A model generated the notes under the pieces. That model was not told the DNA's origin, ran no database searches, and saw only the letters and a program-made list of their open reading frames with translations. The position numbers were made by a program, and so were the translations under genes. This document shows positions 1 to 64,000 of a stretch of 64,000 nucleotides of DNA, piece after piece. The first letter of the stretch is position 1, and every line of letters begins with the position of its first letter. Origin of the DNA: Pseudomonadota bacterium (GTDB lineage: Bacteria; Desulfobacterota; Binatia; Binatales; Binataceae); NCBI GenBank assembly GCA_021325355.1, contig JAJPHI010000011.1, forward strand, positions 310,001 to 374,000, read 5' to 3'.

Positions 1-1163
1 CTGATTCCCGAGTTGGCCGCATCCGATTCGATATATCGTCGCGCAATGCTGCGCTGACTCTCGAGTGCAGTGCGATCGAGCATAGCGAAGGGCACGGGCT
101 CGTTCGAGTGCGTCTTGAGTTTGCACGGCGTGGCATGATCCGGCATCAGCAGGAGCCGAAAATCGTCCATCAGCGGCAGCTCGCGCAGTAGCGGTTTCAG
201 GATGAGTTCGTCGATGCGCTCGATGGCCTCGGTCTTGAGATCGGGGCGGCCCATGTGTCCGGCTTCATCCGGCGCTTCGATGTGGATCAGCAGGAAGTCG
301 CGATGCTTAAGCGCTTCGAGGCCGTACCGCCCTTTGGCCGCGTAATCCGTGTCGAGATAGCCGGTGGCGCCCGGAACCGTAATGACCTCGAGGCCGGCGA
401 GCCGACCCAGGCCATTGACCAGATCGACCGCCGAGATCACTGCGCCGTTGACCGCGAAGCGCGCCTTGAGCGTCGGTACCGCTGGACGTTTCCCCTGTCC
501 CCAGAGCCAGATTGCGTTGGCTTGCGGCTTGCCGGCCGCGCGGCGATCGCGGTTCACAGGATGATCGCGGAGCACGGCCGCGGCCTGCTCCATGATTGAT
601 TGGAGGCGCTCACTACCCTCGCCGGAGGGCAGATAGTCGGTGATCGCCCGGCCGGTAATATCGTGCGGAGGGGTCAGCCGGGTTCCCGTCACGCCGCCCC
701 GCCATACCATCAGATGCCGATAGCTGACGCCGTTGAAGAACTGAATCTCGTCGCTGCTCAGGCGCCGCTGAAGATCGCTGACTATCTGCGCCGACTCTGC
801 ACTGGTGATGTGCCCTGACGTGAAGTCATCCATCAGCGGTGCGCCGCTTTCATCAGGTTTGAGAGAAACCAGGTTCATGCGAAAGACTACGTCGGCGGGT
901 CCCAGTTCGATGCCCATGCTGGCTGCTTCGATCGGCGCCCGCCCGGTATGATAACGGGCGGGGTCGTAACCCAGCATCGTCATCGTTCCGACGTCGCTCC
1001 CGGAAGGCATCCCGGGCGGAATGGTGGCAACCAGGCCCAGGCTGCCGCGGGCGGCGATCAAATCCATGGTCGGTTTGTGCGCGGCTTCGAGCGGGGTGCG
1101 GCCGTTCAGTTCTTCGCATGGCCAATCCGCCATGCCGTCGCCGTGAATAATTACGTATTTCAT
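1..1163 (-). CDS. apgM: 2,3-bisphosphoglycerate-independent phosphoglycerate mutase, archaeal type (3' end cut)
   Basis: Interconverts 3- and 2-phosphoglycerate in glycolysis and gluconeogenesis in the cytosol. The frame is open from an ATG at 1163 to the window edge, 387 codons, so only about 15-20 residues of a typical ~400-residue ApgM are missing. Alkaline-phosphatase-superfamily marks are visible: HGDGMADW at residues 7-14, the nucleophile region PSGSDVG around residues 53-59, DEAGHMG and a late PDHATP metal site. ApgM is one branch of a family that also includes proteins once proposed as homoserine kinases, so substrate is inferred from motif match. It is divergent from the membrane gene at 1244. 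Confidence 0.9.
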   Translation of the reverse strand, partial: MKYVIIHGDGMADWPCEELNGRTPLEAAHKPTMDLIAARGSLGLVATIPPGMPSGSDVGTMTMLGYDPARYHTGRAPIEAASMGIELGPADVVFRMNLVSLKPDESGAPLMDDFTSGHITSAESAQIVSDLQRRLSSDEIQFFNGVSYRHLMVWRGGVTGTRLTPPHDITGRAITDYLPSGEGSERLQSIMEQAAAVLRDHPVNRDRRAAGKPQANAIWLWGQGKRPAVPTLKARFAVNGAVISAVDLVNGLGRLAGLEVITVPGATGYLDTDYAAKGRYGLEALKHRDFLLIHIEAPDEAGHMGRPDLKTEAIERIDELILKPLLRELPLMDDFRLLLMPDHATPCKLKTHSNEPVPFAMLDRTALESQRSIARRYIESDAANSGI

Positions 1164-1243
1164 GGGTTTTCAATCTATAGTTTCGAGGGTTGGCGTGCGC
1201 GCCTAAACTCGTAAGGCATGCCGCCCATGATGGTCAAGCTCCC

Positions 1244-1777
1244 GTGACGACGCCTCCGCTGACACCGGATCTCTCCGCCTGGCGCGAGTTTTATAGTCTT
1301 ATCGGCTCGGCGGCCGCCACCTTGATTGGGCTGATGTTCGTGGCAGCTTCAATCGGCGCCGGCGTCTTCACGCGCGACCACCAGGCCGGCATCCGCTCGT
1401 TTCTCTCGCCGACGGTGGCGCACTTTGCTGCGGTCCTCGTCCTTTGCCTAATAGGCATGATCCCGACCCTCACCTGGCATGATTTCCGACTGCTGACGAC
1501 GGTGGTCGGCGTTGCCGGACTGCTTTATGCGTCGTGGGTGTTGCGACGGATGGTTCGCCACGGGCTCGTCAGCACGATCGACCTCGCCGATCGCCTATGG
1601 TACGCCGGCCTGCCGATCATCGCCTACCTCCTGCTCGGCTTCGTGGGCACGGGCCCGCTACGTTCGCCGGATCGAGCGCTCAGGTGGATGGCAACCGCGC
1701 TCATCTTTCTTCTGCTCATCGGTATTCGCAATGCCTGGGATATGACCGTTTGGATCATCGACCGGCGACGCAACTAG
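1244..1777 (+). CDS. Small polytopic membrane protein, function unknown
   Basis: About 177 residues with five hydrophobic segments, starting with one around LIGLMFVAASIGAG and ending near the C terminus at MATALIFLLLIGI. The short N terminus before the first segment contains WREFYSLIGSAAAT, a pattern I associate with small uncharacterised bacterial inner-membrane proteins. The frame extends upstream to a TTG at 1190. I chose the GTG at 1244 because it starts directly before the conserved-looking region, but neither start has a convincing RBS. Its stop shares the palindrome CTAG with the stop of the convergent hydrolase gene. No function can be assigned. Confidence 0.7.
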   Translation: MTTPPLTPDLSAWREFYSLIGSAAATLIGLMFVAASIGAGVFTRDHQAGIRSFLSPTVAHFAAVLVLCLIGMIPTLTWHDFRLLTTVVGVAGLLYASWVLRRMVRHGLVSTIDLADRLWYAGLPIIAYLLLGFVGTGPLRSPDRALRWMATALIFLLLIGIRNAWDMTVWIIDRRRN

Positions 1778-2646
1778 ATAATCCGGCCGCTCAGCGTTCG
1801 GGGGTCACGCAATCCCCATCGCCCGTTTTCCACCTGATGGAAGAAATCGGCGACGAAGGAATTGAACAGCGCCGGCTCTTCCAGGTTCAGTGCATGGCCG
1901 GTCCGCGGCAGGATTACCAGCGCCGCCGAAGGAATCGAACGTTTGAGCAGCATCGAACCTTCCAGACAGGGGTCGTCCTCGTCCCCGGCCATGATCAGTG
2001 CCGGCACCGTCAGACGCTGCAATTGATCGACGAGCTCGAACAATGACGGCCGCCGGCTCTGCACTCCGCGCAGGGTGAGAGCTGATCCGCGCGGCGAGTG
2101 TTCAGCCAACATGCGGCGAAATTCATCCGATCCGCGCGGATCCTTGTTCTGAAGCTGAATTCGCGTCGGCCCGCGCGCATACTCTGCCGCCGCTTCTTCC
2201 ATGGTCAGCGTCTCGAAGCGACGCGCCGACGCCTCGCATTCGGCAATGAACTGCTCACGCCGCGAAGGTTCGGCGCCGTAACCGCAGCCGCCAATGACCA
2301 GAGAGTTTGCCCGCTCAGGATAGGCGAGTCCGAAGTGAAGCGTCGCGAACCCGCCCATCGAGATGCCCACGATATGCGCGCGGCCGATCTCCAGACGATC
2401 GAGCAGGTCGCGGATATCGTCGCGCGCCCGCGCCTGCGAATACTTCGCGACGTCATCCGGGACGTCGGAGGGCGGATAGCCGCGGGCGTTGAACGCAATA
2501 CAACGATAGCGGCGCGAAAAGAATCGCAACTGATTCTCGTAGCTGCGATAGTCGCCGGCGAATTCATGAACGAAGACCACAGCCGCACCCGTTCCCGCCT
2601 CTTCGTAGTAAAGCCGAACGTCGTCGCTGGTCGTGATATATCCCAT
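1774..2646 (-). CDS. Alpha/beta hydrolase
   Basis: A 290-residue single-domain alpha/beta hydrolase, cytosolic with no signal peptide. The nucleophile elbow GISMGG places Ser at residue 96, the acid is probably Asp222 or Asp225 in GDEDDP, and the histidine is His251 in RTGHALNLEEP. The oxyanion region is FVHEFAGD, so the usual HG motif is HE here. The architecture resembles 3-oxoadipate enol-lactonase and related C-C or ester hydrolases, but the substrate cannot be read from sequence. The ATG is preceded by AGGAG about nine bases upstream. It converges on the membrane protein gene with a 4-bp stop overlap. Confidence 0.88.
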   Translation of the reverse strand: MGYITTSDDVRLYYEEAGTGAAVVFVHEFAGDYRSYENQLRFFSRRYRCIAFNARGYPPSDVPDDVAKYSQARARDDIRDLLDRLEIGRAHIVGISMGGFATLHFGLAYPERANSLVIGGCGYGAEPSRREQFIAECEASARRFETLTMEEAAAEYARGPTRIQLQNKDPRGSDEFRRMLAEHSPRGSALTLRGVQSRRPSLFELVDQLQRLTVPALIMAGDEDDPCLEGSMLLKRSIPSAALVILPRTGHALNLEEPALFNSFVADFFHQVENGRWGLRDPRTLSGRII

Positions 2647-2864
2647 TCGCGGGCTCCTGCCTGAGGCGGTTAGTTAGTCAACGTCGGCTCCCGGACCGGC
2701 GTCCGCCTGCGCCGATTCGGCTACCGAGTGCCATCTCACGACATCTGTCACTTTTGGGCAAATTTCTGCTAACCATGCGTTAACAGCCGCTACTCGTCCA
2801 TATCCCATTTTATCTCAGCCATGATATTTCAGGATCGTCACTGGTGTCGGACTAGGGGCTGACG

Positions 2865-3098
2865 ATGCCGACGATTATCGACATTCTGGTTGAGCGAGAA
2901 AACCGCTTACTCAGCGTTCTCAACTATGCTCTGGCGCTGCTGCGCGGCCGCGATATTCCGATCATCGCGGCGGCACAGATTGACGAGCCGCTGAGCGGTT
3001 CGGCGCGCCGGGGGCGCATTGTACTCCAGAACGCGGCCGACAAGGAGCGGGCGATCGAGCTCCTCACCGCAGCGCGAATCGACGCCAGCCCACTTTGA
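2865..3098 (+). CDS. Small conserved-looking protein, unknown function
   Basis: A 77-residue soluble protein with no Cys and no membrane segment. It has an amphipathic N-terminal helix (IDILVERENRLLSVLNYAL) and a C-terminal half of alternating strand and helix character, reminiscent of a small ACT-like or ferredoxin-like fold, although I cannot name a family. AGGGG lies eight to nine bases before the ATG. It stands alone, more than 200 bases from either neighbour. The upstream gap 2647-2864 is locally AT-rich and probably carries its promoter, but no clear -35/-10 pair stands out. Confidence 0.55.
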   Translation: MPTIIDILVERENRLLSVLNYALALLRGRDIPIIAAAQIDEPLSGSARRGRIVLQNAADKERAIELLTAARIDASPL

Positions 3099-3314
3099 CA
3101 GAGTCCTGTCGGCGTGAGCGTCGCCGGTTCGCACGGCGGCCCGCCGACGACCCTCGCGCCATGAAGCGGCATCAGGGTCTTAGGGTGTAGTGACGACGCC
3201 CAATCCTAACCTTTGCGACTTATGCAGAAGGCATCTTTGCCGGTCACCCGATGGACTTTCCGTTCATTGGACGATAAAACATAGCTGTACTCGCCCGGAT
3301 GCATCCTTCCGTTG

Positions 3315-3334
3315 AAAGCCCGCGTGGGTTTTTT
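3315..3334 (+). promoter_or_regulatory. Terminator-like hairpin in leader of RRM gene (candidate attenuator)
   Basis: Within the 276-base gap before the RRM gene, AAAGCCC at 3315-3321 can pair with GGGTTTT at 3326-3332 across a GCGT loop, followed by more T residues. It lies about 40 bases before the RRM start codon, so it could end readthrough or act as a conditional attenuator. Its stem is short and includes a G-T pair. Confidence 0.35.
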
Positions 3335-3374
3335 CTGGTTCTGCTTCCCGGCATAGACGTTAAGGAGGGCTCGG

Positions 3375-3755
3375 ATGCCCACGAAGTTGTATGTAGGCAA
3401 TCTCGCCTACTCGGTGACCAATGAAGACCTGGAAGCGCTTTTCTCTCAGGCGGGCAAGGTCGATAGCGCGACCGTAGTGATGGACAAATTCTCCGGTCAA
3501 TCGCGGGGTTTCGGCTTCGTCGAGATGGCGGACTCGAACGAGGCGGCACGCGCTATCGAGGAATTCAATCAAACGGAACTGAAAGGACGCGCGATTCGCG
3601 TGAACGAAGCGCGTCCGCGCGAGGGCGGCGGCGGTGGCTTCGGTGGTCCCCGCGGTGGCGGCGACCGGCGTCCCGGCGGGGGCGGTGGCGGTCGCGGCGG
3701 CCGGGGCCGCGACGGTGGCGGCGGCTTCGGTGGTGGTCGCGGTAATCGCTGGTAA
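3375..3755 (+). CDS. Glycine-rich RRM RNA-binding protein
   Basis: A 126-residue protein with one RNA recognition motif at residues 2-80 followed by a Gly/Arg-rich tail. RNP2 is KLYVGNLAY at residues 3-11 and RNP1 is SRGFGFVEM at about residues 43-51, both intact with their aromatic residues. The layout matches cyanobacterial Rbp and plant glycine-rich RNA-binding proteins, which are often cold-induced. The tail has repeated GGGG and RGG units, suggesting RNA binding or condensation. AAGGAGG sits a few bases before the ATG. The gene is monocistronic: it has a long leader with a candidate attenuator and a perfect terminator directly downstream. A chaperone or cold-shock role is inferred. Confidence 0.93.
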   Translation: MPTKLYVGNLAYSVTNEDLEALFSQAGKVDSATVVMDKFSGQSRGFGFVEMADSNEAARAIEEFNQTELKGRAIRVNEARPREGGGGGFGGPRGGGDRRPGGGGGGRGGRGRDGGGGFGGGRGNRW

Positions 3756-3769
3756 AGCTTAGTTTGCAC

Positions 3770-3798
3770 GAAGCGGGCCTTAGGCCCGCTTCGCTTTT
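3770..3798 (+). terminator. Rho-independent terminator of the RRM gene
   Basis: Perfect 10-bp stem GAAGCGGGCC (3770-3779) with GGCCCGCTTC (3783-3792), three-base loop, followed by GCTTTT, 15 bases after the RRM stop codon. Confidence 0.85.
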
Positions 3799-4035
3799 GC
3801 GACACCGGTTATCGCTCCGGATAGCGCGATCGCGGAAACTGCGCGCCGTCCGCTCAGGCGCCAGCGGACTGGCGCGGCGTGCGGGTCCCGGTGGATTGAC
3901 CAGGCCGCAGGCCTTCGTGACCGCGTCTCCCTTTGCCGGGACGCATCGCTTCATTTGAAGCTGGGCTCAGGCGTTGCTATATCTGCGTCGTTTGGTGGCT
4001 GTTATCAATCTCGAAACAGACCAGGAGTTTCCATC

Positions 4036-4950
4036 GTGCTGACTGAAGCCGAACAGATCGAACACCTCGAGCTCGCAACCAGTCTTGCCGGCCTGAAGGC
4101 GCCGCAGATCGTCCTGCCAGAATCACATCACATCGTGATTCATCGGATGCGCTTCCACTACCTGGATTGGGGCACGCGCGGCCGCCATCCGATCGTCTTT
4201 CTTCACGGCGGCGGTCTGAACGCGCACACCTGGGATGTGGTGGCGCTGATGCTTCGCGGGGAATATCACTGCCTCGCGCTCGATCAGCGCGGCCACGGCG
4301 ACAGCGAATGGGAACCCACGGCCGATTACAGTCACGACAAGCAGGTGCAGGATATCGAAGGCTTCATCGAGAAGCTGGGGCTCGAGCGCCCCTTGCTGGT
4401 CGGCCATTCGATGGGCGGTTTTGCCGCGATCGGCTATGCGATCGCACACGCCGACAAGCTCGCCGGCCTGGTGCTCGTCGATGTCGGTCCTGAGTTGAGC
4501 ATGGACGGCGCCAAGCGGATCCGCGACTTCGTCAGCCAGGATCGTGTACTCGACTCGGTGGACGCGTTCGTCGAACGCGCGATGGCGTTCAATCCGCGGC
4601 GCAATCCAACGCTGCTGCGCCGCAGCCTGATGCACAATCTGCGTCGTCTGCCCAACGGCAAATGGACGTGGAAACACGATCCCAACCGGATGTCGCCGGA
4701 TCTGATGAAGGAACGGGTCGAGCGGACCCGGCAAATTCAGCGCGATATCCATCAGATCAGTTGCAAGACCCTGATCATGCGCGGCGAGCATAGCGATATC
4801 TTCTCGGATGCCAACGCGCGGAAATTCGCGGAATCACTGCCGGCCGGCCGCTGGATCAAGATTCCCAACGCCGGTCATACGATTCAGGGAGACAATCCGG
4901 CAGGATTACTGGAAGCGTTGCGTCCCTTTCTTCGAGAGATCGGGATCTAA
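4036..4950 (+). CDS. Alpha/beta hydrolase
   Basis: A 304-residue cytosolic alpha/beta hydrolase. HGGG at residues 57-60 forms the oxyanion region, the elbow GHSMGG gives Ser125, and NAGHTIQGDNP near the C terminus supplies His. The acid is probably in RGEHSDIF. The N-terminal 40 residues precede the first strand. The open frame reaches back to 3955, but GTG at 4036 is preceded by AGGAG with eight-base spacing, which decides the start. It resembles the broad group of epoxide hydrolases, esterases and C-C hydrolases. With Ser as nucleophile an esterase or lactonase is likelier. It is a single gene, with the next gene on the opposite strand. Confidence 0.88.
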   Translation: MLTEAEQIEHLELATSLAGLKAPQIVLPESHHIVIHRMRFHYLDWGTRGRHPIVFLHGGGLNAHTWDVVALMLRGEYHCLALDQRGHGDSEWEPTADYSHDKQVQDIEGFIEKLGLERPLLVGHSMGGFAAIGYAIAHADKLAGLVLVDVGPELSMDGAKRIRDFVSQDRVLDSVDAFVERAMAFNPRRNPTLLRRSLMHNLRRLPNGKWTWKHDPNRMSPDLMKERVERTRQIQRDIHQISCKTLIMRGEHSDIFSDANARKFAESLPAGRWIKIPNAGHTIQGDNPAGLLEALRPFLREIGI

Positions 4951-5086
4951 GCGCGCCGGTTGCCGCCGGCGGATTCGCGCCGCGGCGCGTTACACGTCGC
5001 CGCCTCGCCTGCGTGAAGCCGCTTCCGCCGCTCGCCAATCGGCGAACGCCCCAGCGGCGCTTTTTGGGCTATGAGGCTCGCTTCCG

Positions 5087-6313
5087 CTAGCGTCTCGCTG
5101 CGACCAGGACACCCGCTTCCTGCAACTCCCGGACACGTGCCGGCGCATATCCCAGCATCTCGACCAGGACTTGCTCGTTATGCTGGCCCTGGGTCGGCGC
5201 TTCGAGCTGCAGGGGCTGATAGGCCGAAAAGCGCAGCGAGAAGCCGGGCACGTCGAAATCACCCAGCATCTGATCATGCACGGTGCGCACGGTGCCGCGT
5301 TGGCGGAGATGTGGATGGTTCACCGCCTCGGCCACGGATAGAACCGGCGCATGCGGCACGCGATGTTCCTTCAAGGCGGCGAGCGTCGCCTCATCACTTG
5401 GCGATCGCGACTGCATCCAGCCTTCGATCGTGGCGATCAGCTCCTTCAGGTTGGTTAAGCGATCGGCGTTGGTCTTGAAGCGTGGATCGCTCGCGAGCTC
5501 AGCTTGGCCCATCGCCCGACAGAGCATCGCGAAGTGATGGTCGAGCGGCGCGATAATGAAAATATACCGCTCGCGGGCCTTGAAGATGCCCGCCGGAACC
5601 GCGTACCAGGAATGCATCCCGGAACGCGTCGGCTGAATCGTCCCGTTGCTCAGGCTTAAGGTTTCAATGCCACACTCGTGATAGTGGAAGTAGCTGTCGA
5701 GCAGCGAGACGTCCAGATGCTGTCCGAGACCGGTGCGCGCCCGCCCGAGCAGCGCCGCGCAGATAGCGCCCATCGCGTGGACGCCGGTACTGACGTCGCC
5801 GAGCGCAATCATGGGGACGTATGGGGAACTGCCGGTCTCTCCGCACATCGAGACCACGCCGGCATACGCCGCTCCGAGGTAATCGAAGCCTGGCTCATTG
5901 GCGAGCGGTCCGGTCTGGCCGAAGGCCGAAATCGAGCACATGACACAGGCCGGGTTAAGCTCGTGCACGACCTCCCAGCCGAGTCCCAGCCGGCCGATCA
6001 CGCCCGGCGCGAAATTCTCAACTACTACATCAACTTTCTTGACGAGCTCCTTCGCGATCGCCAGGCCTTCGGGCCGCTTCAGATCGATGCAGATGTCTTT
6101 CTTGCCACGATTATGCTGGACGAAATAGCCACTGCGTCCGTCTTTCAGAAAGGGTCCCAAATGAGATGGGTCACCGTTAGGCGCCATCTCGACCTTGATC
6201 ACCTCGGCGCCCATCTCCGCCAGCATCAGCGTGCAGGTGGGTCCGGCAACGATTTGAGTGAAGTCGAGAACCTTGTAACCGTCCAGCACATGACGTGGTA
6301 CTCCGGTGTCCAT
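5087..6313 (-). CDS. Family III CoA transferase (CaiB/BaiF type)
   Basis: A 408-residue protein covering the full family length. It moves coenzyme A between carboxylic acids, as in formyl-CoA, carnitine or 2-methylacyl-CoA systems. The N-terminal DFTQIVAGPTCTLMLAEMGA region, ENFAPGVIGRLG and the catalytic aspartate in LGDVSTGVHA (Asp173) are all present. GGGAGG precedes the ATG. The crotonase gene upstream on the same strand suggests a shared acyl-CoA pathway, although a 119-base gap separates them. Alternatives within the family include alpha-methylacyl-CoA racemase. The substrate cannot be assigned. Confidence 0.93.
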   Translation of the reverse strand: MDTGVPRHVLDGYKVLDFTQIVAGPTCTLMLAEMGAEVIKVEMAPNGDPSHLGPFLKDGRSGYFVQHNRGKKDICIDLKRPEGLAIAKELVKKVDVVVENFAPGVIGRLGLGWEVVHELNPACVMCSISAFGQTGPLANEPGFDYLGAAYAGVVSMCGETGSSPYVPMIALGDVSTGVHAMGAICAALLGRARTGLGQHLDVSLLDSYFHYHECGIETLSLSNGTIQPTRSGMHSWYAVPAGIFKARERYIFIIAPLDHHFAMLCRAMGQAELASDPRFKTNADRLTNLKELIATIEGWMQSRSPSDEATLAALKEHRVPHAPVLSVAEAVNHPHLRQRGTVRTVHDQMLGDFDVPGFSLRFSAYQPLQLEAPTQGQHNEQVLVEMLGYAPARVRELQEAGVLVAARR

Positions 6314-6432
6314 CTTTGGCCTCCCGCAGCTTCGTCCCCGACCGTCGGCGGACTACTCTCCGCTCAATAGCATCGGAGGCGGCGCAAGCTCAAAGGCTGC
6401 GGCAATCTGCCGGGAGGGGCGACCGCTCAGCA

Positions 6433-7239
6433 TCACTTATTTTCGTACCACTGGATCGCGCCACGCAGTCCGCGTTCCTTCTGGACCTTGCGGATCTCTT
6501 CATTGCCGGGACCGAAATGGAAGATGGCGTCGAACTCCGCACCGGCCATCACCGCAGTGCGAAAGCCCCGCAGATCCATCGCGCGATTGATCGCGGTCTT
6601 CTCGAGGCGCAGCTTCTGCGCCGGAACCCTGGCCACGCGCCGCGCGTAGTCATAGGTCTCCTGCTCGAGATTGGCGCTCGGGAACGCGCGAGTGGCGAAG
6701 CCCATCGCCTCCGCTTCCTTGCCGCTGATGCGGCTGCCCGGAAGGAAGGCGAGGTACTTGGTGCGATGGGGCCCCACCATCCAGTTCCAGAAGGCGCTGA
6801 CGTAACCGGCTCCTGCGGGAATCGACGGGAAGCCGATCTGCGCGTCGTCGGCGACGAATATAATGTCCGTGCTGACGCATAGTTGGGTGGCGCCGGCGAG
6901 ACAATAGCCGTGAACCATCGAAATCACCGGCTTCGGCAGATCGCGCAGGCGCAGCCAGTGCTCGATGTAACGTTGCAGGAAGCGTTGGTCGTCGTCGATC
7001 GTGAAGGGTCGCGGGGCGTCGTCGCCCCAGCCGCCGGTGAGGTCGTAACCGGTTGAAAAAGCGCGCCCGGCGCCGCGAACAATCAGCACTTTGATTTCCG
7101 GGTCTTTTTCGATCTGCGTCAGCGCTTCGGCGAACTCGGCAATCAGCGCCGGGGTCATCGCGTTCAGCTTCTCCGGCCGATTGAGCGTCAGCGTTCCGAT
7201 GAGTTCGTGCTTATCCAGGATAATGTTGGCAAACGGCAT
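6433..7239 (-). CDS. Crotonase-fold (enoyl-CoA hydratase/isomerase family) protein
   Basis: A 268-residue full-length crotonase superfamily protein that would bind acyl-CoA through oxyanion-hole backbones near GRAFSTGYDL (residues 58-67) and HGYCLAGATQL (110-120). The two glutamates used by classical enoyl-CoA hydratases align with Gln119 and Ser139 here, so simple hydration is doubtful and another crotonase reaction (isomerase, hydrolase, C-C bond chemistry) is possible. GGAGGAG precedes the ATG. It lies just upstream of a CoA transferase on the same strand, and a 17-bp palindrome sits 25-41 bases before its start. Confidence 0.87.
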   Translation of the reverse strand: MPFANIILDKHELIGTLTLNRPEKLNAMTPALIAEFAEALTQIEKDPEIKVLIVRGAGRAFSTGYDLTGGWGDDAPRPFTIDDDQRFLQRYIEHWLRLRDLPKPVISMVHGYCLAGATQLCVSTDIIFVADDAQIGFPSIPAGAGYVSAFWNWMVGPHRTKYLAFLPGSRISGKEAEAMGFATRAFPSANLEQETYDYARRVARVPAQKLRLEKTAINRAMDLRGFRTAVMAGAEFDAIFHFGPGNEEIRKVQKERGLRGAIQWYENK

Positions 7240-7263
7240 GGTTCTCCTCCGTCAGGCGTCTGT

Positions 7264-7280
7264 CGATTACGTCGTAATCG
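7264..7280. promoter_or_regulatory. Operator-like palindrome upstream of crotonase gene
   Basis: CGATTAC-GTC-GTAATCG is a perfect 7-bp inverted repeat with a 3-base spacer, 25-41 bases before the crotonase ATG. Size and placement suit a TetR- or GntR-type regulator of acyl-CoA genes. No regulator gene is in the window. Confidence 0.35.
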
Positions 7281-7331
7281 TGAACTACTTGCCGATGGAT
7301 CGCGATACGGCGCGCCTGGACCGGACGAGGT

Positions 7332-8543
7332 CTAGGAAGACGTGCTGAGAGCGCGATCGAGCAGCGTTCCCAAAACCCTGGCGGCCGCGAAATATTGATC
7401 GGCGATTTCCAGGGCGGCCGCCGAATGGCGCTGCGGATCACCGGCGACCGATTCAATCGCGGCTTGCGCCTGGTCGGGAGTCGCAAAAGCCATCACGCCA
7501 CGGCCCGTCGGGACGGCACAGCCGAAGCCCGTATCCTGCACGATCACCGGCACGCCCAGCGCCAGATAACAGGCGCTGCGACACGAGAACCATCCGCTGC
7601 GACTCTGCACATAGGCGTTCTTCGCGATGCTCCATTCGCCGTACGAACGAGCCAGGTAGTCGCGATAGCTCCACGGATCACCGCATGCCTGCGGCGCTTC
7701 CACCAGGCGCCAACCGCGCGCCGTGAGCTCAGCGCGCGGCGCCTTGCCGCTGATCGCGATCTCGAGCGGGAGCGGCGAGCGGCCGGGCAGATCGATGAAG
7801 CGGACGAACTCGCGGCTCTTGGCGCCGTACTCGACGCCGTCGATTATCGGTCCACGATCGGCCGATTCCCACGACATCACCGTGGTCAACACGCGGCGGC
7901 GCTGAGGCGGCGCGAGACGCGAGTCGCGGAAGCACTCCAGCACGATCGGCTGGCGCGTCGGCAGCCAATTCAGATGAGCGCGGGGCACGCGACAATCCGC
8001 TCCGGCGATATTTTCGCCGAAAGTGAAATGCACCTGATGGCGCAGCATCGTGGCGACGCGCTGTCCGTCGGGATCTTCCGGGGTCAGGCGGCCGGCGAGG
8101 TATTGCGGAATGCTCGCCTGGGTAAACATGGGGTCGCTATCGATGAACACCAGTTTTCGCGCTGCGCAGTATTCATCGCGCATCCGGCATGAAAAGGAGA
8201 CATGCACGAAGACCTCGGCGGTGCGGCAGAATTCGACGACCTTCGGCCATTCCAATCCCCAGGTTTGCCCGAGGGGATCGCGAAAAAACCATCGCGCCGC
8301 GAGCCGTTCATCGAACCTGTGAAGTTGCGCGGCGAACCATTCCGCGTTGCGCGCCCCTGATTCAACGAAGGTCTCGGCCGCCGGGTCGTAGCACCATTTG
8401 CCGCTGTCCTCCAGATACAGCACCTCGTGGCCCATCTGCATGAAGCCCAGCGCGTACTGGACGTAGTCCCAGAACACGCCGCCCAGCGGATAGGTCGCGG
8501 CGAGACCGGTGACGACGATACGCATCGATGAGCGCGTGCTCAC
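7332..8543 (-). CDS. Glycosyltransferase-like protein
   Basis: A 403-residue cytosolic protein with a two-Rossmann layout like GT-B glycosyltransferases. It starts RIVVTGLAATYPLGGVFWDY, a nucleotide-sugar-fold N terminus. The C-terminal half contains a GVPVIVQDTGFGCAVPTGRG stretch that resembles the donor-binding loop of GT1/GT4 enzymes. I recognise no exact family and cannot name the acceptor. The GTG start overlaps the rdgB stop by four bases, so translation is probably coupled, and it is the last gene of guaB-ddl-rdgB. The link to purine and peptidoglycan genes may only reflect shared transcription. Confidence 0.75.
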   Translation of the reverse strand: MSTRSSMRIVVTGLAATYPLGGVFWDYVQYALGFMQMGHEVLYLEDSGKWCYDPAAETFVESGARNAEWFAAQLHRFDERLAARWFFRDPLGQTWGLEWPKVVEFCRTAEVFVHVSFSCRMRDEYCAARKLVFIDSDPMFTQASIPQYLAGRLTPEDPDGQRVATMLRHQVHFTFGENIAGADCRVPRAHLNWLPTRQPIVLECFRDSRLAPPQRRRVLTTVMSWESADRGPIIDGVEYGAKSREFVRFIDLPGRSPLPLEIAISGKAPRAELTARGWRLVEAPQACGDPWSYRDYLARSYGEWSIAKNAYVQSRSGWFSCRSACYLALGVPVIVQDTGFGCAVPTGRGVMAFATPDQAQAAIESVAGDPQRHSAAALEIADQYFAAARVLGTLLDRALSTSS

Positions 8544-9181
8544 GGCGCTGCCTTCACCGGGCGGCCGGCGCCCGCGAGTCGCGCGAGATGAGGGCGAAGC
8601 TGCTCGACCAGCGCATGGCGATGGCTAAGTTGGGCGGCTTCGCGTTCCCCGACCTCCGCGAGATACTTGCCCATGGCCGGCAGATACAGCACCGAACGAT
8701 AGGGGAAACCCGGACGAATCTCGGGGAAACAGCGATCGGCAATGACGCCCTCGAGCGCGGCGTCGGCAATCGCCTCTTGCAGCGCTCCGCCGAGTTGGTA
8801 AAGCAGCACGGCCACGCTGCGCAGACGCGCGATGCGGCGTGGCGCTGGCACTCCGCTCATCCGCCGAACCACCTCCTCGGCGAGCGCGCGATCATCAGGA
8901 TTGGCCACCCCCAGCCATCGATGGGAATGGACGCCGGGCGCGCCGTTGAGCGCGTCAACTTCGAGACCGCCGTCGTCGGCGAGCGTCGGCAGCCGCGCGC
9001 GGTCGAAATAAAACCGCGCCTTGGCCCGCGCGTTGGCGACGAAACTGTCGGCATCCTCGGGCGCCTCCTCGGTGATACCGACGTCACGCAGGGAGACCGC
9101 CGCAAGTCCGCAACCGTCGAGCAGGAGTCGATACTCGTCGAGCTTCGCGCGATTGGAAGTGGCGATCAGCAGTTCAGCCAT
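8540..9181 (-). CDS. rdgB: Non-canonical purine NTP pyrophosphatase (RdgB/HAM1)
   Basis: Hydrolyses dITP, ITP and XTP to monophosphates, keeping deaminated purines out of DNA and RNA. The protein is 213 residues, slightly longer than usual. Family motifs are intact: ATSNRAKLDEY at residues 7-17, ADDGGLEVDALNGAPGVHSHRW around residues 67-88, and a late YLPAMGKYLAEV where the family normally has FxPxG. The ATG overlaps the upstream ddl stop as TGATG, and its stop overlaps the next start as GTGA. Sitting downstream of guaB, which makes XMP, it has a sensible metabolic context. Confidence 0.92.
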   Translation of the reverse strand: MAELLIATSNRAKLDEYRLLLDGCGLAAVSLRDVGITEEAPEDADSFVANARAKARFYFDRARLPTLADDGGLEVDALNGAPGVHSHRWLGVANPDDRALAEEVVRRMSGVPAPRRIARLRSVAVLLYQLGGALQEAIADAALEGVIADRCFPEIRPGFPYRSVLYLPAMGKYLAEVGEREAAQLSHRHALVEQLRPHLARLAGAGRPVKAAP

Positions 9182-10347
9182 CAGAGTCGCTTGCTATCGG
9201 GCAGGTAACTGTACTTCAAGCGGCTGCGCGCGTCGTGATCTTCGAGCGCAAGTTCGATGAGACGATCGATAAGCCGCGGCAGACTCAAACCGGAAGCCTC
9301 CCACATCCGGGGATACATGCTGATCGTCGTAAACCCCGGAATGGTATTGACTTCGTTGATATACAGCTCGCTCAAATCGTGATTGGCGAGAAAATCCACG
9401 CGCGCCATGCCGCGCAGCCCCAGCGTACCGAAGGCCGCCACCGCACATTCGCGGATCCGCTCGCGAACGTCGTGCGGCAGCTCGGCGGGTACCTGGATAG
9501 TCGCGCCGTCTGGATCGACATATTTGGACTCGTAACTGTAGAACTCGTGACCGCCTCGGACGATCACCTCGCCGGGGAGAGAAGCCTCGGGGCGATCGTT
9601 GCCGAGCACGGCGCATTCGAATTCGCGGCCGGGGCATGCCGCTTCGAGCAGGACTTTGCGGTCGTACTGGAAGGCTTCGTCGAGCGCCGCCGCGAGCGAT
9701 TTGCGCTCGGCCACCCGGGAGATTCCCACCGACGAGCCGAGCGTGTTGGGTTTGACAAACAGCGGGTAGCCCAGATCATCCGCCAATCGTATCGGCAGCC
9801 GCGAATCCTCCTCATAGGCGCTCCGCGTGAGCGCGTGAAAACGGACGACCGGCAAGCCGGCATCGCGCAGCAGGCGCTTCTGAATCTCCTTGTCCATGCC
9901 GATCGCCGAGCCCAGCACACCCGCGCCGACATAGGCGATGCCGGCCAGTTCGAGCAGACCCTGGATGGTGCCGTCCTCGCCGTAAGTGCCGTGCAGGACC
10001 GGGAAAATCACATCGGGGGTCGCGATCGCTTCCTGCCGGGCCTGGTGCCCGCGGGTCTTCGCGCGCGCCGTCGCGACCAGATGAAAACCGCCGGGGTAGG
10101 GCGGCAGGTTGATCGGCAGTCCGGCGCGATTCAACGCGCGGAGTTTGGGCGCCGCGACGCGCAGATACGCGAGCGCATCGTCGCGCAGATACCAGCGTCC
10201 GTCGCGGGTGATGCCGATGGGAATAACCGCGTAGCGTGCGGGATCGAGCGCCGAAATGACCGTTAGCGCGGAGCGCAGCGAAATCTCATGTTCGCTCGAC
10301 CGTCCGCCAAAGAGCACGCCGACTCTCAGCTTCTTCCGCCCGCGCAT
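9181..10347 (-). CDS. ddl: D-alanine--D-alanine ligase
   Basis: ATP-grasp enzyme joining two D-Ala for peptidoglycan precursor synthesis. The N terminus GVLFGGRSSEHEISLRSA is diagnostic. The ATP-grasp core has KPNTLGSSVGISRV, and the Mg-binding end is INEVNTIPGFTTISMYP. It is about 388 residues long, as expected. The open frame continues upstream into guaB sequence in another frame, so I set the start at the ATG at 10347, seven bases after the guaB stop. The VanA-type omega-loop variant cannot be excluded by eye, but the sequence looks like an ordinary Ddl. Confidence 0.94.
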   Translation of the reverse strand: MRGRKKLRVGVLFGGRSSEHEISLRSALTVISALDPARYAVIPIGITRDGRWYLRDDALAYLRVAAPKLRALNRAGLPINLPPYPGGFHLVATARAKTRGHQARQEAIATPDVIFPVLHGTYGEDGTIQGLLELAGIAYVGAGVLGSAIGMDKEIQKRLLRDAGLPVVRFHALTRSAYEEDSRLPIRLADDLGYPLFVKPNTLGSSVGISRVAERKSLAAALDEAFQYDRKVLLEAACPGREFECAVLGNDRPEASLPGEVIVRGGHEFYSYESKYVDPDGATIQVPAELPHDVRERIRECAVAAFGTLGLRGMARVDFLANHDLSELYINEVNTIPGFTTISMYPRMWEASGLSLPRLIDRLIELALEDHDARSRLKYSYLPDSKRL

Positions 10348-10354
10348 GCGGCAA

Positions 10355-11812
10355 CTATGATGGCCGGTAGTTCGGCGCTTCCTTGGTGACAAAGACGTCA
10401 TGGACGTGGCTTTCGCGCTGGCCGGCATCGCTGACCCGCAGGAACTTCGCGCGCCGCCGCAGATCCGCCAGATCCATCGCGCCGACATACCCCATCCCCG
10501 CCTGGAGGCCGCCGACGAGCTGTTCGATATTCGAGGCGAGCGTCCCGCGATACGGCACCAGTCCCTCGATCCCTTCCGGCACGAGCTTGCTCGGCGCAAC
10601 ATCCTGTTGCGCATAGCGGTCGCGCACCCGTTCGCTCATCGCCCCGAGCGAGCCCATCCCGCGATACATCTTGTAGCTGCGGCCCTGATAAAGGATCGTC
10701 TCGCCGGGACTCTCTTCGGTCCCCGCGAACAACGATCCGATCATCACGGTCGAGGCACCCAGCGCAAGCGCCTTGGTCACGTCGCCCGAGAAGCGAATCC
10801 CGCCGTCGGCAATCACCGGAATTCCGCGCGGCTCGGCCACCGCCACGCAGTCCATGATCGCGGTTACCTGCGGCACGCCGACCCCGGCGACCATCCGCGT
10901 GGTGCAGATCGAGCCGGGACCCATGCCGACGCGCAGGGCGTCGGCGCCCGCCTCGATCAAGGCCTTGGCGCCTTCGGCCGTGGCGACGCTTCCGGCCACC
11001 ACCTCGACGCCCGGACACTCCCGCTTGGTCTGACGGAGGGCTTCGATAACGTTGAGCGAATGGCCGTGCGCCGTATCGATACAGAGTACGTCCACGCCCG
11101 CGCGACACAGCGCCTGCGCGCGCTCCTCGCGGTCCGGGCCGACGCCGATCGCGGCGCCGACGCGCAGCCGCCCGTGCGCATCCTTGCTCGCGTAAGGATG
11201 GCGCGTCGCCTTGTCCATGTCCTTGACGGTGATGAGGCCGCAGAGCCGGTCGTGCTCGTCCACCAGGGGCAGCTTTTCGATCCGATGGGCCTGCAGGATC
11301 TCCTTCGCCTCCTCCAGTTGGATCCCCGGCCGCGCGGTGATAACCCGTTTGGTCATCACCTCTTTCACCGGCCGATCGGGACGCCGCTCGAAACGCAGAT
11401 CGCGGTTGGTGAGAATCCCGACGAGACGCGACTCGGCGACCACCGGGAGACCTGAGATGCCGTGGCGCTGCATGATGGCGAGTGCTTCGCCGATGGGTTG
11501 CTCCGGATGAACCGTCACCGGATCGGCGATCATTCCGCTTTCGAACTTCTTCACCAGGGCGACCTCCGCCGCCTGGCGTTCGATCGAGAGATTACGATGG
11601 ACAAAGCCAAGCCCGCCCAACTGCGCGATCGTGATCGCCGTGCGCGACTCGGTCACCGTGTCCATCGGACTCGAGAGCAGCGGGATGCGCAGTCTGATGC
11701 GGGCCGTCAGCGCGGTCGCCACATCGCAATGCGACGGCATCAGCTCCGAGTACTGTGGCAACAACAGAACGTCATCGAACGTCAGGCCCTCGCGAAATTC
11801 CTGGTGCGCCAT
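10355..11812 (-). CDS. guaB: Inosine-5'-monophosphate dehydrogenase
   Basis: Oxidises IMP to XMP with NAD+, the committed step of GMP synthesis. The 485-residue TIM barrel carries a tandem CBS insert at about residues 95-205 ([22 protein letters not shown] and [18 protein letters not shown]), which is the adenylate-sensing module. The catalytic loop is [18 protein letters not shown], and the flap region has the [11 protein letters not shown] stretch. Two in-frame ATGs occur at 11818 and 11812. GAGG lies two bases before the first and eight before the second, so the second is preferred. It is the first gene of guaB-ddl-rdgB-glycosyltransferase, and a hairpin with a T-run precedes it. Confidence 0.96.
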
Positions 11813-11846
11813 AGTCATATCCTCGAATCAGGCAAAACCCGCAGAT

Positions 11847-11875
11847 AAAACAAAACCCGCAGGGTTACCGCGGGT
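11847..11875 (-). terminator. Terminator / possible attenuator before guaB
   Basis: Read on the minus strand, ACCCGC (11875-11870) pairs with GCGGGT (11860-11855), followed by TTTGTTTT. A second copy of GCGGGTTTT lies just downstream (11842-11834), so the 5' arm could pair with either copy. It ends transcription from the upstream hydrolase-like gene or controls guaB. Confidence 0.6.
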
Positions 11876-11969
11876 CCTTATGGGCCGGTCAGCTGAAATT
11901 GAAAAAAATCAGCGCCATGTATTTCTGTAACAAATGAGCGCGCGCTTCGCAATTCCACTCCCGCGCCCT

Positions 11970-12791
11970 TCACGCGCCCTGGTCCTCCGGCGGCTCGGAA
12001 TAGAGCAGCAGCAGCTCCTGCCCCAGCGCGCGCACGATGAAGCGCTGCATCTCGCTCACCGTGCGCTCCAGCGCGCGTCCGCCGACAAGCCAATGGCCGC
12101 GACCCCCAAGCCAGCGCACTTCCGCGCCGATCGCGAGAGCAAAACGCGCGACGCGGTCGCGCGGCGCGAAGATATCGGAGTCGCCGGCGATTATCAGTCC
12201 GCTCGGGGCCGCAGCCGCCGGCGGCGAGAGCGTCGCCGGCGCATCACGCGATTCCGCCTGCCGCTCCAGTTCCGCGGCGAAGCCCGCAAAATGACGGGTC
12301 AGGCCGCGAATTATCTGCTCGCGCTGAAACGCTTCGGCGTCCGCGATGAATTCAAACAACGTGCGACCGGTCGGCGGCGCGAGCGGAGTCCCCAGCTTCA
12401 GGGCCAGCCGTCGGCGCCAGCCCGCAATCAAAGGCGAGCGAAAGCCGGGCAGGGCAGGGCCGAGGCCTATCGCGACGGTCGAAAGCTCCGGCGCAAGCTG
12501 TAGCCCCAGCCATCCGCCGTAGCCGTGTCCGACCAGTATCGGATTGCCCTCGCAGGCGCCGAGCGCTTCGCGTACGAGGGCCGTCAGCGCCGCAACTCCA
12601 CAATCCGCGCCAAGAGCCGAATACGGATCGAGCGTGCACACCTCCCATCCGAGGTCGTTCAGATAGCCTGAGAGGAGAGAAAGATGACTAATTGTAGTGA
12701 AGAGTTCGGGCAGAAGGACGATCGGACGGCTGAATTTCCGCGTTGCGGGATGCGCGATCGCGCCCGCCAGACGCCCGCGTCTCAGCTCCAT
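11970..12791 (-). CDS. Alpha/beta-hydrolase-fold protein with altered nucleophile
   Basis: A 273-residue alpha/beta-fold protein. Where hydrolases carry GxSxG, this one reads GHGYGG, with Gly90 at the nucleophile position, confirmed from the codons at this site. An acid (GDSDIF, Asp204/206) and a histidine (GRGHWLVGG, His233) are still in the expected places. It is therefore probably not a serine hydrolase: it could be a binding protein, a pseudo-enzyme, or have a relocated nucleophile. A proline- and alanine-rich insert lies near residues 184-197. It ends 94 bases before the hairpin upstream of guaB. No signal peptide is visible. Confidence 0.78.
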   Translation of the reverse strand: MELRRGRLAGAIAHPATRKFSRPIVLLPELFTTISHLSLLSGYLNDLGWEVCTLDPYSALGADCGVAALTALVREALGACEGNPILVGHGYGGWLGLQLAPELSTVAIGLGPALPGFRSPLIAGWRRRLALKLGTPLAPPTGRTLFEFIADAEAFQREQIIRGLTRHFAGFAAELERQAESRDAPATLSPPAAAAPSGLIIAGDSDIFAPRDRVARFALAIGAEVRWLGGRGHWLVGGRALERTVSEMQRFIVRALGQELLLLYSEPPEDQGA

Positions 12792-12847
12792 CGTTCAGCG
12801 CTGGCAGAGAAATCCGGCGCGGCAAAAAGGTTTTCTGATCGGCGAGA

Positions 12848-12873
12848 AAGGCCCCCTCTGACGAGGGGGCCTT
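12848..12873 (-). terminator. Terminator downstream of the lysine-rich small gene
   Basis: Perfect 11-bp stem AAGGCCCCCTC (12848-12858) with GAGGGGGCCTT (12863-12873) and four-base loop TGAC. It lies about 90 bases past the small gene's stop. The T-run is weak on both strands, so efficiency is uncertain. Confidence 0.6.
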
Positions 12874-12962
12874 CTGTTGACGAGGCCTTGAAGCCCCGGC
12901 TCATTCCAGCAGCTAGCCCGGTAGTACGCCTTCAGCGTCGTCGCGAAGGCGGGGTTAAAAGC

Positions 12963-13067
12963 TTACTTCTTTTTGGTTGGCTTCTTCGGCGCAGCTTTCT
13001 TCTTCATGGTGCTCTTCATTTTGGCTTTGGATACAGCCTTGGTACCGGGCTTCTTCTTAGCTGGCAT
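12963..13067 (-). CDS. Lysine-rich small basic protein (34 residues)
   Basis: The frame from the ATG at 13067 encodes 34 residues: about 15 Lys with Pro, Ala, Ser, Thr and three Met, and no acidic or aromatic residue. The composition resembles a histone-H1-like C-terminal tail (KKPG, AAPKKPTKKK), so nucleic-acid binding is the natural guess, but no folded domain is present and no named family can be claimed. AGGAGGAG lies just before the ATG, a near-consensus sigma70 promoter lies 73 bases upstream and a strong hairpin follows. Together these mark a real, probably abundantly expressed, independent gene. Its closest neighbours are a hydrolase-fold gene downstream and divergent ftsB. Confidence 0.75.
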   Translation of the reverse strand: MPAKKKPGTKAVSKAKMKSTMKKKAAPKKPTKKK

Positions 13068-13139
13068 AACTCTCCTCCTCTTCAGGGTCTATGCTGCTGG
13101 ACGAGCGCACAAAACTGCATCTGACCCATCGATGCGGGA

Positions 13140-13168
13140 ATTATAGAAACGCGTTATGAACAAAGCAA
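13140..13168 (-). promoter_or_regulatory. Sigma70-type promoter of the lysine-rich small gene
   Basis: On the minus strand TTGCTT (13168-13163) and TATAAT (13145-13140) are separated by exactly 17 bases. The -10 box is a perfect match to consensus. Transcription would begin near 13133, giving a leader of about 65 bases. Confidence 0.75.
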
Positions 13169-13300
13169 GAGAATCCACTAAAATTTTCAAAAGTTTTTTC
13201 CTCAGATCAATTTCGTGGCACCCCGATCGCGCTCCGAATTAAAACATAGTTGAGAAGCACGGTCTTGCCTCTCGACGAACCCCCGGCCTAACCTTGTGCC

Positions 13301-13615
13301 ATGCGCGGGTTAAGCCCAGGTGTGCGAGCCCATTGGTTCAATCTAATGCTTGGCGCGATTCTGCTCGCGCTCACGGTCAATTTCCTGATTGGTCGCGAGG
13401 GGATGCGCGACTTCTTGAAGCTCGCCGCCTTCGAACGTAGCCTTAACGCCGAAAATCTGCGCCTGTCCGCCGCCAATGCCGCGCTTCAAACCCAAAGCAA
13501 CCGCCTGCGCAACGACGACGCCTATGTCCAGGCGCTGATTCGCACTGAACTCGGTTACAGCCGCCCGGATGAGATTACGTATCGCTTCAGCTCGGAGACG
13601 CACCCGCGCAACTGA
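13301..13615 (+). CDS. ftsB: FtsB/DivIC-type septum formation initiator
   Basis: A 104-residue bitopic membrane protein. It has a short cytoplasmic N terminus, one membrane segment at about residues 12-31 (WFNLMLGAILLALTVNFLIG), then a periplasmic coiled coil at about residues 40-75 and a C-terminal segment ending LIRTELGYSRPDEITYRF, where ELGY-PDE is the typical FtsB/DivIC signature. In the divisome it would pair with FtsL and FtsQ. The start is an ATG at 13301. The downstream lipoprotein gene overlaps its 3' end by 47 bases, suggesting co-expression. Confidence 0.85.
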   Translation: MRGLSPGVRAHWFNLMLGAILLALTVNFLIGREGMRDFLKLAAFERSLNAENLRLSAANAALQTQSNRLRNDDAYVQALIRTELGYSRPDEITYRFSSETHPRN

Positions 13616-14105
13616 TCTGCGCGCGCGCGAACCGTCCCTCGCTTCCTCCGCTGTCCGCCTGCTCGCCCTGGTCTGCGCCTTTGCCAGTCCCGGATGCCTC
13701 AGCGATCAGATCAAGGAGAATCAGCGGCAACTCGAACAGCAGCAGACCCAGATCAATCAGCTTCAGCAGGAGATTGCGGCTCTGCAGAACGCCCGTGTCT
13801 CGTACAACACCGCGCCGCCGCCCGGCGGATGCGATCAGGGGGTGATGGGCGAGGCGACCCACAAGGGCGCCGAGCGGTTTGCCGCCAATGACCTGACACG
13901 CGCGCTGGCCTACTACCAGGATGCGGCCGACGCCTGTCCGACGAGTCCGCGCGCGCAGGTGAATCTCGCGCACCTGTACGAGGCGATGAATGATAACGCG
14001 CAGGCGCTCGCGCACTATCAGGAGGCCGTCCGCTTGAGCGGCCCTCCCGCCGATCCTGACGCCGTTGCCGAAGCGCGCGCGGCCGTCGCCCGATTACAAA
14101 AGTAG
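13569..14105 (+). CDS. Coiled-coil and TPR lipoprotein, CpoB/YbgF-like layout
   Basis: A 178-residue protein with a basic N terminus, a hydrophobic stretch VRLLALVCAFASPGC that looks like a lipoprotein signal (Cys43, an imperfect lipobox because of Pro), a Gln-rich coiled coil at about residues 46-76, a Pro/Gly linker, and two TPR-like helix pairs at about residues 98-178. The coiled-coil-then-TPR order recalls CpoB/YbgF, which works with Tol-Pal during division, although the protein is shorter. Overlap with ftsB supports a division or envelope role. The true start is uncertain: the 40 residues before Cys43 are long for a signal peptide. Confidence 0.72.
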   Translation: MRLRIASARRRTRATDLRAREPSLASSAVRLLALVCAFASPGCLSDQIKENQRQLEQQQTQINQLQQEIAALQNARVSYNTAPPPGGCDQGVMGEATHKGAERFAANDLTRALAYYQDAADACPTSPRAQVNLAHLYEAMNDNAQALAHYQEAVRLSGPPADPDAVAEARAAVARLQK

Positions 14106-14161
14106 CGCCCCGACCACTCAGTGGACCGGCGCCGTCAGCTTGCGCTTCGCGGGTCAGCTCC

Positions 14162-15763
14162 TCACAGGAGATCCCAGACGCTTGTACACAGGTGCTCGGT
14201 TGCGAAATCCGCTTCCGTTGCCGGCGTCGGCGGCACGAATGACTGGAACTCATCGGCGGCGGCACTGTACGCCGGCCATGCCGGCTGCCCCGCCGAGTTC
14301 GGATTCCCGGTCTTGGCGAAATTGGTCCAGTACGTGATCATCGCGTCCGACAGATCGAGTTGGTCGGGCGTGAACGGCGCCGGCACGCCAAAATAGATCA
14401 TCAGGTACTGCACTTCCGCCGAATGATATGCGCCGAGCGGAAAGCTCGCCGGCACCAGCCCGAATTCAAGCGGCGCGTTCTCGTCGCTGAATTCGTACGC
14501 ATAGGTGGTCACATACTGCGCCAGCGATTGATCGGCCAGCCGCGCCGGACAACTGAAGATGCCGTCCGTGCCGGATGCGCCGAGCGCCAGCGAAGCCGCA
14601 TCGGCAGGCGGATTTGCCGGCAGTGGATAGTCGGCCAGCACGATCGGTCCCAGCACCGGTCCGAACAGCGCGTCAACCGCCGAAGCATATTCGTCGTTCG
14701 TCAGCGGATGGCCCAGATAGTCGTAATCCAGCGCGACGAACAGGCGATACTCGTCATGGTTGGTGCCGGCCATCACCGGCACGCGATTGAACTGACCGCT
14801 GCTGAACGCCGCCCCCAGCGTGGTGGTCAGCAGCGATCCATCAACGAACGGATACATCGGGAACGGCTGCAGCGACACGAGCGTGTAGGCCGGCACCTTG
14901 CGCAGGCATGCCGCCCTCTGATTCGTGCAGCCGACCGCGTCAGCGAACGCCGCGCCCGATGCGACGAACTGACTGCCCTCGGTTTCCGCCTGTGCAAGCG
15001 GGATTATCGCGTCCGTATAATCGGTGAAGCCGGCGTACGATCCGCTCTCGGCGATCGCCCGTTGAAAAAGTCCCGCGGCGAGCGGCGAGGCGAGCTGCGC
15101 ATAGACGCTCTGACCGCCCGCCGATTCGCCAAAGATCGTGACCTGATTCGGATCGCCGCCGAACGCGCTGATATTGTTGTGCACCCACTGCAGCGCCGCC
15201 TGCTGGTCCATCAGGCCGTAGTTCCCATTGAGATGGCCCTCGGCATCAATCGCGCTCTGGGCGAAGAATCCGAGCAGCCCCAGGCGGTAGTTGATCGTTA
15301 CGACGATCACGTTGCCCAGCACCACCAGCGGCGTCGGATCGTAAAGCTCGCCGCTGCCTCCGGTCAGGCCACCACCGTGAATCCACACCATCACCGGCAG
15401 CGCCCGATCTGAAGCCGCCGAAGCCGGCGTATAGACGTTGAGGAACAGGCAGTTCTCGCTGCCGACATCCTGTCCGGTCAGGGAATCGAACTGCGGACAG
15501 ACGTTGCCGGGATGAAACGCCGGCCAGATACCCGGCCAGCGGCCGAATGGCTTGGGCGGCTTCCATCGCCGAAAGCCGACCGGCGGAGCCGCATAGGGGA
15601 TGCCGAGATATTCGTTGACCGAGCCCACCGTCAGGCCCGCAACCGGCCCGCTCTGCGTGACCACCAGCGGCGGGTTAGCGGCCGCCAGGGCCGACGGCGT
15701 GCGCGTCAGAAAACTCAGCAGACCACCAACCAAAGCCATCAGGGTCAGTGTTGTAAATCTCAT
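14162..15763 (-). CDS. Secreted type-B carboxylesterase/lipase
   Basis: A 533-residue carboxylesterase with an N-terminal signal peptide (MRFTTLTLMALVGGLLSFL, cleavage near SALAAA). The family hallmarks are present: YLGIPYAAPPVG, ENCLFLNVYTP, the oxyanion WIHGGGLTGGSG, and FGESAGGQS with Ser214 as nucleophile. The catalytic Glu and His are expected near GTNHDEY and YHSAEV. It would hydrolyse carboxylic esters in the periplasm or outside. The open frame extends far upstream into polyprenyl synthase sequence, so I placed the start at the ATG at 15763, which begins the signal peptide. It is the last gene after the cof cluster on the same strand. Confidence 0.9.
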   Translation of the reverse strand: MRFTTLTLMALVGGLLSFLTRTPSALAAANPPLVVTQSGPVAGLTVGSVNEYLGIPYAAPPVGFRRWKPPKPFGRWPGIWPAFHPGNVCPQFDSLTGQDVGSENCLFLNVYTPASAASDRALPVMVWIHGGGLTGGSGELYDPTPLVVLGNVIVVTINYRLGLLGFFAQSAIDAEGHLNGNYGLMDQQAALQWVHNNISAFGGDPNQVTIFGESAGGQSVYAQLASPLAAGLFQRAIAESGSYAGFTDYTDAIIPLAQAETEGSQFVASGAAFADAVGCTNQRAACLRKVPAYTLVSLQPFPMYPFVDGSLLTTTLGAAFSSGQFNRVPVMAGTNHDEYRLFVALDYDYLGHPLTNDEYASAVDALFGPVLGPIVLADYPLPANPPADAASLALGASGTDGIFSCPARLADQSLAQYVTTYAYEFSDENAPLEFGLVPASFPLGAYHSAEVQYLMIYFGVPAPFTPDQLDLSDAMITYWTNFAKTGNPNSAGQPAWPAYSAAADEFQSFVPPTPATEADFATEHLCTSVWDLL

Positions 15764-15809
15764 TTGGATTACCCCCTGCCAGTTCGGAGGATGATCGGTC
15801 AGAACGCGT

Positions 15810-16811
15810 TCAAGTGGCCCGATCGCGTTGCTCGTCGAGCAGCAGTCCGAGGCTGTCGCGATAAATCGATGGCGCCAGTTCCCCGAGATGATGGCGTGCG
15901 AGCGCCGCCTGCTCGGCGGCCATCGCGCGCGCCCGCTCGAGAATCGAGGGATGCCGCACCATCCGCAAGGCGCTTTCGATCGCGGCCGCGCCGCCATGCC
16001 CTCCGTTCGCAAAGAAGTTCCGCAATTCCGGCAACTCATGCATCCCCAGCACGAGCGGCAAGGATAGCACTCCCGTGCGCAAATCCGAGCCGATGGGCTT
16101 GCCGATGCGCTCCTCGCTGCCGCTGACGTCGAGCACATCATCCATCATTTGGAAGCTGCGCCCGAGGGCGAGGCCGACCGCTTCGAGCGCGCCGACCGTC
16201 GCCGGCGCGGCTCCTGCCAGATCCGCCGCCACGCGCGCCCCCGCGGCGAACAACGACGCGGTCTTGCGCGTGATGATCTCGAGATAATCCTCGATGCGGG
16301 CGGCGGCGTTATGGCGCATGCGGCCCTCCATCACTTCGCCCTCGGTCAGACTGATACAGGCGTGCGCAGCGATCCGCACCAGCCGTTCCTCGAAGCGGCC
16401 GCAGAGTTCGAACGCCCGGCAGAAGAGAAAATCGCCGGCGACCAGCGAAGCGGCGGCGCCATAGCGCGCCAGCACCGAGGGTTTGCCCCGCCGCATCGTC
16501 CCGCCATCGATAATGTCGTCATGCAGCAGCGTCGCCGAATGGATCAGTTCGATCGCAATCGCGGCGTCGATAGCGTCGTCGAGTCGTTCATCCAGACCGC
16601 CGCAGGCCCGGTAACTCAAGAGCACGAACAGGGGGCGTACGCGCTTGCCCACGCCGTCTATCAGGTAGTGGCAGATCTCGGCTATCAGGCTCTCCCGCGA
16701 GTCGAGCATGAGCAGCAGCTTTTGCTCCATCGCCGCCAGCTCGGCGCGGACGCACGCGGCCGGATCCGACCGGCGCGTCGGTGATGGCGAGAGATCTCGA
16801 TGGGGTTTCAC
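15810..16811 (-). CDS. Trans-polyprenyl diphosphate synthase
   Basis: A 333-residue isoprenyl chain elongation enzyme using isopentenyl diphosphate, likely producing the long side chain of a respiratory quinone. The first aspartate-rich motif is HDDIIDGGTMRRGKPS (Asp98, 99 and 102) and the second is MMDDVLDVSGSEERIGKPIGSDL. GKRVRP at residues 55-60 binds substrate diphosphate. Small Ala and Thr residues before the first motif (HSATLL) suggest a long product such as octaprenyl or nonaprenyl. The start is a GTG at 16811, 11 bases after the cofE stop, so it appears co-transcribed with F420 genes. Confidence 0.9.
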   Translation of the reverse strand: MKPHRDLSPSPTRRSDPAACVRAELAAMEQKLLLMLDSRESLIAEICHYLIDGVGKRVRPLFVLLSYRACGGLDERLDDAIDAAIAIELIHSATLLHDDIIDGGTMRRGKPSVLARYGAAASLVAGDFLFCRAFELCGRFEERLVRIAAHACISLTEGEVMEGRMRHNAAARIEDYLEIITRKTASLFAAGARVAADLAGAAPATVGALEAVGLALGRSFQMMDDVLDVSGSEERIGKPIGSDLRTGVLSLPLVLGMHELPELRNFFANGGHGGAAAIESALRMVRHPSILERARAMAAEQAALARHHLGELAPSIYRDSLGLLLDEQRDRAT

Positions 16812-16822
16812 GCGCGCCGGCT

Positions 16823-17578
16823 CTAACGAAAGAGGTCGGAGGCGGCCGGACGGATCAGCGCCTTGGCGCTGACCCCCTCTGCCGGACGATAGGCGTACCC
16901 GCGCACCAGCACCGCCGGGATAGCGCCCGCCTTGGGCATCAGCAGACCGGCCGCCGCCGCGAGCTCATCGGCGACCGCGATCACCGTATGATGGAGCTCG
17001 CGACCGCCGAGATCGGTGGAGCCGCGCAGATCGAGCAGCGGCTCGAGGCCTGCGATCCCGATACAGACTTCGGTGAGTCCGTCGCGCCACGGCCGCCCGA
17101 ACGTATCGGTGATGAGCACCGCAACGTCGGCGCCGGTCAGCCGCTGCAGCTCGCGGCGCAGCCGCACCGCCGACGCATCGGCATCCTCGGGCAACAGGAT
17201 GGCGCGGTCGTCCGCGAGACTGTTCGACTCGTCAATGCCGGCGTTCGCGCAAACCCATCCCGGTCCGGTTTCGACGATCAGCACCGCGTTGTCCATGCGC
17301 ACGATGCGGCTGGTCTGACGCAACACCAGTTCGACCGCGCGCGGATCCTTGTCCCATCGCGCCGCAAAATTGCGCGCCAGTTCCGACGGCACGATGGTTG
17401 ACAAGTCGATCAGGCGTCCCTCGGCCTTCGAAACGATTTTCTGACAGACCGCGAGGATATCGCCGTCATGGAGCTCGAGGCCCATCGCGGCGACCGCCCG
17501 CGCGATCAGCGCGCCGAGATCATCCCCCGGCTGGATCATCGGGAGGCCTTCGATTGCCGTAAGCGTAAGCGAATTCAT
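16823..17578 (-). CDS. cofE: Coenzyme F420-0:L-glutamate ligase
   Basis: Adds gamma-linked glutamate to F420-0 using GTP. A single CofE domain of about 251 residues, not the FbiB fusion of actinobacteria. Family signatures include GDILAVCQKIVSKAEGR, the VRMDNAVLIVETGPGWVCANAGIDESN region and ITDTFGRPWRDG, which contribute nucleotide and metal binding. The frame begins at a TTG at 17593, but the ATG at 17578 is the more likely start. It lies 45 bases after cofD and 11 bases before a polyprenyl synthase, in a minus-strand run that begins with cofG. Confidence 0.93.
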   Translation of the reverse strand: MNSLTLTAIEGLPMIQPGDDLGALIARAVAAMGLELHDGDILAVCQKIVSKAEGRLIDLSTIVPSELARNFAARWDKDPRAVELVLRQTSRIVRMDNAVLIVETGPGWVCANAGIDESNSLADDRAILLPEDADASAVRLRRELQRLTGADVAVLITDTFGRPWRDGLTEVCIGIAGLEPLLDLRGSTDLGGRELHHTVIAVADELAAAAGLLMPKAGAIPAVLVRGYAYRPAEGVSAKALIRPAASDLFR

Positions 17579-17623
17579 CGCGGTTGCACTCAAGCCTATA
17601 ATGCGAACGCCGGCAACGCCACG

Positions 17624-18571
17624 CTAGGCGTGATTTCCCACTGCCGCGAGCGCCGCCGCCGCCAGTGCCGCGGCCCGCGCCGGGCTGCTCATGATGGTAT
17701 CGGTGGCGACGGCATTGATGCCAAGTCGGCGCACTGCCTCGAGCTGCCGCCGATCAGCTTCATCGAGCACGAAGGCGCCGGCACAGTCGCGGTAGAAATT
17801 CGCCACGCCGCGCGCCGACACTTCATGGCCCATGCCGCGCAGCATCCGGTCGGCCGGACCCTTGACGCTGCGGCCGCCGACGATCGGACTGATTGCAACG
17901 ACGCGATCGCGTACGGCGCGCAGCGCCTCGCGCACGCCGCGAACGCCGAGAATCGGCCCGATCGAGACGAACGGGTTTGATGGCGCGATAATCACCGCGT
18001 CGGCCCCGGCCAGGGCCTCGAGTACCCCGGGCGCCGGTCGCGCCTGTTCGATGCCGCGCAGCTCGATCGCCTCGACGCTGCCGCGCGCGCGGCGCCGCAC
18101 GAAATATTCCTGAAAGGGCAGCGCCGGGCGTCCTTTGAGCTTGACGTGCGTATGCACCCGCTCGTTGCTCATCGGCAGGATGCGGGCTTTGATGCGGAAG
18201 CGCGCCGCGATCTCCGCCGTTACCTCGCTCAGTGCGGCGCCCTCATGCAGACGTTCGCTGCGATAAAGATGAGTCGCGAGGTCGCGATCGCCGAGGTTGA
18301 ACCAGGCCGGTCCATAGAAGCGCTCGAGCTCGCCGAGCGCGCGGAATGATTCCCCGGCCCGCCCCCAACCGTTTTTGCGGTTCACCACGCCCGCGAGTGT
18401 GTAGGTGATGGTGTCCAAATCGGGCGCGACGTGCAGGCCATAGAACTGCTCGTCGTCGCCCGTGTTGACAATTATCGTGATCCGGTGCGGCTCCGCGATC
18501 CGGACGAGGCCCCGCAGAAACTTAGCGGCCCCCACTCCCCCCGCAAGCAAGGCTATCGATCGTTTCGCCAT
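17624..18571 (-). CDS. cofD: 2-phospho-L-lactate (or phosphoenolpyruvyl) transferase CofD
   Basis: Transfers the phospholactyl or PEP-derived moiety from its guanylylated donor to Fo, giving F420-0 or the dehydro form. IALLAGGVGAAKFLRGL at the N terminus, NTGDDEQFYGLHVAPDLDT and the later IIAPSNPFVSIGPIL are the CofD fingerprint. About 315 residues from the ATG at 18571. The start overlaps the 3' end of cofH by 50 bases, so the two are translationally linked. The donor-making enzyme CofC/FbiD is not in this window, so PEP versus phospholactate use cannot be decided here. Confidence 0.94.
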   Translation of the reverse strand: MAKRSIALLAGGVGAAKFLRGLVRIAEPHRITIIVNTGDDEQFYGLHVAPDLDTITYTLAGVVNRKNGWGRAGESFRALGELERFYGPAWFNLGDRDLATHLYRSERLHEGAALSEVTAEIAARFRIKARILPMSNERVHTHVKLKGRPALPFQEYFVRRRARGSVEAIELRGIEQARPAPGVLEALAGADAVIIAPSNPFVSIGPILGVRGVREALRAVRDRVVAISPIVGGRSVKGPADRMLRGMGHEVSARGVANFYRDCAGAFVLDEADRRQLEAVRRLGINAVATDTIMSSPARAAALAAAALAAVGNHA

Positions 18572-19775
18572 TATGGACGATGGGGCGCGCGCCATTAGGA
18601 GCCCTTCTGCCGTAAAGTTTGCGGTACGTGGTGGTGCGCTCAACGGCCCGCCGTCCCATCTCGCGCGCCTTTTCCTCGATCACGTCGACCGGGACAAATT
18701 CGCCCGACGTTCCCCCGGCTTCGGCCGTGATACTTTCCTCCATCAGGGTGCCCGAAAAATCGTTGCATCCCGCCTTGAGCGTTACCGCCGCGCAATCGAC
18801 CCCGAGCTTCACCCACGAGGTCTGGATGTTGTTGATCTGGCCGCGCAGAAACAGGCGCGCGAACGCGTACATCTGCAGGTCGAGCGTACCCAGCGGTGGT
18901 GGCGAGACCAAACCCTTGCGGAACAGCACCGTGTTTTCATGGATGAAGCGCAGCGGCACGAATTCGGTGAAACCGTGGGTTTCCTTCTGGATGCTGCGCA
19001 GCAGGTTCAGATGATTGACGACGTGGCGCGGTTTCTCCAGATGGCCATACATGATGGTCGAGGTGGTCGGCACGCCCAGTGAGTGCGCCGTCGTGATGAT
19101 CTCGACCCAGGTCGCGACATCGACCTTCTTGTGACTCAGGATTTCGCGAATGTCGTCGTCGAGAATCTCGGCCGCGGTGCCCGGGATCGAGCCCAGCCCA
19201 TGATCCCGCAGCATCCCGATATACTCCGGATACGGCATGTTGGTGCGCCGCGATCCGTACATGATCTCCATCGGCGAGAAGGCATGGATATGCAGTTGCG
19301 GGAAATGCCGCTTAATCAGATCCAGGATGTCGCGATATTTGAAAGCCGGCATCTCCGGATTGATGCCGCCCTGGATACACACCTCGGTCGCCCCGCGCGC
19401 GATCGCGTCCGCCATCTTCGCCAGGATCGTCTCGTCCGAATGGTCGTAGGCGTCGGACTCCCATTTCTGCCGTTTGAAGCCGCAGAACTGGCAGCCGACG
19501 AAACAGATGTTGGTGAAGTTCAGGTTGCGATTGACGACGTAGGTCACCTCGTCACCCACGTCCTCGGCGCGCGCCAAATCCGCGCACTTCACCATCGCCC
19601 GCAGATCATCGCCCTGCGCAGTGTAGAGCAGCAAGCCTTCATCGGGAGTCAGCTCCTGACGCTGCAGGCTGCGTTTGAGCGCCGCGCGGACCCCGGCCGA
19701 CGCCCGATCCATGAGATCGCCCAAAGCGGCGGCTTCGACTTCGTTCACGAAGTCGCGCATCTCGTCGAGGTTCAT
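18522..19775 (-). CDS. cofH: Fo synthase subunit 2, radical SAM
   Basis: Together with CofG builds the deazaflavin Fo, CofH joining tyrosine to the 5-amino-6-ribitylaminouracil intermediate. The radical SAM cluster motif is CFVGCQFCGF within NRNLNFTNICFVGCQFC. CIQGGINPEMP and YGSRRTNMPYPEYIGMLRD are typical of the family. About 417 residues from the ATG at 19775, which has GGAGGT upstream. The longer open frame to 19910 runs into cofG and was rejected. Separate cofH and cofG are the archaeal/cyanobacterial style, in contrast to the fused FbiC of actinobacteria. Confidence 0.94.
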   Translation of the reverse strand: MNLDEMRDFVNEVEAAALGDLMDRASAGVRAALKRSLQRQELTPDEGLLLYTAQGDDLRAMVKCADLARAEDVGDEVTYVVNRNLNFTNICFVGCQFCGFKRQKWESDAYDHSDETILAKMADAIARGATEVCIQGGINPEMPAFKYRDILDLIKRHFPQLHIHAFSPMEIMYGSRRTNMPYPEYIGMLRDHGLGSIPGTAAEILDDDIREILSHKKVDVATWVEIITTAHSLGVPTTSTIMYGHLEKPRHVVNHLNLLRSIQKETHGFTEFVPLRFIHENTVLFRKGLVSPPPLGTLDLQMYAFARLFLRGQINNIQTSWVKLGVDCAAVTLKAGCNDFSGTLMEESITAEAGGTSGEFVPVDVIEEKAREMGRRAVERTTTYRKLYGRRAPNGARPIVHNGETIDSLACGGSGGR

Positions 19776-19777
19776 AC

Positions 19778-20965
19778 TTAGACCTCCGTTGACAATTGAG
19801 CGGCGAGCCGGGCGACGTGCGGCATCATGGCCGGATCGACCCACTCGCCAGTGATGAATTCGGGGTAAATCGCGAGCCGCTGATTTAGGTGAAAGCCGGC
19901 ACGCGCGCACCGTTCGGCCAACGCCTCGAGATGCGGCCAGGGCGCCTCGGGGTTGACGTAATCCTTGCTGAGCGGCGAAATTCCTCCCCAGTCGTTGATT
20001 CCCGCCGCCAGAAACAGTTCGATCTCGTGCGGCGACAGATTCGGCGGCGCCTGCACGTTCATGGTCGGGCCCATCAGCAAGCGCGCGGTGGCGATAGCGC
20101 GGGCCATTTCCAGATGATCCGGTTCGGGCGCATCCGCAATCGCCAGGTCGGGCTTGGCCCGGAAGTTCTGAATGATCACTTCCTGGATGTGGCCATACCG
20201 CTCGTGGATCTCGCGAATCGCCACCAGACTCTGCGCCCGCTCGGCGCGGCTTTCGCCGATACCGATGAGGATTCCCGTGGTAAACGGAATTTTCAGCTCA
20301 CCCGCCTCCGCCATCATCCGCAGCCGCACCGCCGGCTCCTTGTCGGGGGCCCATTGATGGACCCCGCCGCGCTGCCGCAGCCGCGGCGACACGCTCTCGA
20401 GCATCAACCCCATGCTGGCATTGAGCGGCCGCAGCATCGCCATCTCGCCGCGGCTCATGATGCCGGCATTCGTATGGGGCAGCAGGCCTTCGGCCAGCGC
20501 CGCCTCGCAGGCGCGTCCGACATACTCGATCGTGCTCGCCACGCCGAAGGCGGCGAGCGTCGCGCGATATTCCTTGAACGCCAACTCGGGCTTGTCGCCC
20601 AGACACATCAGCGCTTCTTTGCAGCCGAGGCGACCGGCCCGCCGCGACCAGGCTGTCACTTCGTCAAGCGTCATGGTCCACGCGCCCGGATCGCCGGGAT
20701 CGCGTCGGAACGTGCAATACGAGCAGCGGTCGCGGCAAAGATTGGTAATCGGTAGGAAAACCTTGCGCGAATAGGTGACCGTGCGGCCTTTCCCGGCATC
20801 GCGCATCGCGGCCGCCGCCGCCATCACCTCCGGCAGCTCTTCGTCCGAGCAGGCGATCAGCGCCGCCGCGTCTTCAGCGGTCGCACGGCCGCCCGCCAGG
20901 ACACGCTCGAGAATCTCTCGGACGGGCGCGTGAACACGGGACTCACTGACCGCTTGCTCAGGCAT
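19778..20965 (-). CDS. cofG: Fo synthase subunit 1, radical SAM
   Basis: Second half of the Fo synthase pair, catalysing the ring-forming step. The radical SAM motif is CRDRCSYCTF, followed by RRDPGDPG. Later PPNLSPHEIELFLAAGINDWGGISP is characteristic of CofG and related deazaflavin enzymes. 395 residues from the ATG at 20965. Its stop lies two bases before the cofH ATG, so expression is tightly coupled. It heads the cofG-cofH-cofD-cofE run. The 120-base gap upstream to arsI probably holds the operon promoter, but no clear consensus pair is visible. Confidence 0.94.
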   Translation of the reverse strand: MPEQAVSESRVHAPVREILERVLAGGRATAEDAAALIACSDEELPEVMAAAAAMRDAGKGRTVTYSRKVFLPITNLCRDRCSYCTFRRDPGDPGAWTMTLDEVTAWSRRAGRLGCKEALMCLGDKPELAFKEYRATLAAFGVASTIEYVGRACEAALAEGLLPHTNAGIMSRGEMAMLRPLNASMGLMLESVSPRLRQRGGVHQWAPDKEPAVRLRMMAEAGELKIPFTTGILIGIGESRAERAQSLVAIREIHERYGHIQEVIIQNFRAKPDLAIADAPEPDHLEMARAIATARLLMGPTMNVQAPPNLSPHEIELFLAAGINDWGGISPLSKDYVNPEAPWPHLEALAERCARAGFHLNQRLAIYPEFITGEWVDPAMMPHVARLAAQLSTEV

Positions 20966-21085
20966 GACGAAATTACGGCTCTTATAGGCGATCAGTCGGA
21001 TCGAGGCAAACGTCCCTCAGCCGGCAAGGCCGGAGGGCGCTGCCAAGGGCCATGCGATCGCCAGTCGCGTGGGCGCGATCGGCAC

Positions 21086-21547
21086 TCAGGCGCTCCTTGA
21101 GCGAAGTTCTTCAGCGATCGCGTCCGCGATCGCGGAGGGCAGGGGGTCGATACCTCCGCCATGTTTCTCGACGAGGTCGTGATTGACGTGATAGACCTCC
21201 CATTCCACCCCATCCGGATCGACCACCCAGAACTTGCTCTGGTTCGCGTAACAGCAGTTCACGTTCAACTGCTCGCGCGTCTTAAGACCCGCGGCTTTGA
21301 CCCGCGCGAGATGCTCTCGCACCGCTGACTCGGAAGCCAGCTCGATGCCGAGATGGTTGACGAAGCCGCCCGGCGTCTCCCCACGATGGGCGATCGACAG
21401 GGCGAGATTCAGCGGGGCCATCGGCGGCAGAAACTTGATCTGGTCCGGCTTCACCTTCACCGGCTTAACCCCGAACAGCCGCTCGTAGAAATCACGGCTG
21501 GCGCCCAGATCCGAAACTTTCAGATGCACATGTACGCGAGCGCGCAT
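21086..21547 (-). CDS. arsI: ArsI-type C-As lyase (VOC family)
   Basis: A 153-residue vicinal-oxygen-chelate dioxygenase that would cleave the carbon-arsenic bond of trivalent organoarsenicals. The vicinal cysteine pair Cys98-Cys99 in NVNCCYANQSKFW, followed by VDPDGVEWEVYH, is the ArsI signature. Metal ligands are likely among N-terminal His6/His8, His65 and Glu117. Related CadI proteins are cadmium-induced members of the same family and cannot be excluded. No arsR, arsM or efflux gene is adjacent. The glutamine amidotransferase gene ends 53 bases upstream on the same strand. Confidence 0.85.
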   Translation of the reverse strand: MRARVHVHLKVSDLGASRDFYERLFGVKPVKVKPDQIKFLPPMAPLNLALSIAHRGETPGGFVNHLGIELASESAVREHLARVKAAGLKTREQLNVNCCYANQSKFWVVDPDGVEWEVYHVNHDLVEKHGGGIDPLPSAIADAIAEELRSRSA

Positions 21548-21600
21548 GTCCTATGGTGGCGCCGGCGACGCCGCTCGACAAGACCCGGCGAGCGCGAAAC

Positions 21601-22311
21601 CTAGGTGCCCTGAATCAAGCGGGCCCAGCGCGAGAAGATCATCTCGCCCAGTGCCGACAGCGCCGGCAGATGGCGCGGGGTGGCTTCCATGATCGCCGCA
21701 CCATCGATGCCGACGCGCTGGAGGCCCTCACCGAACTCCGCGACCAGCGCGGCCAGGATCTCTTCGGTAATCTCCGCGTGAAACTGCAGAGCCAGGGTGC
21801 GGTCCCCGTAGCTGAAGGCCTGGAGCGGGGTCAGCTCCGACGATGCCAGCGCGATCGCTCCGGACGGCAGATCAAAGGTATCGCTATGCCAATGACAGGC
21901 CATGAACTCGCCGGGCAAACCACCCATAAGCCGATGGTCGCGCGCGGCCGCACTCAGTCGGACCGGATACCATCCGATCTCGCGACTGGTGTTGCGATAA
22001 ACCCGCGCGCCCAGCGCCGCCGCGATCAGTTGGCTGCCGAGGCACACGCCGAGAATCGGCTTCTCCGTGCGCAAAGCATCGTTGATGAGAGCCATCTCGC
22101 TGCGAAAATACGGATAGCGGTCGAGCTGATAGACGGTCTGCGGACCGCCCATCAAAATCAGTCCGGCCGCGTCCTTCAGCGTGCCGGGTAGCGGAGCCTC
22201 GTCGTAAACGCGGACGTATTGCCACGCCAGCGCGGCGCTTTCGAGCGCATCGGCGATCGCGCCCAGGGTTTCCGCCGGATGGTGCTGCAGAACGAGAACC
22301 TTGCCCATCAT
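21601..22311 (-). CDS. Class I glutamine amidotransferase-like protein
   Basis: About 236 residues with a complete GATase-1 triad layout: nucleophile Cys90 in GVCLGSQL, and the His-x-Glu pair in LQFHAEITEE. The oxyanion strand LILMGGPQTVYQ is also typical. It resembles the stand-alone GMP-synthase-like amidotransferases of unknown substrate, not trpG, pabA or guaA. It could act as a glutaminase or as a gamma-glutamyl hydrolase. Two adjacent ATGs at 22311 and 22308 begin the protein. The longer frame to 22383 adds a non-conserved hydrophobic stretch and was rejected. Confidence 0.84.
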   Translation of the reverse strand: MMGKVLVLQHHPAETLGAIADALESAALAWQYVRVYDEAPLPGTLKDAAGLILMGGPQTVYQLDRYPYFRSEMALINDALRTEKPILGVCLGSQLIAAALGARVYRNTSREIGWYPVRLSAAARDHRLMGGLPGEFMACHWHSDTFDLPSGAIALASSELTPLQAFSYGDRTLALQFHAEITEEILAALVAEFGEGLQRVGIDGAAIMEATPRHLPALSALGEMIFSRWARLIQGT

Positions 22312-22386
22312 CGGCGCCAGAATAACGCAGGCGATTGCGATGCGAAACCCGATCGTACGCGCCGCGTCGGAGCGCTCAGGCAAGCC

Positions 22387-22623
22387 TTACTTCAGCGATA
22401 TGAGCGAAGAGTGCGGATGGCTCACGGCGTCGAAGGTCGTGCCCATCGTGCTGTAAGTAACGAAGATCGCGCCCGCCACAGCCACCGCCAAAAGGACGTA
22501 CGGTGTCAGCAGCATGAGCGCGTGGCGAACCTGCGCGAGCGTGACGAAGCGCCGACGCGCCCCCGCCTTACCCTCGCTGATCTCTTTGGTTACGGGGAAA
22601 CTTTGTTGAGTTGCAACACCCAT
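22387..22623 (-). CDS. Small single-pass membrane protein
   Basis: A 78-residue protein with a basic N-terminal half (GKAGARRRFVTLAQVRHALM), one membrane segment (LLTPYVLLAVAVAGAIFVTY, about residues 39-58) and a short, probably periplasmic C tail. The positive-inside rule puts the N terminus in the cytoplasm. The ATG at 22623 has AGGT about 10 bases upstream. No family is recognised. The 223 bases between it and the greA stop contain no convincing gene. Confidence 0.55.
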   Translation of the reverse strand: MGVATQQSFPVTKEISEGKAGARRRFVTLAQVRHALMLLTPYVLLAVAVAGAIFVTYSTMGTTFDAVSHPHSSLISLK

Positions 22624-22846
22624 TTTAAGACCGGACCTGCATCCCTGATGGTTCGTGCAACTTCAATGGATACTGACGCGTGCCACGTATGTCAACGACC
22701 TTTACGTAACTCTATTGACCATTAATGCAAGCTTTTAGATAAATCAGCTAAAGCGAAGCAGTTAGAGCCCGACAAAGCCGCGGAACGGCTGCGGGCGCAC
22801 TTCGAGATCAAGATTCGAGGCTACAGGCGGATTAAGGATCGGAAAG

Positions 22847-23353
22847 CTATTTGCTGTCGGTCGCGGCGTCGTTTTCGAGCGCGATAAGCTCGTGGATGGT
22901 GGTCAGTTTCACGATCAGGTAGGACCGCTTGCCCTTCGGCGTCCGCACCTCGACCTCGTCGTCCATCCCTTTGCCAATCAGCGCATGTCCCAGAGGGGAG
23001 GAAAGGGAGATCCGGTTCTGAGCGCCGTCGACCTCCTCCGGCACGACAATCTCGAATTCCGACCGCGCTCCCGAGTCGAGATCCTCGAGCTCGACCTTGC
23101 TGCCGAGGCCGACGGTCTGGCGTGGAATCGAGTCGAGATTGATGACCGCGAGCTCCGCGATGCGCGCTTCGAGGTTCGATAGACGCGCCCGCAGGAATTC
23201 CTGCCGTTGCTTCGCCATCGCCCACTCGGCGTTTTCCGAAAGATCGCCGTGCGCCCGCGCGCGCTCCAATTCTTTAGGAAGATCGACGGTTAACTCACGC
23301 TTGAGCGTCTCGGTCTCTTTGCGTAACCGCTTTACTACTGGAAGCTCTGCCAT
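22847..23353 (-). CDS. greA: Transcript cleavage/elongation factor GreA family
   Basis: A 168-residue Gre factor that enters the RNA polymerase secondary channel and stimulates cleavage of backtracked RNA. The N-terminal coiled coil includes the tip sequence ARAHGDLSENAEWAMAKQRQ, where the acidic DxxE pair is conserved, and the C-terminal FKBP-like domain contains SPLGHALIGKGMDDEVEV. This is full length for GreA/GreB. It is a single gene with an ATG start. The following RAM-domain gene, on the same strand, is further upstream. Confidence 0.93.
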   Translation of the reverse strand: MAELPVVKRLRKETETLKRELTVDLPKELERARAHGDLSENAEWAMAKQRQEFLRARLSNLEARIAELAVINLDSIPRQTVGLGSKVELEDLDSGARSEFEIVVPEEVDGAQNRISLSSPLGHALIGKGMDDEVEVRTPKGKRSYLIVKLTTIHELIALENDAATDSK

Positions 23354-23411
23354 GGAAACACTACTTCTCTACCGCTACTTGAGAGTACCAAGCCGACCGC
23401 TTCGGCCGCCT

Positions 23412-23645
23412 TCAATCTGCGACGATCGAGGTCAGGCTGCGGATCACTCCTGTGACGCTCTGGATCTGATGCACCACCAACTGCCCCAGCGACGAGACGT
23501 CCGCGGCCTCCGCTACGGCGATTATGTCGTGGGGTCCGGTGACGGCGTGAGCGTCGGACACCCCCGCCACCTCGCGCACCTTTTGTGCCACGTCGCGTGC
23601 TTTGCCCGGAGAGGTGTCAATCAGGATATAAGCTTTAACTGCCAC
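23412..23645 (-). CDS. Stand-alone Lrp/AsnC ligand-binding (RAM) domain protein
   Basis: A 77-residue protein made of only the alpha/beta RAM domain, without a DNA-binding helix-turn-helix. VKAYILIDTSPGKARDVAQK and the GPHDIIAVAEAADVSSLGQLV segment follow the Lrp/AsnC effector-binding pattern. Such stand-alone domains oligomerise and are thought to sense small ligands. It begins with a GTG at 23645 preceded by GGGGAGG. The target and ligand are unknown. Confidence 0.85.
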   Translation of the reverse strand: MAVKAYILIDTSPGKARDVAQKVREVAGVSDAHAVTGPHDIIAVAEAADVSSLGQLVVHQIQSVTGVIRSLTSIVAD

Positions 23646-23674
23646 GGTCGTACCTCCCCGGTTTCCGCCCGCGT

Positions 23675-24565
23675 CTAGCGCGCGGGCGCCAATGGTGGAA
23701 TCGGTGTCCCTTGCGCATCGTAGGTGTAAAAGCCGCGTCCCGCTTTGCGCCCGAGATAACCCGCATCCACGTATTTTTTTAACAGAGGGCAGGGCCGATA
23801 CTTGTCATCGCCGAACACGCGATGCATCACTTCCATGATCGCGAGGCAGGTATCGAGCCCGATCAAATCGGCCAGCTCGAGCGGACCCATCGGCTGATTG
23901 GTCCCGAGTTTCATCGCCGTGTCGATATCCATCACGCCGCCGACACCTTCGTACAGCGTGTAGATGGCCTCATTGATCATCGGCAACAGGATACGGTTGA
24001 CGATAAAGCCGGGGAAATCCTCGGCGGTCATGGTGTTCTTGCCCAGCCGCTCGGCCAGCGCGCGTGTCGCCTCGTAGGTTTCCTGCGAGGTGGCGAGTCC
24101 GCGGATGATCTCGACCAGGCGCATTGCCGGCACCGGGTTCATGAAGTGCATGCCGATGAAGCGATCGGCGCGCGTGGTCCGCGCCCCCATCCGGGTAATC
24201 GAAATCGACGAGGTGTTCGAGGCGAAAATCACTTCCGGCGGACAAATGCGATCGAGCTTCTGGAAAAGCTGGATCTTGGCCTCTTCCTGCTCGACCACCG
24301 CCTCGATCACGAAATCAACGCCGCGCAGGTCCTCGAGATTGGCCGACGTCTCGATCCGCCGGATGATGCGATCGCGCTCGTCGGCCTTGAAGCGGCCGCG
24401 TTGGATCATGCGGTCGAGGTTGCGCTCGAGTCCGTCGAGACCGCGCAGACAAAGTTGCTCGCTGACGTCGTTGAGAATCACCCGCAACCCGGCCTGCGCC
24501 GCGACCTGAGCCACACCGGCGCCCATCTGTCCGGCGCCGATAATCCCGACCACGCTAACGTCCAT
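23675..24565 (-). CDS. hbd: 3-hydroxybutyryl-CoA dehydrogenase
   Basis: NAD(P)-dependent oxidoreductase interconverting 3-hydroxyacyl-CoA and 3-oxoacyl-CoA. The Rossmann motif VGIIGAGQMGAGVAQ starts at residue 6, SNTSSISIT and GMHFMNPVPAM carry catalytic Ser, His and Asn residues, and the C-terminal helical domain includes NQPMGPLELADLIGLDTCL. 296 residues, the usual length for a single-domain enzyme. The ATG has GGGAGG upstream. Its first 11 bases overlap the end of the Cys-rich gene, so the two are probably co-expressed. Confidence 0.94.
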   Translation of the reverse strand: MDVSVVGIIGAGQMGAGVAQVAAQAGLRVILNDVSEQLCLRGLDGLERNLDRMIQRGRFKADERDRIIRRIETSANLEDLRGVDFVIEAVVEQEEAKIQLFQKLDRICPPEVIFASNTSSISITRMGARTTRADRFIGMHFMNPVPAMRLVEIIRGLATSQETYEATRALAERLGKNTMTAEDFPGFIVNRILLPMINEAIYTLYEGVGGVMDIDTAMKLGTNQPMGPLELADLIGLDTCLAIMEVMHRVFGDDKYRPCPLLKKYVDAGYLGRKAGRGFYTYDAQGTPIPPLAPAR

Positions 24566-24938
24566 CCGCGTCCTCCCTGTCTGCGGTTTCGGCCGAGGGC
24601 TTTTCGAGGCTTGACCACGTACCAGCGCCGTTGGCCGCGGCCCGTCGTACGCGCTGCACGTCGTCGGGGGTTTGCCGCCCCGGCATGCCGAGTCCGCGCA
24701 TCAGGACATTGGTCATCGCCGCCGTCAGCCGATCCCGGATGGTGGGCGCCCCATCCACTTCCGCGTCCAGCACGCGGTCCACCTCGACCCGAGTGAGACC
24801 TTCCGCCGCGAAGGCATCGACCAGTTCGCTCCAGCCCACCCGCCCGGCGCAGCGCTCGACCACCGCGATAACTCTGGCGCAGCAGCCGCACACGCGCTTC
24901 ATCAATCCGGCTCGTTGATGGCAGTAGGCGCAACGCAC
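24555..24938 (-). CDS. Cys-rich putative zinc-binding protein, unknown
   Basis: A 127-residue protein with an N-terminal knuckle CAYCHQRAGLMKRVCGCCAR (Cys3, 6, 17, 19 and 20), suitable for one zinc ion. The remainder is helical, with a winged-helix-like segment VGWSELVDAFAAEGLTRVEV, followed by a disordered acidic tail. It may be a regulatory or adaptor protein. It starts with a GTG at 24938. The 3' end overlaps hbd by 11 bases. I recognise no named family. Confidence 0.7.
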   Translation of the reverse strand: MRCAYCHQRAGLMKRVCGCCARVIAVVERCAGRVGWSELVDAFAAEGLTRVEVDRVLDAEVDGAPTIRDRLTAAMTNVLMRGLGMPGRQTPDDVQRVRRAAANGAGTWSSLEKPSAETADREDADGR

Positions 24939-24958
24939 TAGCTTTGGTCCATTCGCCC

Positions 24959-24999
24959 AAAAAAACGTGAAGCGGGGCGTCGATCACGCCGCGCTTCAC
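24959..24999 (-). terminator. Terminator of the hsp20-lonB unit
   Basis: On the minus strand a 14-bp stem with one mismatch (24999-24967, five-base loop) is followed by G and seven T residues (24965-24959), about 50 bases after the lonB stop codon. This is the best T-run terminator on the minus strand in the window. Confidence 0.8.
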
Positions 25000-25049
25000 T
25001 CAAAATCTACTATCGGCCGCGCGATGCGGCAAGCGCAGGCTCGCGGCGC

Positions 25050-27587
25050 TTAGCGCGGTGGTTCGGGCGGCCCGGGCGGCGAGGGCGGCGGCGCCGGTGC
25101 GGACGTCTCGTGAATCACCCGCGTCTCGCCCGGCTGAGGCAGCCGCAGTTTCGCATTCATCTCCGCCAGGCGTTGCGCTACCCGATAAAAAATGGTTCCC
25201 GGCTCGTCGATACTCCCGGCGCGAATGCCGGTTAGGATCTCGATACCATCCTCGATCCGGTCCACCGGATACAGATGCAATTGGCCGCGCTCGACCGCTT
25301 CGAGCGTTTCCGGATCCAGCATCAAATTGCGCACGTTCGCGCGCGGCACCAGCACGCCCTGACGACCCGTCAGCCCAACCGCCTTGCAGACGCGGTAAAA
25401 GCCTTCGACCTTTTCGTTAACGCCGCCAATAGCCTGCACCGTGCCGAACTGATCGACCGAACCCGTCACCGCCAGGTCCTGGCGAATCGGTACCCCGCTG
25501 AGGGCCGACAACAGCGCGTAGAGCTCGGTTGAGCTCGCGCTATCGCCGTCGATACCCGAATACGACTGCTCGAAGCAGATGCTCGCCGTCAGCGCCAGAC
25601 CGTGCTCCTGACCGAAGCGGTTGCGCAGGAAGCCGCCGAGGATCATTACGCCCTTGTCGTGCGTCGAACCCGACAGATGAGCCTCGCGCTCGATATTGAT
25701 GAGCCCGGCCTGACCGACCGCCACCGTCGCGGTGACGCGGGACGGCCGACCGAAGGCATAGCCGCCGACGTCGAGCACCGCGAGGCCGTTGATCTGGCCG
25801 ACCGCGGTACCTTCCACGTGCACGATCAGAGTGCCGTTGGCAATCAGGCGGCGGATTTCCTCTTCGATAAAGTTCCGCCTCAGCACCCGTTCGTTGAGCG
25901 CATGGTTGACGTGCTCGAGCCTTACTCCGGCCGATCCTGCCGCGCGCGCAAAGTAGGCCGCCTCGCGCGCCAGATCATCAATCGGCTCCATCGTGCTCGC
26001 CACGCGATCACGATCGCCCGCGAGCCGCATCCCATATTCGACCATCCGACAGAGGGCCGCGCCGTTGAAGGGCGGGAGCTTCTCGCGGCGGACCAGCGTC
26101 GCCACCCGCGCGGCATAATGACGCGCGGCCGCCTCGCTCGCCTCGACCACCGGCCGCGCTTCCGCCTTGACCTTGAACAACTCGCCGAACTCGGGATCGT
26201 AGAAGTACAACAGGTTGTACAGGTAGCCGCCGCCGAGGACCGCCAGCTTGACCCGCACGTCAATCGGCTCGGGCTTGAGACCGCTGACGGCGAAAAAAGG
26301 AATCGGTTCGTAGGTCTCGAGCGTCAGCCGACCGGTCTTGAGCGCCCGCTTGAGCGTCTTCCAGACGCCGGGCTCGACCAGCGCATCTTCGAGATCGAGC
26401 AGCAGAAAGCCGCCGTGGGCCTTGAGGAATGACCCGCCGATAATGTGCGTGAAGTCCGTCGAGGAGCGGCCGAGCGGATCCATCACGCGTTCGATCGTGC
26501 CGAACAGGTTGCGATAGGTCGGCGCATCCTCGACGATAACCGGCGCGCCGATCCGCCCCGAGTTGTCCACCAGCACATTTACCTCGTACTCGCGAAAGCG
26601 CGCCGTCTCGCTCCCCCTGAGCATCGGCGGAAGCGGTCCGTCGCCGCCCTCGCCCGGCGGTTCAGCCGCCTCGCGGAAGCGCTCGAGATGGTTCAGCATG
26701 TGCTCGGTGACCTGGTCGAGATAGGCGTCAACGGCGTCGTCAGCGAAAACCTGTTTGATCGAGGCCACCGCCGGGATAATCACCCGTCCGGCAAACTCGC
26801 GCTCGATCGCGCGAATATCGGCAATCAGCTCCTGGGTGATTTCCTGCTGGCGACCCATCAGCTTGACCAGTTCGTCCTGCAGTTGGCCCTGCGCCTGCGC
26901 GAGACGATTGCGCTCCTCCTCGCTCATCGCCTGCATCTCGCGCTGCAGCTCCTCGGGCGATTCGGGCGGGCGGCCGCGAATCAGCGGGATGAACATCATC
27001 TGGCCGTTGGGCGCGCCGCGCACGGCGAAGCCCTGTTCGCGTGCGCGATTTTCAAAACCCTGAAACAATTCCTGAGCGCGCTTGCCGTATTTTTCCCGCA
27101 GCGCCGATCGCTCGCTGTCAAAATCCTCGCGCCGGAAGGCCTTGGGAAGCTGATCGAGAATGAAGCCGATCAGCTCCTGCATGCGCCGGCGCAGTTCCGC
27201 CCCTTTGCCGGCGGCCAGATGAATTGCCACCGGAGCCTCCGGACTGCGAAAATTGTTGACGTACACCCAATCGCCCGGCGTCGGCATCGCCGCGGCTTTA
27301 TCCGCGAGCAGGCGCCGGACCGATTCGCGCTCCTCGCGCGTGCGCAGCCCCGAGACATAAACGTTGTAGCCGGGCGCGTCGATTCCCAGGGCGAGCTGAA
27401 TCGCCCCGAACGCGCGCTCCTGTCCCAGCAGCTCCTCGGCGCTGTCGCCCGACTGGATCGCTTCCAACGTGCTCGGCGGCAGCGGACACACCACCCGTAC
27501 CTCGGCGGGGGCGAGTTCGGCGTGCGGCGATGAAGGGATGAGCGCGCGCTCCGTGGTTGATCCCGGCCGCTCGGATTGCTCAGCCAT
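25050..27587 (-). CDS. LonB/YcbZ-type AAA-S16 protease
   Basis: An 845-residue protein of the Lon-related family that includes E. coli YcbZ. An N-terminal module leads into a divergent AAA-like region (VYVNNFRSPEAPVAIHL and a coiled-coil insertion at about residues 190-280), then a lid and a C-terminal S16 serine-lysine protease domain. Catalytic Ser is in GIDGDSASSTELYALLSAL (about residue 683) and Lys in GGVNEKVEGFYRVC (about 726). No clean Walker A motif is evident, so ATP dependence is doubtful. The C terminus is a short Pro-rich tail. It follows hsp20 by 35 bases, forming a two-gene proteostasis unit. Confidence 0.92.
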   Translation of the reverse strand: MAEQSERPGSTTERALIPSSPHAELAPAEVRVVCPLPPSTLEAIQSGDSAEELLGQERAFGAIQLALGIDAPGYNVYVSGLRTREERESVRRLLADKAAAMPTPGDWVYVNNFRSPEAPVAIHLAAGKGAELRRRMQELIGFILDQLPKAFRREDFDSERSALREKYGKRAQELFQGFENRAREQGFAVRGAPNGQMMFIPLIRGRPPESPEELQREMQAMSEEERNRLAQAQGQLQDELVKLMGRQQEITQELIADIRAIEREFAGRVIIPAVASIKQVFADDAVDAYLDQVTEHMLNHLERFREAAEPPGEGGDGPLPPMLRGSETARFREYEVNVLVDNSGRIGAPVIVEDAPTYRNLFGTIERVMDPLGRSSTDFTHIIGGSFLKAHGGFLLLDLEDALVEPGVWKTLKRALKTGRLTLETYEPIPFFAVSGLKPEPIDVRVKLAVLGGGYLYNLLYFYDPEFGELFKVKAEARPVVEASEAAARHYAARVATLVRREKLPPFNGAALCRMVEYGMRLAGDRDRVASTMEPIDDLAREAAYFARAAGSAGVRLEHVNHALNERVLRRNFIEEEIRRLIANGTLIVHVEGTAVGQINGLAVLDVGGYAFGRPSRVTATVAVGQAGLINIEREAHLSGSTHDKGVMILGGFLRNRFGQEHGLALTASICFEQSYSGIDGDSASSTELYALLSALSGVPIRQDLAVTGSVDQFGTVQAIGGVNEKVEGFYRVCKAVGLTGRQGVLVPRANVRNLMLDPETLEAVERGQLHLYPVDRIEDGIEILTGIRAGSIDEPGTIFYRVAQRLAEMNAKLRLPQPGETRVIHETSAPAPPPSPPGPPEPPR

Positions 27588-27622
27588 GAAGAGCCTTTCT
27601 CTAAAATGGAAGTCGAAGGAAC

Positions 27623-28078
27623 CTAGGAAACCTGAACTTTGCGGGCGCGTTTCTTCGGCAGCGTGATCCTGAGCGTCCCGTCTTCGAGATGAGCGCTCAC
27701 CAATTCGGCGTCGACGAGACCGTGAAAATCAACCATGCGTTCCAGCTTGCCCTCAGCCCCGGAGATACGCACATGCAAGCGGCGCTCCGTCGCTTCGATC
27801 TCGATCTGACCGGGCTCGGCCCGCACGTCCGCGATCTGCACTTCGTAGCGATCCTCGAGCTCCACGACGCGCGCCATACCTGGATGCCGTCCGGCGGACC
27901 TTCCGCCGCTGCGCCAGCGCGTGATCAGCAGATCCTCGAAGAGCTCGTCGAAGGCCTTTTCGAACTGCTGAAACGCTTCGATCAAGGCCCCGGGTCGTGG
28001 AGTTTTTTCCGCCACGCCGACGATCTTAGTCAACGCCGTGCGGCCCGTCGAGGCTTCTCCGGACGGAGCCGCGGGCAT
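27623..28078 (-). CDS. Small heat-shock protein, Hsp20/alpha-crystallin family
   Basis: A 151-residue chaperone that holds unfolding proteins. An N-terminal region of about 60 residues precedes the alpha-crystallin domain (RVVELEDRYEVQIADV through VDAELVSAHLEDGTLRITLPK). The domain end GTLRITLPKK is the usual A-x-x-x-n-GxL motif variant, while the C-terminal I-x-I anchor is not obvious (VQVS). The ATG lies at 28078. The lonB-type protease gene follows directly, a logical holding-and-degrading partnership. It is divergent from hpnJ with 72 bases between start codons. Confidence 0.9.
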   Translation of the reverse strand: MPAAPSGEASTGRTALTKIVGVAEKTPRPGALIEAFQQFEKAFDELFEDLLITRWRSGGRSAGRHPGMARVVELEDRYEVQIADVRAEPGQIEIEATERRLHVRISGAEGKLERMVDFHGLVDAELVSAHLEDGTLRITLPKKRARKVQVS

Positions 28079-28150
28079 GCTTATTGCCCCGCCTTTAAGC
28101 GATTTGTATAGTCGTCGCTAACCAATCGGACAGGCGCGGAGTTGTGTGGC

Positions 28151-29611
28151 ATGGACGTGATGAAAACCCTCTTCCTCAATCCGCCGTCGTATGACGACTT
28201 CGACGGTGGCGCAGGATCACGCTACCAGGCCACCCGCGAGGTCTGGTCCTTCTGGTACCCGACCTGGCTGGCCTATCCGGCCGGGATGCTCCCCGGGGCG
28301 CGCCTGCTCGATGCGCCGCCGCACGGCTATTCGCCCGCGCAGACCGTAGCCGAGGCCAAAAATTACGATTTCGTCGTAATCCACACCTCGACCCCGTCCC
28401 TCCGGATGGACGCGCGGACCGCCGAAGCGATCAAGGATGCCAATCCCAATTCGATTATCGCCTTCGTCGGCGGGCATCCGACGGCGCGGCCGGAAGAGGT
28501 TCTGCAGTTATCCTCGGCGATCGACATTGCCGCGCGCAAGGAATTCGATTTCTCGATGGTGGAGGTCGCGCAGGGCGTCGATTGGGCACAAATCGGCGGT
28601 ATCAGCTATCGACGCAACGGTGTCGTAAGCCATAACCCGGACCGCCCAATGCTCTCCGATCAGGACCTCGACCGCCTGCCCTTTGTCACTGAAGTTTACG
28701 AACGCAATCTCGATTACCTGAAGTACAACAGTCCTTATTGCCAGTATCCTTACGTATCGATGTACACCGGCCGCGGATGCCCCGCGCGCTGTACCTTCTG
28801 TCTGTGGCCGCAGGTGACGCAGGGACACAAATACCGCGTGCGCAGCCCGGAAAACGTCTATGAGGAAGTCGCCGCGATGAAGGCGAAATTCCCCAAGATG
28901 AAGGAATTGTTCTTCGACGACGATACCTTCACCGCCGATCCGATGCGCGCCCGCAAAATCGCCCAGTTGCTCAAGCCCCTCGGTATCACCTGGTCAACCA
29001 ATTCGCGCGCCAACGTCGATTACGAAACCCTCAAGATTCTGAAAGACGGCGGGCTGCGGCTGTTTGTTGTCGGCTATGAGAGCGGCAACGCCGAGATTTT
29101 GAAGAATATCAAGAAGGGCGTGCGCCTCGACCGCGCCCGCCGCTTCACTCGCGACTGCCACGACCTTGGCATTCTAATCCACGGCACCTTCATCCTCGGC
29201 CTGCCCGGCGAAACCAGGGAGACGATCGCGGAATCGATCCAGTTTGCCCGCGAGATGGATTGCGAGACTATCCAGGTTTCGCTCGCTTCGCCCTATCCCG
29301 GCACCGAACTGTTCGAATATGTAACCTCGAACGGCTATCTCGCCGTCGACCCCCTGCTCGACGAATCCGGCTATCAGAAATGCACGGTGCAGTATCCCAA
29401 TCTGAGCGCCGATGAGATCTACGCCTCGGTCGAGCGCTTTTACCGCAGTTTCTATTTCCGCCCGCGCTATATCTTCAAGTCGGTGCGCAAGATGCTGTCC
29501 TCGTCCGAAGAATGCAAGCGGCTGCTGAAGGAGGGGGTCCAATTCCTCTCGACCATGCGCCAGCGCCGGATTCAGGGCCGCAACGTTGCGCAGAGTGCCC
29601 AGGCGGCTTAG
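28151..29611 (+). CDS. hpnJ: Hopanoid-associated radical SAM protein HpnJ
   Basis: A 486-residue B12-binding-domain radical SAM enzyme. The N-terminal B12-like domain begins KTLFLNPPSYDDFDGGAG, and the cluster motif is GRGCPARCTFCLWPQ, a sequence typical of HpnJ. In hopanoid synthesis HpnJ performs the ring contraction that yields the cyclitol ether head of bacteriohopanetetrol derivatives. GGAG lies nine bases before ATG 28151. Upstream codons at 28142 were not used. hpnI follows 40 bases downstream, which supports the assignment. HpnK, the deacetylase normally between these steps, is absent here. Confidence 0.92.
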   Translation: MDVMKTLFLNPPSYDDFDGGAGSRYQATREVWSFWYPTWLAYPAGMLPGARLLDAPPHGYSPAQTVAEAKNYDFVVIHTSTPSLRMDARTAEAIKDANPNSIIAFVGGHPTARPEEVLQLSSAIDIAARKEFDFSMVEVAQGVDWAQIGGISYRRNGVVSHNPDRPMLSDQDLDRLPFVTEVYERNLDYLKYNSPYCQYPYVSMYTGRGCPARCTFCLWPQVTQGHKYRVRSPENVYEEVAAMKAKFPKMKELFFDDDTFTADPMRARKIAQLLKPLGITWSTNSRANVDYETLKILKDGGLRLFVVGYESGNAEILKNIKKGVRLDRARRFTRDCHDLGILIHGTFILGLPGETRETIAESIQFAREMDCETIQVSLASPYPGTELFEYVTSNGYLAVDPLLDESGYQKCTVQYPNLSADEIYASVERFYRSFYFRPRYIFKSVRKMLSSSEECKRLLKEGVQFLSTMRQRRIQGRNVAQSAQAA

Positions 29612-29651
29612 CCCCCTCTGCCCGGTCACTCCGGCGCCGCGCGACTAACCA

Positions 29652-30809
29652 TTGACGCTCATCGCCGACGTTGCAGGACTCTGTAGCCTCGCGTCGCTGG
29701 CCTATTACGCTTTCGCCGCCGCGGCCGCGCTCCGCTTCGCCCGCCGCCCGCGTCAACCGCCCGGCCCGCTGCCGAAGATTCTGCCGCGCGTCGCTGTGCT
29801 GAAGCCTCTTCACGGCCGCAGTGCCAGTCTCGAAGCAAACCTTATCAGTTGCCTTGAGACCGACTATCCGCGCGCGGATTTCTATTTCGCGGTCAGCGAT
29901 TACGAAGACCCGGCGGCGGCGGTGGTGGTCGGGCTTCGCGCGCGTTACCAATTCATCCCGATTACCCTGGTCGTCGGCGAGGAGCCCGGTTGCGCCAATC
30001 GCAAGGTCGCCAAGCTGATGCGCATGGCGGAACGCGCCGCGCGCGACGAAATCCTCATCATCGCCGACGCCGATATCGTCTGGCAGCGCGATACCATCCG
30101 CCGCCTCGTCAGCGCCTTGTGCGGCAATGAACGCCTCGGCCTGGTCAGTTGCGTTTATCGCTCCGATTCGCGCGCGAACGCGCCGTCGCGGCTCGAAGCG
30201 CTGATCATCAATACCGACTTCGCGCCGCAGGTCATCGTCTCCGAAGCGCTCGAGCCGGTCCGCCACGCGCTCGGCGCGACCATCGCGGTCAAGCGGGCCG
30301 CCCTTCAGGCGATCGGCGGTTTCGCTCGTCTGAAAGATCTGCTCGCCGACGACTTCTATATCGGCAGGCTGGTCGCCGATAGCGGCTATGAGGTCCGACT
30401 CGCCGACGCCGTGGTCACCACCGTCAGTGACGATCGCCGCCTTGCCGACGTCTGCAAACGGCAGCTTCGGTGGCATCGCACCTACCGCACCGTGCGGCCG
30501 GCAAGCGTTGCCACGATCCTTATCGAGGGTCCGTTCTGGGCCTTGATATTTCTCGCCGCCACCCATGCGAGCCATCTCGCGCTCGCCGCCTTCGCCGCGA
30601 TCATCGTGGCGCGTGTCGTGATGGCCGCCGTCATGATGCGTCAGGTTCTGCAATTGCGCGCGCCGACCAGCGATGCCTTCTGGGTGCCGTTGAAGGATCT
30701 GTTGATGGTCGCAATCTGGTTCGTGAGCCTGTTCAGCAACCGCGTCGAATGGGGCGGGCGGCGTTTCACCATCCTCCGTGACGGCCGGCTCCGCGAACTG
30801 AAGGGCTGA
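29652..30809 (+). CDS. hpnI: Hopanoid glycosyltransferase HpnI
   Basis: A membrane-associated GT21-like glycosyltransferase (385 residues) expected to add N-acetylglucosamine to bacteriohopanetetrol. It has an N-terminal membrane anchor (about residues 8-26) and a GT-A catalytic domain with VLKPLHGRSASLEANL, IADADIVW (D-x-D), LLADDFYIGRLV and the R/Q-x-x-RW motif RQLRWHRTYR. Two C-terminal membrane segments follow. It begins with TTG at 29652, 40 bases after hpnJ, and is followed by a transporter gene four bases later. Ceramide-glucosyltransferase-like proteins look similar, but adjacency to hpnJ favours HpnI. Confidence 0.9.
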   Translation: MTLIADVAGLCSLASLAYYAFAAAAALRFARRPRQPPGPLPKILPRVAVLKPLHGRSASLEANLISCLETDYPRADFYFAVSDYEDPAAAVVVGLRARYQFIPITLVVGEEPGCANRKVAKLMRMAERAARDEILIIADADIVWQRDTIRRLVSALCGNERLGLVSCVYRSDSRANAPSRLEALIINTDFAPQVIVSEALEPVRHALGATIAVKRAALQAIGGFARLKDLLADDFYIGRLVADSGYEVRLADAVVTTVSDDRRLADVCKRQLRWHRTYRTVRPASVATILIEGPFWALIFLAATHASHLALAAFAAIIVARVVMAAVMMRQVLQLRAPTSDAFWVPLKDLLMVAIWFVSLFSNRVEWGGRRFTILRDGRLRELKG

Positions 30810-30813
30810 ATCG

Positions 30814-31662
30814 ATGGCGCTTTTTCTCGGACTCGGCCTCGTCGCCTCCGTGATGCTCGCCCTCGGCTGGCTGCTGATGAAATCCCGGGCGCAGTATCTC
30901 GTTCCCGCGCGGGGCCGCGGCTTTCTGACCGCGCTGCGCGGCTGGCTGCGCGATCGCGTCTGGCTCGCCGGGCTGGGACTGCAGTTTCTGGGTTATGCGC
31001 TCTACCTGCTCGCGCTCGCGGGCGCGCCGGTCTCGATGCTCGCCGTGGTGATGCAGGGTGGGATCGGCATCTTCGTCCTGTTCTCCGTTATCTATCTGCA
31101 CGAGCAGGCGAGCCTCGCGGAGTGGACCGGGATCGCCGGCGTGGTGGCCGCGATGGCGTTGTTGGCCGCTTCGCTCGACGAGGCTGCGGCCGCAACCGGA
31201 CTCGAGGCCAGGCGGCTCGTGATCGCCTCGATTCTCGGAGTCGGCTTCGCCGTGGCGCCATATTTGGGCTCGCGATTGCGGCGGCAGGGGATTGCGGCGG
31301 CGTTTGCCTCGGGGATATTTTTCGGCCTCGCCAGTCTTTATGCCAAGGCCGCGATGGACGCTCTGACCGACGGCGCCGCGCTTCTGCCCAACGCGATCGC
31401 GGTGCTGCACACGCCCTGGCCCTATCTCGCCGCCGCCGCCAATATCGCCGGACTTGTCCTGCTGCAGAATTCCTTTCACTGGTCGCGCGGCATCGTCGCG
31501 ATGCCGCTTTCGTCGGCGCTCTCGAACGTGGTCCCGATCGCCGGCGGGATGCTCGCTTTCAACGAGCATCTGCCCGACGCCCTGATGCCTGCCGCCGCGC
31601 GGATCCTCTCCTTCGCCCTCACGATCGCCTCCGCCGCGCTGCTGGCGCTCGGTCGCGATTAG
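30814..31662 (+). CDS. EamA/DMT-superfamily membrane transporter
   Basis: A 282-residue protein with about nine to ten hydrophobic helices in two halves, the drug/metabolite transporter layout (LGWLLMKSRAQYLVP early, then SMLAVVMQGGIGIFVLF, and later PMSSALSNVVPIAGG-like MPLSSALSNVVPIAGGML). It follows hpnI by four bases, so the three genes appear to be one transcription unit. Exporting or flipping a hopanoid head-group intermediate is an attractive but unproven role. A general metabolite exporter or nucleotide-sugar carrier is possible. Confidence 0.82.
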   Translation: MALFLGLGLVASVMLALGWLLMKSRAQYLVPARGRGFLTALRGWLRDRVWLAGLGLQFLGYALYLLALAGAPVSMLAVVMQGGIGIFVLFSVIYLHEQASLAEWTGIAGVVAAMALLAASLDEAAAATGLEARRLVIASILGVGFAVAPYLGSRLRRQGIAAAFASGIFFGLASLYAKAAMDALTDGAALLPNAIAVLHTPWPYLAAAANIAGLVLLQNSFHWSRGIVAMPLSSALSNVVPIAGGMLAFNEHLPDALMPAAARILSFALTIASAALLALGRD

Positions 31663-31698
31663 CTGTTTTATCGCCGATTGCGCTGGTAATTTTGGCCA

Positions 31699-33102
31699 AT
31701 GCCGATCGACCTCCGTCTCGAGCCCGCCGAAGTGCCGCTGCTCGTCGATCTCTACGAGTTGACGATGGCCGCCAGCTACTTCAAGTTGGGGTTCAATCAG
31801 CCTGCGACCTTCAGCCTGAGCGTTCGCCGGATGCCGCCGCGGCGCGGCTTTCTCGTCGTCGCCGGAATCGAGCGCCTGCTCGAAGCGGTCGAGCAGTTGC
31901 GCTTCGATGCGGACGCGCTCGACTATCTCGCGTCGCTCAATCTGTTTGAGGCGGATTTTCTGACCTTCCTTGGCAACCTGCGCTTTACCGGCGATATCTT
32001 TGCCATGACCGAGGGCGCGATCGCCTTCGCCAACGAGCCGATTCTCGAAGTTACCGCGCCGCTGATCGAAGCGCAGATGCTCGAAACGCTGGTGCTCAAC
32101 CAGGTTGGAGTCGCCTCGATGCTCGCCAGCAAGGCCGCGCGTGCGACGATCGCCGCGCTCGGCCGGCATGTCTTCGACTTCGGGATGCGCCGCAGCCAGG
32201 GCGCCGACGCCGGCCTCGTTGCCGCGCGCTCGAGCTATCTTGCCGGATTCATCGGTACCTCCAACGTCCTCGCCGGGCGCCGCTATGGCATCCCGCTCTA
32301 CGGCACGATGGCGCACAGCTACGTCATGGCCCATGACCGTGAACGCGAAGCCTTCACCCATTTCGCCGACCTGTTTCCCAGACTGAGCACGCTGCTGGTC
32401 GATACCTATGACACGCCGCGCGGGGTGGAAAATGCCGCGCAGGTCGCGCTCGAACTCAAGCGCCGGGGCTTCAAGCTGCAGGCGATCCGGCTCGATAGCG
32501 GCGACCTCGCCGAACTTGCCCTCACCGCGCGCCGCATCCTCGATCGCCACGGATTGCAGGACGTCTCGATTTTCGTCAGCGGCAATCTGGATGAATACCG
32601 GATCGAGGAACTGATCCGCGCCCGCGCCCCGATCGATGCGTTCGGGGTCGGTACCGCAACCGCGGTCAGCGACGACGCCCCCGCCCTCGATATCGCCTAC
32701 AAGCTCAGCGAGTACGCCGGCGTGGCCCGCCTGAAAACTTCAGCCAACAAGCCCTCGATGCCCGGACGCAAACAGGTCTTCCGCGCCTTCAATGAGCAGG
32801 GTGGTTTCTATGCCGATTTGGTGGCGCTCGCTGACGAAGGCAGTGTGACGGTCGCGCGTGAGTTCAAACCCGTGCCCGCGCGCACCGAGCCCTTGCTCAC
32901 CAAACAGATGAGCGCCGGGCGTCGCGTCGGCGCGCGGCCGACCCTGCAGGAAGCGCGCGCCGCTCTGCTGCAAGCCCTCGCCGCCCTCGAGCGGCGCTAC
33001 AAGCACTTGACGAATCCGGCTGTGTATCCGGTCAACCTGTCGGCGGCTCTCAATGCCCTGCTGGTCAGCGAGCGCGCGCGGGCGAGCCGTCGCCAGGACT
33101 GA
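31699..33102 (+). CDS. pncB: Nicotinate phosphoribosyltransferase
   Basis: Makes nicotinic acid mononucleotide from nicotinate and PRPP in the Preiss-Handler NAD salvage route. The 467-residue sequence opens LVDLYELTMAASYFKLGF, has FDFGMRRSQGADAGLVAARSS around residues 155-175, GTMAHSYVMAHDREREAF with its active-site His, LVDTYDTPRGV, and IRLDSGDLAELA. Cys-rich tail elements seen in some homologues are lacking. The ATG lies 36 bases after the transporter gene. A shared role with hopanoid genes is not evident. Convergent DAHP synthase follows after 28 bases. Confidence 0.93.
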   Translation: MPIDLRLEPAEVPLLVDLYELTMAASYFKLGFNQPATFSLSVRRMPPRRGFLVVAGIERLLEAVEQLRFDADALDYLASLNLFEADFLTFLGNLRFTGDIFAMTEGAIAFANEPILEVTAPLIEAQMLETLVLNQVGVASMLASKAARATIAALGRHVFDFGMRRSQGADAGLVAARSSYLAGFIGTSNVLAGRRYGIPLYGTMAHSYVMAHDREREAFTHFADLFPRLSTLLVDTYDTPRGVENAAQVALELKRRGFKLQAIRLDSGDLAELALTARRILDRHGLQDVSIFVSGNLDEYRIEELIRARAPIDAFGVGTATAVSDDAPALDIAYKLSEYAGVARLKTSANKPSMPGRKQVFRAFNEQGGFYADLVALADEGSVTVAREFKPVPARTEPLLTKQMSAGRRVGARPTLQEARAALLQALAALERRYKHLTNPAVYPVNLSAALNALLVSERARASRRQD

Positions 33103-33130
33103 TTGGTGCGCCGTCTCCCGCCAGCGCGCT

Positions 33131-34210
33131 TCAGCTTGCGGCGGAAGATGCTGCCCGCGGACTGACGCGATCGAGCACTTCCGCCGCGCGCACTAAGCAT
33201 CGCTCGGTCGTCGCCCAATCGATGCACGGATCGGTTATCGAAATCCCGTACTTCAGTCCGGCGCGTCCGCCGACCAGCGGTTGATTTCCGGCGCCCAGGT
33301 TGCTTTCGATCATCACCCCCATGATCGCCCGGCTGCCGCGTTGGACCTGCTCAAGCAGCGCATCGAACACGAACGGCTGCTTGGTGTAATCCTTCGAGGT
33401 CTGGGCGTGCGAGCAATCGACCACCAGCCGCGGCTCCAGCGAGGCCTTCGCGAGCATCCGCACGCATCCCTCGATACTGCTCGCATCGTAGTTAGGCGTG
33501 TTGCCGCCGCGCAGCACCACGTGCGTATCCGGATTGCCCGAGGTCCGCACGATCGCCGTGACGCCGTCCTGCGTGATACCCAAAAACGAATGCGGCCGGC
33601 GCGCCGATTGCACCGCGTTGATCGCGACCTGCAGATTGCCGTCGGTGCTGTTCTTGAAGCCGACCGGCATCGAGAGTCCGCTCGCCATCTCGCGATGGGT
33701 TTGCGATTCCGTGGTGCGCGCGCCGATCGCCGACCACGAGATCAGGTCCGCAATATACTGCGGTGTGATCGGATCGAGCATCTCGGTCGCCGCCGGTAGA
33801 CCCATCCGATTGATTTGCAGCAGGAGTTGCCGCGCCGTCCGCAGTCCCGTTTCGACGTCGCAACTGTCATCCAGATGCGGATCGTTAATCAGCCCTTTCC
33901 AGCCGATCGTCGTGCGCGGCTTTTCAAAATAGACCCGCATCACCACGAACAGACGTTCCTCAACGCGCCGTCGCAGCGCGGCCAGCCGCGTTGCATAATC
34001 CAGGGCGGCTTCCGGATCGTGGATCGAACAAGGGCCGACGATACACAGCAGGCGCGAATCGTCACCGCTCAAAATCCCGCGAACCGCGGCGCGCGAATTG
34101 ACCACCACTCCCGCCGTCGCATCTTCCAGCGGCAGTTCCGCCTTCAACGCGCGCGGCGACACCAGGGGTTGCGTATCCCGTACGTGAATATCTTGAACCT
34201 TACGCTCCAT
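33131..34210 (-). CDS. 3-deoxy-7-phosphoheptulonate synthase, class I
   Basis: First enzyme of the shikimate pathway, condensing PEP and erythrose 4-phosphate. A 359-residue class I (AroF/G/H-type) protein. VGPCSIHDPEAALDYATRL, VMRVYFEKPRTTIGWKGLINDP, GARTTESQTHREMASGLSMPVGFKN and VDCSHAQTSKDY are the family blocks, containing the PEP and metal sites. The open frame starts at 34315, but ATG 34210 gives the usual length and starts just before the conserved N terminus. Feedback type (Phe, Tyr or Trp) cannot be determined by eye. It converges with pncB. Confidence 0.94.
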   Translation of the reverse strand: MERKVQDIHVRDTQPLVSPRALKAELPLEDATAGVVVNSRAAVRGILSGDDSRLLCIVGPCSIHDPEAALDYATRLAALRRRVEERLFVVMRVYFEKPRTTIGWKGLINDPHLDDSCDVETGLRTARQLLLQINRMGLPAATEMLDPITPQYIADLISWSAIGARTTESQTHREMASGLSMPVGFKNSTDGNLQVAINAVQSARRPHSFLGITQDGVTAIVRTSGNPDTHVVLRGGNTPNYDASSIEGCVRMLAKASLEPRLVVDCSHAQTSKDYTKQPFVFDALLEQVQRGSRAIMGVMIESNLGAGNQPLVGGRAGLKYGISITDPCIDWATTERCLVRAAEVLDRVSPRAASSAAS

Positions 34211-34341
34211 GTTAAGATTGACGATCCTAGCCCAAAAGTAGCGAAGCACAAAGCTGTGATCCTGAGAGCAGGCGCACGTTTGCCGCAAAGAGCCGGTCGG
34301 ATCTTCCTCAGCCACCCCTGCGTCCCGAAGGTCCCCGCCCG

Positions 34342-34977
34342 ATGACGCTCAAGGCTACCGGGCTTTCTTCGCCGGCGTCGAACTTCGGCGCCGCCCGCTC
34401 GCGGCCCTCCCGATGGCGTGATCCGGGCTTCTGGAATGCCGTCGCCGGGATGGCGTTCGCATTGTTAGTCGCCGCCACCGTCGTCGCCCTCGAGTTCCGC
34501 GCCCATTCCGATAGCCTGGCGAGCCATTTCCGGCGTCGCGCCGATAAACTCGAAGCGCGTCTTGCCCAGACCGAAGCTCGCGCCGACCGCCAAAGCCGCG
34601 AAATTGCGACGCTGCGTCAACGCCTCGCCGATTACGATCGCTTCAACCGAATCCTGGCGGCGCCCGATGCCGCGCTTGTCCACATGCGCCCGAGCAGCGT
34701 CGGTCCAAACGGCCCAATGGCAACTCTGGTCATCAGCCGGAAGCTGGCGACGGCCGCAATCCTCGTTGATGGCCTCCCGACGGCATCGGGCCGCTCCTTC
34801 AAACTCTGGTGGCTGCCGCGCAGCGGCGCGCCTATCCTGGCCGCCTCGCTTACCGACGCTGATCAGGGCCGGCTGCTGGTGATACCGAACGTTCCCGAGA
34901 TCGCCGGCGCCGAGCTCACGCTCGACCACCCTCCCAAGGCGTCCGCTTACATCCTGAAAGGCGTCGTCAAGCGATGA
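34342..34977 (+). CDS. Membrane protein with anti-sigma-K (RskA) C-terminal domain
   Basis: A 211-residue bitopic protein: cytoplasmic N terminus of about 30 residues, membrane segment at residues 31-51 (WNAVAGMAFALLVAATVVAL), a coiled coil at about 55-95 (KLEARLAQTEARADRQSREI), then an RskA-type domain of about 110 residues with FKLWWLPRSGAPI. RskA proteins normally bind an ECF sigma factor through a cytoplasmic zinc anti-sigma domain. Here the cytoplasmic part is too short and no sigma gene is adjacent, so its job is unclear. It is followed 64 bases later by an FAD oxidoreductase. Confidence 0.83.
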   Translation: MTLKATGLSSPASNFGAARSRPSRWRDPGFWNAVAGMAFALLVAATVVALEFRAHSDSLASHFRRRADKLEARLAQTEARADRQSREIATLRQRLADYDRFNRILAAPDAALVHMRPSSVGPNGPMATLVISRKLATAAILVDGLPTASGRSFKLWWLPRSGAPILAASLTDADQGRLLVIPNVPEIAGAELTLDHPPKASAYILKGVVKR

Positions 34978-35041
34978 ATTTTGCAGCGCGAACTCGTGAC
35001 CGACACGATTGGCTGTCCCGCCTGCCGATGGAGCCGGAGCG

Positions 35042-36160
35042 ATGTCCCTGAGGTCATGGGGCGAACCGCCGTGGCGGCGCTCATCGTTTGACGCGATCGC
35101 AAGCCTCCCTGACGCTTGCGACGTCGCGATAATCGGTGGCGGACTGACCGGCGCCTCTGCCGCCTGGCATCTCGCCAGCCGCGGCGTCAAGGCCGTCCTG
35201 TTCGAAGCCGATCGCATCGCATCAGGCGCCAGCGGTCGCACCGGCGGCCTGGTGCTCGAAGGACTTGCCTATGGACCGCGACCCGGCGCCGATGACTGCG
35301 TGCCGCAACTCCGGCGCCTGGTCGACGAACTGGCGCTCGATTGCGGCTTGTACCTTCCCGGATGCTGGGAAATCGTCCATGAGACGCTCGACGGCCGCCT
35401 GCTGCCGTGGCGCGACGCCGGCAGCGCCATCTCGATCCTCAACACTGTGCCGGGTGGTATCGTCGAACCCGCCGCGCTGACCCTTGGCCTCGCAGCGGCG
35501 GCCCGGCGCGCCGGCGCGAAACTCTTCGAACACGCCCCGGTCAAACGAATTAACCGCGGCCGCTCGCCAATCGTCGAAGTGGCGGGCCGTCGCGTCTCAT
35601 GCGCCCAGGTGGTTGTCGCGCTTAACGGCTGGACCGCCGCGCTGATCCCGATTCCCGAGATGGTCAGCGCCCTGACCTACGCACTGGTGACCGCGCCGCT
35701 CGAGCAGACGACCCTGAAGGCGCTCGGGCTGGCCGAGCGTATCCCCTTTTACACGGCTGATACGCCGTATCTATGGGGACGGGTGTGCGACGATGGCGCT
35801 ATCGTCTTCGGTGCCGGCCTCACTTACGGTTCGCCGGCCGAGATGGAGGCGACGGCGATCACTCAAACCGAGCCGCAGGCCATTCTCGACGGTCTAGAAA
35901 AGCGCATCCGTGGACTCCATCCTGCGCTGGCCCGTGTGCCCATCACCTCGCGCTGGGCCGGACCCATCGCATTTCGCAAAGGCGCGATTCCCGTCCTGGC
36001 CCGTCTGCCGGAGGCGCCGAATGTCCTGGTCGCCGCCGCCTACGCCGGTCATGGCGTCGCCTTCAGCGTCCATGCCGGCCGACTGATGGCTGCGGCGATC
36101 ATCGATAATGCGACGCTGCCGCCATGGGGCGCGATCGCCCGAGACGCTAATCAATCCTGA
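35042..36160 (+). CDS. FAD-dependent oxidoreductase (DAO family)
   Basis: A 372-residue D-amino-acid-oxidase-type flavoprotein. The N-terminal Rossmann motif CDVAIIGGGLTGASAAWHLA (near residue 28), the following E33-like acidic residue, and RTGGLVLEG and AGHGVAFSVHAGRLMA late in the sequence place it among DadA, glycine oxidase and GcvT-linked oxidases. The substrate is unresolved, with secondary or tertiary amines likely. The frame opens at 35009, but ATG 35042 has GGAG eight bases upstream. It converges with an HdeD-like gene. Confidence 0.88.
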   Translation: MSLRSWGEPPWRRSSFDAIASLPDACDVAIIGGGLTGASAAWHLASRGVKAVLFEADRIASGASGRTGGLVLEGLAYGPRPGADDCVPQLRRLVDELALDCGLYLPGCWEIVHETLDGRLLPWRDAGSAISILNTVPGGIVEPAALTLGLAAAARRAGAKLFEHAPVKRINRGRSPIVEVAGRRVSCAQVVVALNGWTAALIPIPEMVSALTYALVTAPLEQTTLKALGLAERIPFYTADTPYLWGRVCDDGAIVFGAGLTYGSPAEMEATAITQTEPQAILDGLEKRIRGLHPALARVPITSRWAGPIAFRKGAIPVLARLPEAPNVLVAAAYAGHGVAFSVHAGRLMAAAIIDNATLPPWGAIARDANQS

Positions 36161-36192
36161 ATAGTATATTCCGCCGTCCGCGAGATCCGGCT

Positions 36193-36678
36193 TTAGATCG
36201 CCAGCGGTGCTTCGACCCGCATCGCGGCATTGACCATCACGCTCGACCATCCGCGAATCATCAGGCTGAGCGCGAGGGCAAAGCCGATGAACCACATCCC
36301 ATTCGGCGGCAGCGAGGTGTACAGCAGCAGCGAAATCACGATCGCGCTGAACGCCTCGAACGCCCGCCAACGTTTGTGCCGCTCATTGGCTTCAAATACC
36401 GCAAAGAAGCGCAACACGCCGCCGACCGCCAATGCGATCGCGAGTCCGACGATCATCCCGCCAACCCCAGGACGACAGATCGTAAAATAGAGCCCGGCGA
36501 GAAGATCGGGTAACGCGCTCAACAGATGCCACTTGGTAAACGCGACGGTAGAATTGCGTCCGCTATTGACCAGTTGCAGGATGCCGGCGCCAATCAGTAA
36601 CCATCCGCAGATGAGACTCGAGATCGGTGTCGCGATAGCGTTGAACAACGCCAAAGCGCCCAAAAGTATCATTTCCAT
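36193..36678 (-). CDS. HdeD/DUF308-type membrane protein
   Basis: A 161-residue protein of six predicted membrane helices in three related hairpins, in line with the HdeD/DUF308 family of acid- or stress-associated inner-membrane proteins. Polar residues occur only in short loops, such as SGRNSTVAFTKWH and ANERHKRWRAFEAF. The ATG lies at 36678, with AGGGGGA some 15 bases before it. An AT-rich 176-base intergenic stretch upstream is shared with the divergent membrane gene. Confidence 0.75.
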   Translation of the reverse strand: MEMILLGALALFNAIATPISSLICGWLLIGAGILQLVNSGRNSTVAFTKWHLLSALPDLLAGLYFTICRPGVGGMIVGLAIALAVGGVLRFFAVFEANERHKRWRAFEAFSAIVISLLLYTSLPPNGMWFIGFALALSLMIRGWSSVMVNAAMRVEAPLAI

Positions 36679-36854
36679 AAACGATACTGATTCCCCCTGA
36701 TTCCTGATGATCGCCGAGAAAAGCTTGTATTAGCCCAATTATCAATCAAGTGCACACATATAGGAAGAGGGTTCGGCGCTCATTCACCGTTTTTTCCGCC
36801 AATCTGGCGCAGGCGTAATCGAGCCTGAGCGAAAACCTGTCGGCGAGGCCCTCC

Positions 36855-39314
36855 GTGGCGGGGCGATTGCAAGCGCCGATGGGCATGGCAGAATCGCTTC
36901 CGGAGTGCCAAAGCCGCCCGCTTGCATGGTGCGGCCTCGCCAGCGCAGGTCCGGAAGTGCCCCTCGCGGATAAGATCGCGGTCCCTCGCTCCAACCCGCA
37001 AAGCGCGCCCGACGTCAACTCTCAGTCACGCTGGGGATGGCCGGGCGTTGCGCTCGCGCTCGGCCTCATGACCTTCTGGTCGCTTCACGCGCTGCGCACG
37101 CTTCCCTTCGACTTGAGCTGGCGCGACGCCTTCACCGGAGCGCGTGAAGTGATCGCCGCCACTGGTCCCGCCGCCGTCCGCATATGGCTGTTCTGGGGAT
37201 GCGCGGCTTTGCTCACGTTCGGCATCGTCGAGCGTATCGATCCGTCAGTCGACCCGGGCGACGCGATGCTGATCGGGGCGGCGAGCCCGTGGGTGATCGG
37301 TGCGGTGCTGGGCGTGGTGCTGGGTCCGTGGGGCCTGTTTAATCCCGCGACCATCTGGGGCCTGATGATCGCCGGAGCCGCCTGGCTGTGGCGCCATCCG
37401 CCCGCGCTCCGCTTTCCTTCAGCGACACCCGGCCGCACGCTCGCGCTGCTGGCGGTCGTTCTGCTTGGGGTTTCGTACCTCCCGCTCCAGCTCGCTTCGC
37501 CGGTCGTGCCTTTTATGGACGTGCTGTCCTATCCGTCCTCCGTGCAGCGCATCCTGACCTTTCATCGCTATCTGCCGTTCGACAACGATCCCTACGGTTG
37601 CTGGGGACCCTATGCGCAGACCCCCTATCTCGAGTTGTTTTACGCGGCGCTGGCGATGGGCAGTGGCACACAGCTCGCCGTGCTCGCGGAGAGCGCGGCC
37701 ATGATGCCGATGGCGGCACTTCTCATCTTCGCCGCTTACCGTCTCGGCAAAACCTTCTTCGACGATACCGCGGGCGGCTTTGCCGCACTGTTGCTCTTCC
37801 TGACCTGCCTTTTTCGTCGCGCCCAGGGGATGCGCGGTACGGCGGTCGCCTTCGCGATTATCGCGCTCGGACTCGCCCTTTTTCTTGATCCGCGCATCCG
37901 CCGAGTGGCGTTCTTCGCTGGCTCCGCGATGCTCGGGATTGGCGTCGGCTCGCACGCGATTATCGGCGGTCTCGGCCTGCTGGTCGCCGGCTTCGGACTC
38001 GTCCTGCCGCTCGCCGAGGGTGATTCGCGCCGCGTGCGGGCAGGGGTGATCGCGCTCTCAGGCGCGGCTTTGATCGCTCTTCCGGAGCTGCTGATCGGTC
38101 TGAGTCGGGCCGTGCCGGTAACGATCCTGGCAATGTCGATGCTTGCCGGAATCGCCTTGATCGGACTGGCGACGCTGATGCTCGATCCGCTCCCACAAAA
38201 CCATCACCTTTCTGAGACTGCGGCGCGCGCGCCCGATTTCGCGCTGCGTCTGGTCAATGGCTTGCTCATCGGCGGTTTCCTGCTCGCCCTCGTGCGCCAT
38301 CTCGCGACGCCTTATCCGCTCGCCCGCGAGGTTTTCGACAACCTGCCGATCCTTGCGACGCTCTGCCTCGCGGGTCTCCTGGCGACGCTCGCGCTGATGG
38401 TCCTCGAGCATCCGCTGCGCCTCCGCTATGCCGGTCTGGCAGCGCTGCCGCTGGTGATCGCCACTGTCGGCGACCTGCTCGACCCGGCGTTGCGATCGCT
38501 CGCCCACAACGCCGCCTCCGGCATGATGACCAGCGATGTGCATATCAAGCTGTTCGATTACTGGTGTCCTTTTTTCCTGATCTTCCCGGCCGGCCTGTTG
38601 TGCACGATCGGCTGGCAGCGTGTCTCGCGCCCGCTCACCCTGCTCGCTGTGATGGCTCTCCTGCTGTACCCGTTCGGCTGGTCGGCGAACGACGTGTATT
38701 ACGATTCGCTCGAACATTCGGTGACCGAACTGTGGGCCTTTAATCTCGATACCGCGGCGCACGGCTACTGGCAGGGCCATATCGACACGCGATGGACCTT
38801 CAGCCGCTCCGAGATGGGCCTTATCGATACGCTCAATCGTGAGATTGCGCACGGACGGATCACTGTCCGGACTCACGTGCTGCATCTCGCCGACACGATT
38901 TACTATTGGCGTCTTCAGCAGTTCGCGATCCTGACCGGTATCGACGATGACATCATCGAGTACCAGCACGACCCGAACAATCAATGGGAAGGCGGCAGTC
39001 GCGTGCGCGGTCTCGATCAGTTGCCGGCGGCGTTTCAGGCGCGCCCGCCCTATATCCTGATCCAGGATCCGCCACCGCGCTGGTTCGTCGAACCGCCGCC
39101 AGGATACGACCGCATCTGGTCGAACGGGCCGGTGCGGCTCTATCGCCGCGCCGACCTGGCGCACGTCGACGCGCTGCCGCCCTCTGAGCCGTTTCGCCGA
39201 TACGGGCTCGGCGTCGTCCTGCTCCTGCTCGCTGGCTTCATCGTGGCGGCCCCGCGGACCACGCGACGCCCGCCGATTGGCTTACCGCGAGCAGATGCAG
39301 TAGATACACCGTAA
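36855..39314 (+). CDS. Large polytopic membrane protein, possible GT-C-like glycosyltransferase
   Basis: About 819 residues with around twelve membrane helices, then a soluble C-terminal region of roughly 170 residues (around DTAAHGYWQGHIDTRWTF) and a final helix near residues 785-800. The general layout recalls GT-C enzymes that use lipid-linked sugars, but a conserved DxD or EXD in the first loop is not clear (FDLSWRDAFTGAREV follows the first segment). It starts at GTG 36855, but a later GTG at 36957 (about residue 35) would remove a non-hydrophobic N terminus, so the start is uncertain. No close neighbour points to the substrate. Confidence 0.7.
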   Translation: MAGRLQAPMGMAESLPECQSRPLAWCGLASAGPEVPLADKIAVPRSNPQSAPDVNSQSRWGWPGVALALGLMTFWSLHALRTLPFDLSWRDAFTGAREVIAATGPAAVRIWLFWGCAALLTFGIVERIDPSVDPGDAMLIGAASPWVIGAVLGVVLGPWGLFNPATIWGLMIAGAAWLWRHPPALRFPSATPGRTLALLAVVLLGVSYLPLQLASPVVPFMDVLSYPSSVQRILTFHRYLPFDNDPYGCWGPYAQTPYLELFYAALAMGSGTQLAVLAESAAMMPMAALLIFAAYRLGKTFFDDTAGGFAALLLFLTCLFRRAQGMRGTAVAFAIIALGLALFLDPRIRRVAFFAGSAMLGIGVGSHAIIGGLGLLVAGFGLVLPLAEGDSRRVRAGVIALSGAALIALPELLIGLSRAVPVTILAMSMLAGIALIGLATLMLDPLPQNHHLSETAARAPDFALRLVNGLLIGGFLLALVRHLATPYPLAREVFDNLPILATLCLAGLLATLALMVLEHPLRLRYAGLAALPLVIATVGDLLDPALRSLAHNAASGMMTSDVHIKLFDYWCPFFLIFPAGLLCTIGWQRVSRPLTLLAVMALLLYPFGWSANDVYYDSLEHSVTELWAFNLDTAAHGYWQGHIDTRWTFSRSEMGLIDTLNREIAHGRITVRTHVLHLADTIYYWRLQQFAILTGIDDDIIEYQHDPNNQWEGGSRVRGLDQLPAAFQARPPYILIQDPPPRWFVEPPPGYDRIWSNGPVRLYRRADLAHVDALPPSEPFRRYGLGVVLLLLAGFIVAAPRTTRRPPIGLPRADAVDTP

Positions 39315-39365
39315 GCGAGTGCGGTCCCCGCTCGACGGGATCGCGCGCGCCTGAGGAGCACGGTC

Positions 39366-39803
39366 ATGGCGGACAATCTTTCCGGTATCGGCGAAGCGAT
39401 GCGCAAAGCGGCCGAAGCCTTTGCCGAGGCGATCAGCTCGGTCAGCAAAAGCGTGCAGAGTTCCCTCGGCGCGATGGCTTCGCCAGAGCGCGAACGCATG
39501 GTCGAGAACTGGCTCAGAATTGCCCGGATGAGCAAGGACGGCGCGCTTACCGCGATCGAGCACGGCTACGAGCTGTGGGAACGCGAGGTTCGGCGGATGG
39601 CCGGTGCGGCCGGCTCCGCTTCCTCGACCACGGCCGATCCGATGGCGGCTTGGGCCGATAATCTTCGCAAGGCCGCCGAGTCGGCGATGAGCGGGGCCGC
39701 CGGTTTCGGCGACGAGGCGCGCCGCCAGGCGGAATCCCTCCAGAAAACCCTCGCCGAAGGTATCCGCGCCTGGCAGAAGCTCTGGGAGCCGGAGAAAAAG
39801 TGA
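39366..39803 (+). CDS. Helical, phasin-like small protein
   Basis: A 145-residue soluble protein, mostly amphipathic helices rich in Ala, Glu, Arg and Ser, without Cys. The repeated pattern of long helix, linker rich in Ala/Ser/Thr (AGSASSTTADPM) and second helix with DEARRQAESLQKTLAEG is what phasins look like, so a granule or lipid-coat role is possible, but I cannot confirm the family. GAGGAG lies about 10 bases before the ATG. Its end overlaps the following hydrolase start by four bases (GTGA), indicating coupling. Confidence 0.65.
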   Translation: MADNLSGIGEAMRKAAEAFAEAISSVSKSVQSSLGAMASPERERMVENWLRIARMSKDGALTAIEHGYELWEREVRRMAGAAGSASSTTADPMAAWADNLRKAAESAMSGAAGFGDEARRQAESLQKTLAEGIRAWQKLWEPEKK

Positions 39804-40654
39804 ACGACGCCGCTTTCGTCCATCACACCATTGCCCTCGACGACGTCCGCCTCCACTACGTTACCTGCGGACGCGGCGATCCCATCGTGCTGCTCCATGG
39901 ATGGCCGCAAACCTGGTACGAATGGCGCCGTATCATGCCGGCGTTGGCCGAGAACTACACGGTCATCGCTCCGGACATGCGCGGCTTGGGCGATTCCTCG
40001 CGTCCGCCGACCGGCTACGACAAACGCACCGTCGCCAACGATATCTATCAGCTCGTGCGCAAGCTCGGCTTCGAAAAGATTTTCCTGGTCGGACACGACT
40101 GGGGCGGGCCGGTCGCCTATGCCTACGCCTGCGCTCATCCGGAGGATGTGCGCAAGCTGGTCATACTGGACGTCACCATTCCCGGTGAGGCTTGGGAGAA
40201 GATTCCGCAGCTCCGACGACAGGGCGGCATCTGGCACCTTGCCTTCCATAACGTTCGCGATCTCCCCGAGGCGCTAGTCGCGGGCCGCGAGCGAATCTAT
40301 CTCTCATGGTTCTATCGTTCGGTAGCCTACAACCCGACGGCGATCTCCGAACAGGAGATCGATGAGTACGTGCGTACCTACGCGACGCCCGGTGCGATGC
40401 GCGCCGGTTTCGAGTACTACCGCGCGATCTTCACCGACATCGACGACAACAAACAGTACGCCGCGACCAGGTTGAAGATGCCGGTGCTGGCCCTCGGCGG
40501 GGAGCGCGGCTTTCGCAACGCCCCGCTTCATTCGATGCGTGCTCTGGCGGAGAACGTTCGCGGCGGTATTGTCGAGCGCGCCGGCCATTGGCTCGCCGAA
40601 GAACGGCCCGATTACCTGATCGAGCAGCTCCGCGCTTTCTTCGCCGAACCCTGA
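39800..40654 (+). CDS. Epoxide hydrolase/haloalkane-dehalogenase-type alpha/beta hydrolase
   Basis: A 284-residue alpha/beta hydrolase with an aspartate nucleophile. HGWP at residues 33-36 gives the oxyanion hole, and GHDWGG places Asp100 at the elbow, the mark of epoxide hydrolases and haloacid or haloalkane dehalogenases. The acid (ALGGERGFR region) and His (AGHWLAEERPD) are in the right places. Two cap-domain tyrosines that activate epoxides are plausible but not confirmed. It starts with a GTG at 39800 overlapping the stop of the helical small gene. Confidence 0.88.
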   Translation: MNDAAFVHHTIALDDVRLHYVTCGRGDPIVLLHGWPQTWYEWRRIMPALAENYTVIAPDMRGLGDSSRPPTGYDKRTVANDIYQLVRKLGFEKIFLVGHDWGGPVAYAYACAHPEDVRKLVILDVTIPGEAWEKIPQLRRQGGIWHLAFHNVRDLPEALVAGRERIYLSWFYRSVAYNPTAISEQEIDEYVRTYATPGAMRAGFEYYRAIFTDIDDNKQYAATRLKMPVLALGGERGFRNAPLHSMRALAENVRGGIVERAGHWLAEERPDYLIEQLRAFFAEP

Positions 40655-40705
40655 GGAGCCTCTCTGCGGGTGGCCCGGATGCGGGGTCCCTGGGCGCAGC
40701 GGGTC

Positions 40706-41185
40706 CTAGGTGCAACGGCTAATGATGTCCGCGACAATCGCTGCAGGATCGCGATCGATATCTTCGACAATCGCGTGCCGAGGCTCTTCGAGCGCGGCGA
40801 ACTGGCTGTCGAGTAGCGCGGCATTGAAAAAGTGCCCGCGCCGCCGGCTGAGGCGTCCGGCGATCGTCTCGTAACTGCCCTTCAGATAGACCAGCTTTAC
40901 TGCTGGATCAGTCACCAGCAGCGCGCGATAAGCCTGCTTGAGCGCCGAGCAGGCGATTACCGCGTTGTGCTCCGGCGCAACATGCTGCGCGATAAGCCTG
41001 CGCACCGCCTCCAGCCATGGACGGCGATCGTCGTCCGTGAGCGGGATCCCGCGATGCATCTTCGCGCGATTCGCCTCCGAATGCAGGTCGTCGGCGTCAT
41101 GAAACGGCCATCCCAACCGCGCGGCGAGCATCTTGCCGATGGTCGTTTTGCCGCTGCCGGCAACCCCCATCAGCAGAATTACCAT
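40706..41185 (-). CDS. gntK: Gluconokinase
   Basis: Phosphorylates gluconate to 6-phosphogluconate for the pentose-phosphate or Entner-Doudoroff pathway. The 159-residue P-loop kinase begins ILLMGVAGSGKTTIG (Walker A at 7-14), then FHDADDLHSEANRAKMHRGIPLTDDDRRPWL, which is the GntK substrate-binding region. CSALKQAYRALL is the second typical block. Only 12 bases separate it from the amidase stop, and both are on the minus strand with the amidase upstream. Confidence 0.93.
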   Translation of the reverse strand: MVILLMGVAGSGKTTIGKMLAARLGWPFHDADDLHSEANRAKMHRGIPLTDDDRRPWLEAVRRLIAQHVAPEHNAVIACSALKQAYRALLVTDPAVKLVYLKGSYETIAGRLSRRRGHFFNAALLDSQFAALEEPRHAIVEDIDRDPAAIVADIISRCT

Positions 41186-41197
41186 GCGCGCGACCGG

Positions 41198-42709
41198 CTA
41201 GCGCTCGAAATTGCGCTGCCAGGCGTCAGCCGCGCGCAGCACGGTAGCGTCGTCGCCGCTTCGCCCGATGAGCATCATCCCAATCGGCAATCCCGACGCT
41301 TTGGCAACCGGCACGTTCATTGCCGGATGACCCGTGATATTGAACTGCGCCGTATTCGAGACCATCCCCAGCGCCGCGGCGAGGTATTCCTCACGTGAAG
41401 CACCCGCCCGAGGAATCAGCGGCGCTTTGGTGCACATCGTCGGCATCACCAGCAGATCGTCCTCGGCGAGGACGGCATCGTAGGCGCCCTTCAGGGTGCG
41501 CGCCAGATTCTGCGCCTTGGCGTAAAAGTGGTTGTGGTAACGCTCGTGCACGTACGCCCCGAGCAGCGTAAACAGCCGCGCGCTTTCCGACAGATCGTCC
41601 GGATGGGTCCGGAGGCCGCGCGCGAACGCGTCGAGCACGCCGGTCGCATAGTAGCCCTTCCATCCGCTCCCCAGCCCGCCGCCATTGATCAACGTCGCCA
41701 GCGCGCCTTCGGCGCCGATCCCGGTCCAAATCGACATGCCTTCGCGATGCCACGGAATCGCTACGCTCCGCACCTTCGCGCCGAGCTTCTCGAACGAATG
41801 CGCCGCCGTCATCACGGCCTCGTCAACATCTTTTTCCGCACCGGGCTGGCCGAAGCCCTCCTGCACCACGGCAAGCCGCAGACCCTTGACGTCGCCCGTC
41901 AGCAGTCTGGTATAGGCGACCCGTTCGGCCTGCGACGGCTGGCGCGGATCGAGACCATCCGGACCCGCGATTACTTCGAGCATCAGCGCACAGTCGGCGG
42001 CGCTCCGCGCCATCGGCCCCAGATGGTCGATCGTCAGCTCGATCGGAAAAGCGCCGGTATAGGGGACGAGGCCCCAGGTCGGCTTCAGGCCGTAGATGCC
42101 GCACCAGGCGCTGGGAATCCGAATCGATCCGCCCTGGTCGCCACCGATCGCCATATCGACCGCGCCGGCTGCGACCAGCGCTCCGCTGCCGCTCGACGAG
42201 CCGCCCGTCGTGCGCGCCTGGTCGTGGGGATTCCGCACGGGTCCGGTGTCGGCCGTATGACTACCGCCCGAAAAGCACAAACTCTCGCACACCGCCTTGC
42301 CGAGAATCGTGCCGCCGCCGTCAAGGATACGCGTGACCACGGTGGCATCGATGTTCGGGACGAAGCCTTCGAGCAGCCGCGTGCCGTTCATCATCGGAAT
42401 TCCGGCGACGCAGACGTTGTCCTTGATAGCGAACGTCTTGCCCTTCAGCGGACCTTCCGCCGCGCCGTGGATCTCGCAGCGCCAATACCACGCGTTCAGC
42501 GGATTCTCTTCGCGCGACGGACGCCGCCCGGCATCGCGCGGATACTTCACCGGCAGGCTCGGCTCGACCATCGCATCGAGCCGCTCGAGGGCCTCGATCG
42601 AGGGCAGAAGCAGCCGTCGATACGCCTCCGCATCATCAGTTGACAGCTTGAAACCGAGACCGCGTCCAATCCGCAGCAGATCGTCAATCGTCGGCGCCTT
42701 GACCGCCAT
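41198..42709 (-). CDS. Amidase-signature family amidohydrolase
   Basis: A 503-residue amidase-signature enzyme. The Ser-cisSer-Lys triad appears as Lys96 in FAIKDNV, Ser171-173 in TTGGSSSGSGA and Ser195 in GGDQGGSIRIPS. The long alpha-helical N-terminal part before the core is common in aryl-acylamidase-like members. GGGAGGAA precedes the ATG. It could act on nitrile-derived amides or other amides, and a GatA role is unlikely because gatB and gatC are not nearby. gntK follows on the same strand. Confidence 0.92.
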   Translation of the reverse strand: MAVKAPTIDDLLRIGRGLGFKLSTDDAEAYRRLLLPSIEALERLDAMVEPSLPVKYPRDAGRRPSREENPLNAWYWRCEIHGAAEGPLKGKTFAIKDNVCVAGIPMMNGTRLLEGFVPNIDATVVTRILDGGGTILGKAVCESLCFSGGSHTADTGPVRNPHDQARTTGGSSSGSGALVAAGAVDMAIGGDQGGSIRIPSAWCGIYGLKPTWGLVPYTGAFPIELTIDHLGPMARSAADCALMLEVIAGPDGLDPRQPSQAERVAYTRLLTGDVKGLRLAVVQEGFGQPGAEKDVDEAVMTAAHSFEKLGAKVRSVAIPWHREGMSIWTGIGAEGALATLINGGGLGSGWKGYYATGVLDAFARGLRTHPDDLSESARLFTLLGAYVHERYHNHFYAKAQNLARTLKGAYDAVLAEDDLLVMPTMCTKAPLIPRAGASREEYLAAALGMVSNTAQFNITGHPAMNVPVAKASGLPIGMMLIGRSGDDATVLRAADAWQRNFER

Positions 42710-42828
42710 CGCGTGTTCCTCCCGAAGTTGTCTCAGGGTAGAGCGGTGTGCGCGCGATGTCTATCGCGGCGGTCATGCGCGTTGCCCATCGCCATCGAAG
42801 CTGATTCAATTGGCCTCGCACCGTTTGT

Positions 42829-42914
42829 GCCGAGGTGGCGAAACGGCAGACGCAGTGGACTCAAAATCCACCGTGGGCAACCACATGCGGGTTCAAGTCC
42901 CGCCCTCGGCACCA
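42829..42914 (+). tRNA. tRNA-Leu (anticodon CAA)
   Basis: Cloverleaf with a 7-bp acceptor stem GCCGAGG/CCTCGGC, anticodon stem-loop GTGGA-CTCAAAA-TCCAC giving anticodon CAA (reads UUG), a type II long variable arm, T-arm GGGTTCAAGTCCC, discriminator A and genome-encoded CCA. It is 86 bases including CCA, on the strand opposite its neighbours, between the amidase start and the DUF35 gene. Confidence 0.97.
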
Positions 42915-42932
42915 CCGCCTCCGTCACCGCGA

Positions 42933-43439
42933 CTAAGAATTCCGCGATCCGCCGCCGCGCGCCTCGTGTTCGTCGAAGTTCCATGCGCCCGCGACGCGGC
43001 CGGTAATCCGCCAGCGCGGCATCACGATCTTCGGGTCGTTGGTCGCTTCGTAAATTACCTCGACCGGCAAGCCGATCGCCGCCTCGGAATCCTCGTCGGT
43101 CAGCACACCGGCGACGCGCGTGACCGTGCCGTCGGCCTCCTTGCAGTCGTCGAGTTCGATCACCGCAACGACGTACGGCACCGTGCCGATAAAGGCGCCG
43201 ACGATCGGCTGCGTGACCACGACATAACTGTGGATCACGCCCTTGCCCGCGGTCTCGAACCATCCGATATCCATCGAGGCGCACTTGCCGCACGCCGGAA
43301 AGAGCGGGGGAAACCACTTGTGTCCGCACTGATTACAGCGGCGCACGAGGTACTTGTGCTGGCGCGTGCCCTCCCACCATTCCTGGGTGTCGAAGTCGGG
43401 AATGATGCGCAGTTTGGAATAGTCGATCGTCTTGGGCAT
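42933..43439 (-). CDS. DUF35 Zn-ribbon/OB-fold acyl-CoA partner protein
   Basis: A 168-residue protein with an N-terminal zinc ribbon (Cys35, Cys38, Cys50 and Cys53 in RCNQCGHKW and ACGKC) and an OB-fold ending with the typical IPRWRITGR-like region. DUF35 proteins pair with thiolases or thiolase-like aldolases and may bind acyl-CoA. The thiolase-like gene lies immediately upstream, 69 bases away on the same strand. The ATG at 43439 has AAGGAA upstream. In steroid degraders the same pairing forms a side-chain retro-aldolase. Confidence 0.9.
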   Translation of the reverse strand: MPKTIDYSKLRIIPDFDTQEWWEGTRQHKYLVRRCNQCGHKWFPPLFPACGKCASMDIGWFETAGKGVIHSYVVVTQPIVGAFIGTVPYVVAVIELDDCKEADGTVTRVAGVLTDEDSEAAIGLPVEVIYEATNDPKIVMPRWRITGRVAGAWNFDEHEARGGGSRNS

Positions 43440-43508
43440 CTCGGGAATTCCTTTGACCCTCAGGATGCTCGGTCGGCCCGAACCTGAATTTGAATCATCG
43501 CGCGCCCG

Positions 43509-44738
43509 CTAGGACATCACGCCGCCGAGCACGAGACAGCTCGCCATGTTCTCGTAGCCCCAGGCCATCCCGCAGCATATCCGCGCCCGCTTCAACTGAC
43601 GGCATCCCGCCTGACGATCATACGTATGCTTGCCCTCAGCCCATCCCGGGCAGGCATCATCCGCGCGATGGCGCAATTGGCGAACGTTTTCGATCACCAT
43701 CTGAATCCCGTGCGTGTAACCCTCGGAGAGATGACCGCCCGAGAGATTGCTCGGCAGTTCATGATCGATCTGCAGCCGTCCGCCCTTGACGAACTCGCCC
43801 GCCTCGCCCGGGCGGCAGAAGCCGTTCGCTTCGAGCTGAATCAAGGTGGTGAAGGTAAACGCGTCGTAGCACGAGATGAAATCGACATCGCTATGGCTGA
43901 TGCCGGCCATGCCGAACGCCCGCTTCCAGCCGTAGTTGCCGGCGACGTAATGCAACACCGGGCGCGAATAGTTCCAACCGGGATTTTCCGTCATCGTTCG
44001 CGCGTAGCCGCCCTTGATAAACACCGGCGGATGGCGCAGGTCGTAGGCGCGTTCGCGCGAGGTCACGATGATCGCCGCCGAAACGTCGGTCTCCTGACAG
44101 CAATCGAGCAGCCGGAACGGCTTAACCACCCAGCGCGATCGCTGATGGTCCTCGATCGTGATCGGCGTGCGCAGCCGCGCCTTGGGATTGAGGCTCGCAT
44201 GATAGCGATGCGCCACGGCGATTTCCGCAAACGCCCTGGTCGTGCAGCCGGTGTCGTGCAGATAGCGCATCGCCGACATTCCGAAACGCTGCGCCGGCGT
44301 CGTCCAGCCCCATCCCATGTTGAACTGGTTGTCGCCTTCCGCAGTCGCCACCGGAATCGGCCCGCCGGGCACCTGCCCGCCCATCCGCCGCCCCGAGCGC
44401 CCGTTCATCGAGCGGAAGCAGACGATCACTTTGGCGTAACCCGCTTCGAGCAGGCCGATCGCGTGCGCGACCAGCGCTTCGGTGCTCGAACCGCCGCCAA
44501 GAATATCGAGACAATAGTTGAGTCGAATCCCCAGCGAAGTCGCCACGTGCGCCGACGTCGTCGAGTCGCCGGCCTGGTAGCTGGTCATGCCGTCGATATC
44601 GCTCGGCTTGAGCCCCGCGTCGGCCATCGCCTTGCTTACCGCCTCACACGCCATCGAGAGCGTCGTGCGATTCGACGGACGCATGTGCGGCGTTTCGCCG
44701 ACGCCCACGATGCAGTACTTGTCGGTTAACGCGCCCAT
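43509..44738 (-). CDS. Thiolase-like protein (SCP2 thiolase/Ltp2 group)
   Basis: A 409-residue thiolase-superfamily protein. Its neighbours and layout match SCP2-type or Ltp2-type thiolase-like enzymes that need a DUF35 partner. The segment where thiolases carry their nucleophilic Cys reads ILGGGSSTEALVAHA, with serines and no cysteine. GGHLSEGYTHGIQM near the C terminus retains a His, and a late Cys occurs in NMASCLVLGG. Therefore a classical claisen thiolase reaction is doubtful and a retro-aldol function is plausible. It lies between a VOC gene and the DUF35 gene. Confidence 0.86.
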   Translation of the reverse strand: MGALTDKYCIVGVGETPHMRPSNRTTLSMACEAVSKAMADAGLKPSDIDGMTSYQAGDSTTSAHVATSLGIRLNYCLDILGGGSSTEALVAHAIGLLEAGYAKVIVCFRSMNGRSGRRMGGQVPGGPIPVATAEGDNQFNMGWGWTTPAQRFGMSAMRYLHDTGCTTRAFAEIAVAHRYHASLNPKARLRTPITIEDHQRSRWVVKPFRLLDCCQETDVSAAIIVTSRERAYDLRHPPVFIKGGYARTMTENPGWNYSRPVLHYVAGNYGWKRAFGMAGISHSDVDFISCYDAFTFTTLIQLEANGFCRPGEAGEFVKGGRLQIDHELPSNLSGGHLSEGYTHGIQMVIENVRQLRHRADDACPGWAEGKHTYDRQAGCRQLKRARICCGMAWGYENMASCLVLGGVMS

Positions 44739-44747
44739 GGCTTGCGG

Positions 44748-45149
44748 CTAGTCGATGCGTTCCTGCAGCTCGAGGACGTTGCCGTCCGGATCCGCCACCC
44801 AGATCTGCCGTCCGACCATCTTCATCTGCTCATCGGACAGCTTGAGGTTCTTCATGAGCACAGCCGCGTCCAGGTACTTGATCCCCATCTGATCGAGCAC
44901 CTTTTTGGTCTCGTCGAGATTCTCGATCTGGACCGCGATATGCGGTCCCGTAGGATCGATTCCCTCGCGGCGGCGCTCACCGCCAATCAGATGGAGCGCG
45001 TTGTCGCCGAGCTGATACCATTCGCCGGGAATCTTGATATCCGGACGCGGAATCTTCTTGAGCCCGACGACCTTTTCATAGAACTCACGTGATTTGTCCA
45101 CGTCGGTGATCCGCAGAGCTACGTGATTGACCTTGCCGGTTTTGAGCAT
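44748..45149 (-). CDS. VOC-superfamily (glyoxalase-like) protein
   Basis: A 133-residue protein with two beta-alpha-beta-beta-beta units. NHVALRITDVDKSREFYEKVVGLKK is the first VOC motif and IWVADPDGNVLELQERID the last, where His, Glu and others bind a metal. It is expected to be a lyase, epimerase (such as methylmalonyl-CoA epimerase) or dioxygenase, but the substrate is unclear. GGGGAG abuts the first ATG (45155) and is six bases from the second (45149), so the second is preferred. The thiolase-like gene starts nine bases downstream. Confidence 0.87.
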   Translation of the reverse strand: MLKTGKVNHVALRITDVDKSREFYEKVVGLKKIPRPDIKIPGEWYQLGDNALHLIGGERRREGIDPTGPHIAVQIENLDETKKVLDQMGIKYLDAAVLMKNLKLSDEQMKMVGRQIWVADPDGNVLELQERID

Positions 45150-45281
45150 CGCCATCTCCCCGTGAGCTGACTGTTGACCGCGCGCTCCGATGACGGCCGC
45201 GTTCAGCGTGTTCTAATAGTGCAGGCGTGCGTCTCCGGCAAGCGGCGCGCGATTTGATCTGGATGGAAGCGTCGGCAGGAG

Positions 45282-45319
45282 GATGCCGCCGAGGCCCTTG
45301 AAGCGCCCTCGGCGGCATC
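45282..45319 (-). terminator. Strong hairpin downstream of sedolisin gene
   Basis: Perfect 13-bp stem GATGCCGCCGAGG (45282-45294) with CCTCGGCGGCATC (45307-45319), 12-base loop, starting about 20 bases past the sedolisin stop on the minus strand. No T-run follows, so it may be a terminator of the non-canonical type or an mRNA-stabilising end. Confidence 0.5.
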
Positions 45320-45339
45320 GATGCGGCGCGCGCAACGGC

Positions 45340-48300
45340 TCAGCAGCCGAGCCGAATCTCACCGATCGCCGCGGGATCGTTGGTCGGACTCAGCACCGTC
45401 ATCCGCAGGCCCTCGCGGCAGGCCCGGAGCACCAGCTCGCCGAGCGAGCGCTGGCACGATTCGAACCGCCGCTCCCTGCCGCAGCACTCCATCAGCACGA
45501 AGCCCTTCAGGTCGCCGAAGCAGTCGAAGATAACCTCGCGCACCTTGCCGCGATACTCGACGCATTTCCGCGTCGGCTCGGGCTTGAAGATCGGATGGAG
45601 CGACGGCGGGATTTCACCCGGGTCGCCGCCGAAACCCTGCACGCGTCCGGCGACGTACTCGAGGTATTTCTTCAGCACCGGATACCATCGGTAGGCCGGC
45701 GCCATGTGCTCGAGCCGCCACTTCAGCACCGCGAGCGTGGTCTCCTCGGGCAGCAACAGCTCTTCGTCAGTGCCGACCGGAATCGTTATCTGAAAGGTGC
45801 CGGTGATATAGCGCCAGTTGCGCATCCCGCCTTTCGGCACCGATTCTGCCGCGGCGATTCGCGGATTCGGCGTGGTCGTGTCACTGAACCGCCGCGTCGC
45901 CACGCGCCGCAGCTTGATCCGAAACTCCTGGCCGACCCGCACCGTGCTTGGCAACTCGACCGTTATCAGCCCGGCGAAGTTCTTGCCGATCGCCGTCGGA
46001 ATCGGGATATAGGTCACGCCCTGCGGCACCCGGCACTGAATCGTGTTCGGACCGGCGGCGGTGAGCCGAGGCGTGCCATAGACCTTCGCGGCCAGCGCCA
46101 CCAGATCGGCCGCATCGATCTGCGGCCAGAAGATACTGGCGAGGCTCCCGACCGGCGTGTTGCCCCAGTCGATCATCAGCTCGTCGGGATAACCTTCGAG
46201 CTGCCCGGTCGCGGTCGTGAAGTCCGGGCTCGGGCGCATGTCGAAGGCCTGCGGCACGCGATGCGTCAGCGGATAGCTCGGATTGCCCGACGAAGTGATC
46301 TGCAGATTCCGCTGCGCCAGCTTGTCCGAGTTTTCCGGACTCTCGGTCACCCCGTTGGCGTTGATAATCGGCGCATCGTCATACGCGATCTCGGCGACGA
46401 TACAATGATGGGTGCCCGGGAATTTCGACTGATTGCTGCCGTTGTAAACATCGAGGAAGCAGCCGTAATAGGCCCAGACCGTATCGGCGCCCATCGGGAT
46501 CTGGATATCCCGGATGTTCGCGTTGGTCACGGTGCCGTCGTAGTCGTGCGTGCCGTTCGCGTCGGTGGCGAAGAACGGGATGGTCTGCAGCGTATTGCCC
46601 TGCGGATCCATCAGTCCGGTGCCCGAAGGCTTGGGAAACACCGGCTTGCCGAGATCGTCGCCGCTCGTCCCGAGCTCGCTCAGATAGGTCGTCGACGGCT
46701 GAAAATCGGTATCGAACGACTGTGCCACCCACAATCGAAAGAACACCCTGACGTTGGATGCCTTCGCCAGCGCCGCATCCTGCAGCCGCACGCGTGCGAT
46801 GGCAAAGTTGTAGTTCTGCTGATTGGCGCCGTTGAGCGGCGTCACCGACGAGTCGCCGGTCTCGTACCCCGATTGCCCGGGCAGCGTGTTCAAGGGATCC
46901 GCAGGTGCCGGCGTCGTATAGGTCGGACTCGAGTTCAAAAAACCGATCATGCCCTGGATAAAGCCGTAGGGATCGCTCCCCATCGTCGGCCCGCCCGGCA
47001 GCGGCGTGTCGCCGTTCGCCGCCGAGAACACCCGGATATCCTGGCTCAGATAGAACGCGTTGTCGTGGAGCGGATCGATATTCGTAAAGTATGGATCGGC
47101 GCCGCCCGTCAGTTCGAAATCGGTCGCGCCGCTTACCGTCACGCCGGCCACGGTGATGCTGGCGTTCAGCAGCTCCTCGACCGGCGGATTACCTTTCGGT
47201 GGAAAAGCGCCGAGCGCCGCATTGGTGAAGGTGATGTTGTAGCCGAAACGGATCCGCTGCGGGCCGTACTGGTTGCCGGCATCCTCGAACTGCGGCCCCG
47301 CGCCGTCGGGCGCGATGGTGATCCCGCTGATGCTGTCGAACGGACCGCTCAGCGACGGCATCGCGTTGCCAAGCTGGTTCTGCGAAAAACCTTCCAGCAC
47401 CAGCCAGAACGCGTCCGTGTATTTGCCGCCTCCCGTATTGATGACGTCGGTGACCTCGTCGCGACCATACGTGCTCTTGTCCACCACGAAATAGAGCTGG
47501 CGAGTGTAGATCGCCCTGAGGGCGTCGAGCAGCGCCTGACCATTGGGGCTGCCCCATCCCGTGCAGGCATCCCAGCCCGGTCCCGCCGGATAGCCCGGCA
47601 CGCCGTTCAGACCGTTGTCCGTCGGCCCGGCGCTGCCCGTCAGATCGCGAAACGCGCTCGAGCCGATCTCGTAAAGCGCGGGGTTCACAAACCCGACGTT
47701 TTCTCCCAGAGCGGCATTGATTAGCGCGATCAGCCCGGCCCATAACGGCGCCGCGGCGCTCGTGCCGTTGCCGTTGCCAGGTCCGCCGTTGTAGGTGATT
47801 TTGTAGCCGCTGTTCGGACTGGCGTTGGCCGCCACGTCCGGCACGCCGCGCCCGACATGATTGTCCTTCAGCGACTTGGGCACGCCCGCGCCGTTCTGAT
47901 ACGACGGCAAGCCATAGCGATCGCTGACGCCGCCGCCGGTCGCGCCTCCGTAGGTGCCGCCGCCAATCGTAAACGTGTCGTTCCAGACGTACTCGTCGAA
48001 CGACGAGCCGCTGATATTGCCAATCGTCGTGCCGCCGCAGCATAGCGCCCACGGATCGCTCCCCGGAAACACCACGTGCTGCTTGCCGTCGGACGGGTTG
48101 CCGCCGTAGGAACTGGTATCGACGCCGTAGTCGCCCGACACGGTGACGAAGGTCACCCCCTGGACCGCCGCGTCCTGCAACGCGCCGTCCACCGCGTCCA
48201 GCCACGCCGTGCTGACGCCTTCATTCATCAATTCGGTCGCGTCATCGCCGTTCGAAACATAGAAGCTGGTGGACAGCACCGAGCAGGTCGGATCGCCCGC

Positions 48301-49176
48301 TTTCGGATGCACCCAGCGCGTGATCAGATCCACCCAGCCCTTTTCATCGTAGGTGGTGAAATACACCGCGAGGGCGGCGCCGGGCGCGGCGAGTCCGGCG
48401 ATCGAGATGTCCTGCGTCGTTTCGCCATACGGATCGAATCCGGCGTTGCTCGCGTCCACGCTGATATCGGTGATGGTCGGCGGCGACCCGCCGAAAGTTG
48501 TAGAGATATCCGACAACTGGTAGCCGTCTTCCGAGAGGATCGCGATGGTTTGCCCGGCCGCCGAATTGGTCGGGAAGTTGTAGAGCTGCGTGACCTGCGG
48601 CACCGTGACCTGCACCGTGTTCGGCGGATCGGCCGCCGCGCGCTTGCTGATGCGCCGGTTATCCAGCCCGAACACCCCGACGATGATCGCGGCAAGCTCC
48701 TGCGGCACATGGATGAAGCCGTCGCGCCCGCGATAGGTCTCCGTCACGGGCGGCGCGCCGCGGCGGCGTACCACCCGATGCTCATAATGATGCAGCGTGA
48801 CGCCGAACGCCGCGTTCATCTGTTCGACGGTGCCGGAGACCTGCATCGTGCGCGCCGCCGCGTTGGTCTCCTCGACCTTCAACCCGGCCCGCTGCACGAA
48901 ATCCGTGACCTTCTGCAGGTCGTCGGGCGCGGCGCCGTATTGGTCGGCGAACGCACTCTGCGTGAGGCGCGGGCGGCTGCGCGTCGGACTCTTGAAATGC
49001 GTAAAGTCCGGTATCGGCTGTCCATCGGGCCGCCGCCTTACGACGATCGTTACAACCATCCGTTCGTTCGGATCCGCGGGTCCGATCAAGCGCGCGCTCC
49101 GCGACGGCCGCCGCTCGCTGCCGGCGAGCGGCACGTGACCTTCCGGTACGTGCTCCGGGTTTCTTCCTTTAGGCAT
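45340..49176 (-). CDS. Sedolisin (S53) serine-carboxyl peptidase with long C-terminal extension
   Basis: A 1278-residue protein. Residues about 10-185 form a kumamolisin-type activation domain (HVPLAGSERRPSRSARL, QRAGLKVEETN). Residues 190-560 are the S53 domain with Glu252 and Asp256 in ETTQDIS, Asp349 in TVSGDYG and Ser473 in NGNGTSAAAPLWAG, plus a calcium-site-like GWDACTGWGSPNG. The remaining ~720 residues have no repeat I can name and end in a Cys-containing region (CFGDLKGFVLMECCGRERR). No signal peptide is visible although such proteases act in acid outside cells. GGAG lies 12 bases before ATG 49176. Confidence 0.9.
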   Translation of the reverse strand: MPKGRNPEHVPEGHVPLAGSERRPSRSARLIGPADPNERMVVTIVVRRRPDGQPIPDFTHFKSPTRSRPRLTQSAFADQYGAAPDDLQKVTDFVQRAGLKVEETNAAARTMQVSGTVEQMNAAFGVTLHHYEHRVVRRRGAPPVTETYRGRDGFIHVPQELAAIIVGVFGLDNRRISKRAAADPPNTVQVTVPQVTQLYNFPTNSAAGQTIAILSEDGYQLSDISTTFGGSPPTITDISVDASNAGFDPYGETTQDISIAGLAAPGAALAVYFTTYDEKGWVDLITRWVHPKAGDPTCSVLSTSFYVSNGDDATELMNEGVSTAWLDAVDGALQDAAVQGVTFVTVSGDYGVDTSSYGGNPSDGKQHVVFPGSDPWALCCGGTTIGNISGSSFDEYVWNDTFTIGGGTYGGATGGGVSDRYGLPSYQNGAGVPKSLKDNHVGRGVPDVAANASPNSGYKITYNGGPGNGNGTSAAAPLWAGLIALINAALGENVGFVNPALYEIGSSAFRDLTGSAGPTDNGLNGVPGYPAGPGWDACTGWGSPNGQALLDALRAIYTRQLYFVVDKSTYGRDEVTDVINTGGGKYTDAFWLVLEGFSQNQLGNAMPSLSGPFDSISGITIAPDGAGPQFEDAGNQYGPQRIRFGYNITFTNAALGAFPPKGNPPVEELLNASITVAGVTVSGATDFELTGGADPYFTNIDPLHDNAFYLSQDIRVFSAANGDTPLPGGPTMGSDPYGFIQGMIGFLNSSPTYTTPAPADPLNTLPGQSGYETGDSSVTPLNGANQQNYNFAIARVRLQDAALAKASNVRVFFRLWVAQSFDTDFQPSTTYLSELGTSGDDLGKPVFPKPSGTGLMDPQGNTLQTIPFFATDANGTHDYDGTVTNANIRDIQIPMGADTVWAYYGCFLDVYNGSNQSKFPGTHHCIVAEIAYDDAPIINANGVTESPENSDKLAQRNLQITSSGNPSYPLTHRVPQAFDMRPSPDFTTATGQLEGYPDELMIDWGNTPVGSLASIFWPQIDAADLVALAAKVYGTPRLTAAGPNTIQCRVPQGVTYIPIPTAIGKNFAGLITVELPSTVRVGQEFRIKLRRVATRRFSDTTTPNPRIAAAESVPKGGMRNWRYITGTFQITIPVGTDEELLLPEETTLAVLKWRLEHMAPAYRWYPVLKKYLEYVAGRVQGFGGDPGEIPPSLHPIFKPEPTRKCVEYRGKVREVIFDCFGDLKGFVLMECCGRERRFESCQRSLGELVLRACREGLRMTVLSPTNDPAAIGEIRLGC

Positions 49177-49322
49177 AAGCCGTAGTGGCTCCTTGACCGC
49201 GTCGATTCAAGCCGATGACGACGGTCGATCGGCCGACCTCGCAAGCGTTATGCCGCCGAAAAGTCCGATTAAGACGCCCAAGGAAGCCTACGCTCAGCAG
49301 GTCCGCTTTGCAGGTGACAAGC

Positions 49323-49371
49323 GGGCTTGGCACCCGTGCCAAGCCCAACCGCCGGTAGAGATAGTCTACCG
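49323..49371 (-). terminator. Hairpin pair downstream of the TIGR03084-type gene
   Basis: Perfect 10-bp stem GGGCTTGGCA (49323-49332) with TGCCAAGCCC (49337-49346), and a smaller CGGTAG/CTACCG hairpin (49353-49371). Both lie 14-62 bases beyond the stop at 49385 on the minus strand. Neither has a T-run. Confidence 0.45.
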
Positions 49372-49384
49372 CCCGTTAAGATCG

Positions 49385-50200
49385 TCAGCGCTGGCGAAAC
49401 CGCGTGCCGGGCGCTGGCGGATCGTGCGGCGGACCGGCGAAGCATTGCGCGATCGCCATCCACTGCGCCGCCGTCGCGCCGACCACCCGCAAACCCGTGT
49501 CGGCGACGTTGCGCGTCTGCGCGACGACCTGGCAGAACTCGACCGCCAGACCTTCGATCAGATTCGCTGAATCGGCTGCACCCCATTCCCAAAGCGCTCC
49601 CGAAGGCGCCGTCAGCCGCACGTGCGGTTTGTCCGCCGGTACCGGCAGACCGCGATTCGCGAACGTCCAGCCGAAGGTGTTGATACCGAGAACGGCGATG
49701 TTTTTGATCCGGTCCGTGTCCTCGCGCGTCTTGCCCAGGAGGTCATAGAGCGCCTGCGCGTGCGCCCAGGTCTCCATCAAGCGCGCCGTGATACTCGAGC
49801 GGACGCTCATGTCCGGGCCGAACCACGGCACGCGCCGACGCGGGTCCGCATCGGCAAAGCGCTCCGCCATCGGACCGTAGTACTCGCGCCATCGCGCGAG
49901 CAACGCCCGCCCCGACAAGCCCTCGCTTCCGGCCTCGGCGACTCTTGAGGCGCTGCCGGCGTGCCGTCCCGCCATTATCCGGCGCGCCAGCTCGCCGAAT
50001 GCGGCGGCATCCCGCAATGCCAGATCGGCGGCGAAGTTGCCCCAGTGCAGATGCGCGACGATATCGTTCGCGGTCCAGCCTTTGAATTGCGTGGGGCGCC
50101 TCCACTGCGCGTCATCGAGCGGCTCGAGCAGCGCGTACAGCGCGTCACTCTCGTCGCGGAAGTCCTGCGCCTGCTCGATCATGACCTTACCGTTTCCCAT
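49385..50200 (-). CDS. DinB-like, TIGR03084-type putative metal-binding protein
   Basis: A 271-residue protein with the N-terminal helical bundle of the DinB/mycothiol-dependent maleylpyruvate isomerase group (LEPLDDAQWRRPTQFKGWTANDIVAHLHWGN). His residues in this HLHWG segment and in later positions such as METWAHAQALYDLLG would bind a metal. The C-terminal half resembles TIGR03084-type proteins. Function is unknown, though similar proteins in actinobacteria accompany CoA-ester pathways. ATG 50200 and 50182 are both possible starts. It follows an SDR gene on the same strand by 44 bases. Confidence 0.8.
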   Translation of the reverse strand: MGNGKVMIEQAQDFRDESDALYALLEPLDDAQWRRPTQFKGWTANDIVAHLHWGNFAADLALRDAAAFGELARRIMAGRHAGSASRVAEAGSEGLSGRALLARWREYYGPMAERFADADPRRRVPWFGPDMSVRSSITARLMETWAHAQALYDLLGKTREDTDRIKNIAVLGINTFGWTFANRGLPVPADKPHVRLTAPSGALWEWGAADSANLIEGLAVEFCQVVAQTRNVADTGLRVVGATAAQWMAIAQCFAGPPHDPPAPGTRFRQR

Positions 50201-50244
50201 CCCCTGAGTGCGTCGCCAACCATGTGCTTCTCAGCGGTCGTTGA

Positions 50245-51060
50245 TCAATGGACCTCGGCGCCGCCCGCCACGTTCAGGGCGATGCCGGTGACGTTGTCGG
50301 CCCGCGCCAGATAAACCACCGCCTCGCCGATATCGGCCGGCGTCTGCTCGCGCTGCAACGCCGTGTTGGTCCGTGCGATGCGGCTTAGATTGTCCTCGTC
50401 GCCGCTCGCCCCCAGCAGGTTCGAGAGTTTGTTCAGCACCTCGGTCCACATCGCCGTGCGCAGAAACCCGGGACAGACCGCATTGACGCGGATATTCGCC
50501 GGTCCGAGCTCCTCCGCCAGCGCCTGCGTGAACGCCACCACCGCGAACTTGCTCGCGCAGTACGCCGACAGGCCGCCATAGCCCTTCTTGCCCGCGATCG
50601 ACGCGATATTGACGATGGCGCCTTCGCGGTTCTTCGTCAGGTGCGGGATGCAGGCTTTGGCACACAGAAACGGCCCCTTGGCGTTGACCGCCATCACGCG
50701 GTCCCATTGCGCTTCGCTGAAGTCCGCCACGGCGCCGACCGCGATGATGCCGGCGTTGTTGACCAGAATGTCGATGCCGCCGAGCTGCTCCGCGGTTTCG
50801 GCCGCCATCCGTTGGCAGTCCGCGTAGCGTGTAACGTCGGCCAGGATGGTCGCGGCCTTGACCTCGCGCCGCCTCACCTCCGCCGCAGTCTGCTGCAGAT
50901 CGGTCTGCGCGGCGAGATTGTAGGTCAGTGCCGGGTCGGCCGGATTACCGAGATCAACCAGCGCCACGTTGGCGCCGGCCTCCGCCAGTTTGAGCGCGAT
51001 GCCCCGCCCGATCCCGCGCGCCGCGCCGGTTACTATCGCATTCTTGCCCGCAAGCTCCAT
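50245..51060 (-). CDS. Short-chain dehydrogenase/reductase
   Basis: A 271-residue classical SDR oxidoreductase. The cofactor motif is VTGAARGIGRGIALKLAEAG near the N terminus, NNAG occurs as LVNNAGI, the catalytic Ser lies in NIASIAG, and the Tyr/Lys pair is in SAYCASKFAVVAF. An aspartate (VALVDLG) after the second strand suggests NAD preference. GGAGGAG precedes the ATG. The substrate is unknown, with 3-hydroxyacyl-CoA or steroid-like alcohols possible. It is divergent from the DUF1329 gene across a gap with an 11-bp direct repeat. Confidence 0.9.
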   Translation of the reverse strand: MELAGKNAIVTGAARGIGRGIALKLAEAGANVALVDLGNPADPALTYNLAAQTDLQQTAAEVRRREVKAATILADVTRYADCQRMAAETAEQLGGIDILVNNAGIIAVGAVADFSEAQWDRVMAVNAKGPFLCAKACIPHLTKNREGAIVNIASIAGKKGYGGLSAYCASKFAVVAFTQALAEELGPANIRVNAVCPGFLRTAMWTEVLNKLSNLLGASGDEDNLSRIARTNTALQREQTPADIGEAVVYLARADNVTGIALNVAGGAEVH

Positions 51061-51119
51061 CGCTCTCCTCCGCGCGTTGTCGAAGCGAACCTAGCACGGA
51101 CACTCGGCAAATGCCCGAC

Positions 51120-51145
51120 CGCGCAATCGTAACTCGCGCAATCGT
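51120..51145. repeat. Direct repeat in SDR/DUF1329 divergent promoter region
   Basis: CGCGCAATCGT occurs at 51120-51130 and again at 51135-51145, a 15-base period, in the 140-base gap between the divergent SDR and DUF1329 genes. It could be a regulator binding site. Confidence 0.4.
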
Positions 51146-51200
51146 TGAACCCGGACAGCGTTGCGTGATAGCCATGCGAACGATGCGAACAGAGGATCGA

Positions 51201-52538
51201 ATGAAGCCGATTGCGATGCTGCTCCTGTTGATGCTGCTCCTGTTGTCGTCCTGCCTCCTCGCCGGGTCAGCACTCGCCGCGTCCGTTAATGATCCGCTCG
51301 CGGCGCCCTCGCCGACCGCGAATCCCCCCGCTAAAACCATCGCTCCCGGCACCGTCATCACGACGAGCAACTGGCAGCAATATCGCGACTTCATGCCGGA
51401 CACGATGGTCGCGCTGTTCGAGGGCCGCTATGCGTGGCAGATGCCCGCCTCGGCACAGATGGTGGTCGGACCGACCGTCATCCATCCCTTGCCCAAAAAC
51501 TATCTCGCCGCCACCGAGAAGTACGCCGATCAGGTCAAGGTGGTCGAACTGCCCGACGGCGGACTTAGCCTGACCAACTATCATGGCGGCATCCCGTTTC
51601 CGCATCCCACCGATCCGCATAAAGGATGGAAGACGCTGGCCAACCTCTGGTATCGCTACATTCCCCATCTGACGGTCGATACCTACGGGTCCGGATGCGC
51701 AATCGACGGCACCGGCAGCTATAACTGCCAGATCTACTCGGCCGTGAAGCGTCAGCTTGCCTACAATACCGACAGCGACGCACCCGCCGAGCCGCCGGGC
51801 CCCGACGCCCGCTACTTCACCGAATGGTTCATGACGCTCGAGCCCGAACAGGATCGTTATACCGCCTACCTGACCATCAACTATGCGGATCCGCAGCGTC
51901 CGGAAGAGGAATATGCCTTTCTGCCCGCCTTGCGTCGCTACCAGGCGATCTCGACCGCCGCGCGATGCTCGGAATCGCAGGGCATGGACGCGACGTTCGA
52001 GGATTTCCACAATGGCTTCGACTCCAACCTGACTCAGTTGCAAGTCGATTATCTCGGACGACGCCAGATGCTCGCGCTGGTCGATGTCGCTCCGGTCGCC
52101 GACGCCTTCCCGGGCGAAGTCGCGATGCCCCTGGGGTTCCCCTCACCCAAGTGGGGCAAGTGGCAGGTCCGCGACGTCGATGTGCTCGACATCCGCAAAC
52201 TGCCGTCGCAGTCACGCGGCTATTGCTACAGCCGGCGCGTCATCTACGCCGATGCGCACTTCGCCTATCCGCTCTGGGAAGACCTCTACGACAAGGACGG
52301 CAAGCTCTGGAAGATTATCGGACTCTATCCGCTCAAAGTGGATGTCCCGGGGATCGGGCCGGTCGATACCGCGGCACTTGACGTTGAGTCGTTCTGGGAC
52401 ATCCAGACCCATCACGCCTCATTTGCCGCCGAGCCCTACATGGCCCATCCCTATTACATCAATGAGCAGGCACCCGCCGAGTACACCGATATGCCGCGTT
52501 ATACCACGGCTGCCGGCCTGAACCTGATCATGCGCTAG
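51201..52538 (+). CDS. DUF1329 family exported protein
   Basis: A 445-residue protein with a clear N-terminal signal (KPIAMLLLLMLLLLSSCLLAGSALA). The rest matches the DUF1329 pattern: DLSGGGL-like VELPDGGLSLTNYHGGIPFPHP, a WYRYIP block, YADAHFAYPLWEDLYDKDGKLWK and AGLNLIMR at the end. DUF1329 proteins have a LolA-like fold and are often co-regulated with outer-membrane and RND systems for hydrophobic compounds. The cysteine in SSCLLAG could alternatively be a lipid anchor. ATG 51201 has GAGG five bases upstream. No RND gene lies in the window. Confidence 0.85.
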   Translation: MKPIAMLLLLMLLLLSSCLLAGSALAASVNDPLAAPSPTANPPAKTIAPGTVITTSNWQQYRDFMPDTMVALFEGRYAWQMPASAQMVVGPTVIHPLPKNYLAATEKYADQVKVVELPDGGLSLTNYHGGIPFPHPTDPHKGWKTLANLWYRYIPHLTVDTYGSGCAIDGTGSYNCQIYSAVKRQLAYNTDSDAPAEPPGPDARYFTEWFMTLEPEQDRYTAYLTINYADPQRPEEEYAFLPALRRYQAISTAARCSESQGMDATFEDFHNGFDSNLTQLQVDYLGRRQMLALVDVAPVADAFPGEVAMPLGFPSPKWGKWQVRDVDVLDIRKLPSQSRGYCYSRRVIYADAHFAYPLWEDLYDKDGKLWKIIGLYPLKVDVPGIGPVDTAALDVESFWDIQTHHASFAAEPYMAHPYYINEQAPAEYTDMPRYTTAAGLNLIMR

Positions 52539-52617
52539 TGCGGCCAAAGAAGCATTGAACGGCCGGAAGCTTCGCCTGATCGCGGCGACGAACCGACCAA
52601 TCGAACGAGAGCTCGCC

Positions 52618-52830
52618 TCAGAGAGCTACGACCGTCAGCCGATCGCTGCGCCGCGGCGCTTTGGCCGTCTGACTCATCCGCGTGTGATCCGTTCGGGTCG
52701 TGGTGAAGAGCCCCCTCTGCGGTAGCGTGGCGATAGTTAGATAGGCACCGAGGATACATCCGGCGGCAATCCCAAGGATGAATGCCACCAAGGTTCCGCT
52801 CATCCACTTATCGACCCCGGCTGCCTGCAT
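52618..52830 (-). CDS. Small membrane-anchored protein
   Basis: A 70-residue protein with one glycine-rich membrane segment (MSGTLVAFILGIAAGCILGAYLTIA, about residues 10-34) followed by a basic soluble tail. The full open frame starts at 53019, but the ATG at 52830 is preceded by GGGGGG and avoids a long unrelated stretch that lies opposite the universal stress gene. The start could also be at 52803 (MSGTL). Function is unknown. Confidence 0.6.
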   Translation of the reverse strand: MQAAGVDKWMSGTLVAFILGIAAGCILGAYLTIATLPQRGLFTTTRTDHTRMSQTAKAPRRSDRLTVVAL

Positions 52831-52899
52831 ATGATAATCCCCCCCTTTGGCACGATAGACGAATGCCGTGAAAAAGTCGTTTACGCGCAGGAGCCAAAA

Positions 52900-53340
52900 A
52901 TGGCATTTCCGTACAAATTGATTCTTTGCCCGGTCGCCTTCGATGAAAATTCGCTCCGCGTCCTCAGAGAGGCCGCCGCTATCGCGCGCGCCTTCGGCGG
53001 CAAGATCGTCGTGCTGCACGTCGTCTGGATCAATCCGCTGTCCACCGAAGGTTTTGTTTTTGCCGAACTGCGCGACTCACAGACCAAGGCTGCTCTCGAC
53101 AAGCTCACTCAATTCGTCGCCGGCGAACTGAGCGGTGTGGACCATCAGTTGGCCGTTGAAGTGGGCGAGGCCGGTGACACGATTCTTGACCTCGCCAAGG
53201 ATCTCAAACCCGATCTCATCGTGATGGCGACCCATGGCCGCCACGGCGTCAAACACCTGATGCTCGGCAGCGTCGCCGAACGGATCGTCCGTTCCGCCGA
53301 CGCGCCCGTGCTGACCATCCATCCCCACATCCCGTCCTGA
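52900..53340 (+). CDS. Universal stress protein (UspA family)
   Basis: A 146-residue single Usp domain. It starts YKLILCPVAFDENSLRVL, with the nucleotide-binding G-2x-G-9x-G-S/T region as MATHGRHGVKHLMLGSVAERIV. ATP-binding members act in stress tolerance and adhesion. The ATG at 52900 has AGGAG seven bases upstream, which excludes the longer frame from 52831. The following hypothetical gene is 26 bases away. Confidence 0.93.
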   Translation: MAFPYKLILCPVAFDENSLRVLREAAAIARAFGGKIVVLHVVWINPLSTEGFVFAELRDSQTKAALDKLTQFVAGELSGVDHQLAVEVGEAGDTILDLAKDLKPDLIVMATHGRHGVKHLMLGSVAERIVRSADAPVLTIHPHIPS

Positions 53341-53366
53341 AAAAGGCCAAGTCTGCGTGTGTCACG

Positions 53367-53768
53367 ATGATTCCGCCCCGTCAACTGCTCAATGCGATCG
53401 TTGATTCGCTGCGCACCGTGATCGGTCCGGCCATCAGCGAACCCTATCCGAAGTCGCAGGCGTTTATGGCCGCCGTGATTCTGGAATTCGTCGCTCGCCA
53501 AATCGACGACGATCGCGCGGCTGCCGACCCCGCCCACGCCACTATCGCCGCGCTCTTCGCCGAACTCGCGCGGATACCCGAATGCCGATCGTTCGCGACC
53601 GATCACCCCGACGCCGACGCGGCGCAATTGTGTGCCTTGATCGAGCGGCTTTACGCCGCGCGCGACGCCCTCGGCCCTGAAACTTTTGCGACCGCCAATA
53701 ACGCTGTCCGCGCGGCCCTCCGTCGCTTGCTCGATCAGGACCTTAAAGTCGCCAGGAGCGAGGGCTGA
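53367..53768 (+). CDS. Hypothetical helical protein upstream of phosphotransferase
   Basis: A 133-residue, all-helical soluble protein without recognisable motifs. It reads as a small four-helix bundle with a central Pro-rich turn (ADPAHATIAALF). It directly precedes the phosphotransferase gene with two bases between stop and start, so it likely is its accessory or a co-expressed partner. Similar small genes next to aminoglycoside-phosphotransferase-like enzymes occur in actinobacteria, but I cannot assign a family here. Confidence 0.7.
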   Translation: MIPPRQLLNAIVDSLRTVIGPAISEPYPKSQAFMAAVILEFVARQIDDDRAAADPAHATIAALFAELARIPECRSFATDHPDADAAQLCALIERLYAARDALGPETFATANNAVRAALRRLLDQDLKVARSEG

Positions 53769-53770
53769 CC

Positions 53771-54802
53771 ATGGCCGCCGAGAATATCCAGAACAAAGTC
53801 GCCGCCTATCTTGCCGCCCGCATCCCGTCGGCCCGCGACCTCACCCTCGCCGATTGGGTGCAGACCGCGGTCGGCTATTCGCACGTCATCTACGTGTTCG
53901 ACGCCGCCTGGAGCGAAAATGGCCGGCCGATGCGTCGCGGGTTCTGCCTGCGCCTGGATTCCGGCACGAGCCTCTTGCGCGACCTGTCGAGCCTCGAGGA
54001 GCAGTTTCGCGTGCTCAAGGCGCTCGAGCCCACACCCGTGCCCGCCCCGAAGGCCTACTGGTTCGAGCCCGATCCGTCCCTGCTCGGCGGTCCGTTTCTG
54101 GTGATGGAAAGAATCGCCGGCGAGGCGGTCAATCCCTGGTCGCGCGCCGGCAAACAGTTCTACGCCGCCGCCGCCCAACGCGGCAAACTGCCGCGAAGCT
54201 TCGTCGAGGCGCTCGCCGCCCTGCACAACCTCGATTGGCGCGCCGCCGGTCTCGATTTCCTCGGCGTCCCCGCGCCGGGCCGGGACTTTGCCCTGCGCGA
54301 GATCGCCAAATGGGAGCGTCTCATCGCCGAATCCCATCACCAGCCCGAGCCGGTCCTGACCGAAGTCATCCAATGGCTCAAATCCAACGCGCCCCAGGCG
54401 CAGCGCCTCGCTTTCGTTCATGCCGCGTATCGCACCGGCAATCTGATGATCAACGACGACGCCATTTCGGCGATTATCGACTGGGAGCTGCAGGTGATCG
54501 GCGACCCGATGTACGACGTCGCCTATGTGCTGTCGGATCTGAATCGCGAAGGCTCGCCGCTGCTGTCGTGCGTCGTCGAACGCGATTTCTTCATCGACTA
54601 CTACCAGAAGCTGACCGGGCTCACGATCGATTTCGAGGCCTGCCGCTACTATCAGATCCTCTACATGATGCGCACCGCGGCATTCTGGATCAGCGCCTCG
54701 GGCCTATTCGCTGAGGGGCGAAGCCGCGACCTCCGCCTCGCCCGCACCACCTTCTCGGTGCCCGTGGTGCTGGACATGGCCGCTCGCGCACTGGGCTTCT
54801 GA
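53771..54802 (+). CDS. Aminoglycoside-phosphotransferase-like protein (ACAD10 type) with altered catalytic loop
   Basis: A 343-residue protein kinase-like fold. The N lobe ends with VMERIAGEAVNPWS, and the C lobe carries the catalytic loop HAAYRTGN (residues 217-224), where the family normally has HGDYRxGN. The general-base Asp is Ala219 here. The metal-binding IIDWEL (Asp237) is intact. Related ACAD10-type enzymes phosphorylate hydroxyacyl-CoA in fatty acid degradation, so the loss of the base suggests a binding or pseudo-kinase role, or an alternative mechanism. It is preceded by a small helical gene and followed by a large unknown gene. Confidence 0.85.
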   Translation: MAAENIQNKVAAYLAARIPSARDLTLADWVQTAVGYSHVIYVFDAAWSENGRPMRRGFCLRLDSGTSLLRDLSSLEEQFRVLKALEPTPVPAPKAYWFEPDPSLLGGPFLVMERIAGEAVNPWSRAGKQFYAAAAQRGKLPRSFVEALAALHNLDWRAAGLDFLGVPAPGRDFALREIAKWERLIAESHHQPEPVLTEVIQWLKSNAPQAQRLAFVHAAYRTGNLMINDDAISAIIDWELQVIGDPMYDVAYVLSDLNREGSPLLSCVVERDFFIDYYQKLTGLTIDFEACRYYQILYMMRTAAFWISASGLFAEGRSRDLRLARTTFSVPVVLDMAARALGF

Positions 54803-54961
54803 CCATCCGGTCGGCCGCCGCGCAACGGCGCTTCGCCACCCTTCGGTCAGCGCCGACGCTGCCGATGGTGTCCGCCTTTGGCGACCGCTTTCCCACAAAA
54901 TCGACCCATCAGCTATGCTGCTCGAAACTGCCTTGCGCATGACCGCCGGGAGAATCAACCA

Positions 54962-56080
54962 ATGCTCAGTTCCTTCGACGAAATGATGTGCCATCAACTG
55001 CCGACGACCATGGATCGCGTCCATACCGACAGCCCCGAATGGACCGAGCGCATCTACGTGAGCATCTACAATGTCCGCGACCAGGACACGATTATCGGAT
55101 GCGGCGTCGGTCAGTACCCCAACAAGAACGTCCAGGATGGTTTCCTCACCGTGTGGCATCGCGGCCGCCAATACAACTTCCGCGCGTCGCGCACGCTGCG
55201 TCCAAAAATCGATGAGGTCAGAATCGGACCGCTCGCCGTCGAGGTCCTCGAAGGTCTGCGGCGGTTTCGGATTCGTCTCGACGACAATCCCTCGACCCTG
55301 CGCGCCGATCTCGAATTTGTCGCGTCGATGAATCCGCACGAGGAAGAGCATGATTTTCGCCAGAGCGGCGGCAAGGTCGTGCAGGATATCTCGCGCTTCG
55401 ATCAGGTCGGCCGCGTGCGCGGCGAACTGCGCTTCGGCGACCATACCCTCAAGCTGACCGAGGATGCCTGGTGGGCGCATCGCGATCGCTCCTGGGGCAC
55501 CCGCCGTCCCCTCCGTACCGACGCCTCCGATGCCAAAAGCCGCACCAGCTTCGCGCCGTTCCTGTTTAGCTGGTCGGTCGCGCAATTCCCGCACTATGCG
55601 CTGCACTGGCGCTTCGTCGAGCGCGCCGCCGGCAAATACAGCTACCTGAGCGGCGAACGCGTCCAGCCCTGCGGTCAGCCGGCCGATCCCGGATGGCTGC
55701 TCGACCGGACCGAGCAGGAATTTCGCTGGGACGCGGCCGGGCCGATTCAGACCCTGCTCGGCGGAAATATCAAGTTGTACTTTAAGAATGGTGAAACCCG
55801 CGAGGTCGCCTTCCGTACCCTGCCGCCGCGCTGGCATCTCAAGGGCGGCGGCTACGGCGGTTATCGCGGATGGTACCACGGCGACAACAAGGGCGCCTTT
55901 TATTGCGAGCACGAGGTCTGGGACCTCAGCAATCCCACGGTGCTCGCCGAAGCCAGCACGCTCAGTGATCATCTAATCGAATGGCGGGTGGGCGACGAGC
56001 TGGGCTACGGCATCATGGAGTACGGCGTCGGCCCCGGCTATTACAAGTACCAGGAGATTCAGCATCTGCCGACCTTCTGA
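54962..56080 (+). CDS. Large conserved protein of unknown function beside the phosphotransferase
   Basis: A 372-residue cytosolic protein with many Trp, Tyr and Arg residues and alternating beta strands, as in lipocalin- or sugar-binding-like beta folds. Visible landmarks include DQDTIIGCGVGQYPNKNVQDGF, AWWAHRDRSWGTR and GYGGYRGWYHGDNKGAFY. Homologues of this style are found near phosphotransferases and SDRs in CoA- or steroid-degrading bacteria, so a shared pathway is plausible. The ATG at 54962 has GGGAG upstream. I cannot name a function. Confidence 0.78.
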   Translation: MLSSFDEMMCHQLPTTMDRVHTDSPEWTERIYVSIYNVRDQDTIIGCGVGQYPNKNVQDGFLTVWHRGRQYNFRASRTLRPKIDEVRIGPLAVEVLEGLRRFRIRLDDNPSTLRADLEFVASMNPHEEEHDFRQSGGKVVQDISRFDQVGRVRGELRFGDHTLKLTEDAWWAHRDRSWGTRRPLRTDASDAKSRTSFAPFLFSWSVAQFPHYALHWRFVERAAGKYSYLSGERVQPCGQPADPGWLLDRTEQEFRWDAAGPIQTLLGGNIKLYFKNGETREVAFRTLPPRWHLKGGGYGGYRGWYHGDNKGAFYCEHEVWDLSNPTVLAEASTLSDHLIEWRVGDELGYGIMEYGVGPGYYKYQEIQHLPTF

Positions 56081-56111
56081 GCTTTGGCCGCTTGCCTTGA
56101 CTGTCTTTCCG

Positions 56112-56255
56112 GAGGGTCCTTATAGTGGCCCTCTGACGTTGGTAACATTGAACGTGAGGTTCGAACTAAAGCCTCAGCAAGCGAACCCGGCAACGCCGAC
56201 AAGCTCATCTGCTCCGCGATAGGCAGATGAACCGGCGTCAAAATGGAATTTTCCC
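56112..56255 (+). promoter_or_regulatory. Structured leader of thiC, unclassified
   Basis: The 187-base gap before thiC has several pairings: GAGGG/CCCTC near 56112-56133, TGAGG (56155-56159) with CCTCA (56172-56176), TTCG (56160-56163) with CGAA (56182-56185), which would compete or form a pseudoknot, and a long stem around TCATCTGC/GCAGATGA (56205-56230) enclosed by ACGCCG/CGGCGT. I do not see the conserved TPP riboswitch cores, CUGAGA and the ACCUGAUC-like segment. A regulatory RNA is inferred. Confidence 0.4.
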
Positions 56256-56267
56256 AGAGGTGGCCAC

Positions 56268-57581
56268 ATGACCCAGATCGAAGCTGCACGACGGGGCATT
56301 ATCACCCGGCAGATGAACGAGGTGGCCGAGGACGAAGGCCTCGCCCCCGCGGAAATACGCGAACTGGTTGCGTCCGGTGCGGTCGTCATTCCCCATAACC
56401 ATCATCACGACTTCCGCGCGATCGGCATCGGCAAACGCCTGCGCACCAAGGTCAACGCCAATATCGGCGCATCCAATTTCCATCAGTTGCTCAGCGAAGA
56501 GATCGAGAAACTTTACACCGCCGTCCGCTTCGGCTCGGATTCCGTGATGGATCTCTCGACCGGCAGCGACCTCGATCAGATTCGTGTCGAGATTCTCTCG
56601 CGCTGCCCGGTGATCCTCGGCACCGTGCCCATCTATCAGGTCGCCTCGGAGCGCTCGATCATGGACCTCGACGCCCCGTTCTTCCTCGAAGTGATCGAGC
56701 GTCAGGCCCGCCAGGGCGTCGATTACATGACCCTGCACTGCGGCGTGACTAAGGAGAGCGTCAGCAAGCTGCGCGGCCACCACCGTATCGAAGGTATCGT
56801 GTCGCGCGGCGGCGCGATTCTCGCCTCCTGGATCGAGCGGACCGGCAAGGAAAATCCCCTTTACGAGCACTTCGATGAAGTCTGCGCCATCCTCCGCGAG
56901 CACGACGTCACCATCTCGCTCGGCGACGGTCTCCGTCCCGGTGCCACCGGCGACGCCACCGATCGCGGCCAGCTCGCCGAATTGCTAATCCTCGGCGAAC
57001 TGACCGAGCGCGCGCGCGCCAACGGCGTGCAGGTCATGATCGAAGGGCCCGGCCATGTTCCCCTCGATCAAATCGAAGCTAATGTAAAACTTGAGAAACG
57101 GGTCTGCGGCGAGGCGCCCTTCTACGTGCTCGGGCCGCTGACCTGCGACGTCGCCCCCGGCTACGACCATATCACCGGCGCGATCGGCGGCGCGATCGCT
57201 TCCGCCGCCGGCACCGACTTCCTCTGTTACGTCACCCCCGCCGAGCATCTGCGCCTGCCCGATATCAATGACGTCCGCGAAGGCGTCATCGCCACCCGTA
57301 TCGCCGCCCATTCCGGCGACCTCGTCAAGGGCGTGCGCGCGGCCAAACTCTGGAACGATCAGATGTCGCGCTATCGCAAGGCCCTCAACTGGGAAGGCAT
57401 GTACGCGATGGCGATGGATCCCGATAAGGCGCGCCGCTACAAAGAGGAGAGCGAGGCGGCCGGCTCGAACGTCTGCTCGATGTGCGGCTCGCTCTGCTCC
57501 ATCAATGTCGACAACGCCGCGCTCAAATTCGCCCGTCGCAAGGCCGTGGACGAGACCGAGTTGCATGCCGCCGCAAGCTGA
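56268..57581 (+). CDS. thiC: Phosphomethylpyrimidine synthase ThiC, short type
   Basis: Radical SAM enzyme rearranging 5-aminoimidazole ribotide to the thiamine pyrimidine. The 437-residue sequence is the short archaeal-like form without the N-terminal extension of E. coli ThiC. VNANIGASNFHQ, MDLSTGSDL, MTLHCGVTKESV and LSPGD-like ISLGDGLRPGATGDATD are the core blocks. The C-terminal iron-sulfur ligands are CSMCGSLC. The anaerobic benzimidazole enzyme BzaF is a close paralogue that cannot be excluded by eye. AGAGGTGG precedes the ATG. The peroxiredoxin gene overlaps its last 17 bases. Confidence 0.93.
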   Translation: MTQIEAARRGIITRQMNEVAEDEGLAPAEIRELVASGAVVIPHNHHHDFRAIGIGKRLRTKVNANIGASNFHQLLSEEIEKLYTAVRFGSDSVMDLSTGSDLDQIRVEILSRCPVILGTVPIYQVASERSIMDLDAPFFLEVIERQARQGVDYMTLHCGVTKESVSKLRGHHRIEGIVSRGGAILASWIERTGKENPLYEHFDEVCAILREHDVTISLGDGLRPGATGDATDRGQLAELLILGELTERARANGVQVMIEGPGHVPLDQIEANVKLEKRVCGEAPFYVLGPLTCDVAPGYDHITGAIGGAIASAAGTDFLCYVTPAEHLRLPDINDVREGVIATRIAAHSGDLVKGVRAAKLWNDQMSRYRKALNWEGMYAMAMDPDKARRYKEESEAAGSNVCSMCGSLCSINVDNAALKFARRKAVDETELHAAAS

Positions 57582-58053
57582 CCCGCCGCGCCATCCCCAA
57601 TACGTCGAGGCCGCCTTCCTCCGCCTCCCCGATCAGCACGGCAAGCTCCGTGAGCTGGTCGAGTTTCGCGGCCGCACCCTGGTGCTGTACTTCTATCCCA
57701 AGGACGACACCCCAGGATGCACGGTCGAGGGCAAGGAGTTTCGCGACCTCTACGATGAATTCGTCGCCCTCGATTGCGAGGTCGTCGGTGTCAGCACCGA
57801 CGCGGTCGAATCCCATCGCGCTTTCGCCGCCAAACACGCCTTGCCCTTCACCCTGCTCGCCGATACCGCCGGCGACCTGGCGCGGACGCTCGGCGTGCTC
57901 AACGGCGCACGCGCCGACCGCACCACCTTCGTCCTCGCCGCCGACGGGCGTCTCGTGCGCACCTTTACCGAGGTCGCGCCGCGCGGCCACGCCCGCCAGG
58001 TGCTGAACTTTGTGCGCTCCTGGCACGAATCCCATCGGATGCTCGGCGGCTAG
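57565..58053 (+). CDS. bcp: Thiol peroxidase of the Bcp/PrxQ group
   Basis: A 162-residue peroxiredoxin. The peroxidatic cysteine is Cys52 in YPKDDTPGCTVEGKEF, with Pro and Thr of the PxxxTxxC motif. Where E. coli Bcp has its resolving cysteine five residues later, this protein has Lys, so it is a 1-Cys type or uses another thiol. The arginine (DRTTF) in the active site is present. The ATG lies inside the end of thiC, which implies co-expression. It scavenges hydrogen and organic peroxides. Confidence 0.9.
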   Translation: MPPQADPPRHPQYVEAAFLRLPDQHGKLRELVEFRGRTLVLYFYPKDDTPGCTVEGKEFRDLYDEFVALDCEVVGVSTDAVESHRAFAAKHALPFTLLADTAGDLARTLGVLNGARADRTTFVLAADGRLVRTFTEVAPRGHARQVLNFVRSWHESHRMLGG

Positions 58054-58154
58054 ACCAGCCCACTCGCGGCCGGTCTGTGGTATGGGCGCCGAAATGATGC
58101 TTACAATGCTGCTACCTGAGCAGATACCTGGCCGGCCAGGCAAAGGATTCCGAT

Positions 58155-59375
58155 ATGGCAAAGACCTCCAAGAATATCCTCGACGAAGCCCGCTCCGCGA
58201 TTAAGTCCATCGATATCGACGAAGCTCGCCGGATGCTCGAAAAGCCGGGCACCGTCCTGATTGACGTGCGCGAAAGCGACGAGTGGCGCCAGGGCCATAT
58301 TCCCCAGGCCGTCGCCATCCCGCGCGGCTTCCTCGAATTGCGTATCGAGGAGAAGGTCCCCGATCACAAGGCCCCGGTGATCCTGCAATGCGCCTCGGGC
58401 ACGCGCTCGCTGCTCGCCGCTCGCACCCTGCGCGAGCTCGGCTACGAAAACGTCTATAACCTGACCGGCGGCTTCAATGCCTGGAAGGATCGCGGACTGC
58501 CGTGGATCGCCGACCGCGCCTTTACCCCCGAAGAGCTCAATCGCTACTCACGCCATTTCGTGATTCCCGAAGTCGGCGAAAAAGGCCAGGCCAAGCTGCT
58601 TGATTCCCGGGTCCTCATCCTCGGCACCGGCGCCCTCGGTTCCCCTTCATCGCTCTATCTCGCCGCCGCCGGCGTCGGCACCATCGGCCTCGTCGATTTC
58701 GACGTGGTCGATTCCTCCAATCTGCAACGTCAGATCGTTCACACCACCGATCGCGTCGGGATGCCGAAGACCGAATCGGCGCAGAAGCAGATCAATGCTC
58801 TCAACCCCGGCATCAAGGTCATCCGTCACGATGTGCGGCTGAGCTCCGACAACGTGATGGAGATCATCAAAGACTACGACGTCGTGGTGAATTGCGGCGA
58901 CAACTTCCCGACCCGCTATCTCATCAACGACGCCTGCGTGCTGGCGAAAAAGCCCCTGGTCGACGGCGCCATCTTCCGCTTCGAAGGGAACGCCACCGTC
59001 TTTTATCCCGCCGCCGGTGGTCCGTGTTACCGCTGCCTTTATCCGGAACCGGCGCCGCCCGACATGGCACCCTCCTGCGCCGAGGCCGGCGTGCTCGGCG
59101 CGCTGCCCGGCATCATCGGTTCGATCGAAGCGCTCGAAGCCATCAAGCTCCTGCTCGGCGCCGGCAAACCCTTGATTGGCCGCATGGTCTATTTCGATAC
59201 GCTGTCCAACGATTACGTGCGCATTCTCAAGATTCGCAAGAATCCCGAGTGCCCGGTCTGCAGCGATCATCCGACCCAGACCACGCTCATCGACTACGAG
59301 GCATTCTGCGGGCTGGCCGCGCCCGCCACTGACGGCGCCGGCGATGCCCAACATGCCGCCGCCGCAGGTCGTTGA
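58155..59375 (+). CDS. Rhodanese-MoeB/ThiF fusion, sulfur-carrier activating enzyme
   Basis: A 406-residue fusion with rhodanese first (residues 20-118, Cys79 in LQCASGTRSLLAA) and an E1-like adenylating domain second (residues 125-385). The E1 part has RYSRHFVIPEVGEKGQAKLL, the ATP-loop GTGALGSPSS at 157-166, SNLQRQIVH, and two CxxC zinc motifs (CYRC and CPVC). Such proteins adenylate and then sulfurate MoaD, ThiS or CysO. The order is opposite to actinobacterial MoeZ. AAAGGA precedes the ATG. No sulfur carrier gene is adjacent. thiC lies just upstream. Confidence 0.92.
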   Translation: MAKTSKNILDEARSAIKSIDIDEARRMLEKPGTVLIDVRESDEWRQGHIPQAVAIPRGFLELRIEEKVPDHKAPVILQCASGTRSLLAARTLRELGYENVYNLTGGFNAWKDRGLPWIADRAFTPEELNRYSRHFVIPEVGEKGQAKLLDSRVLILGTGALGSPSSLYLAAAGVGTIGLVDFDVVDSSNLQRQIVHTTDRVGMPKTESAQKQINALNPGIKVIRHDVRLSSDNVMEIIKDYDVVVNCGDNFPTRYLINDACVLAKKPLVDGAIFRFEGNATVFYPAAGGPCYRCLYPEPAPPDMAPSCAEAGVLGALPGIIGSIEALEAIKLLLGAGKPLIGRMVYFDTLSNDYVRILKIRKNPECPVCSDHPTQTTLIDYEAFCGLAAPATDGAGDAQHAAAAGR

Positions 59376-59400
59376 AACTGCCGGAAATCCCCAAGCTTAG

Positions 59401-59434
59401 GCAACGACGGGAGTCATCTGACGCCCGTCGTTGC
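59401..59434 (+). repeat. Inverted repeat before histidine phosphatase gene
   Basis: GCAACGACGGG (59401-59411) and CCCGTCGTTGC (59424-59434) form a perfect 11-bp stem. GTCA/TGAC in the loop can extend it. No T-run follows on the plus strand. It may be a terminator for the rhodanese-E1 gene or a regulatory dyad. It lies 24 bases before the next ATG. Confidence 0.55.
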
Positions 59435-59457
59435 ACAAAAAGGAACGTGCAGGCACG

Positions 59458-60189
59458 ATGGCCCTGGGACCTTTCTACGTGGCGCAGAAGCTAATCGAAG
59501 ACCACGACCTCAGCGGCGCCGCGATGCTCATGCGGCACGGCGAGACCGACTGGAATCGCGAAGGCCGCGTGATGGGCCGCAATCCGGTGCCCCTCAACGA
59601 TCGCGGCCGCAGCCAGGTCGAGGCCGCCGCGCGCTTCGCCCAGACCATCCGGCCCGATCTGATTGTCACGAGCCCGCTCGTCCGCGCCCGTCAGTCCGCC
59701 GAAATCATGGCCGCCGGCCTCGGCGGCAATATCACAGTGCTCGAAGAGCCCGATATCGCCGAAGTCCTCTACGGTCGCTGGGAGGGCATCGTCTATCACG
59801 ACCTCATCCAGGACCCTTACTACGTCGAATATCGCAAGTCGCCGATCGAACATCCCACGCCCGGCGGCGAAACCATCCCGCAGGTTCAGGAACGCGGAGT
59901 TGCGGCCGTGACCAGAATCCTGCGCGCCAATCACGGCAAACGCGTGCTGTTCGTCTCGCACGGCGATATCATCCGCACCGTGCTCTGCCACTTTCTGCGG
60001 ATGGAACTGGCGCACTTCCATCGCCTGCGCATCGACAACGCCTCGATCTCAACCGTGCAAATCTCCGGCAGGTTCGCCGAACTCAAGTTTCTCAACCTGC
60101 TGCCCAACCCCGGTCAGGCCTTCGTCGCGCCATTCGAAATCAAACACCCGAGCGCCGAGGCCGACGCCAAAGAACCCCAACAGGCCTAG
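59458..60189 (+). CDS. Histidine phosphatase family (phosphoglycerate-mutase-like) protein
   Basis: A 243-residue protein. The catalytic RHG tripeptide is in MLMRHGETDWNREGR (His27), the second His in VLFVSHGDIIRTVLCH, and the acidic residue in the LYGRWEGIVYHDL region. N- and C-terminal extensions (about 20 and 25 residues) are added to the core. It may be a cobalamin or adenosylcobalamin phosphatase, or a broad phosphatase. The open frame begins with TTG 59431, but ATG 59458 is the more likely start. Confidence 0.87.
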   Translation: MALGPFYVAQKLIEDHDLSGAAMLMRHGETDWNREGRVMGRNPVPLNDRGRSQVEAAARFAQTIRPDLIVTSPLVRARQSAEIMAAGLGGNITVLEEPDIAEVLYGRWEGIVYHDLIQDPYYVEYRKSPIEHPTPGGETIPQVQERGVAAVTRILRANHGKRVLFVSHGDIIRTVLCHFLRMELAHFHRLRIDNASISTVQISGRFAELKFLNLLPNPGQAFVAPFEIKHPSAEADAKEPQQA

Positions 60190-60243
60190 GGCAGGGCGCT
60201 CCGGCGCGAGGCTGGCGGAACGTCCGGAAGCCCGCGCAAGCCC

Positions 60244-60969
60244 TCAGGAGGCGATCTCGAAGGGCGCGACTGCGCCGTTCAGCAGGCCGCGTCCGGCGCG
60301 GCACTGCTTCGCACGGATCGCGTCGATCAACTCGCGTTCGGTGCGAATCGGTTCTGCGAACAGCGTCGTCACGATCCCGATCGAATTGGCCGAATGGGAA
60401 TCGGAGCCGGCCACCTCGGCGAGCCCCAGCGATCGCGCAACCTTGAGCGCGAATTGATTCTCCTCCTCCGAACACGCCGCATTCAGCACCTCGATCGCAT
60501 CACACATGCGAATGATCTCGAGCTGCGCGGCGCGCTCCGGATGCTCCACATCAATCGGCTCGTGATTCTCGTTGATGAACGCGAAGCGCGGATCGAGCTT
60601 GTAGCGGAACGGATGGTTCGCGATCATGATCCCGCCGCAGGCATCCACCGCTTTGCGCAAACCCGCCAGCTTGTAGATTCCGCCGACGTACTCGTTGAGC
60701 CCGAACACTCCGACGTGCCCCAGCTCCGTCGTCACTTCCATCCCGCGGATACAGGTGACGCCTGCCTCCGCCGCGAGCGGCGCGATCTCTTTGAGATCCC
60801 ACACGGTGTCGTGCTCCGTGACGCATACCGCGCCGATTTGGATGGCCCGCGCGCGTTCGATCAAATCCCGCGTCGCGAGATTCGAGTCAGCGCTGCCGCG
60901 ATTCGTATGCACATGGAGATCAATCGTGAAGTAGGCCCCGTTATGGTGGCCGCTCCCTGTCTCACTCAT
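60244..60969 (-). CDS. PHP-domain metal-dependent phosphoesterase
   Basis: A 241-residue PHP protein of the YciV/TrpH-like group. Metal ligands appear as DLHVHTNRGSADS (His-x-His), VTEHDTVWDL, ANHPFRYK and SDSHSANSIG. Proteins of this type hydrolyse 3'-phosphoadenosine-5'-phosphate-like or short RNA substrates. It sits 10 bases downstream of the cyclophilin gene on the same strand, so the two are likely co-transcribed. Confidence 0.88.
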   Translation of the reverse strand: MSETGSGHHNGAYFTIDLHVHTNRGSADSNLATRDLIERARAIQIGAVCVTEHDTVWDLKEIAPLAAEAGVTCIRGMEVTTELGHVGVFGLNEYVGGIYKLAGLRKAVDACGGIMIANHPFRYKLDPRFAFINENHEPIDVEHPERAAQLEIIRMCDAIEVLNAACSEEENQFALKVARSLGLAEVAGSDSHSANSIGIVTTLFAEPIRTERELIDAIRAKQCRAGRGLLNGAVAPFEIAS

Positions 60970-60979
60970 GGTTCACAAC

Positions 60980-61552
60980 CTAGGCCGGCAGCTTGTCGCT
61001 CAGCACGATTCGCTTTATGTGATCGCCGACCTTAATCTGATCGACCACGCTCATCCCTTCGACCACCGCGCCGAAGATCGTGTACTGGCCATCGAGGAAC
61101 GGCGCCGGCTCAAGACAGATGTAAAACTGGCTGCCGCTCGATTTCCGGTCAGGGTTGATACTGTCACCCTTGCGCGCCATCGCGATGGTGCCGCGCAGAT
61201 GCTTCTCGGCGGGATCGATCTCGGCCGGCAGCTCGTAGCCCGGTCCGCCCATGCCATTGCCCTGCGGGTCGCCCCCCTGCACGACGAAACCCGGTTCCAC
61301 CCGATGGAACGTGAGATTGTTGTAGAAACCGTTGCGGGCGAGTTTCTCGAAGTTCGCCACCGTCTGCGGCGCGACGCTGGGATAAAGCTCGACCACGACG
61401 TTGCCCCGGTCCGTTTCGATAGTCGCGTAGTGTCCGGTATTGCGCACAGGTTGTCCGTCCTTTGCGGGAATCGCCGCAGCGTAGGCGCCGATAGCAACCG
61501 TCAGCAGCATCGCGGCTGCGCCACATGTTATCCTGCTCAACACTCGTTTCAT
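60980..61552 (-). CDS. Exported cyclophilin-type peptidyl-prolyl isomerase
   Basis: A 190-residue cyclophilin with a signal peptide (MKRVLSRITCGAAAMLLTVA, cleavage near AYA-AAIP). The isomerase core has NFEKLARNGFYNNLTFHRV, GGDPQGNGMGGPGY, GTIAMARKGD and SQFYICLEPAPFLDGQYTIFG, all typical of bacterial PpiA/B. It would help protein folding in the periplasm. GAGGG precedes the ATG. The PHP gene follows 10 bases later. Confidence 0.93.
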   Translation of the reverse strand: MKRVLSRITCGAAAMLLTVAIGAYAAAIPAKDGQPVRNTGHYATIETDRGNVVVELYPSVAPQTVANFEKLARNGFYNNLTFHRVEPGFVVQGGDPQGNGMGGPGYELPAEIDPAEKHLRGTIAMARKGDSINPDRKSSGSQFYICLEPAPFLDGQYTIFGAVVEGMSVVDQIKVGDHIKRIVLSDKLPA

Positions 61553-61656
61553 ACCCTCGTCTTTCGCGCGCGGCGCCGGCGCATCGCGAGCTCCGGCGCA
61601 GCACGAAATTGTACCGTCCCGCGCCGATTACTTAAGCCGCTGATTTTGCCGCTGGT

Positions 61657-62523
61657 TTACAGCTCGAGGATCTGTCGCGTCTGCTCGGGCGTCGCCACCT
61701 CATGACCCATCGCCCGGATCATCGCCGCCGCCCGCTCGGCCAGTTGCGGATTACTGAACCGGCCTTCGCGCGCATACTGATAATCCTCGAGGCCGATCCT
61801 CACATGGCCGCCGAGGCTGACGATCAACGGCACCATCGGCAGGTTGTCGCCACCCAGCGTCGCCGCGAACCAGTTGACCCGCACCCCCTTCAGCATGTCC
61901 AGATAGGCCTCGATACTGCGCAGCGAGGGCGGCAGCCCGAAGGGCAGCTCCGGACCGCCGAAGTAAAACTTGAACAGCAGCGGCTCGGTCAGGATGCCCT
62001 GATCAAGAAAAATCAGTGCCGCGCGAATCCCGCTGGGATCGAAGATCTGCATCGTCGGCCGCAGCCCAAGCTCCCGCGACATCGTGAGAAAGTAGCGAAT
62101 CGTCGCGTAAGAATTCTGATAGACCGTCTCTTCGCCCTGGATCTTTTTGGTCGCCGGATCGTAGCCGACCAGGTTCACCGAGGCCATGTCGCCCGCGCCG
62201 AGGTCCGGCTTGGTCGCCGGATCCTTCGACAATTCGACAAAATGACTGAAGCGCTTGGCCGGATCATCGCCGAACGGAAAGGTCGGCCATAACAGCGCCT
62301 GGCACGCCGCCCGCGAGCGCCGATAGACCTCGGCATAGTAGGGAACGTCCTGCACCCACTTGCCGGTTTCCGGATCGCGCACGTGAAAGTGGATGATCGA
62401 TGCGCCCGCCCGACAGGTCGCGATCGCGTCGTTGGCGATCTCTTCGGGCGAATAGCCGATATGCGGATTCAGCTTCTTCGACGCGTTGCCGTTGATCGCT
62501 GCTTCGATAATTACCTGCGCCAT
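61657..62523 (-). CDS. Beta-keto acid cleavage enzyme (BKACE, DUF849)
   Basis: A 288-residue TIM-barrel protein. IIEAAINGN near the N terminus, zinc ligands His45 and His47 in IIHFHVRDP and the MASVNLVG region identify the BKACE family, of which 3-keto-5-aminohexanoate cleavage enzyme (Kce) is the known case. They cleave beta-keto acids with acetyl-CoA. GAGG is six bases before ATG 62523, which I prefer over 62529 and the open frame to 62568. The substrate cannot be told by eye. It is a single gene on the minus strand, 105 bases from the cyclophilin start. Confidence 0.9.
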   Translation of the reverse strand: MAQVIIEAAINGNASKKLNPHIGYSPEEIANDAIATCRAGASIIHFHVRDPETGKWVQDVPYYAEVYRRSRAACQALLWPTFPFGDDPAKRFSHFVELSKDPATKPDLGAGDMASVNLVGYDPATKKIQGEETVYQNSYATIRYFLTMSRELGLRPTMQIFDPSGIRAALIFLDQGILTEPLLFKFYFGGPELPFGLPPSLRSIEAYLDMLKGVRVNWFAATLGGDNLPMVPLIVSLGGHVRIGLEDYQYAREGRFSNPQLAERAAAMIRAMGHEVATPEQTRQILEL

Positions 62524-62819
62524 GGCCATCCTCGCGTTGCGGCGTTGGAGTTCAGCTCCCAACCACAACGCTTTTTGCGCCGCGTTTCAACCCTTCAGCG
62601 GTTTTTCGCGCTGACTCAGGCGCCGCCGCGCCGCCCTCCGGTCCCGCGCGCGCCTAACCTGATCGACGCGGCCTCTACGGCGCGCGCGATTTTCGCGATA
62701 TAAATACCCTGCACGATGACGACGCCCTGCGCCTCCAGCCGGCGTCGATCTTCGTCGCGAAACTATGCGAAACCGCGTCGCGCGCGACCCCCATCGGCTG
62801 ATCGCCTCGAGGATGCCCC

Positions 62820-63602
62820 TTGCCGGCTGACCCGCGCGCCAGCGCCGCCAGAAAAACCCCGGCGCTCATCCGCGACCGCGCCGGCGGACCGCGATGGGCC
62901 GTGGCGGCGGTCGCGCACCTTGCCGCCGCCGATCCAATCATGAAGCGCCTCATCGAGCGTATCGGCCCGCCGCAGATCGCGCGTCGTCGCGAGCGCTTCT
63001 CGGCGCTCGTTCGCGCCATTATCTTTCAGCAGCTCGCCGGCCGCGCCGCCCAGACAATCTTCGACCGCTTCGTCGCCGCGACCGGGGTTCGCGGCCGCTT
63101 TCCCACACCCGCGCAGGTCCTCGCCGCCTCCGACGAAACCCTGCGTGCCGCCGGACTCTCGCGCGGCAAAATGACCTACGTCCGCGACCTCGCCCGCCAT
63201 GTGCGCGATGGCCTGCTCAATTTCCATCGCTTCTCGCGCATGACCGACGACGAGATTATCGCCGACCTCACCCGCGTGCGCGGCATCGGTCGATGGACCG
63301 CCGAGATGTTCCTCATGTTCAATCTGCAGCGTCCCGATGTCCTGCCCGTCGATGACCTCGGGCTGCGCAATGCCGCGACCAAAGAATATGGTCTGCCGCA
63401 GCCCGTGACCGCTAAACTCCTGCGCGAGATGGGCGAGCGATGGCGCCCTTACCGCACCGCCGCTTCCTGGTACCTCTGGCAGACCACACGCACGATCGTG
63501 CCCGACGGCGCGGCGCCGAAGAAGCCGCAGAAAACGCCGTCCGTCAAACTCGCAGCAACATCGAAACCGGCTCGTCGGCCTGCCCGACTTGGAGTTGCCT
63601 GA
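62820..63602 (+). CDS. HhH-GPD DNA-3-methyladenine glycosylase
   Basis: A 260-residue base-excision repair enzyme of the AlkA group. The helix-hairpin-helix LTRVRGIGRWTAEMFLMF (about residues 150-167) and catalytic Asp178/179 in LPVDDLGLRNA are intact. The N-terminal TBP-like domain of E. coli AlkA is missing, as is usual for the short bacterial type. The C terminus is a basic tail. The start is TTG 62820. The stop overlaps the pyrF start as TGATG. Confidence 0.9.
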   Translation: MPADPRASAARKTPALIRDRAGGPRWAVAAVAHLAAADPIMKRLIERIGPPQIARRRERFSALVRAIIFQQLAGRAAQTIFDRFVAATGVRGRFPTPAQVLAASDETLRAAGLSRGKMTYVRDLARHVRDGLLNFHRFSRMTDDEIIADLTRVRGIGRWTAEMFLMFNLQRPDVLPVDDLGLRNAATKEYGLPQPVTAKLLREMGERWRPYRTAASWYLWQTTRTIVPDGAAPKKPQKTPSVKLAATSKPARRPARLGVA

Positions 63603-64000
63603 TGGGATTCGTCGATCGCCTCGTCGCCGCGGTGCGCGCCAAAAACAGTGTGGCGGTGCTCGGCGTCGATCCACAGTTGGATTCACTTCGAGCGCCCGGC
63701 CTTCCCCAAGGCTACACGCTGTCGGAATTCTGCTGCGAAATCATCGAGGCCTGCGCCCCCTTCGTCGTCGCGATCAAACCGCAGCTCGCCTTCTTCGAAG
63801 CGCGCGGACTCGACGGGATGCGCGCCCTGGTTGACGTCCTTGCCGTCGCCCGCACTCACGGGCTCCTCACCATTGCCGACGCCAAACGCGGCGATATCGG
63901 CTCGACCTCGGCCGCCTACGCCGAAGCCTTTTTGGGCAACGGCGACTTCGCCTGCGACGCCGTCACCGTCAATCCCTACCTCGGCAGCGACGCACTCGCC
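63602..64000 (+). CDS. pyrF: Orotidine 5'-phosphate decarboxylase, type 2 (3' end cut)
   Basis: Last enzyme of UMP synthesis. 133 residues remain before the window edge. AVLGVDPQLDSL at the N terminus, VAIKPQLAFFEARG and TIADAKRGDIGSTSAAYA (the catalytic Asp/Lys array) identify the PyrF type 2 family, which is longer (about 270 residues) than E. coli PyrF. Translation is coupled to the glycosylase through TGATG overlap. Confidence 0.93.
   Translation, partial: MGFVDRLVAAVRAKNSVAVLGVDPQLDSLRAPGLPQGYTLSEFCCEIIEACAPFVVAIKPQLAFFEARGLDGMRALVDVLAVARTHGLLTIADAKRGDIGSTSAAYAEAFLGNGDFACDAVTVNPYLGSDALA

Follow-up and report, generated by a model that had tools for sequence, protein, structure and literature searches.

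A lysine-rich small-protein gene beside ftsB in uncultured soil bacteria, with an mRNA that appears to be closed by pairing of its ends

Bacterial mRNAs whose two ends pair with each other are known as a few isolated examples. In the hbs (HU) mRNA of Bacillus subtilis, a pairing of 14 nt between 5'-UTR and 3'-UTR protects the transcript from RNase Y (excerpt of PMC7821165, crediting Braun et al. 2017). According to the same excerpt, the icaR mRNA of Staphylococcus aureus is likewise paired from 5'-UTR to 3'-UTR; there the ribosome binding site is masked by a UCCCC motif, and the RNA is cleaved by RNase III. That motif is absent in S. epidermidis, and even between species of Staphylococcus most orthologous genes lack a conserved 3'-UTR (excerpt of PMC7821165). 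Type I toxin mRNAs of the hok/aapA kind carry a small ORF between paired ends, with a sequestered Shine-Dalgarno sequence (SD) and a toxic product (excerpt of PMC6733600). Among proteins, the nearest likeness is the H1-like AlgP of Pseudomonas aeruginosa, of low complexity and rich in lysine (excerpt of PMC9239181).

The unit described here was found in a window of 64,000 nucleotides from a member of the Binataceae. Like hbs mRNA, as described in that excerpt, it encodes a small, basic, histone-like protein and has a 5'-UTR/3'-UTR helix of about 14 nt. Unlike hbs, protein and phylum are unrelated, the pairing is seen as covariation across genera, and RNase protection is presumed. Unlike icaR, the helix lies upstream of the SD. 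Unlike in hok and aapA, the SD is predicted to stay largely accessible and the ORF encodes a lysine-rich product; a peptide with 44% Lys does not fit the toxic hydrophobic type of hok/aapA. The likeness to AlgP extends to forms of 110–112 aa in one further family (f6), whereas the protein of the window has 34 aa and no profile match, and the likeness is one of composition. As judged from sequence comparison, the gene is genuine, codes for protein and is conserved, and the two ends of its mRNA form a covarying clamp. Neither mRNAs with paired ends nor H1-like proteins are new as kinds; what is unusual is the depth of conservation and the combination of the two. A search of one open-access library with simple terms, of which the UTR terms may miss printed forms, found no description of a clamped lysine-gene unit.

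The candidate unit is on the minus strand, and a protein search finds the gene once in the source genome. The promoter (13140..13168, minus strand) consists of TTGCTT, a spacer of 17 nt and TATAAT. The original prediction had called it a near-perfect sigma70 promoter; this is borne out by the exact –10 box and the spacer, but is overstated because the –35 box matches TTGACA at only 3 of 6 positions, and a promoter scan requiring at least 4/6 per hexamer does not list it. All 36 family loci examined have a –35 box that opens with TTG and a spacer of 17 nt. The –10 box is TATAAT at 33 of these loci and TATAGT, TATATT and TAGGAT at one each, the three odd forms having been added to the search pattern by hand. 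Upstream of the –35 box lies an A+T-rich stretch (13180..13199, minus strand), possibly UP-element-like; A+T-richness, often TTTATAAATTT, occupies the same position in many relatives. The spacer ahead of the –10 box (ATAAC..GTTTC) is shared by many family members and has no second copy in the genome, a conservation that exceeds the requirement of a plain sigma-70 promoter; the pattern TTG(N)n-ATAAC-GTTTCTATAAT, with at most 3 mismatches, has a single occurrence in the source genome.

The leader is about 66 nt long (13068..13133, minus strand) if transcription starts 7 nt past the –10 box, which agrees with the 65 bases predicted, and measures 62–86 nt across the 35 loci listed. The predicted SD, AGGAGGAG, is present ahead of the ATG (13072..13079, minus strand); its presence in relatives is not an independent count, because the SD served as a selection condition for most family ORFs picked. 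Two hairpins are carried by the trailer on the same strand. Hairpin B (12928..12950; GCCTTC...GAAGGC) has a counterpart partly in the consensus fold (columns 253–255 with 272–275). Hairpin C (12881..12898; CGGGGC...GCCTCG) is placed by that fold immediately after the leader-trailer helix (columns 316–320 with 336–340). The unit ends in a terminator-like hairpin (12844..12873, minus strand). Its 11-bp stem (12848–12873) is present as predicted and the consensus fold also holds a hairpin at this position, but the T tract is weak (TTTCTC) and a terminator scan gives no minus-strand listing of the hairpin. The divergent neighbour is ftsB (13301..13615, plus strand; PF04977 DivIC, Pfam 6.9e-13). 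Downstream, and outside the unit, stands an alpha/beta hydrolase gene (11970..12791, minus strand; PF12697), which does not adjoin the lysine gene in every relative. Coenzyme F420 genes are also near the unit (cofE and cofD homologues, PF01996 and PF01933, at 16823–18643 of the window).

The ORF, MPAKKKPGTKAVSKAKMKSTMKKKAAPKKPTKKK (12963..13067, minus strand), has 34 codons, with 15 Lys (44%) and no Asp or Glu, much as predicted (about 45% Lys, no acidic residue). Some relatives have one acidic residue in the protein, and in most members lysine runs stand just ahead of the stop. Across 35 sequences pN/pS is 0.31 in frame versus 1.15 and 1.22 when the two alternative frames are read; differences at codon positions 1, 2 and 3 number 3789, 4795 and 8289 of 17,254 each. 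By these comparisons the frame is protein-coding, conserved and under purifying selection. Frame conservation was the check that the original prediction had proposed, and conservation, synteny and codon evolution all back its central claim of a self-contained gene that encodes a small lysine-rich protein.

The product has no relatives among named families in the searches made. In Pfam 0 families matched 26 family members; in NCBIfam one member reached a repeat model at the chance level of E 0.084 and nothing else matched; in the PDB there were 0 matches. Three proteins of families f6 and f9 gave 0 matches in Pfam and NCBIfam. The conservation of promoter and SD, together with the lysine content, suggests an abundant polyanion-binding protein. 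We infer that it is disordered and resembles a histone H1 tail, with DNA the most likely ligand and RNA or polyphosphate as alternatives. The predicted H1-like, nucleoid role thus lacks a profile link to any named histone-like family, but gains some weight because the f6 protein at the same place is 110–112 aa long and made of K-A-P-rich repeats. AlgP, too, has K-A-P repeats.

The lysine gene is present in 39 of the 41 genomes of the family, as found by profiles and by inspection beside FtsB. A first profile, read at E ≤ 0.1, detected it in 31 of 148 class genomes, each of them a member of the window's family. With a wider profile G020 and G029 are also recovered, as are, at weaker scores, G024 (E 0.017), G011 (0.05) and G022 (0.75); these three weak-scoring genes adjoin FtsB and match the trailer model. 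Inspection beside FtsB adds G014, G016 and G027, with ORFs of 21–25 aa. The gene was not found in the family genomes G034 and G006 (53% complete). FtsB, located by tblastn, is beside the lysine ORF at 35 of 36 family loci, one locus per genome; the exception, L037 (G058), is a locus whose sequence starts 407 bases ahead of the ORF. In G022 (L081) the lysine frame stops early and the remaining lysine-rich coding continues in another frame, with leader and trailer intact, which looks like a frameshift in the assembly. BLAST missed a genome of the same genus (G001) and most of the family, so that profiles were needed; weak BLAST hits (L007–L011) were dropped as unrelated frames. The trailer model R1 has matches in 38 of 148 class genomes, 35 of them in the family. 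Its matches outside the family (G085, G093, G118) are weak, E 3e-4 to 6e-3, and were left uncounted, as were weak opposite-strand matches in G007, G021 and G033. The match in G085 occurs on both strands, as expected of a terminator hairpin.

The original prediction missed a covarying leader-trailer helix. On comparative evidence, the leader pairs with the 3' trailer in a helix that would close the mRNA around the ORF. Its 5' strand is GCTCGTCCAGCAGC (13093..13106, minus strand), supported by covariation and by a strand bias of G-U pairs; its 3' strand is GCTGCTGGAATGAGC (12899..12913, minus strand), supported by covariation and by the consensus fold. In a transcript alignment of six relatives, conserved complementary blocks stand in leader and trailer. 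Unconstrained RNAalifold on 33 rows pairs the leader with the trailer (columns 52–56 with 311–315 and 60–63 with 303–306). In the same 33-row alignment (A6) 91.4% of 396 helix cells are paired, versus 85.3% in shuffles and 22–56% when the strands are slid. Pairs changed on both sides number 7 versus 3.0 in shuffles (2/500 as high), and cells changed on both sides 29 versus 8.9 (0/500 as high). The covariation score is 0.312 versus 0.209 (0/500 as high). Further pair types show no excess over shuffles (272/500). The structure so scored had itself been derived from this alignment. Genome G029, whose contig ends in the trailer, was left out of all helix counts, G020 and G022 also out of A6, and G022 out of the codon test.

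Trailers were also permuted among 14 genera (35 sequences), after hand correction of the trailer anchors of G024, G011 and G022. Matched leaders and trailers have a mean duplex energy of –29.2, permuted ones of –22.4 (sd 0.93, strongest –26.7), and 0 of 20,000 permutations reach the observed value. The six anchored pairs are formed in 192 of 210 cases, versus 30–47% when slid. Compensatory changes include GCCUAUC/GAUAGGC in genus 4, CUCAG/CUGAG in genus 9 and, within the genus of the window, AGCAGC/GCUGCU versus GGCGGC/GCCGCC. Non-Watson-Crick helix cells comprise 38 G-U, 11 A-C and 23 others; counted by pair and genus, G-U outnumbers A-C by 22 to 7, an excess expected if the sense RNA pairs. 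When whole transcripts are folded, the mean helix probability exceeds 0.5 in 31 of 35 and is below 0.5 in G001, G018, G024 and G011. In genera g14 and g16 yet other sequence is paired (P 0.91–1.00 at three loci), and in G027 the leader-trailer pairing is palindromic.

Raw duplex energy was rejected as evidence for the helix. Strong duplexes are common in G+C-rich flanks. For 71 control ORFs, taken from the window at a minimum of 200 aa and with spurious overlapping frames among them, the mean is –26.6 (sd 4.6, best –40.7), and 13 of the 71 reach the family mean of –30.7; the unit of the window has –33.8. When the trailers of 7 further loci were shuffled 20 times each, the real duplex was stronger than every shuffle at only 3 of them, and at L098 it was weaker than the shuffled mean.

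End pairing seems to recur in two more families of the class, f6 and f9, where leader and trailer are complementary in a sequence different from that of the window's family. Among the FtsB loci of 17 other class genomes, a lysine-rich ORF is present in the five of f6 and f9; at the other 12, composition filters found no lysine-rich ORF within 1.5 kb. In f6 an FtsB match was obtained in 11 of 14 genomes, all 11 with a lysine ORF, and in f9 a lysine ORF is present in 5 of 7 genomes. ORF lengths at the FtsB position range over 21–112 aa, the longest being those of f6. By eye, CUCGCCUGAGA or a close variant stands in the leader and its complement in the trailer at 10 of 11 f6 loci, with G104 as the exception, and at 5 of 5 f9 loci. 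An A-U pair replaces a G-C pair in G045; the helix sequence is otherwise nearly invariant, so covariation is thin in these two families. Ensemble folding of the coding strand gives P > 0.6 at 12 of 15 f6/f9 loci, with the opposite strand often high too; low values are those of L098 (0.17), L133 (0.02) and L123 (0.00). Leaders of f6 and f9 (e.g. L088, L124, L133) bear GGUGG/UGUGG repeats upstream of the helix strand. These repeats are absent from the family of the window and are possibly a protein site or a G-quadruplex. Outside f1, f6 and f9, an ORF that we take to be enolase-like is found beside FtsB at the position of the lysine gene (e.g. L083, L085, L101), which hints at rearrangement there.

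The helix would leave room for translation. Its 5' strand starts 33–42 nt upstream of the AUG and ends ahead of the SD; the window holding the 3' strand starts 42–64 nt after the stop, or 99 in the broken G022. In the source genome 13 nt separate the end of the 5' strand from the SD, and a ribosome could thus initiate without opening the helix. Over 35 folded transcripts the SD is unpaired at a mean of 0.53 with the trailer and 0.47 without it; for the source unit the values are 0.64 and 0.47, and SD-trailer pairing is 0.00. These predicted openness figures fit mRNA protection better than a translational lock. We consider that the gene, about as probably as otherwise, encodes a mini-protein that resembles histone H1 and binds polyanions, and that a 5'-3' clamp stabilises its mRNA as in hbs. 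A single-gene transcription unit would yield the small polycationic protein. Helix, adjacent hairpins and terminator would shield the mRNA ends from RNases, and the ribosome-binding site would stay usable, giving a long-lived, well-translated transcript.

An unlikely alternative is that the full-length mRNA is silenced by its 5'-3' pairing and becomes active only after 3' trimming or a signal, as in hok and aapA mRNAs, with which the unit shares a small ORF between paired ends (excerpt of PMC6733600). SD-trailer pairing reaches at least 0.3 in 16 of 35 transcripts and in 11 of 35 the presence of the trailer lowers SD openness, so such a lock may operate in part of the family. Mean SD openness is, however, not lower with the trailer, and control by SD sequestration is not favoured as the main mechanism; moreover, the unit keeps a single fixed place beside ftsB, and the product is lysine-rich rather than hydrophobic.

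It is rather improbable that a structured RNA regulates other genes here with the ORF as its second function, in the manner of RNAIII of S. aureus, which likewise has 5'-3' UTR pairing (excerpt of PMC7821165). Conserved hairpins beside the helix would suit such an RNA, but from one family to another the pairing persists although leader and trailer share no recognisable sequence, a poor fit to a seed for trans targets. Rfam 15, searched with window positions 12000–14000 and 11 loci, also gave only matches far below gathering scores, and an identity as 6S or another Rfam RNA is unsupported. So is identity as tmRNA, which is a separate gene on contig C11. The Rfam 6S model found nothing in the 95%-complete source genome (G000), where tmRNA is present, and also missed 9 of 14 control genomes.

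Lysine runs close to the stop in most members would suit an arrest peptide that stalls the ribosome and controls something downstream, but the ORF is followed by a terminator-like hairpin, relatives differ in the gene downstream, and the length at the same place varies from 21 to 112 aa, which makes this reading very improbable. Although inverted repeats do flank a small ORF, it is equally doubtful that these repeats act at the DNA level, as protein sites or as the ends of a mobile element, given the sense-strand bias of the G-U cells and a single copy at one conserved place.

The mRNA, then, appears closed by end pairing, and this is kept across related uncultured soil bacteria. Compensatory changes preserve the pairing across 14 genera of one family, and two other families apparently have it as well, which makes it a good comparative case for selected mRNA closure; in the clamp reading the gene so closed is histone-like, as hbs is. 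The candidate phylum gains a conserved small basic protein that has no family profile. A bolder and unlikely extension is a structured RNA class of the Binatota that is both mRNA and regulated ribonucleoprotein, in which the peptide governs how long its mRNA lasts, perhaps by attaching to the clamp. If true, closure of the mRNA would provide feedback on the dose of a chromatin-like or polyphosphate-organising protein, and would have arisen independently of the arrangement in the B. subtilis HU mRNA.
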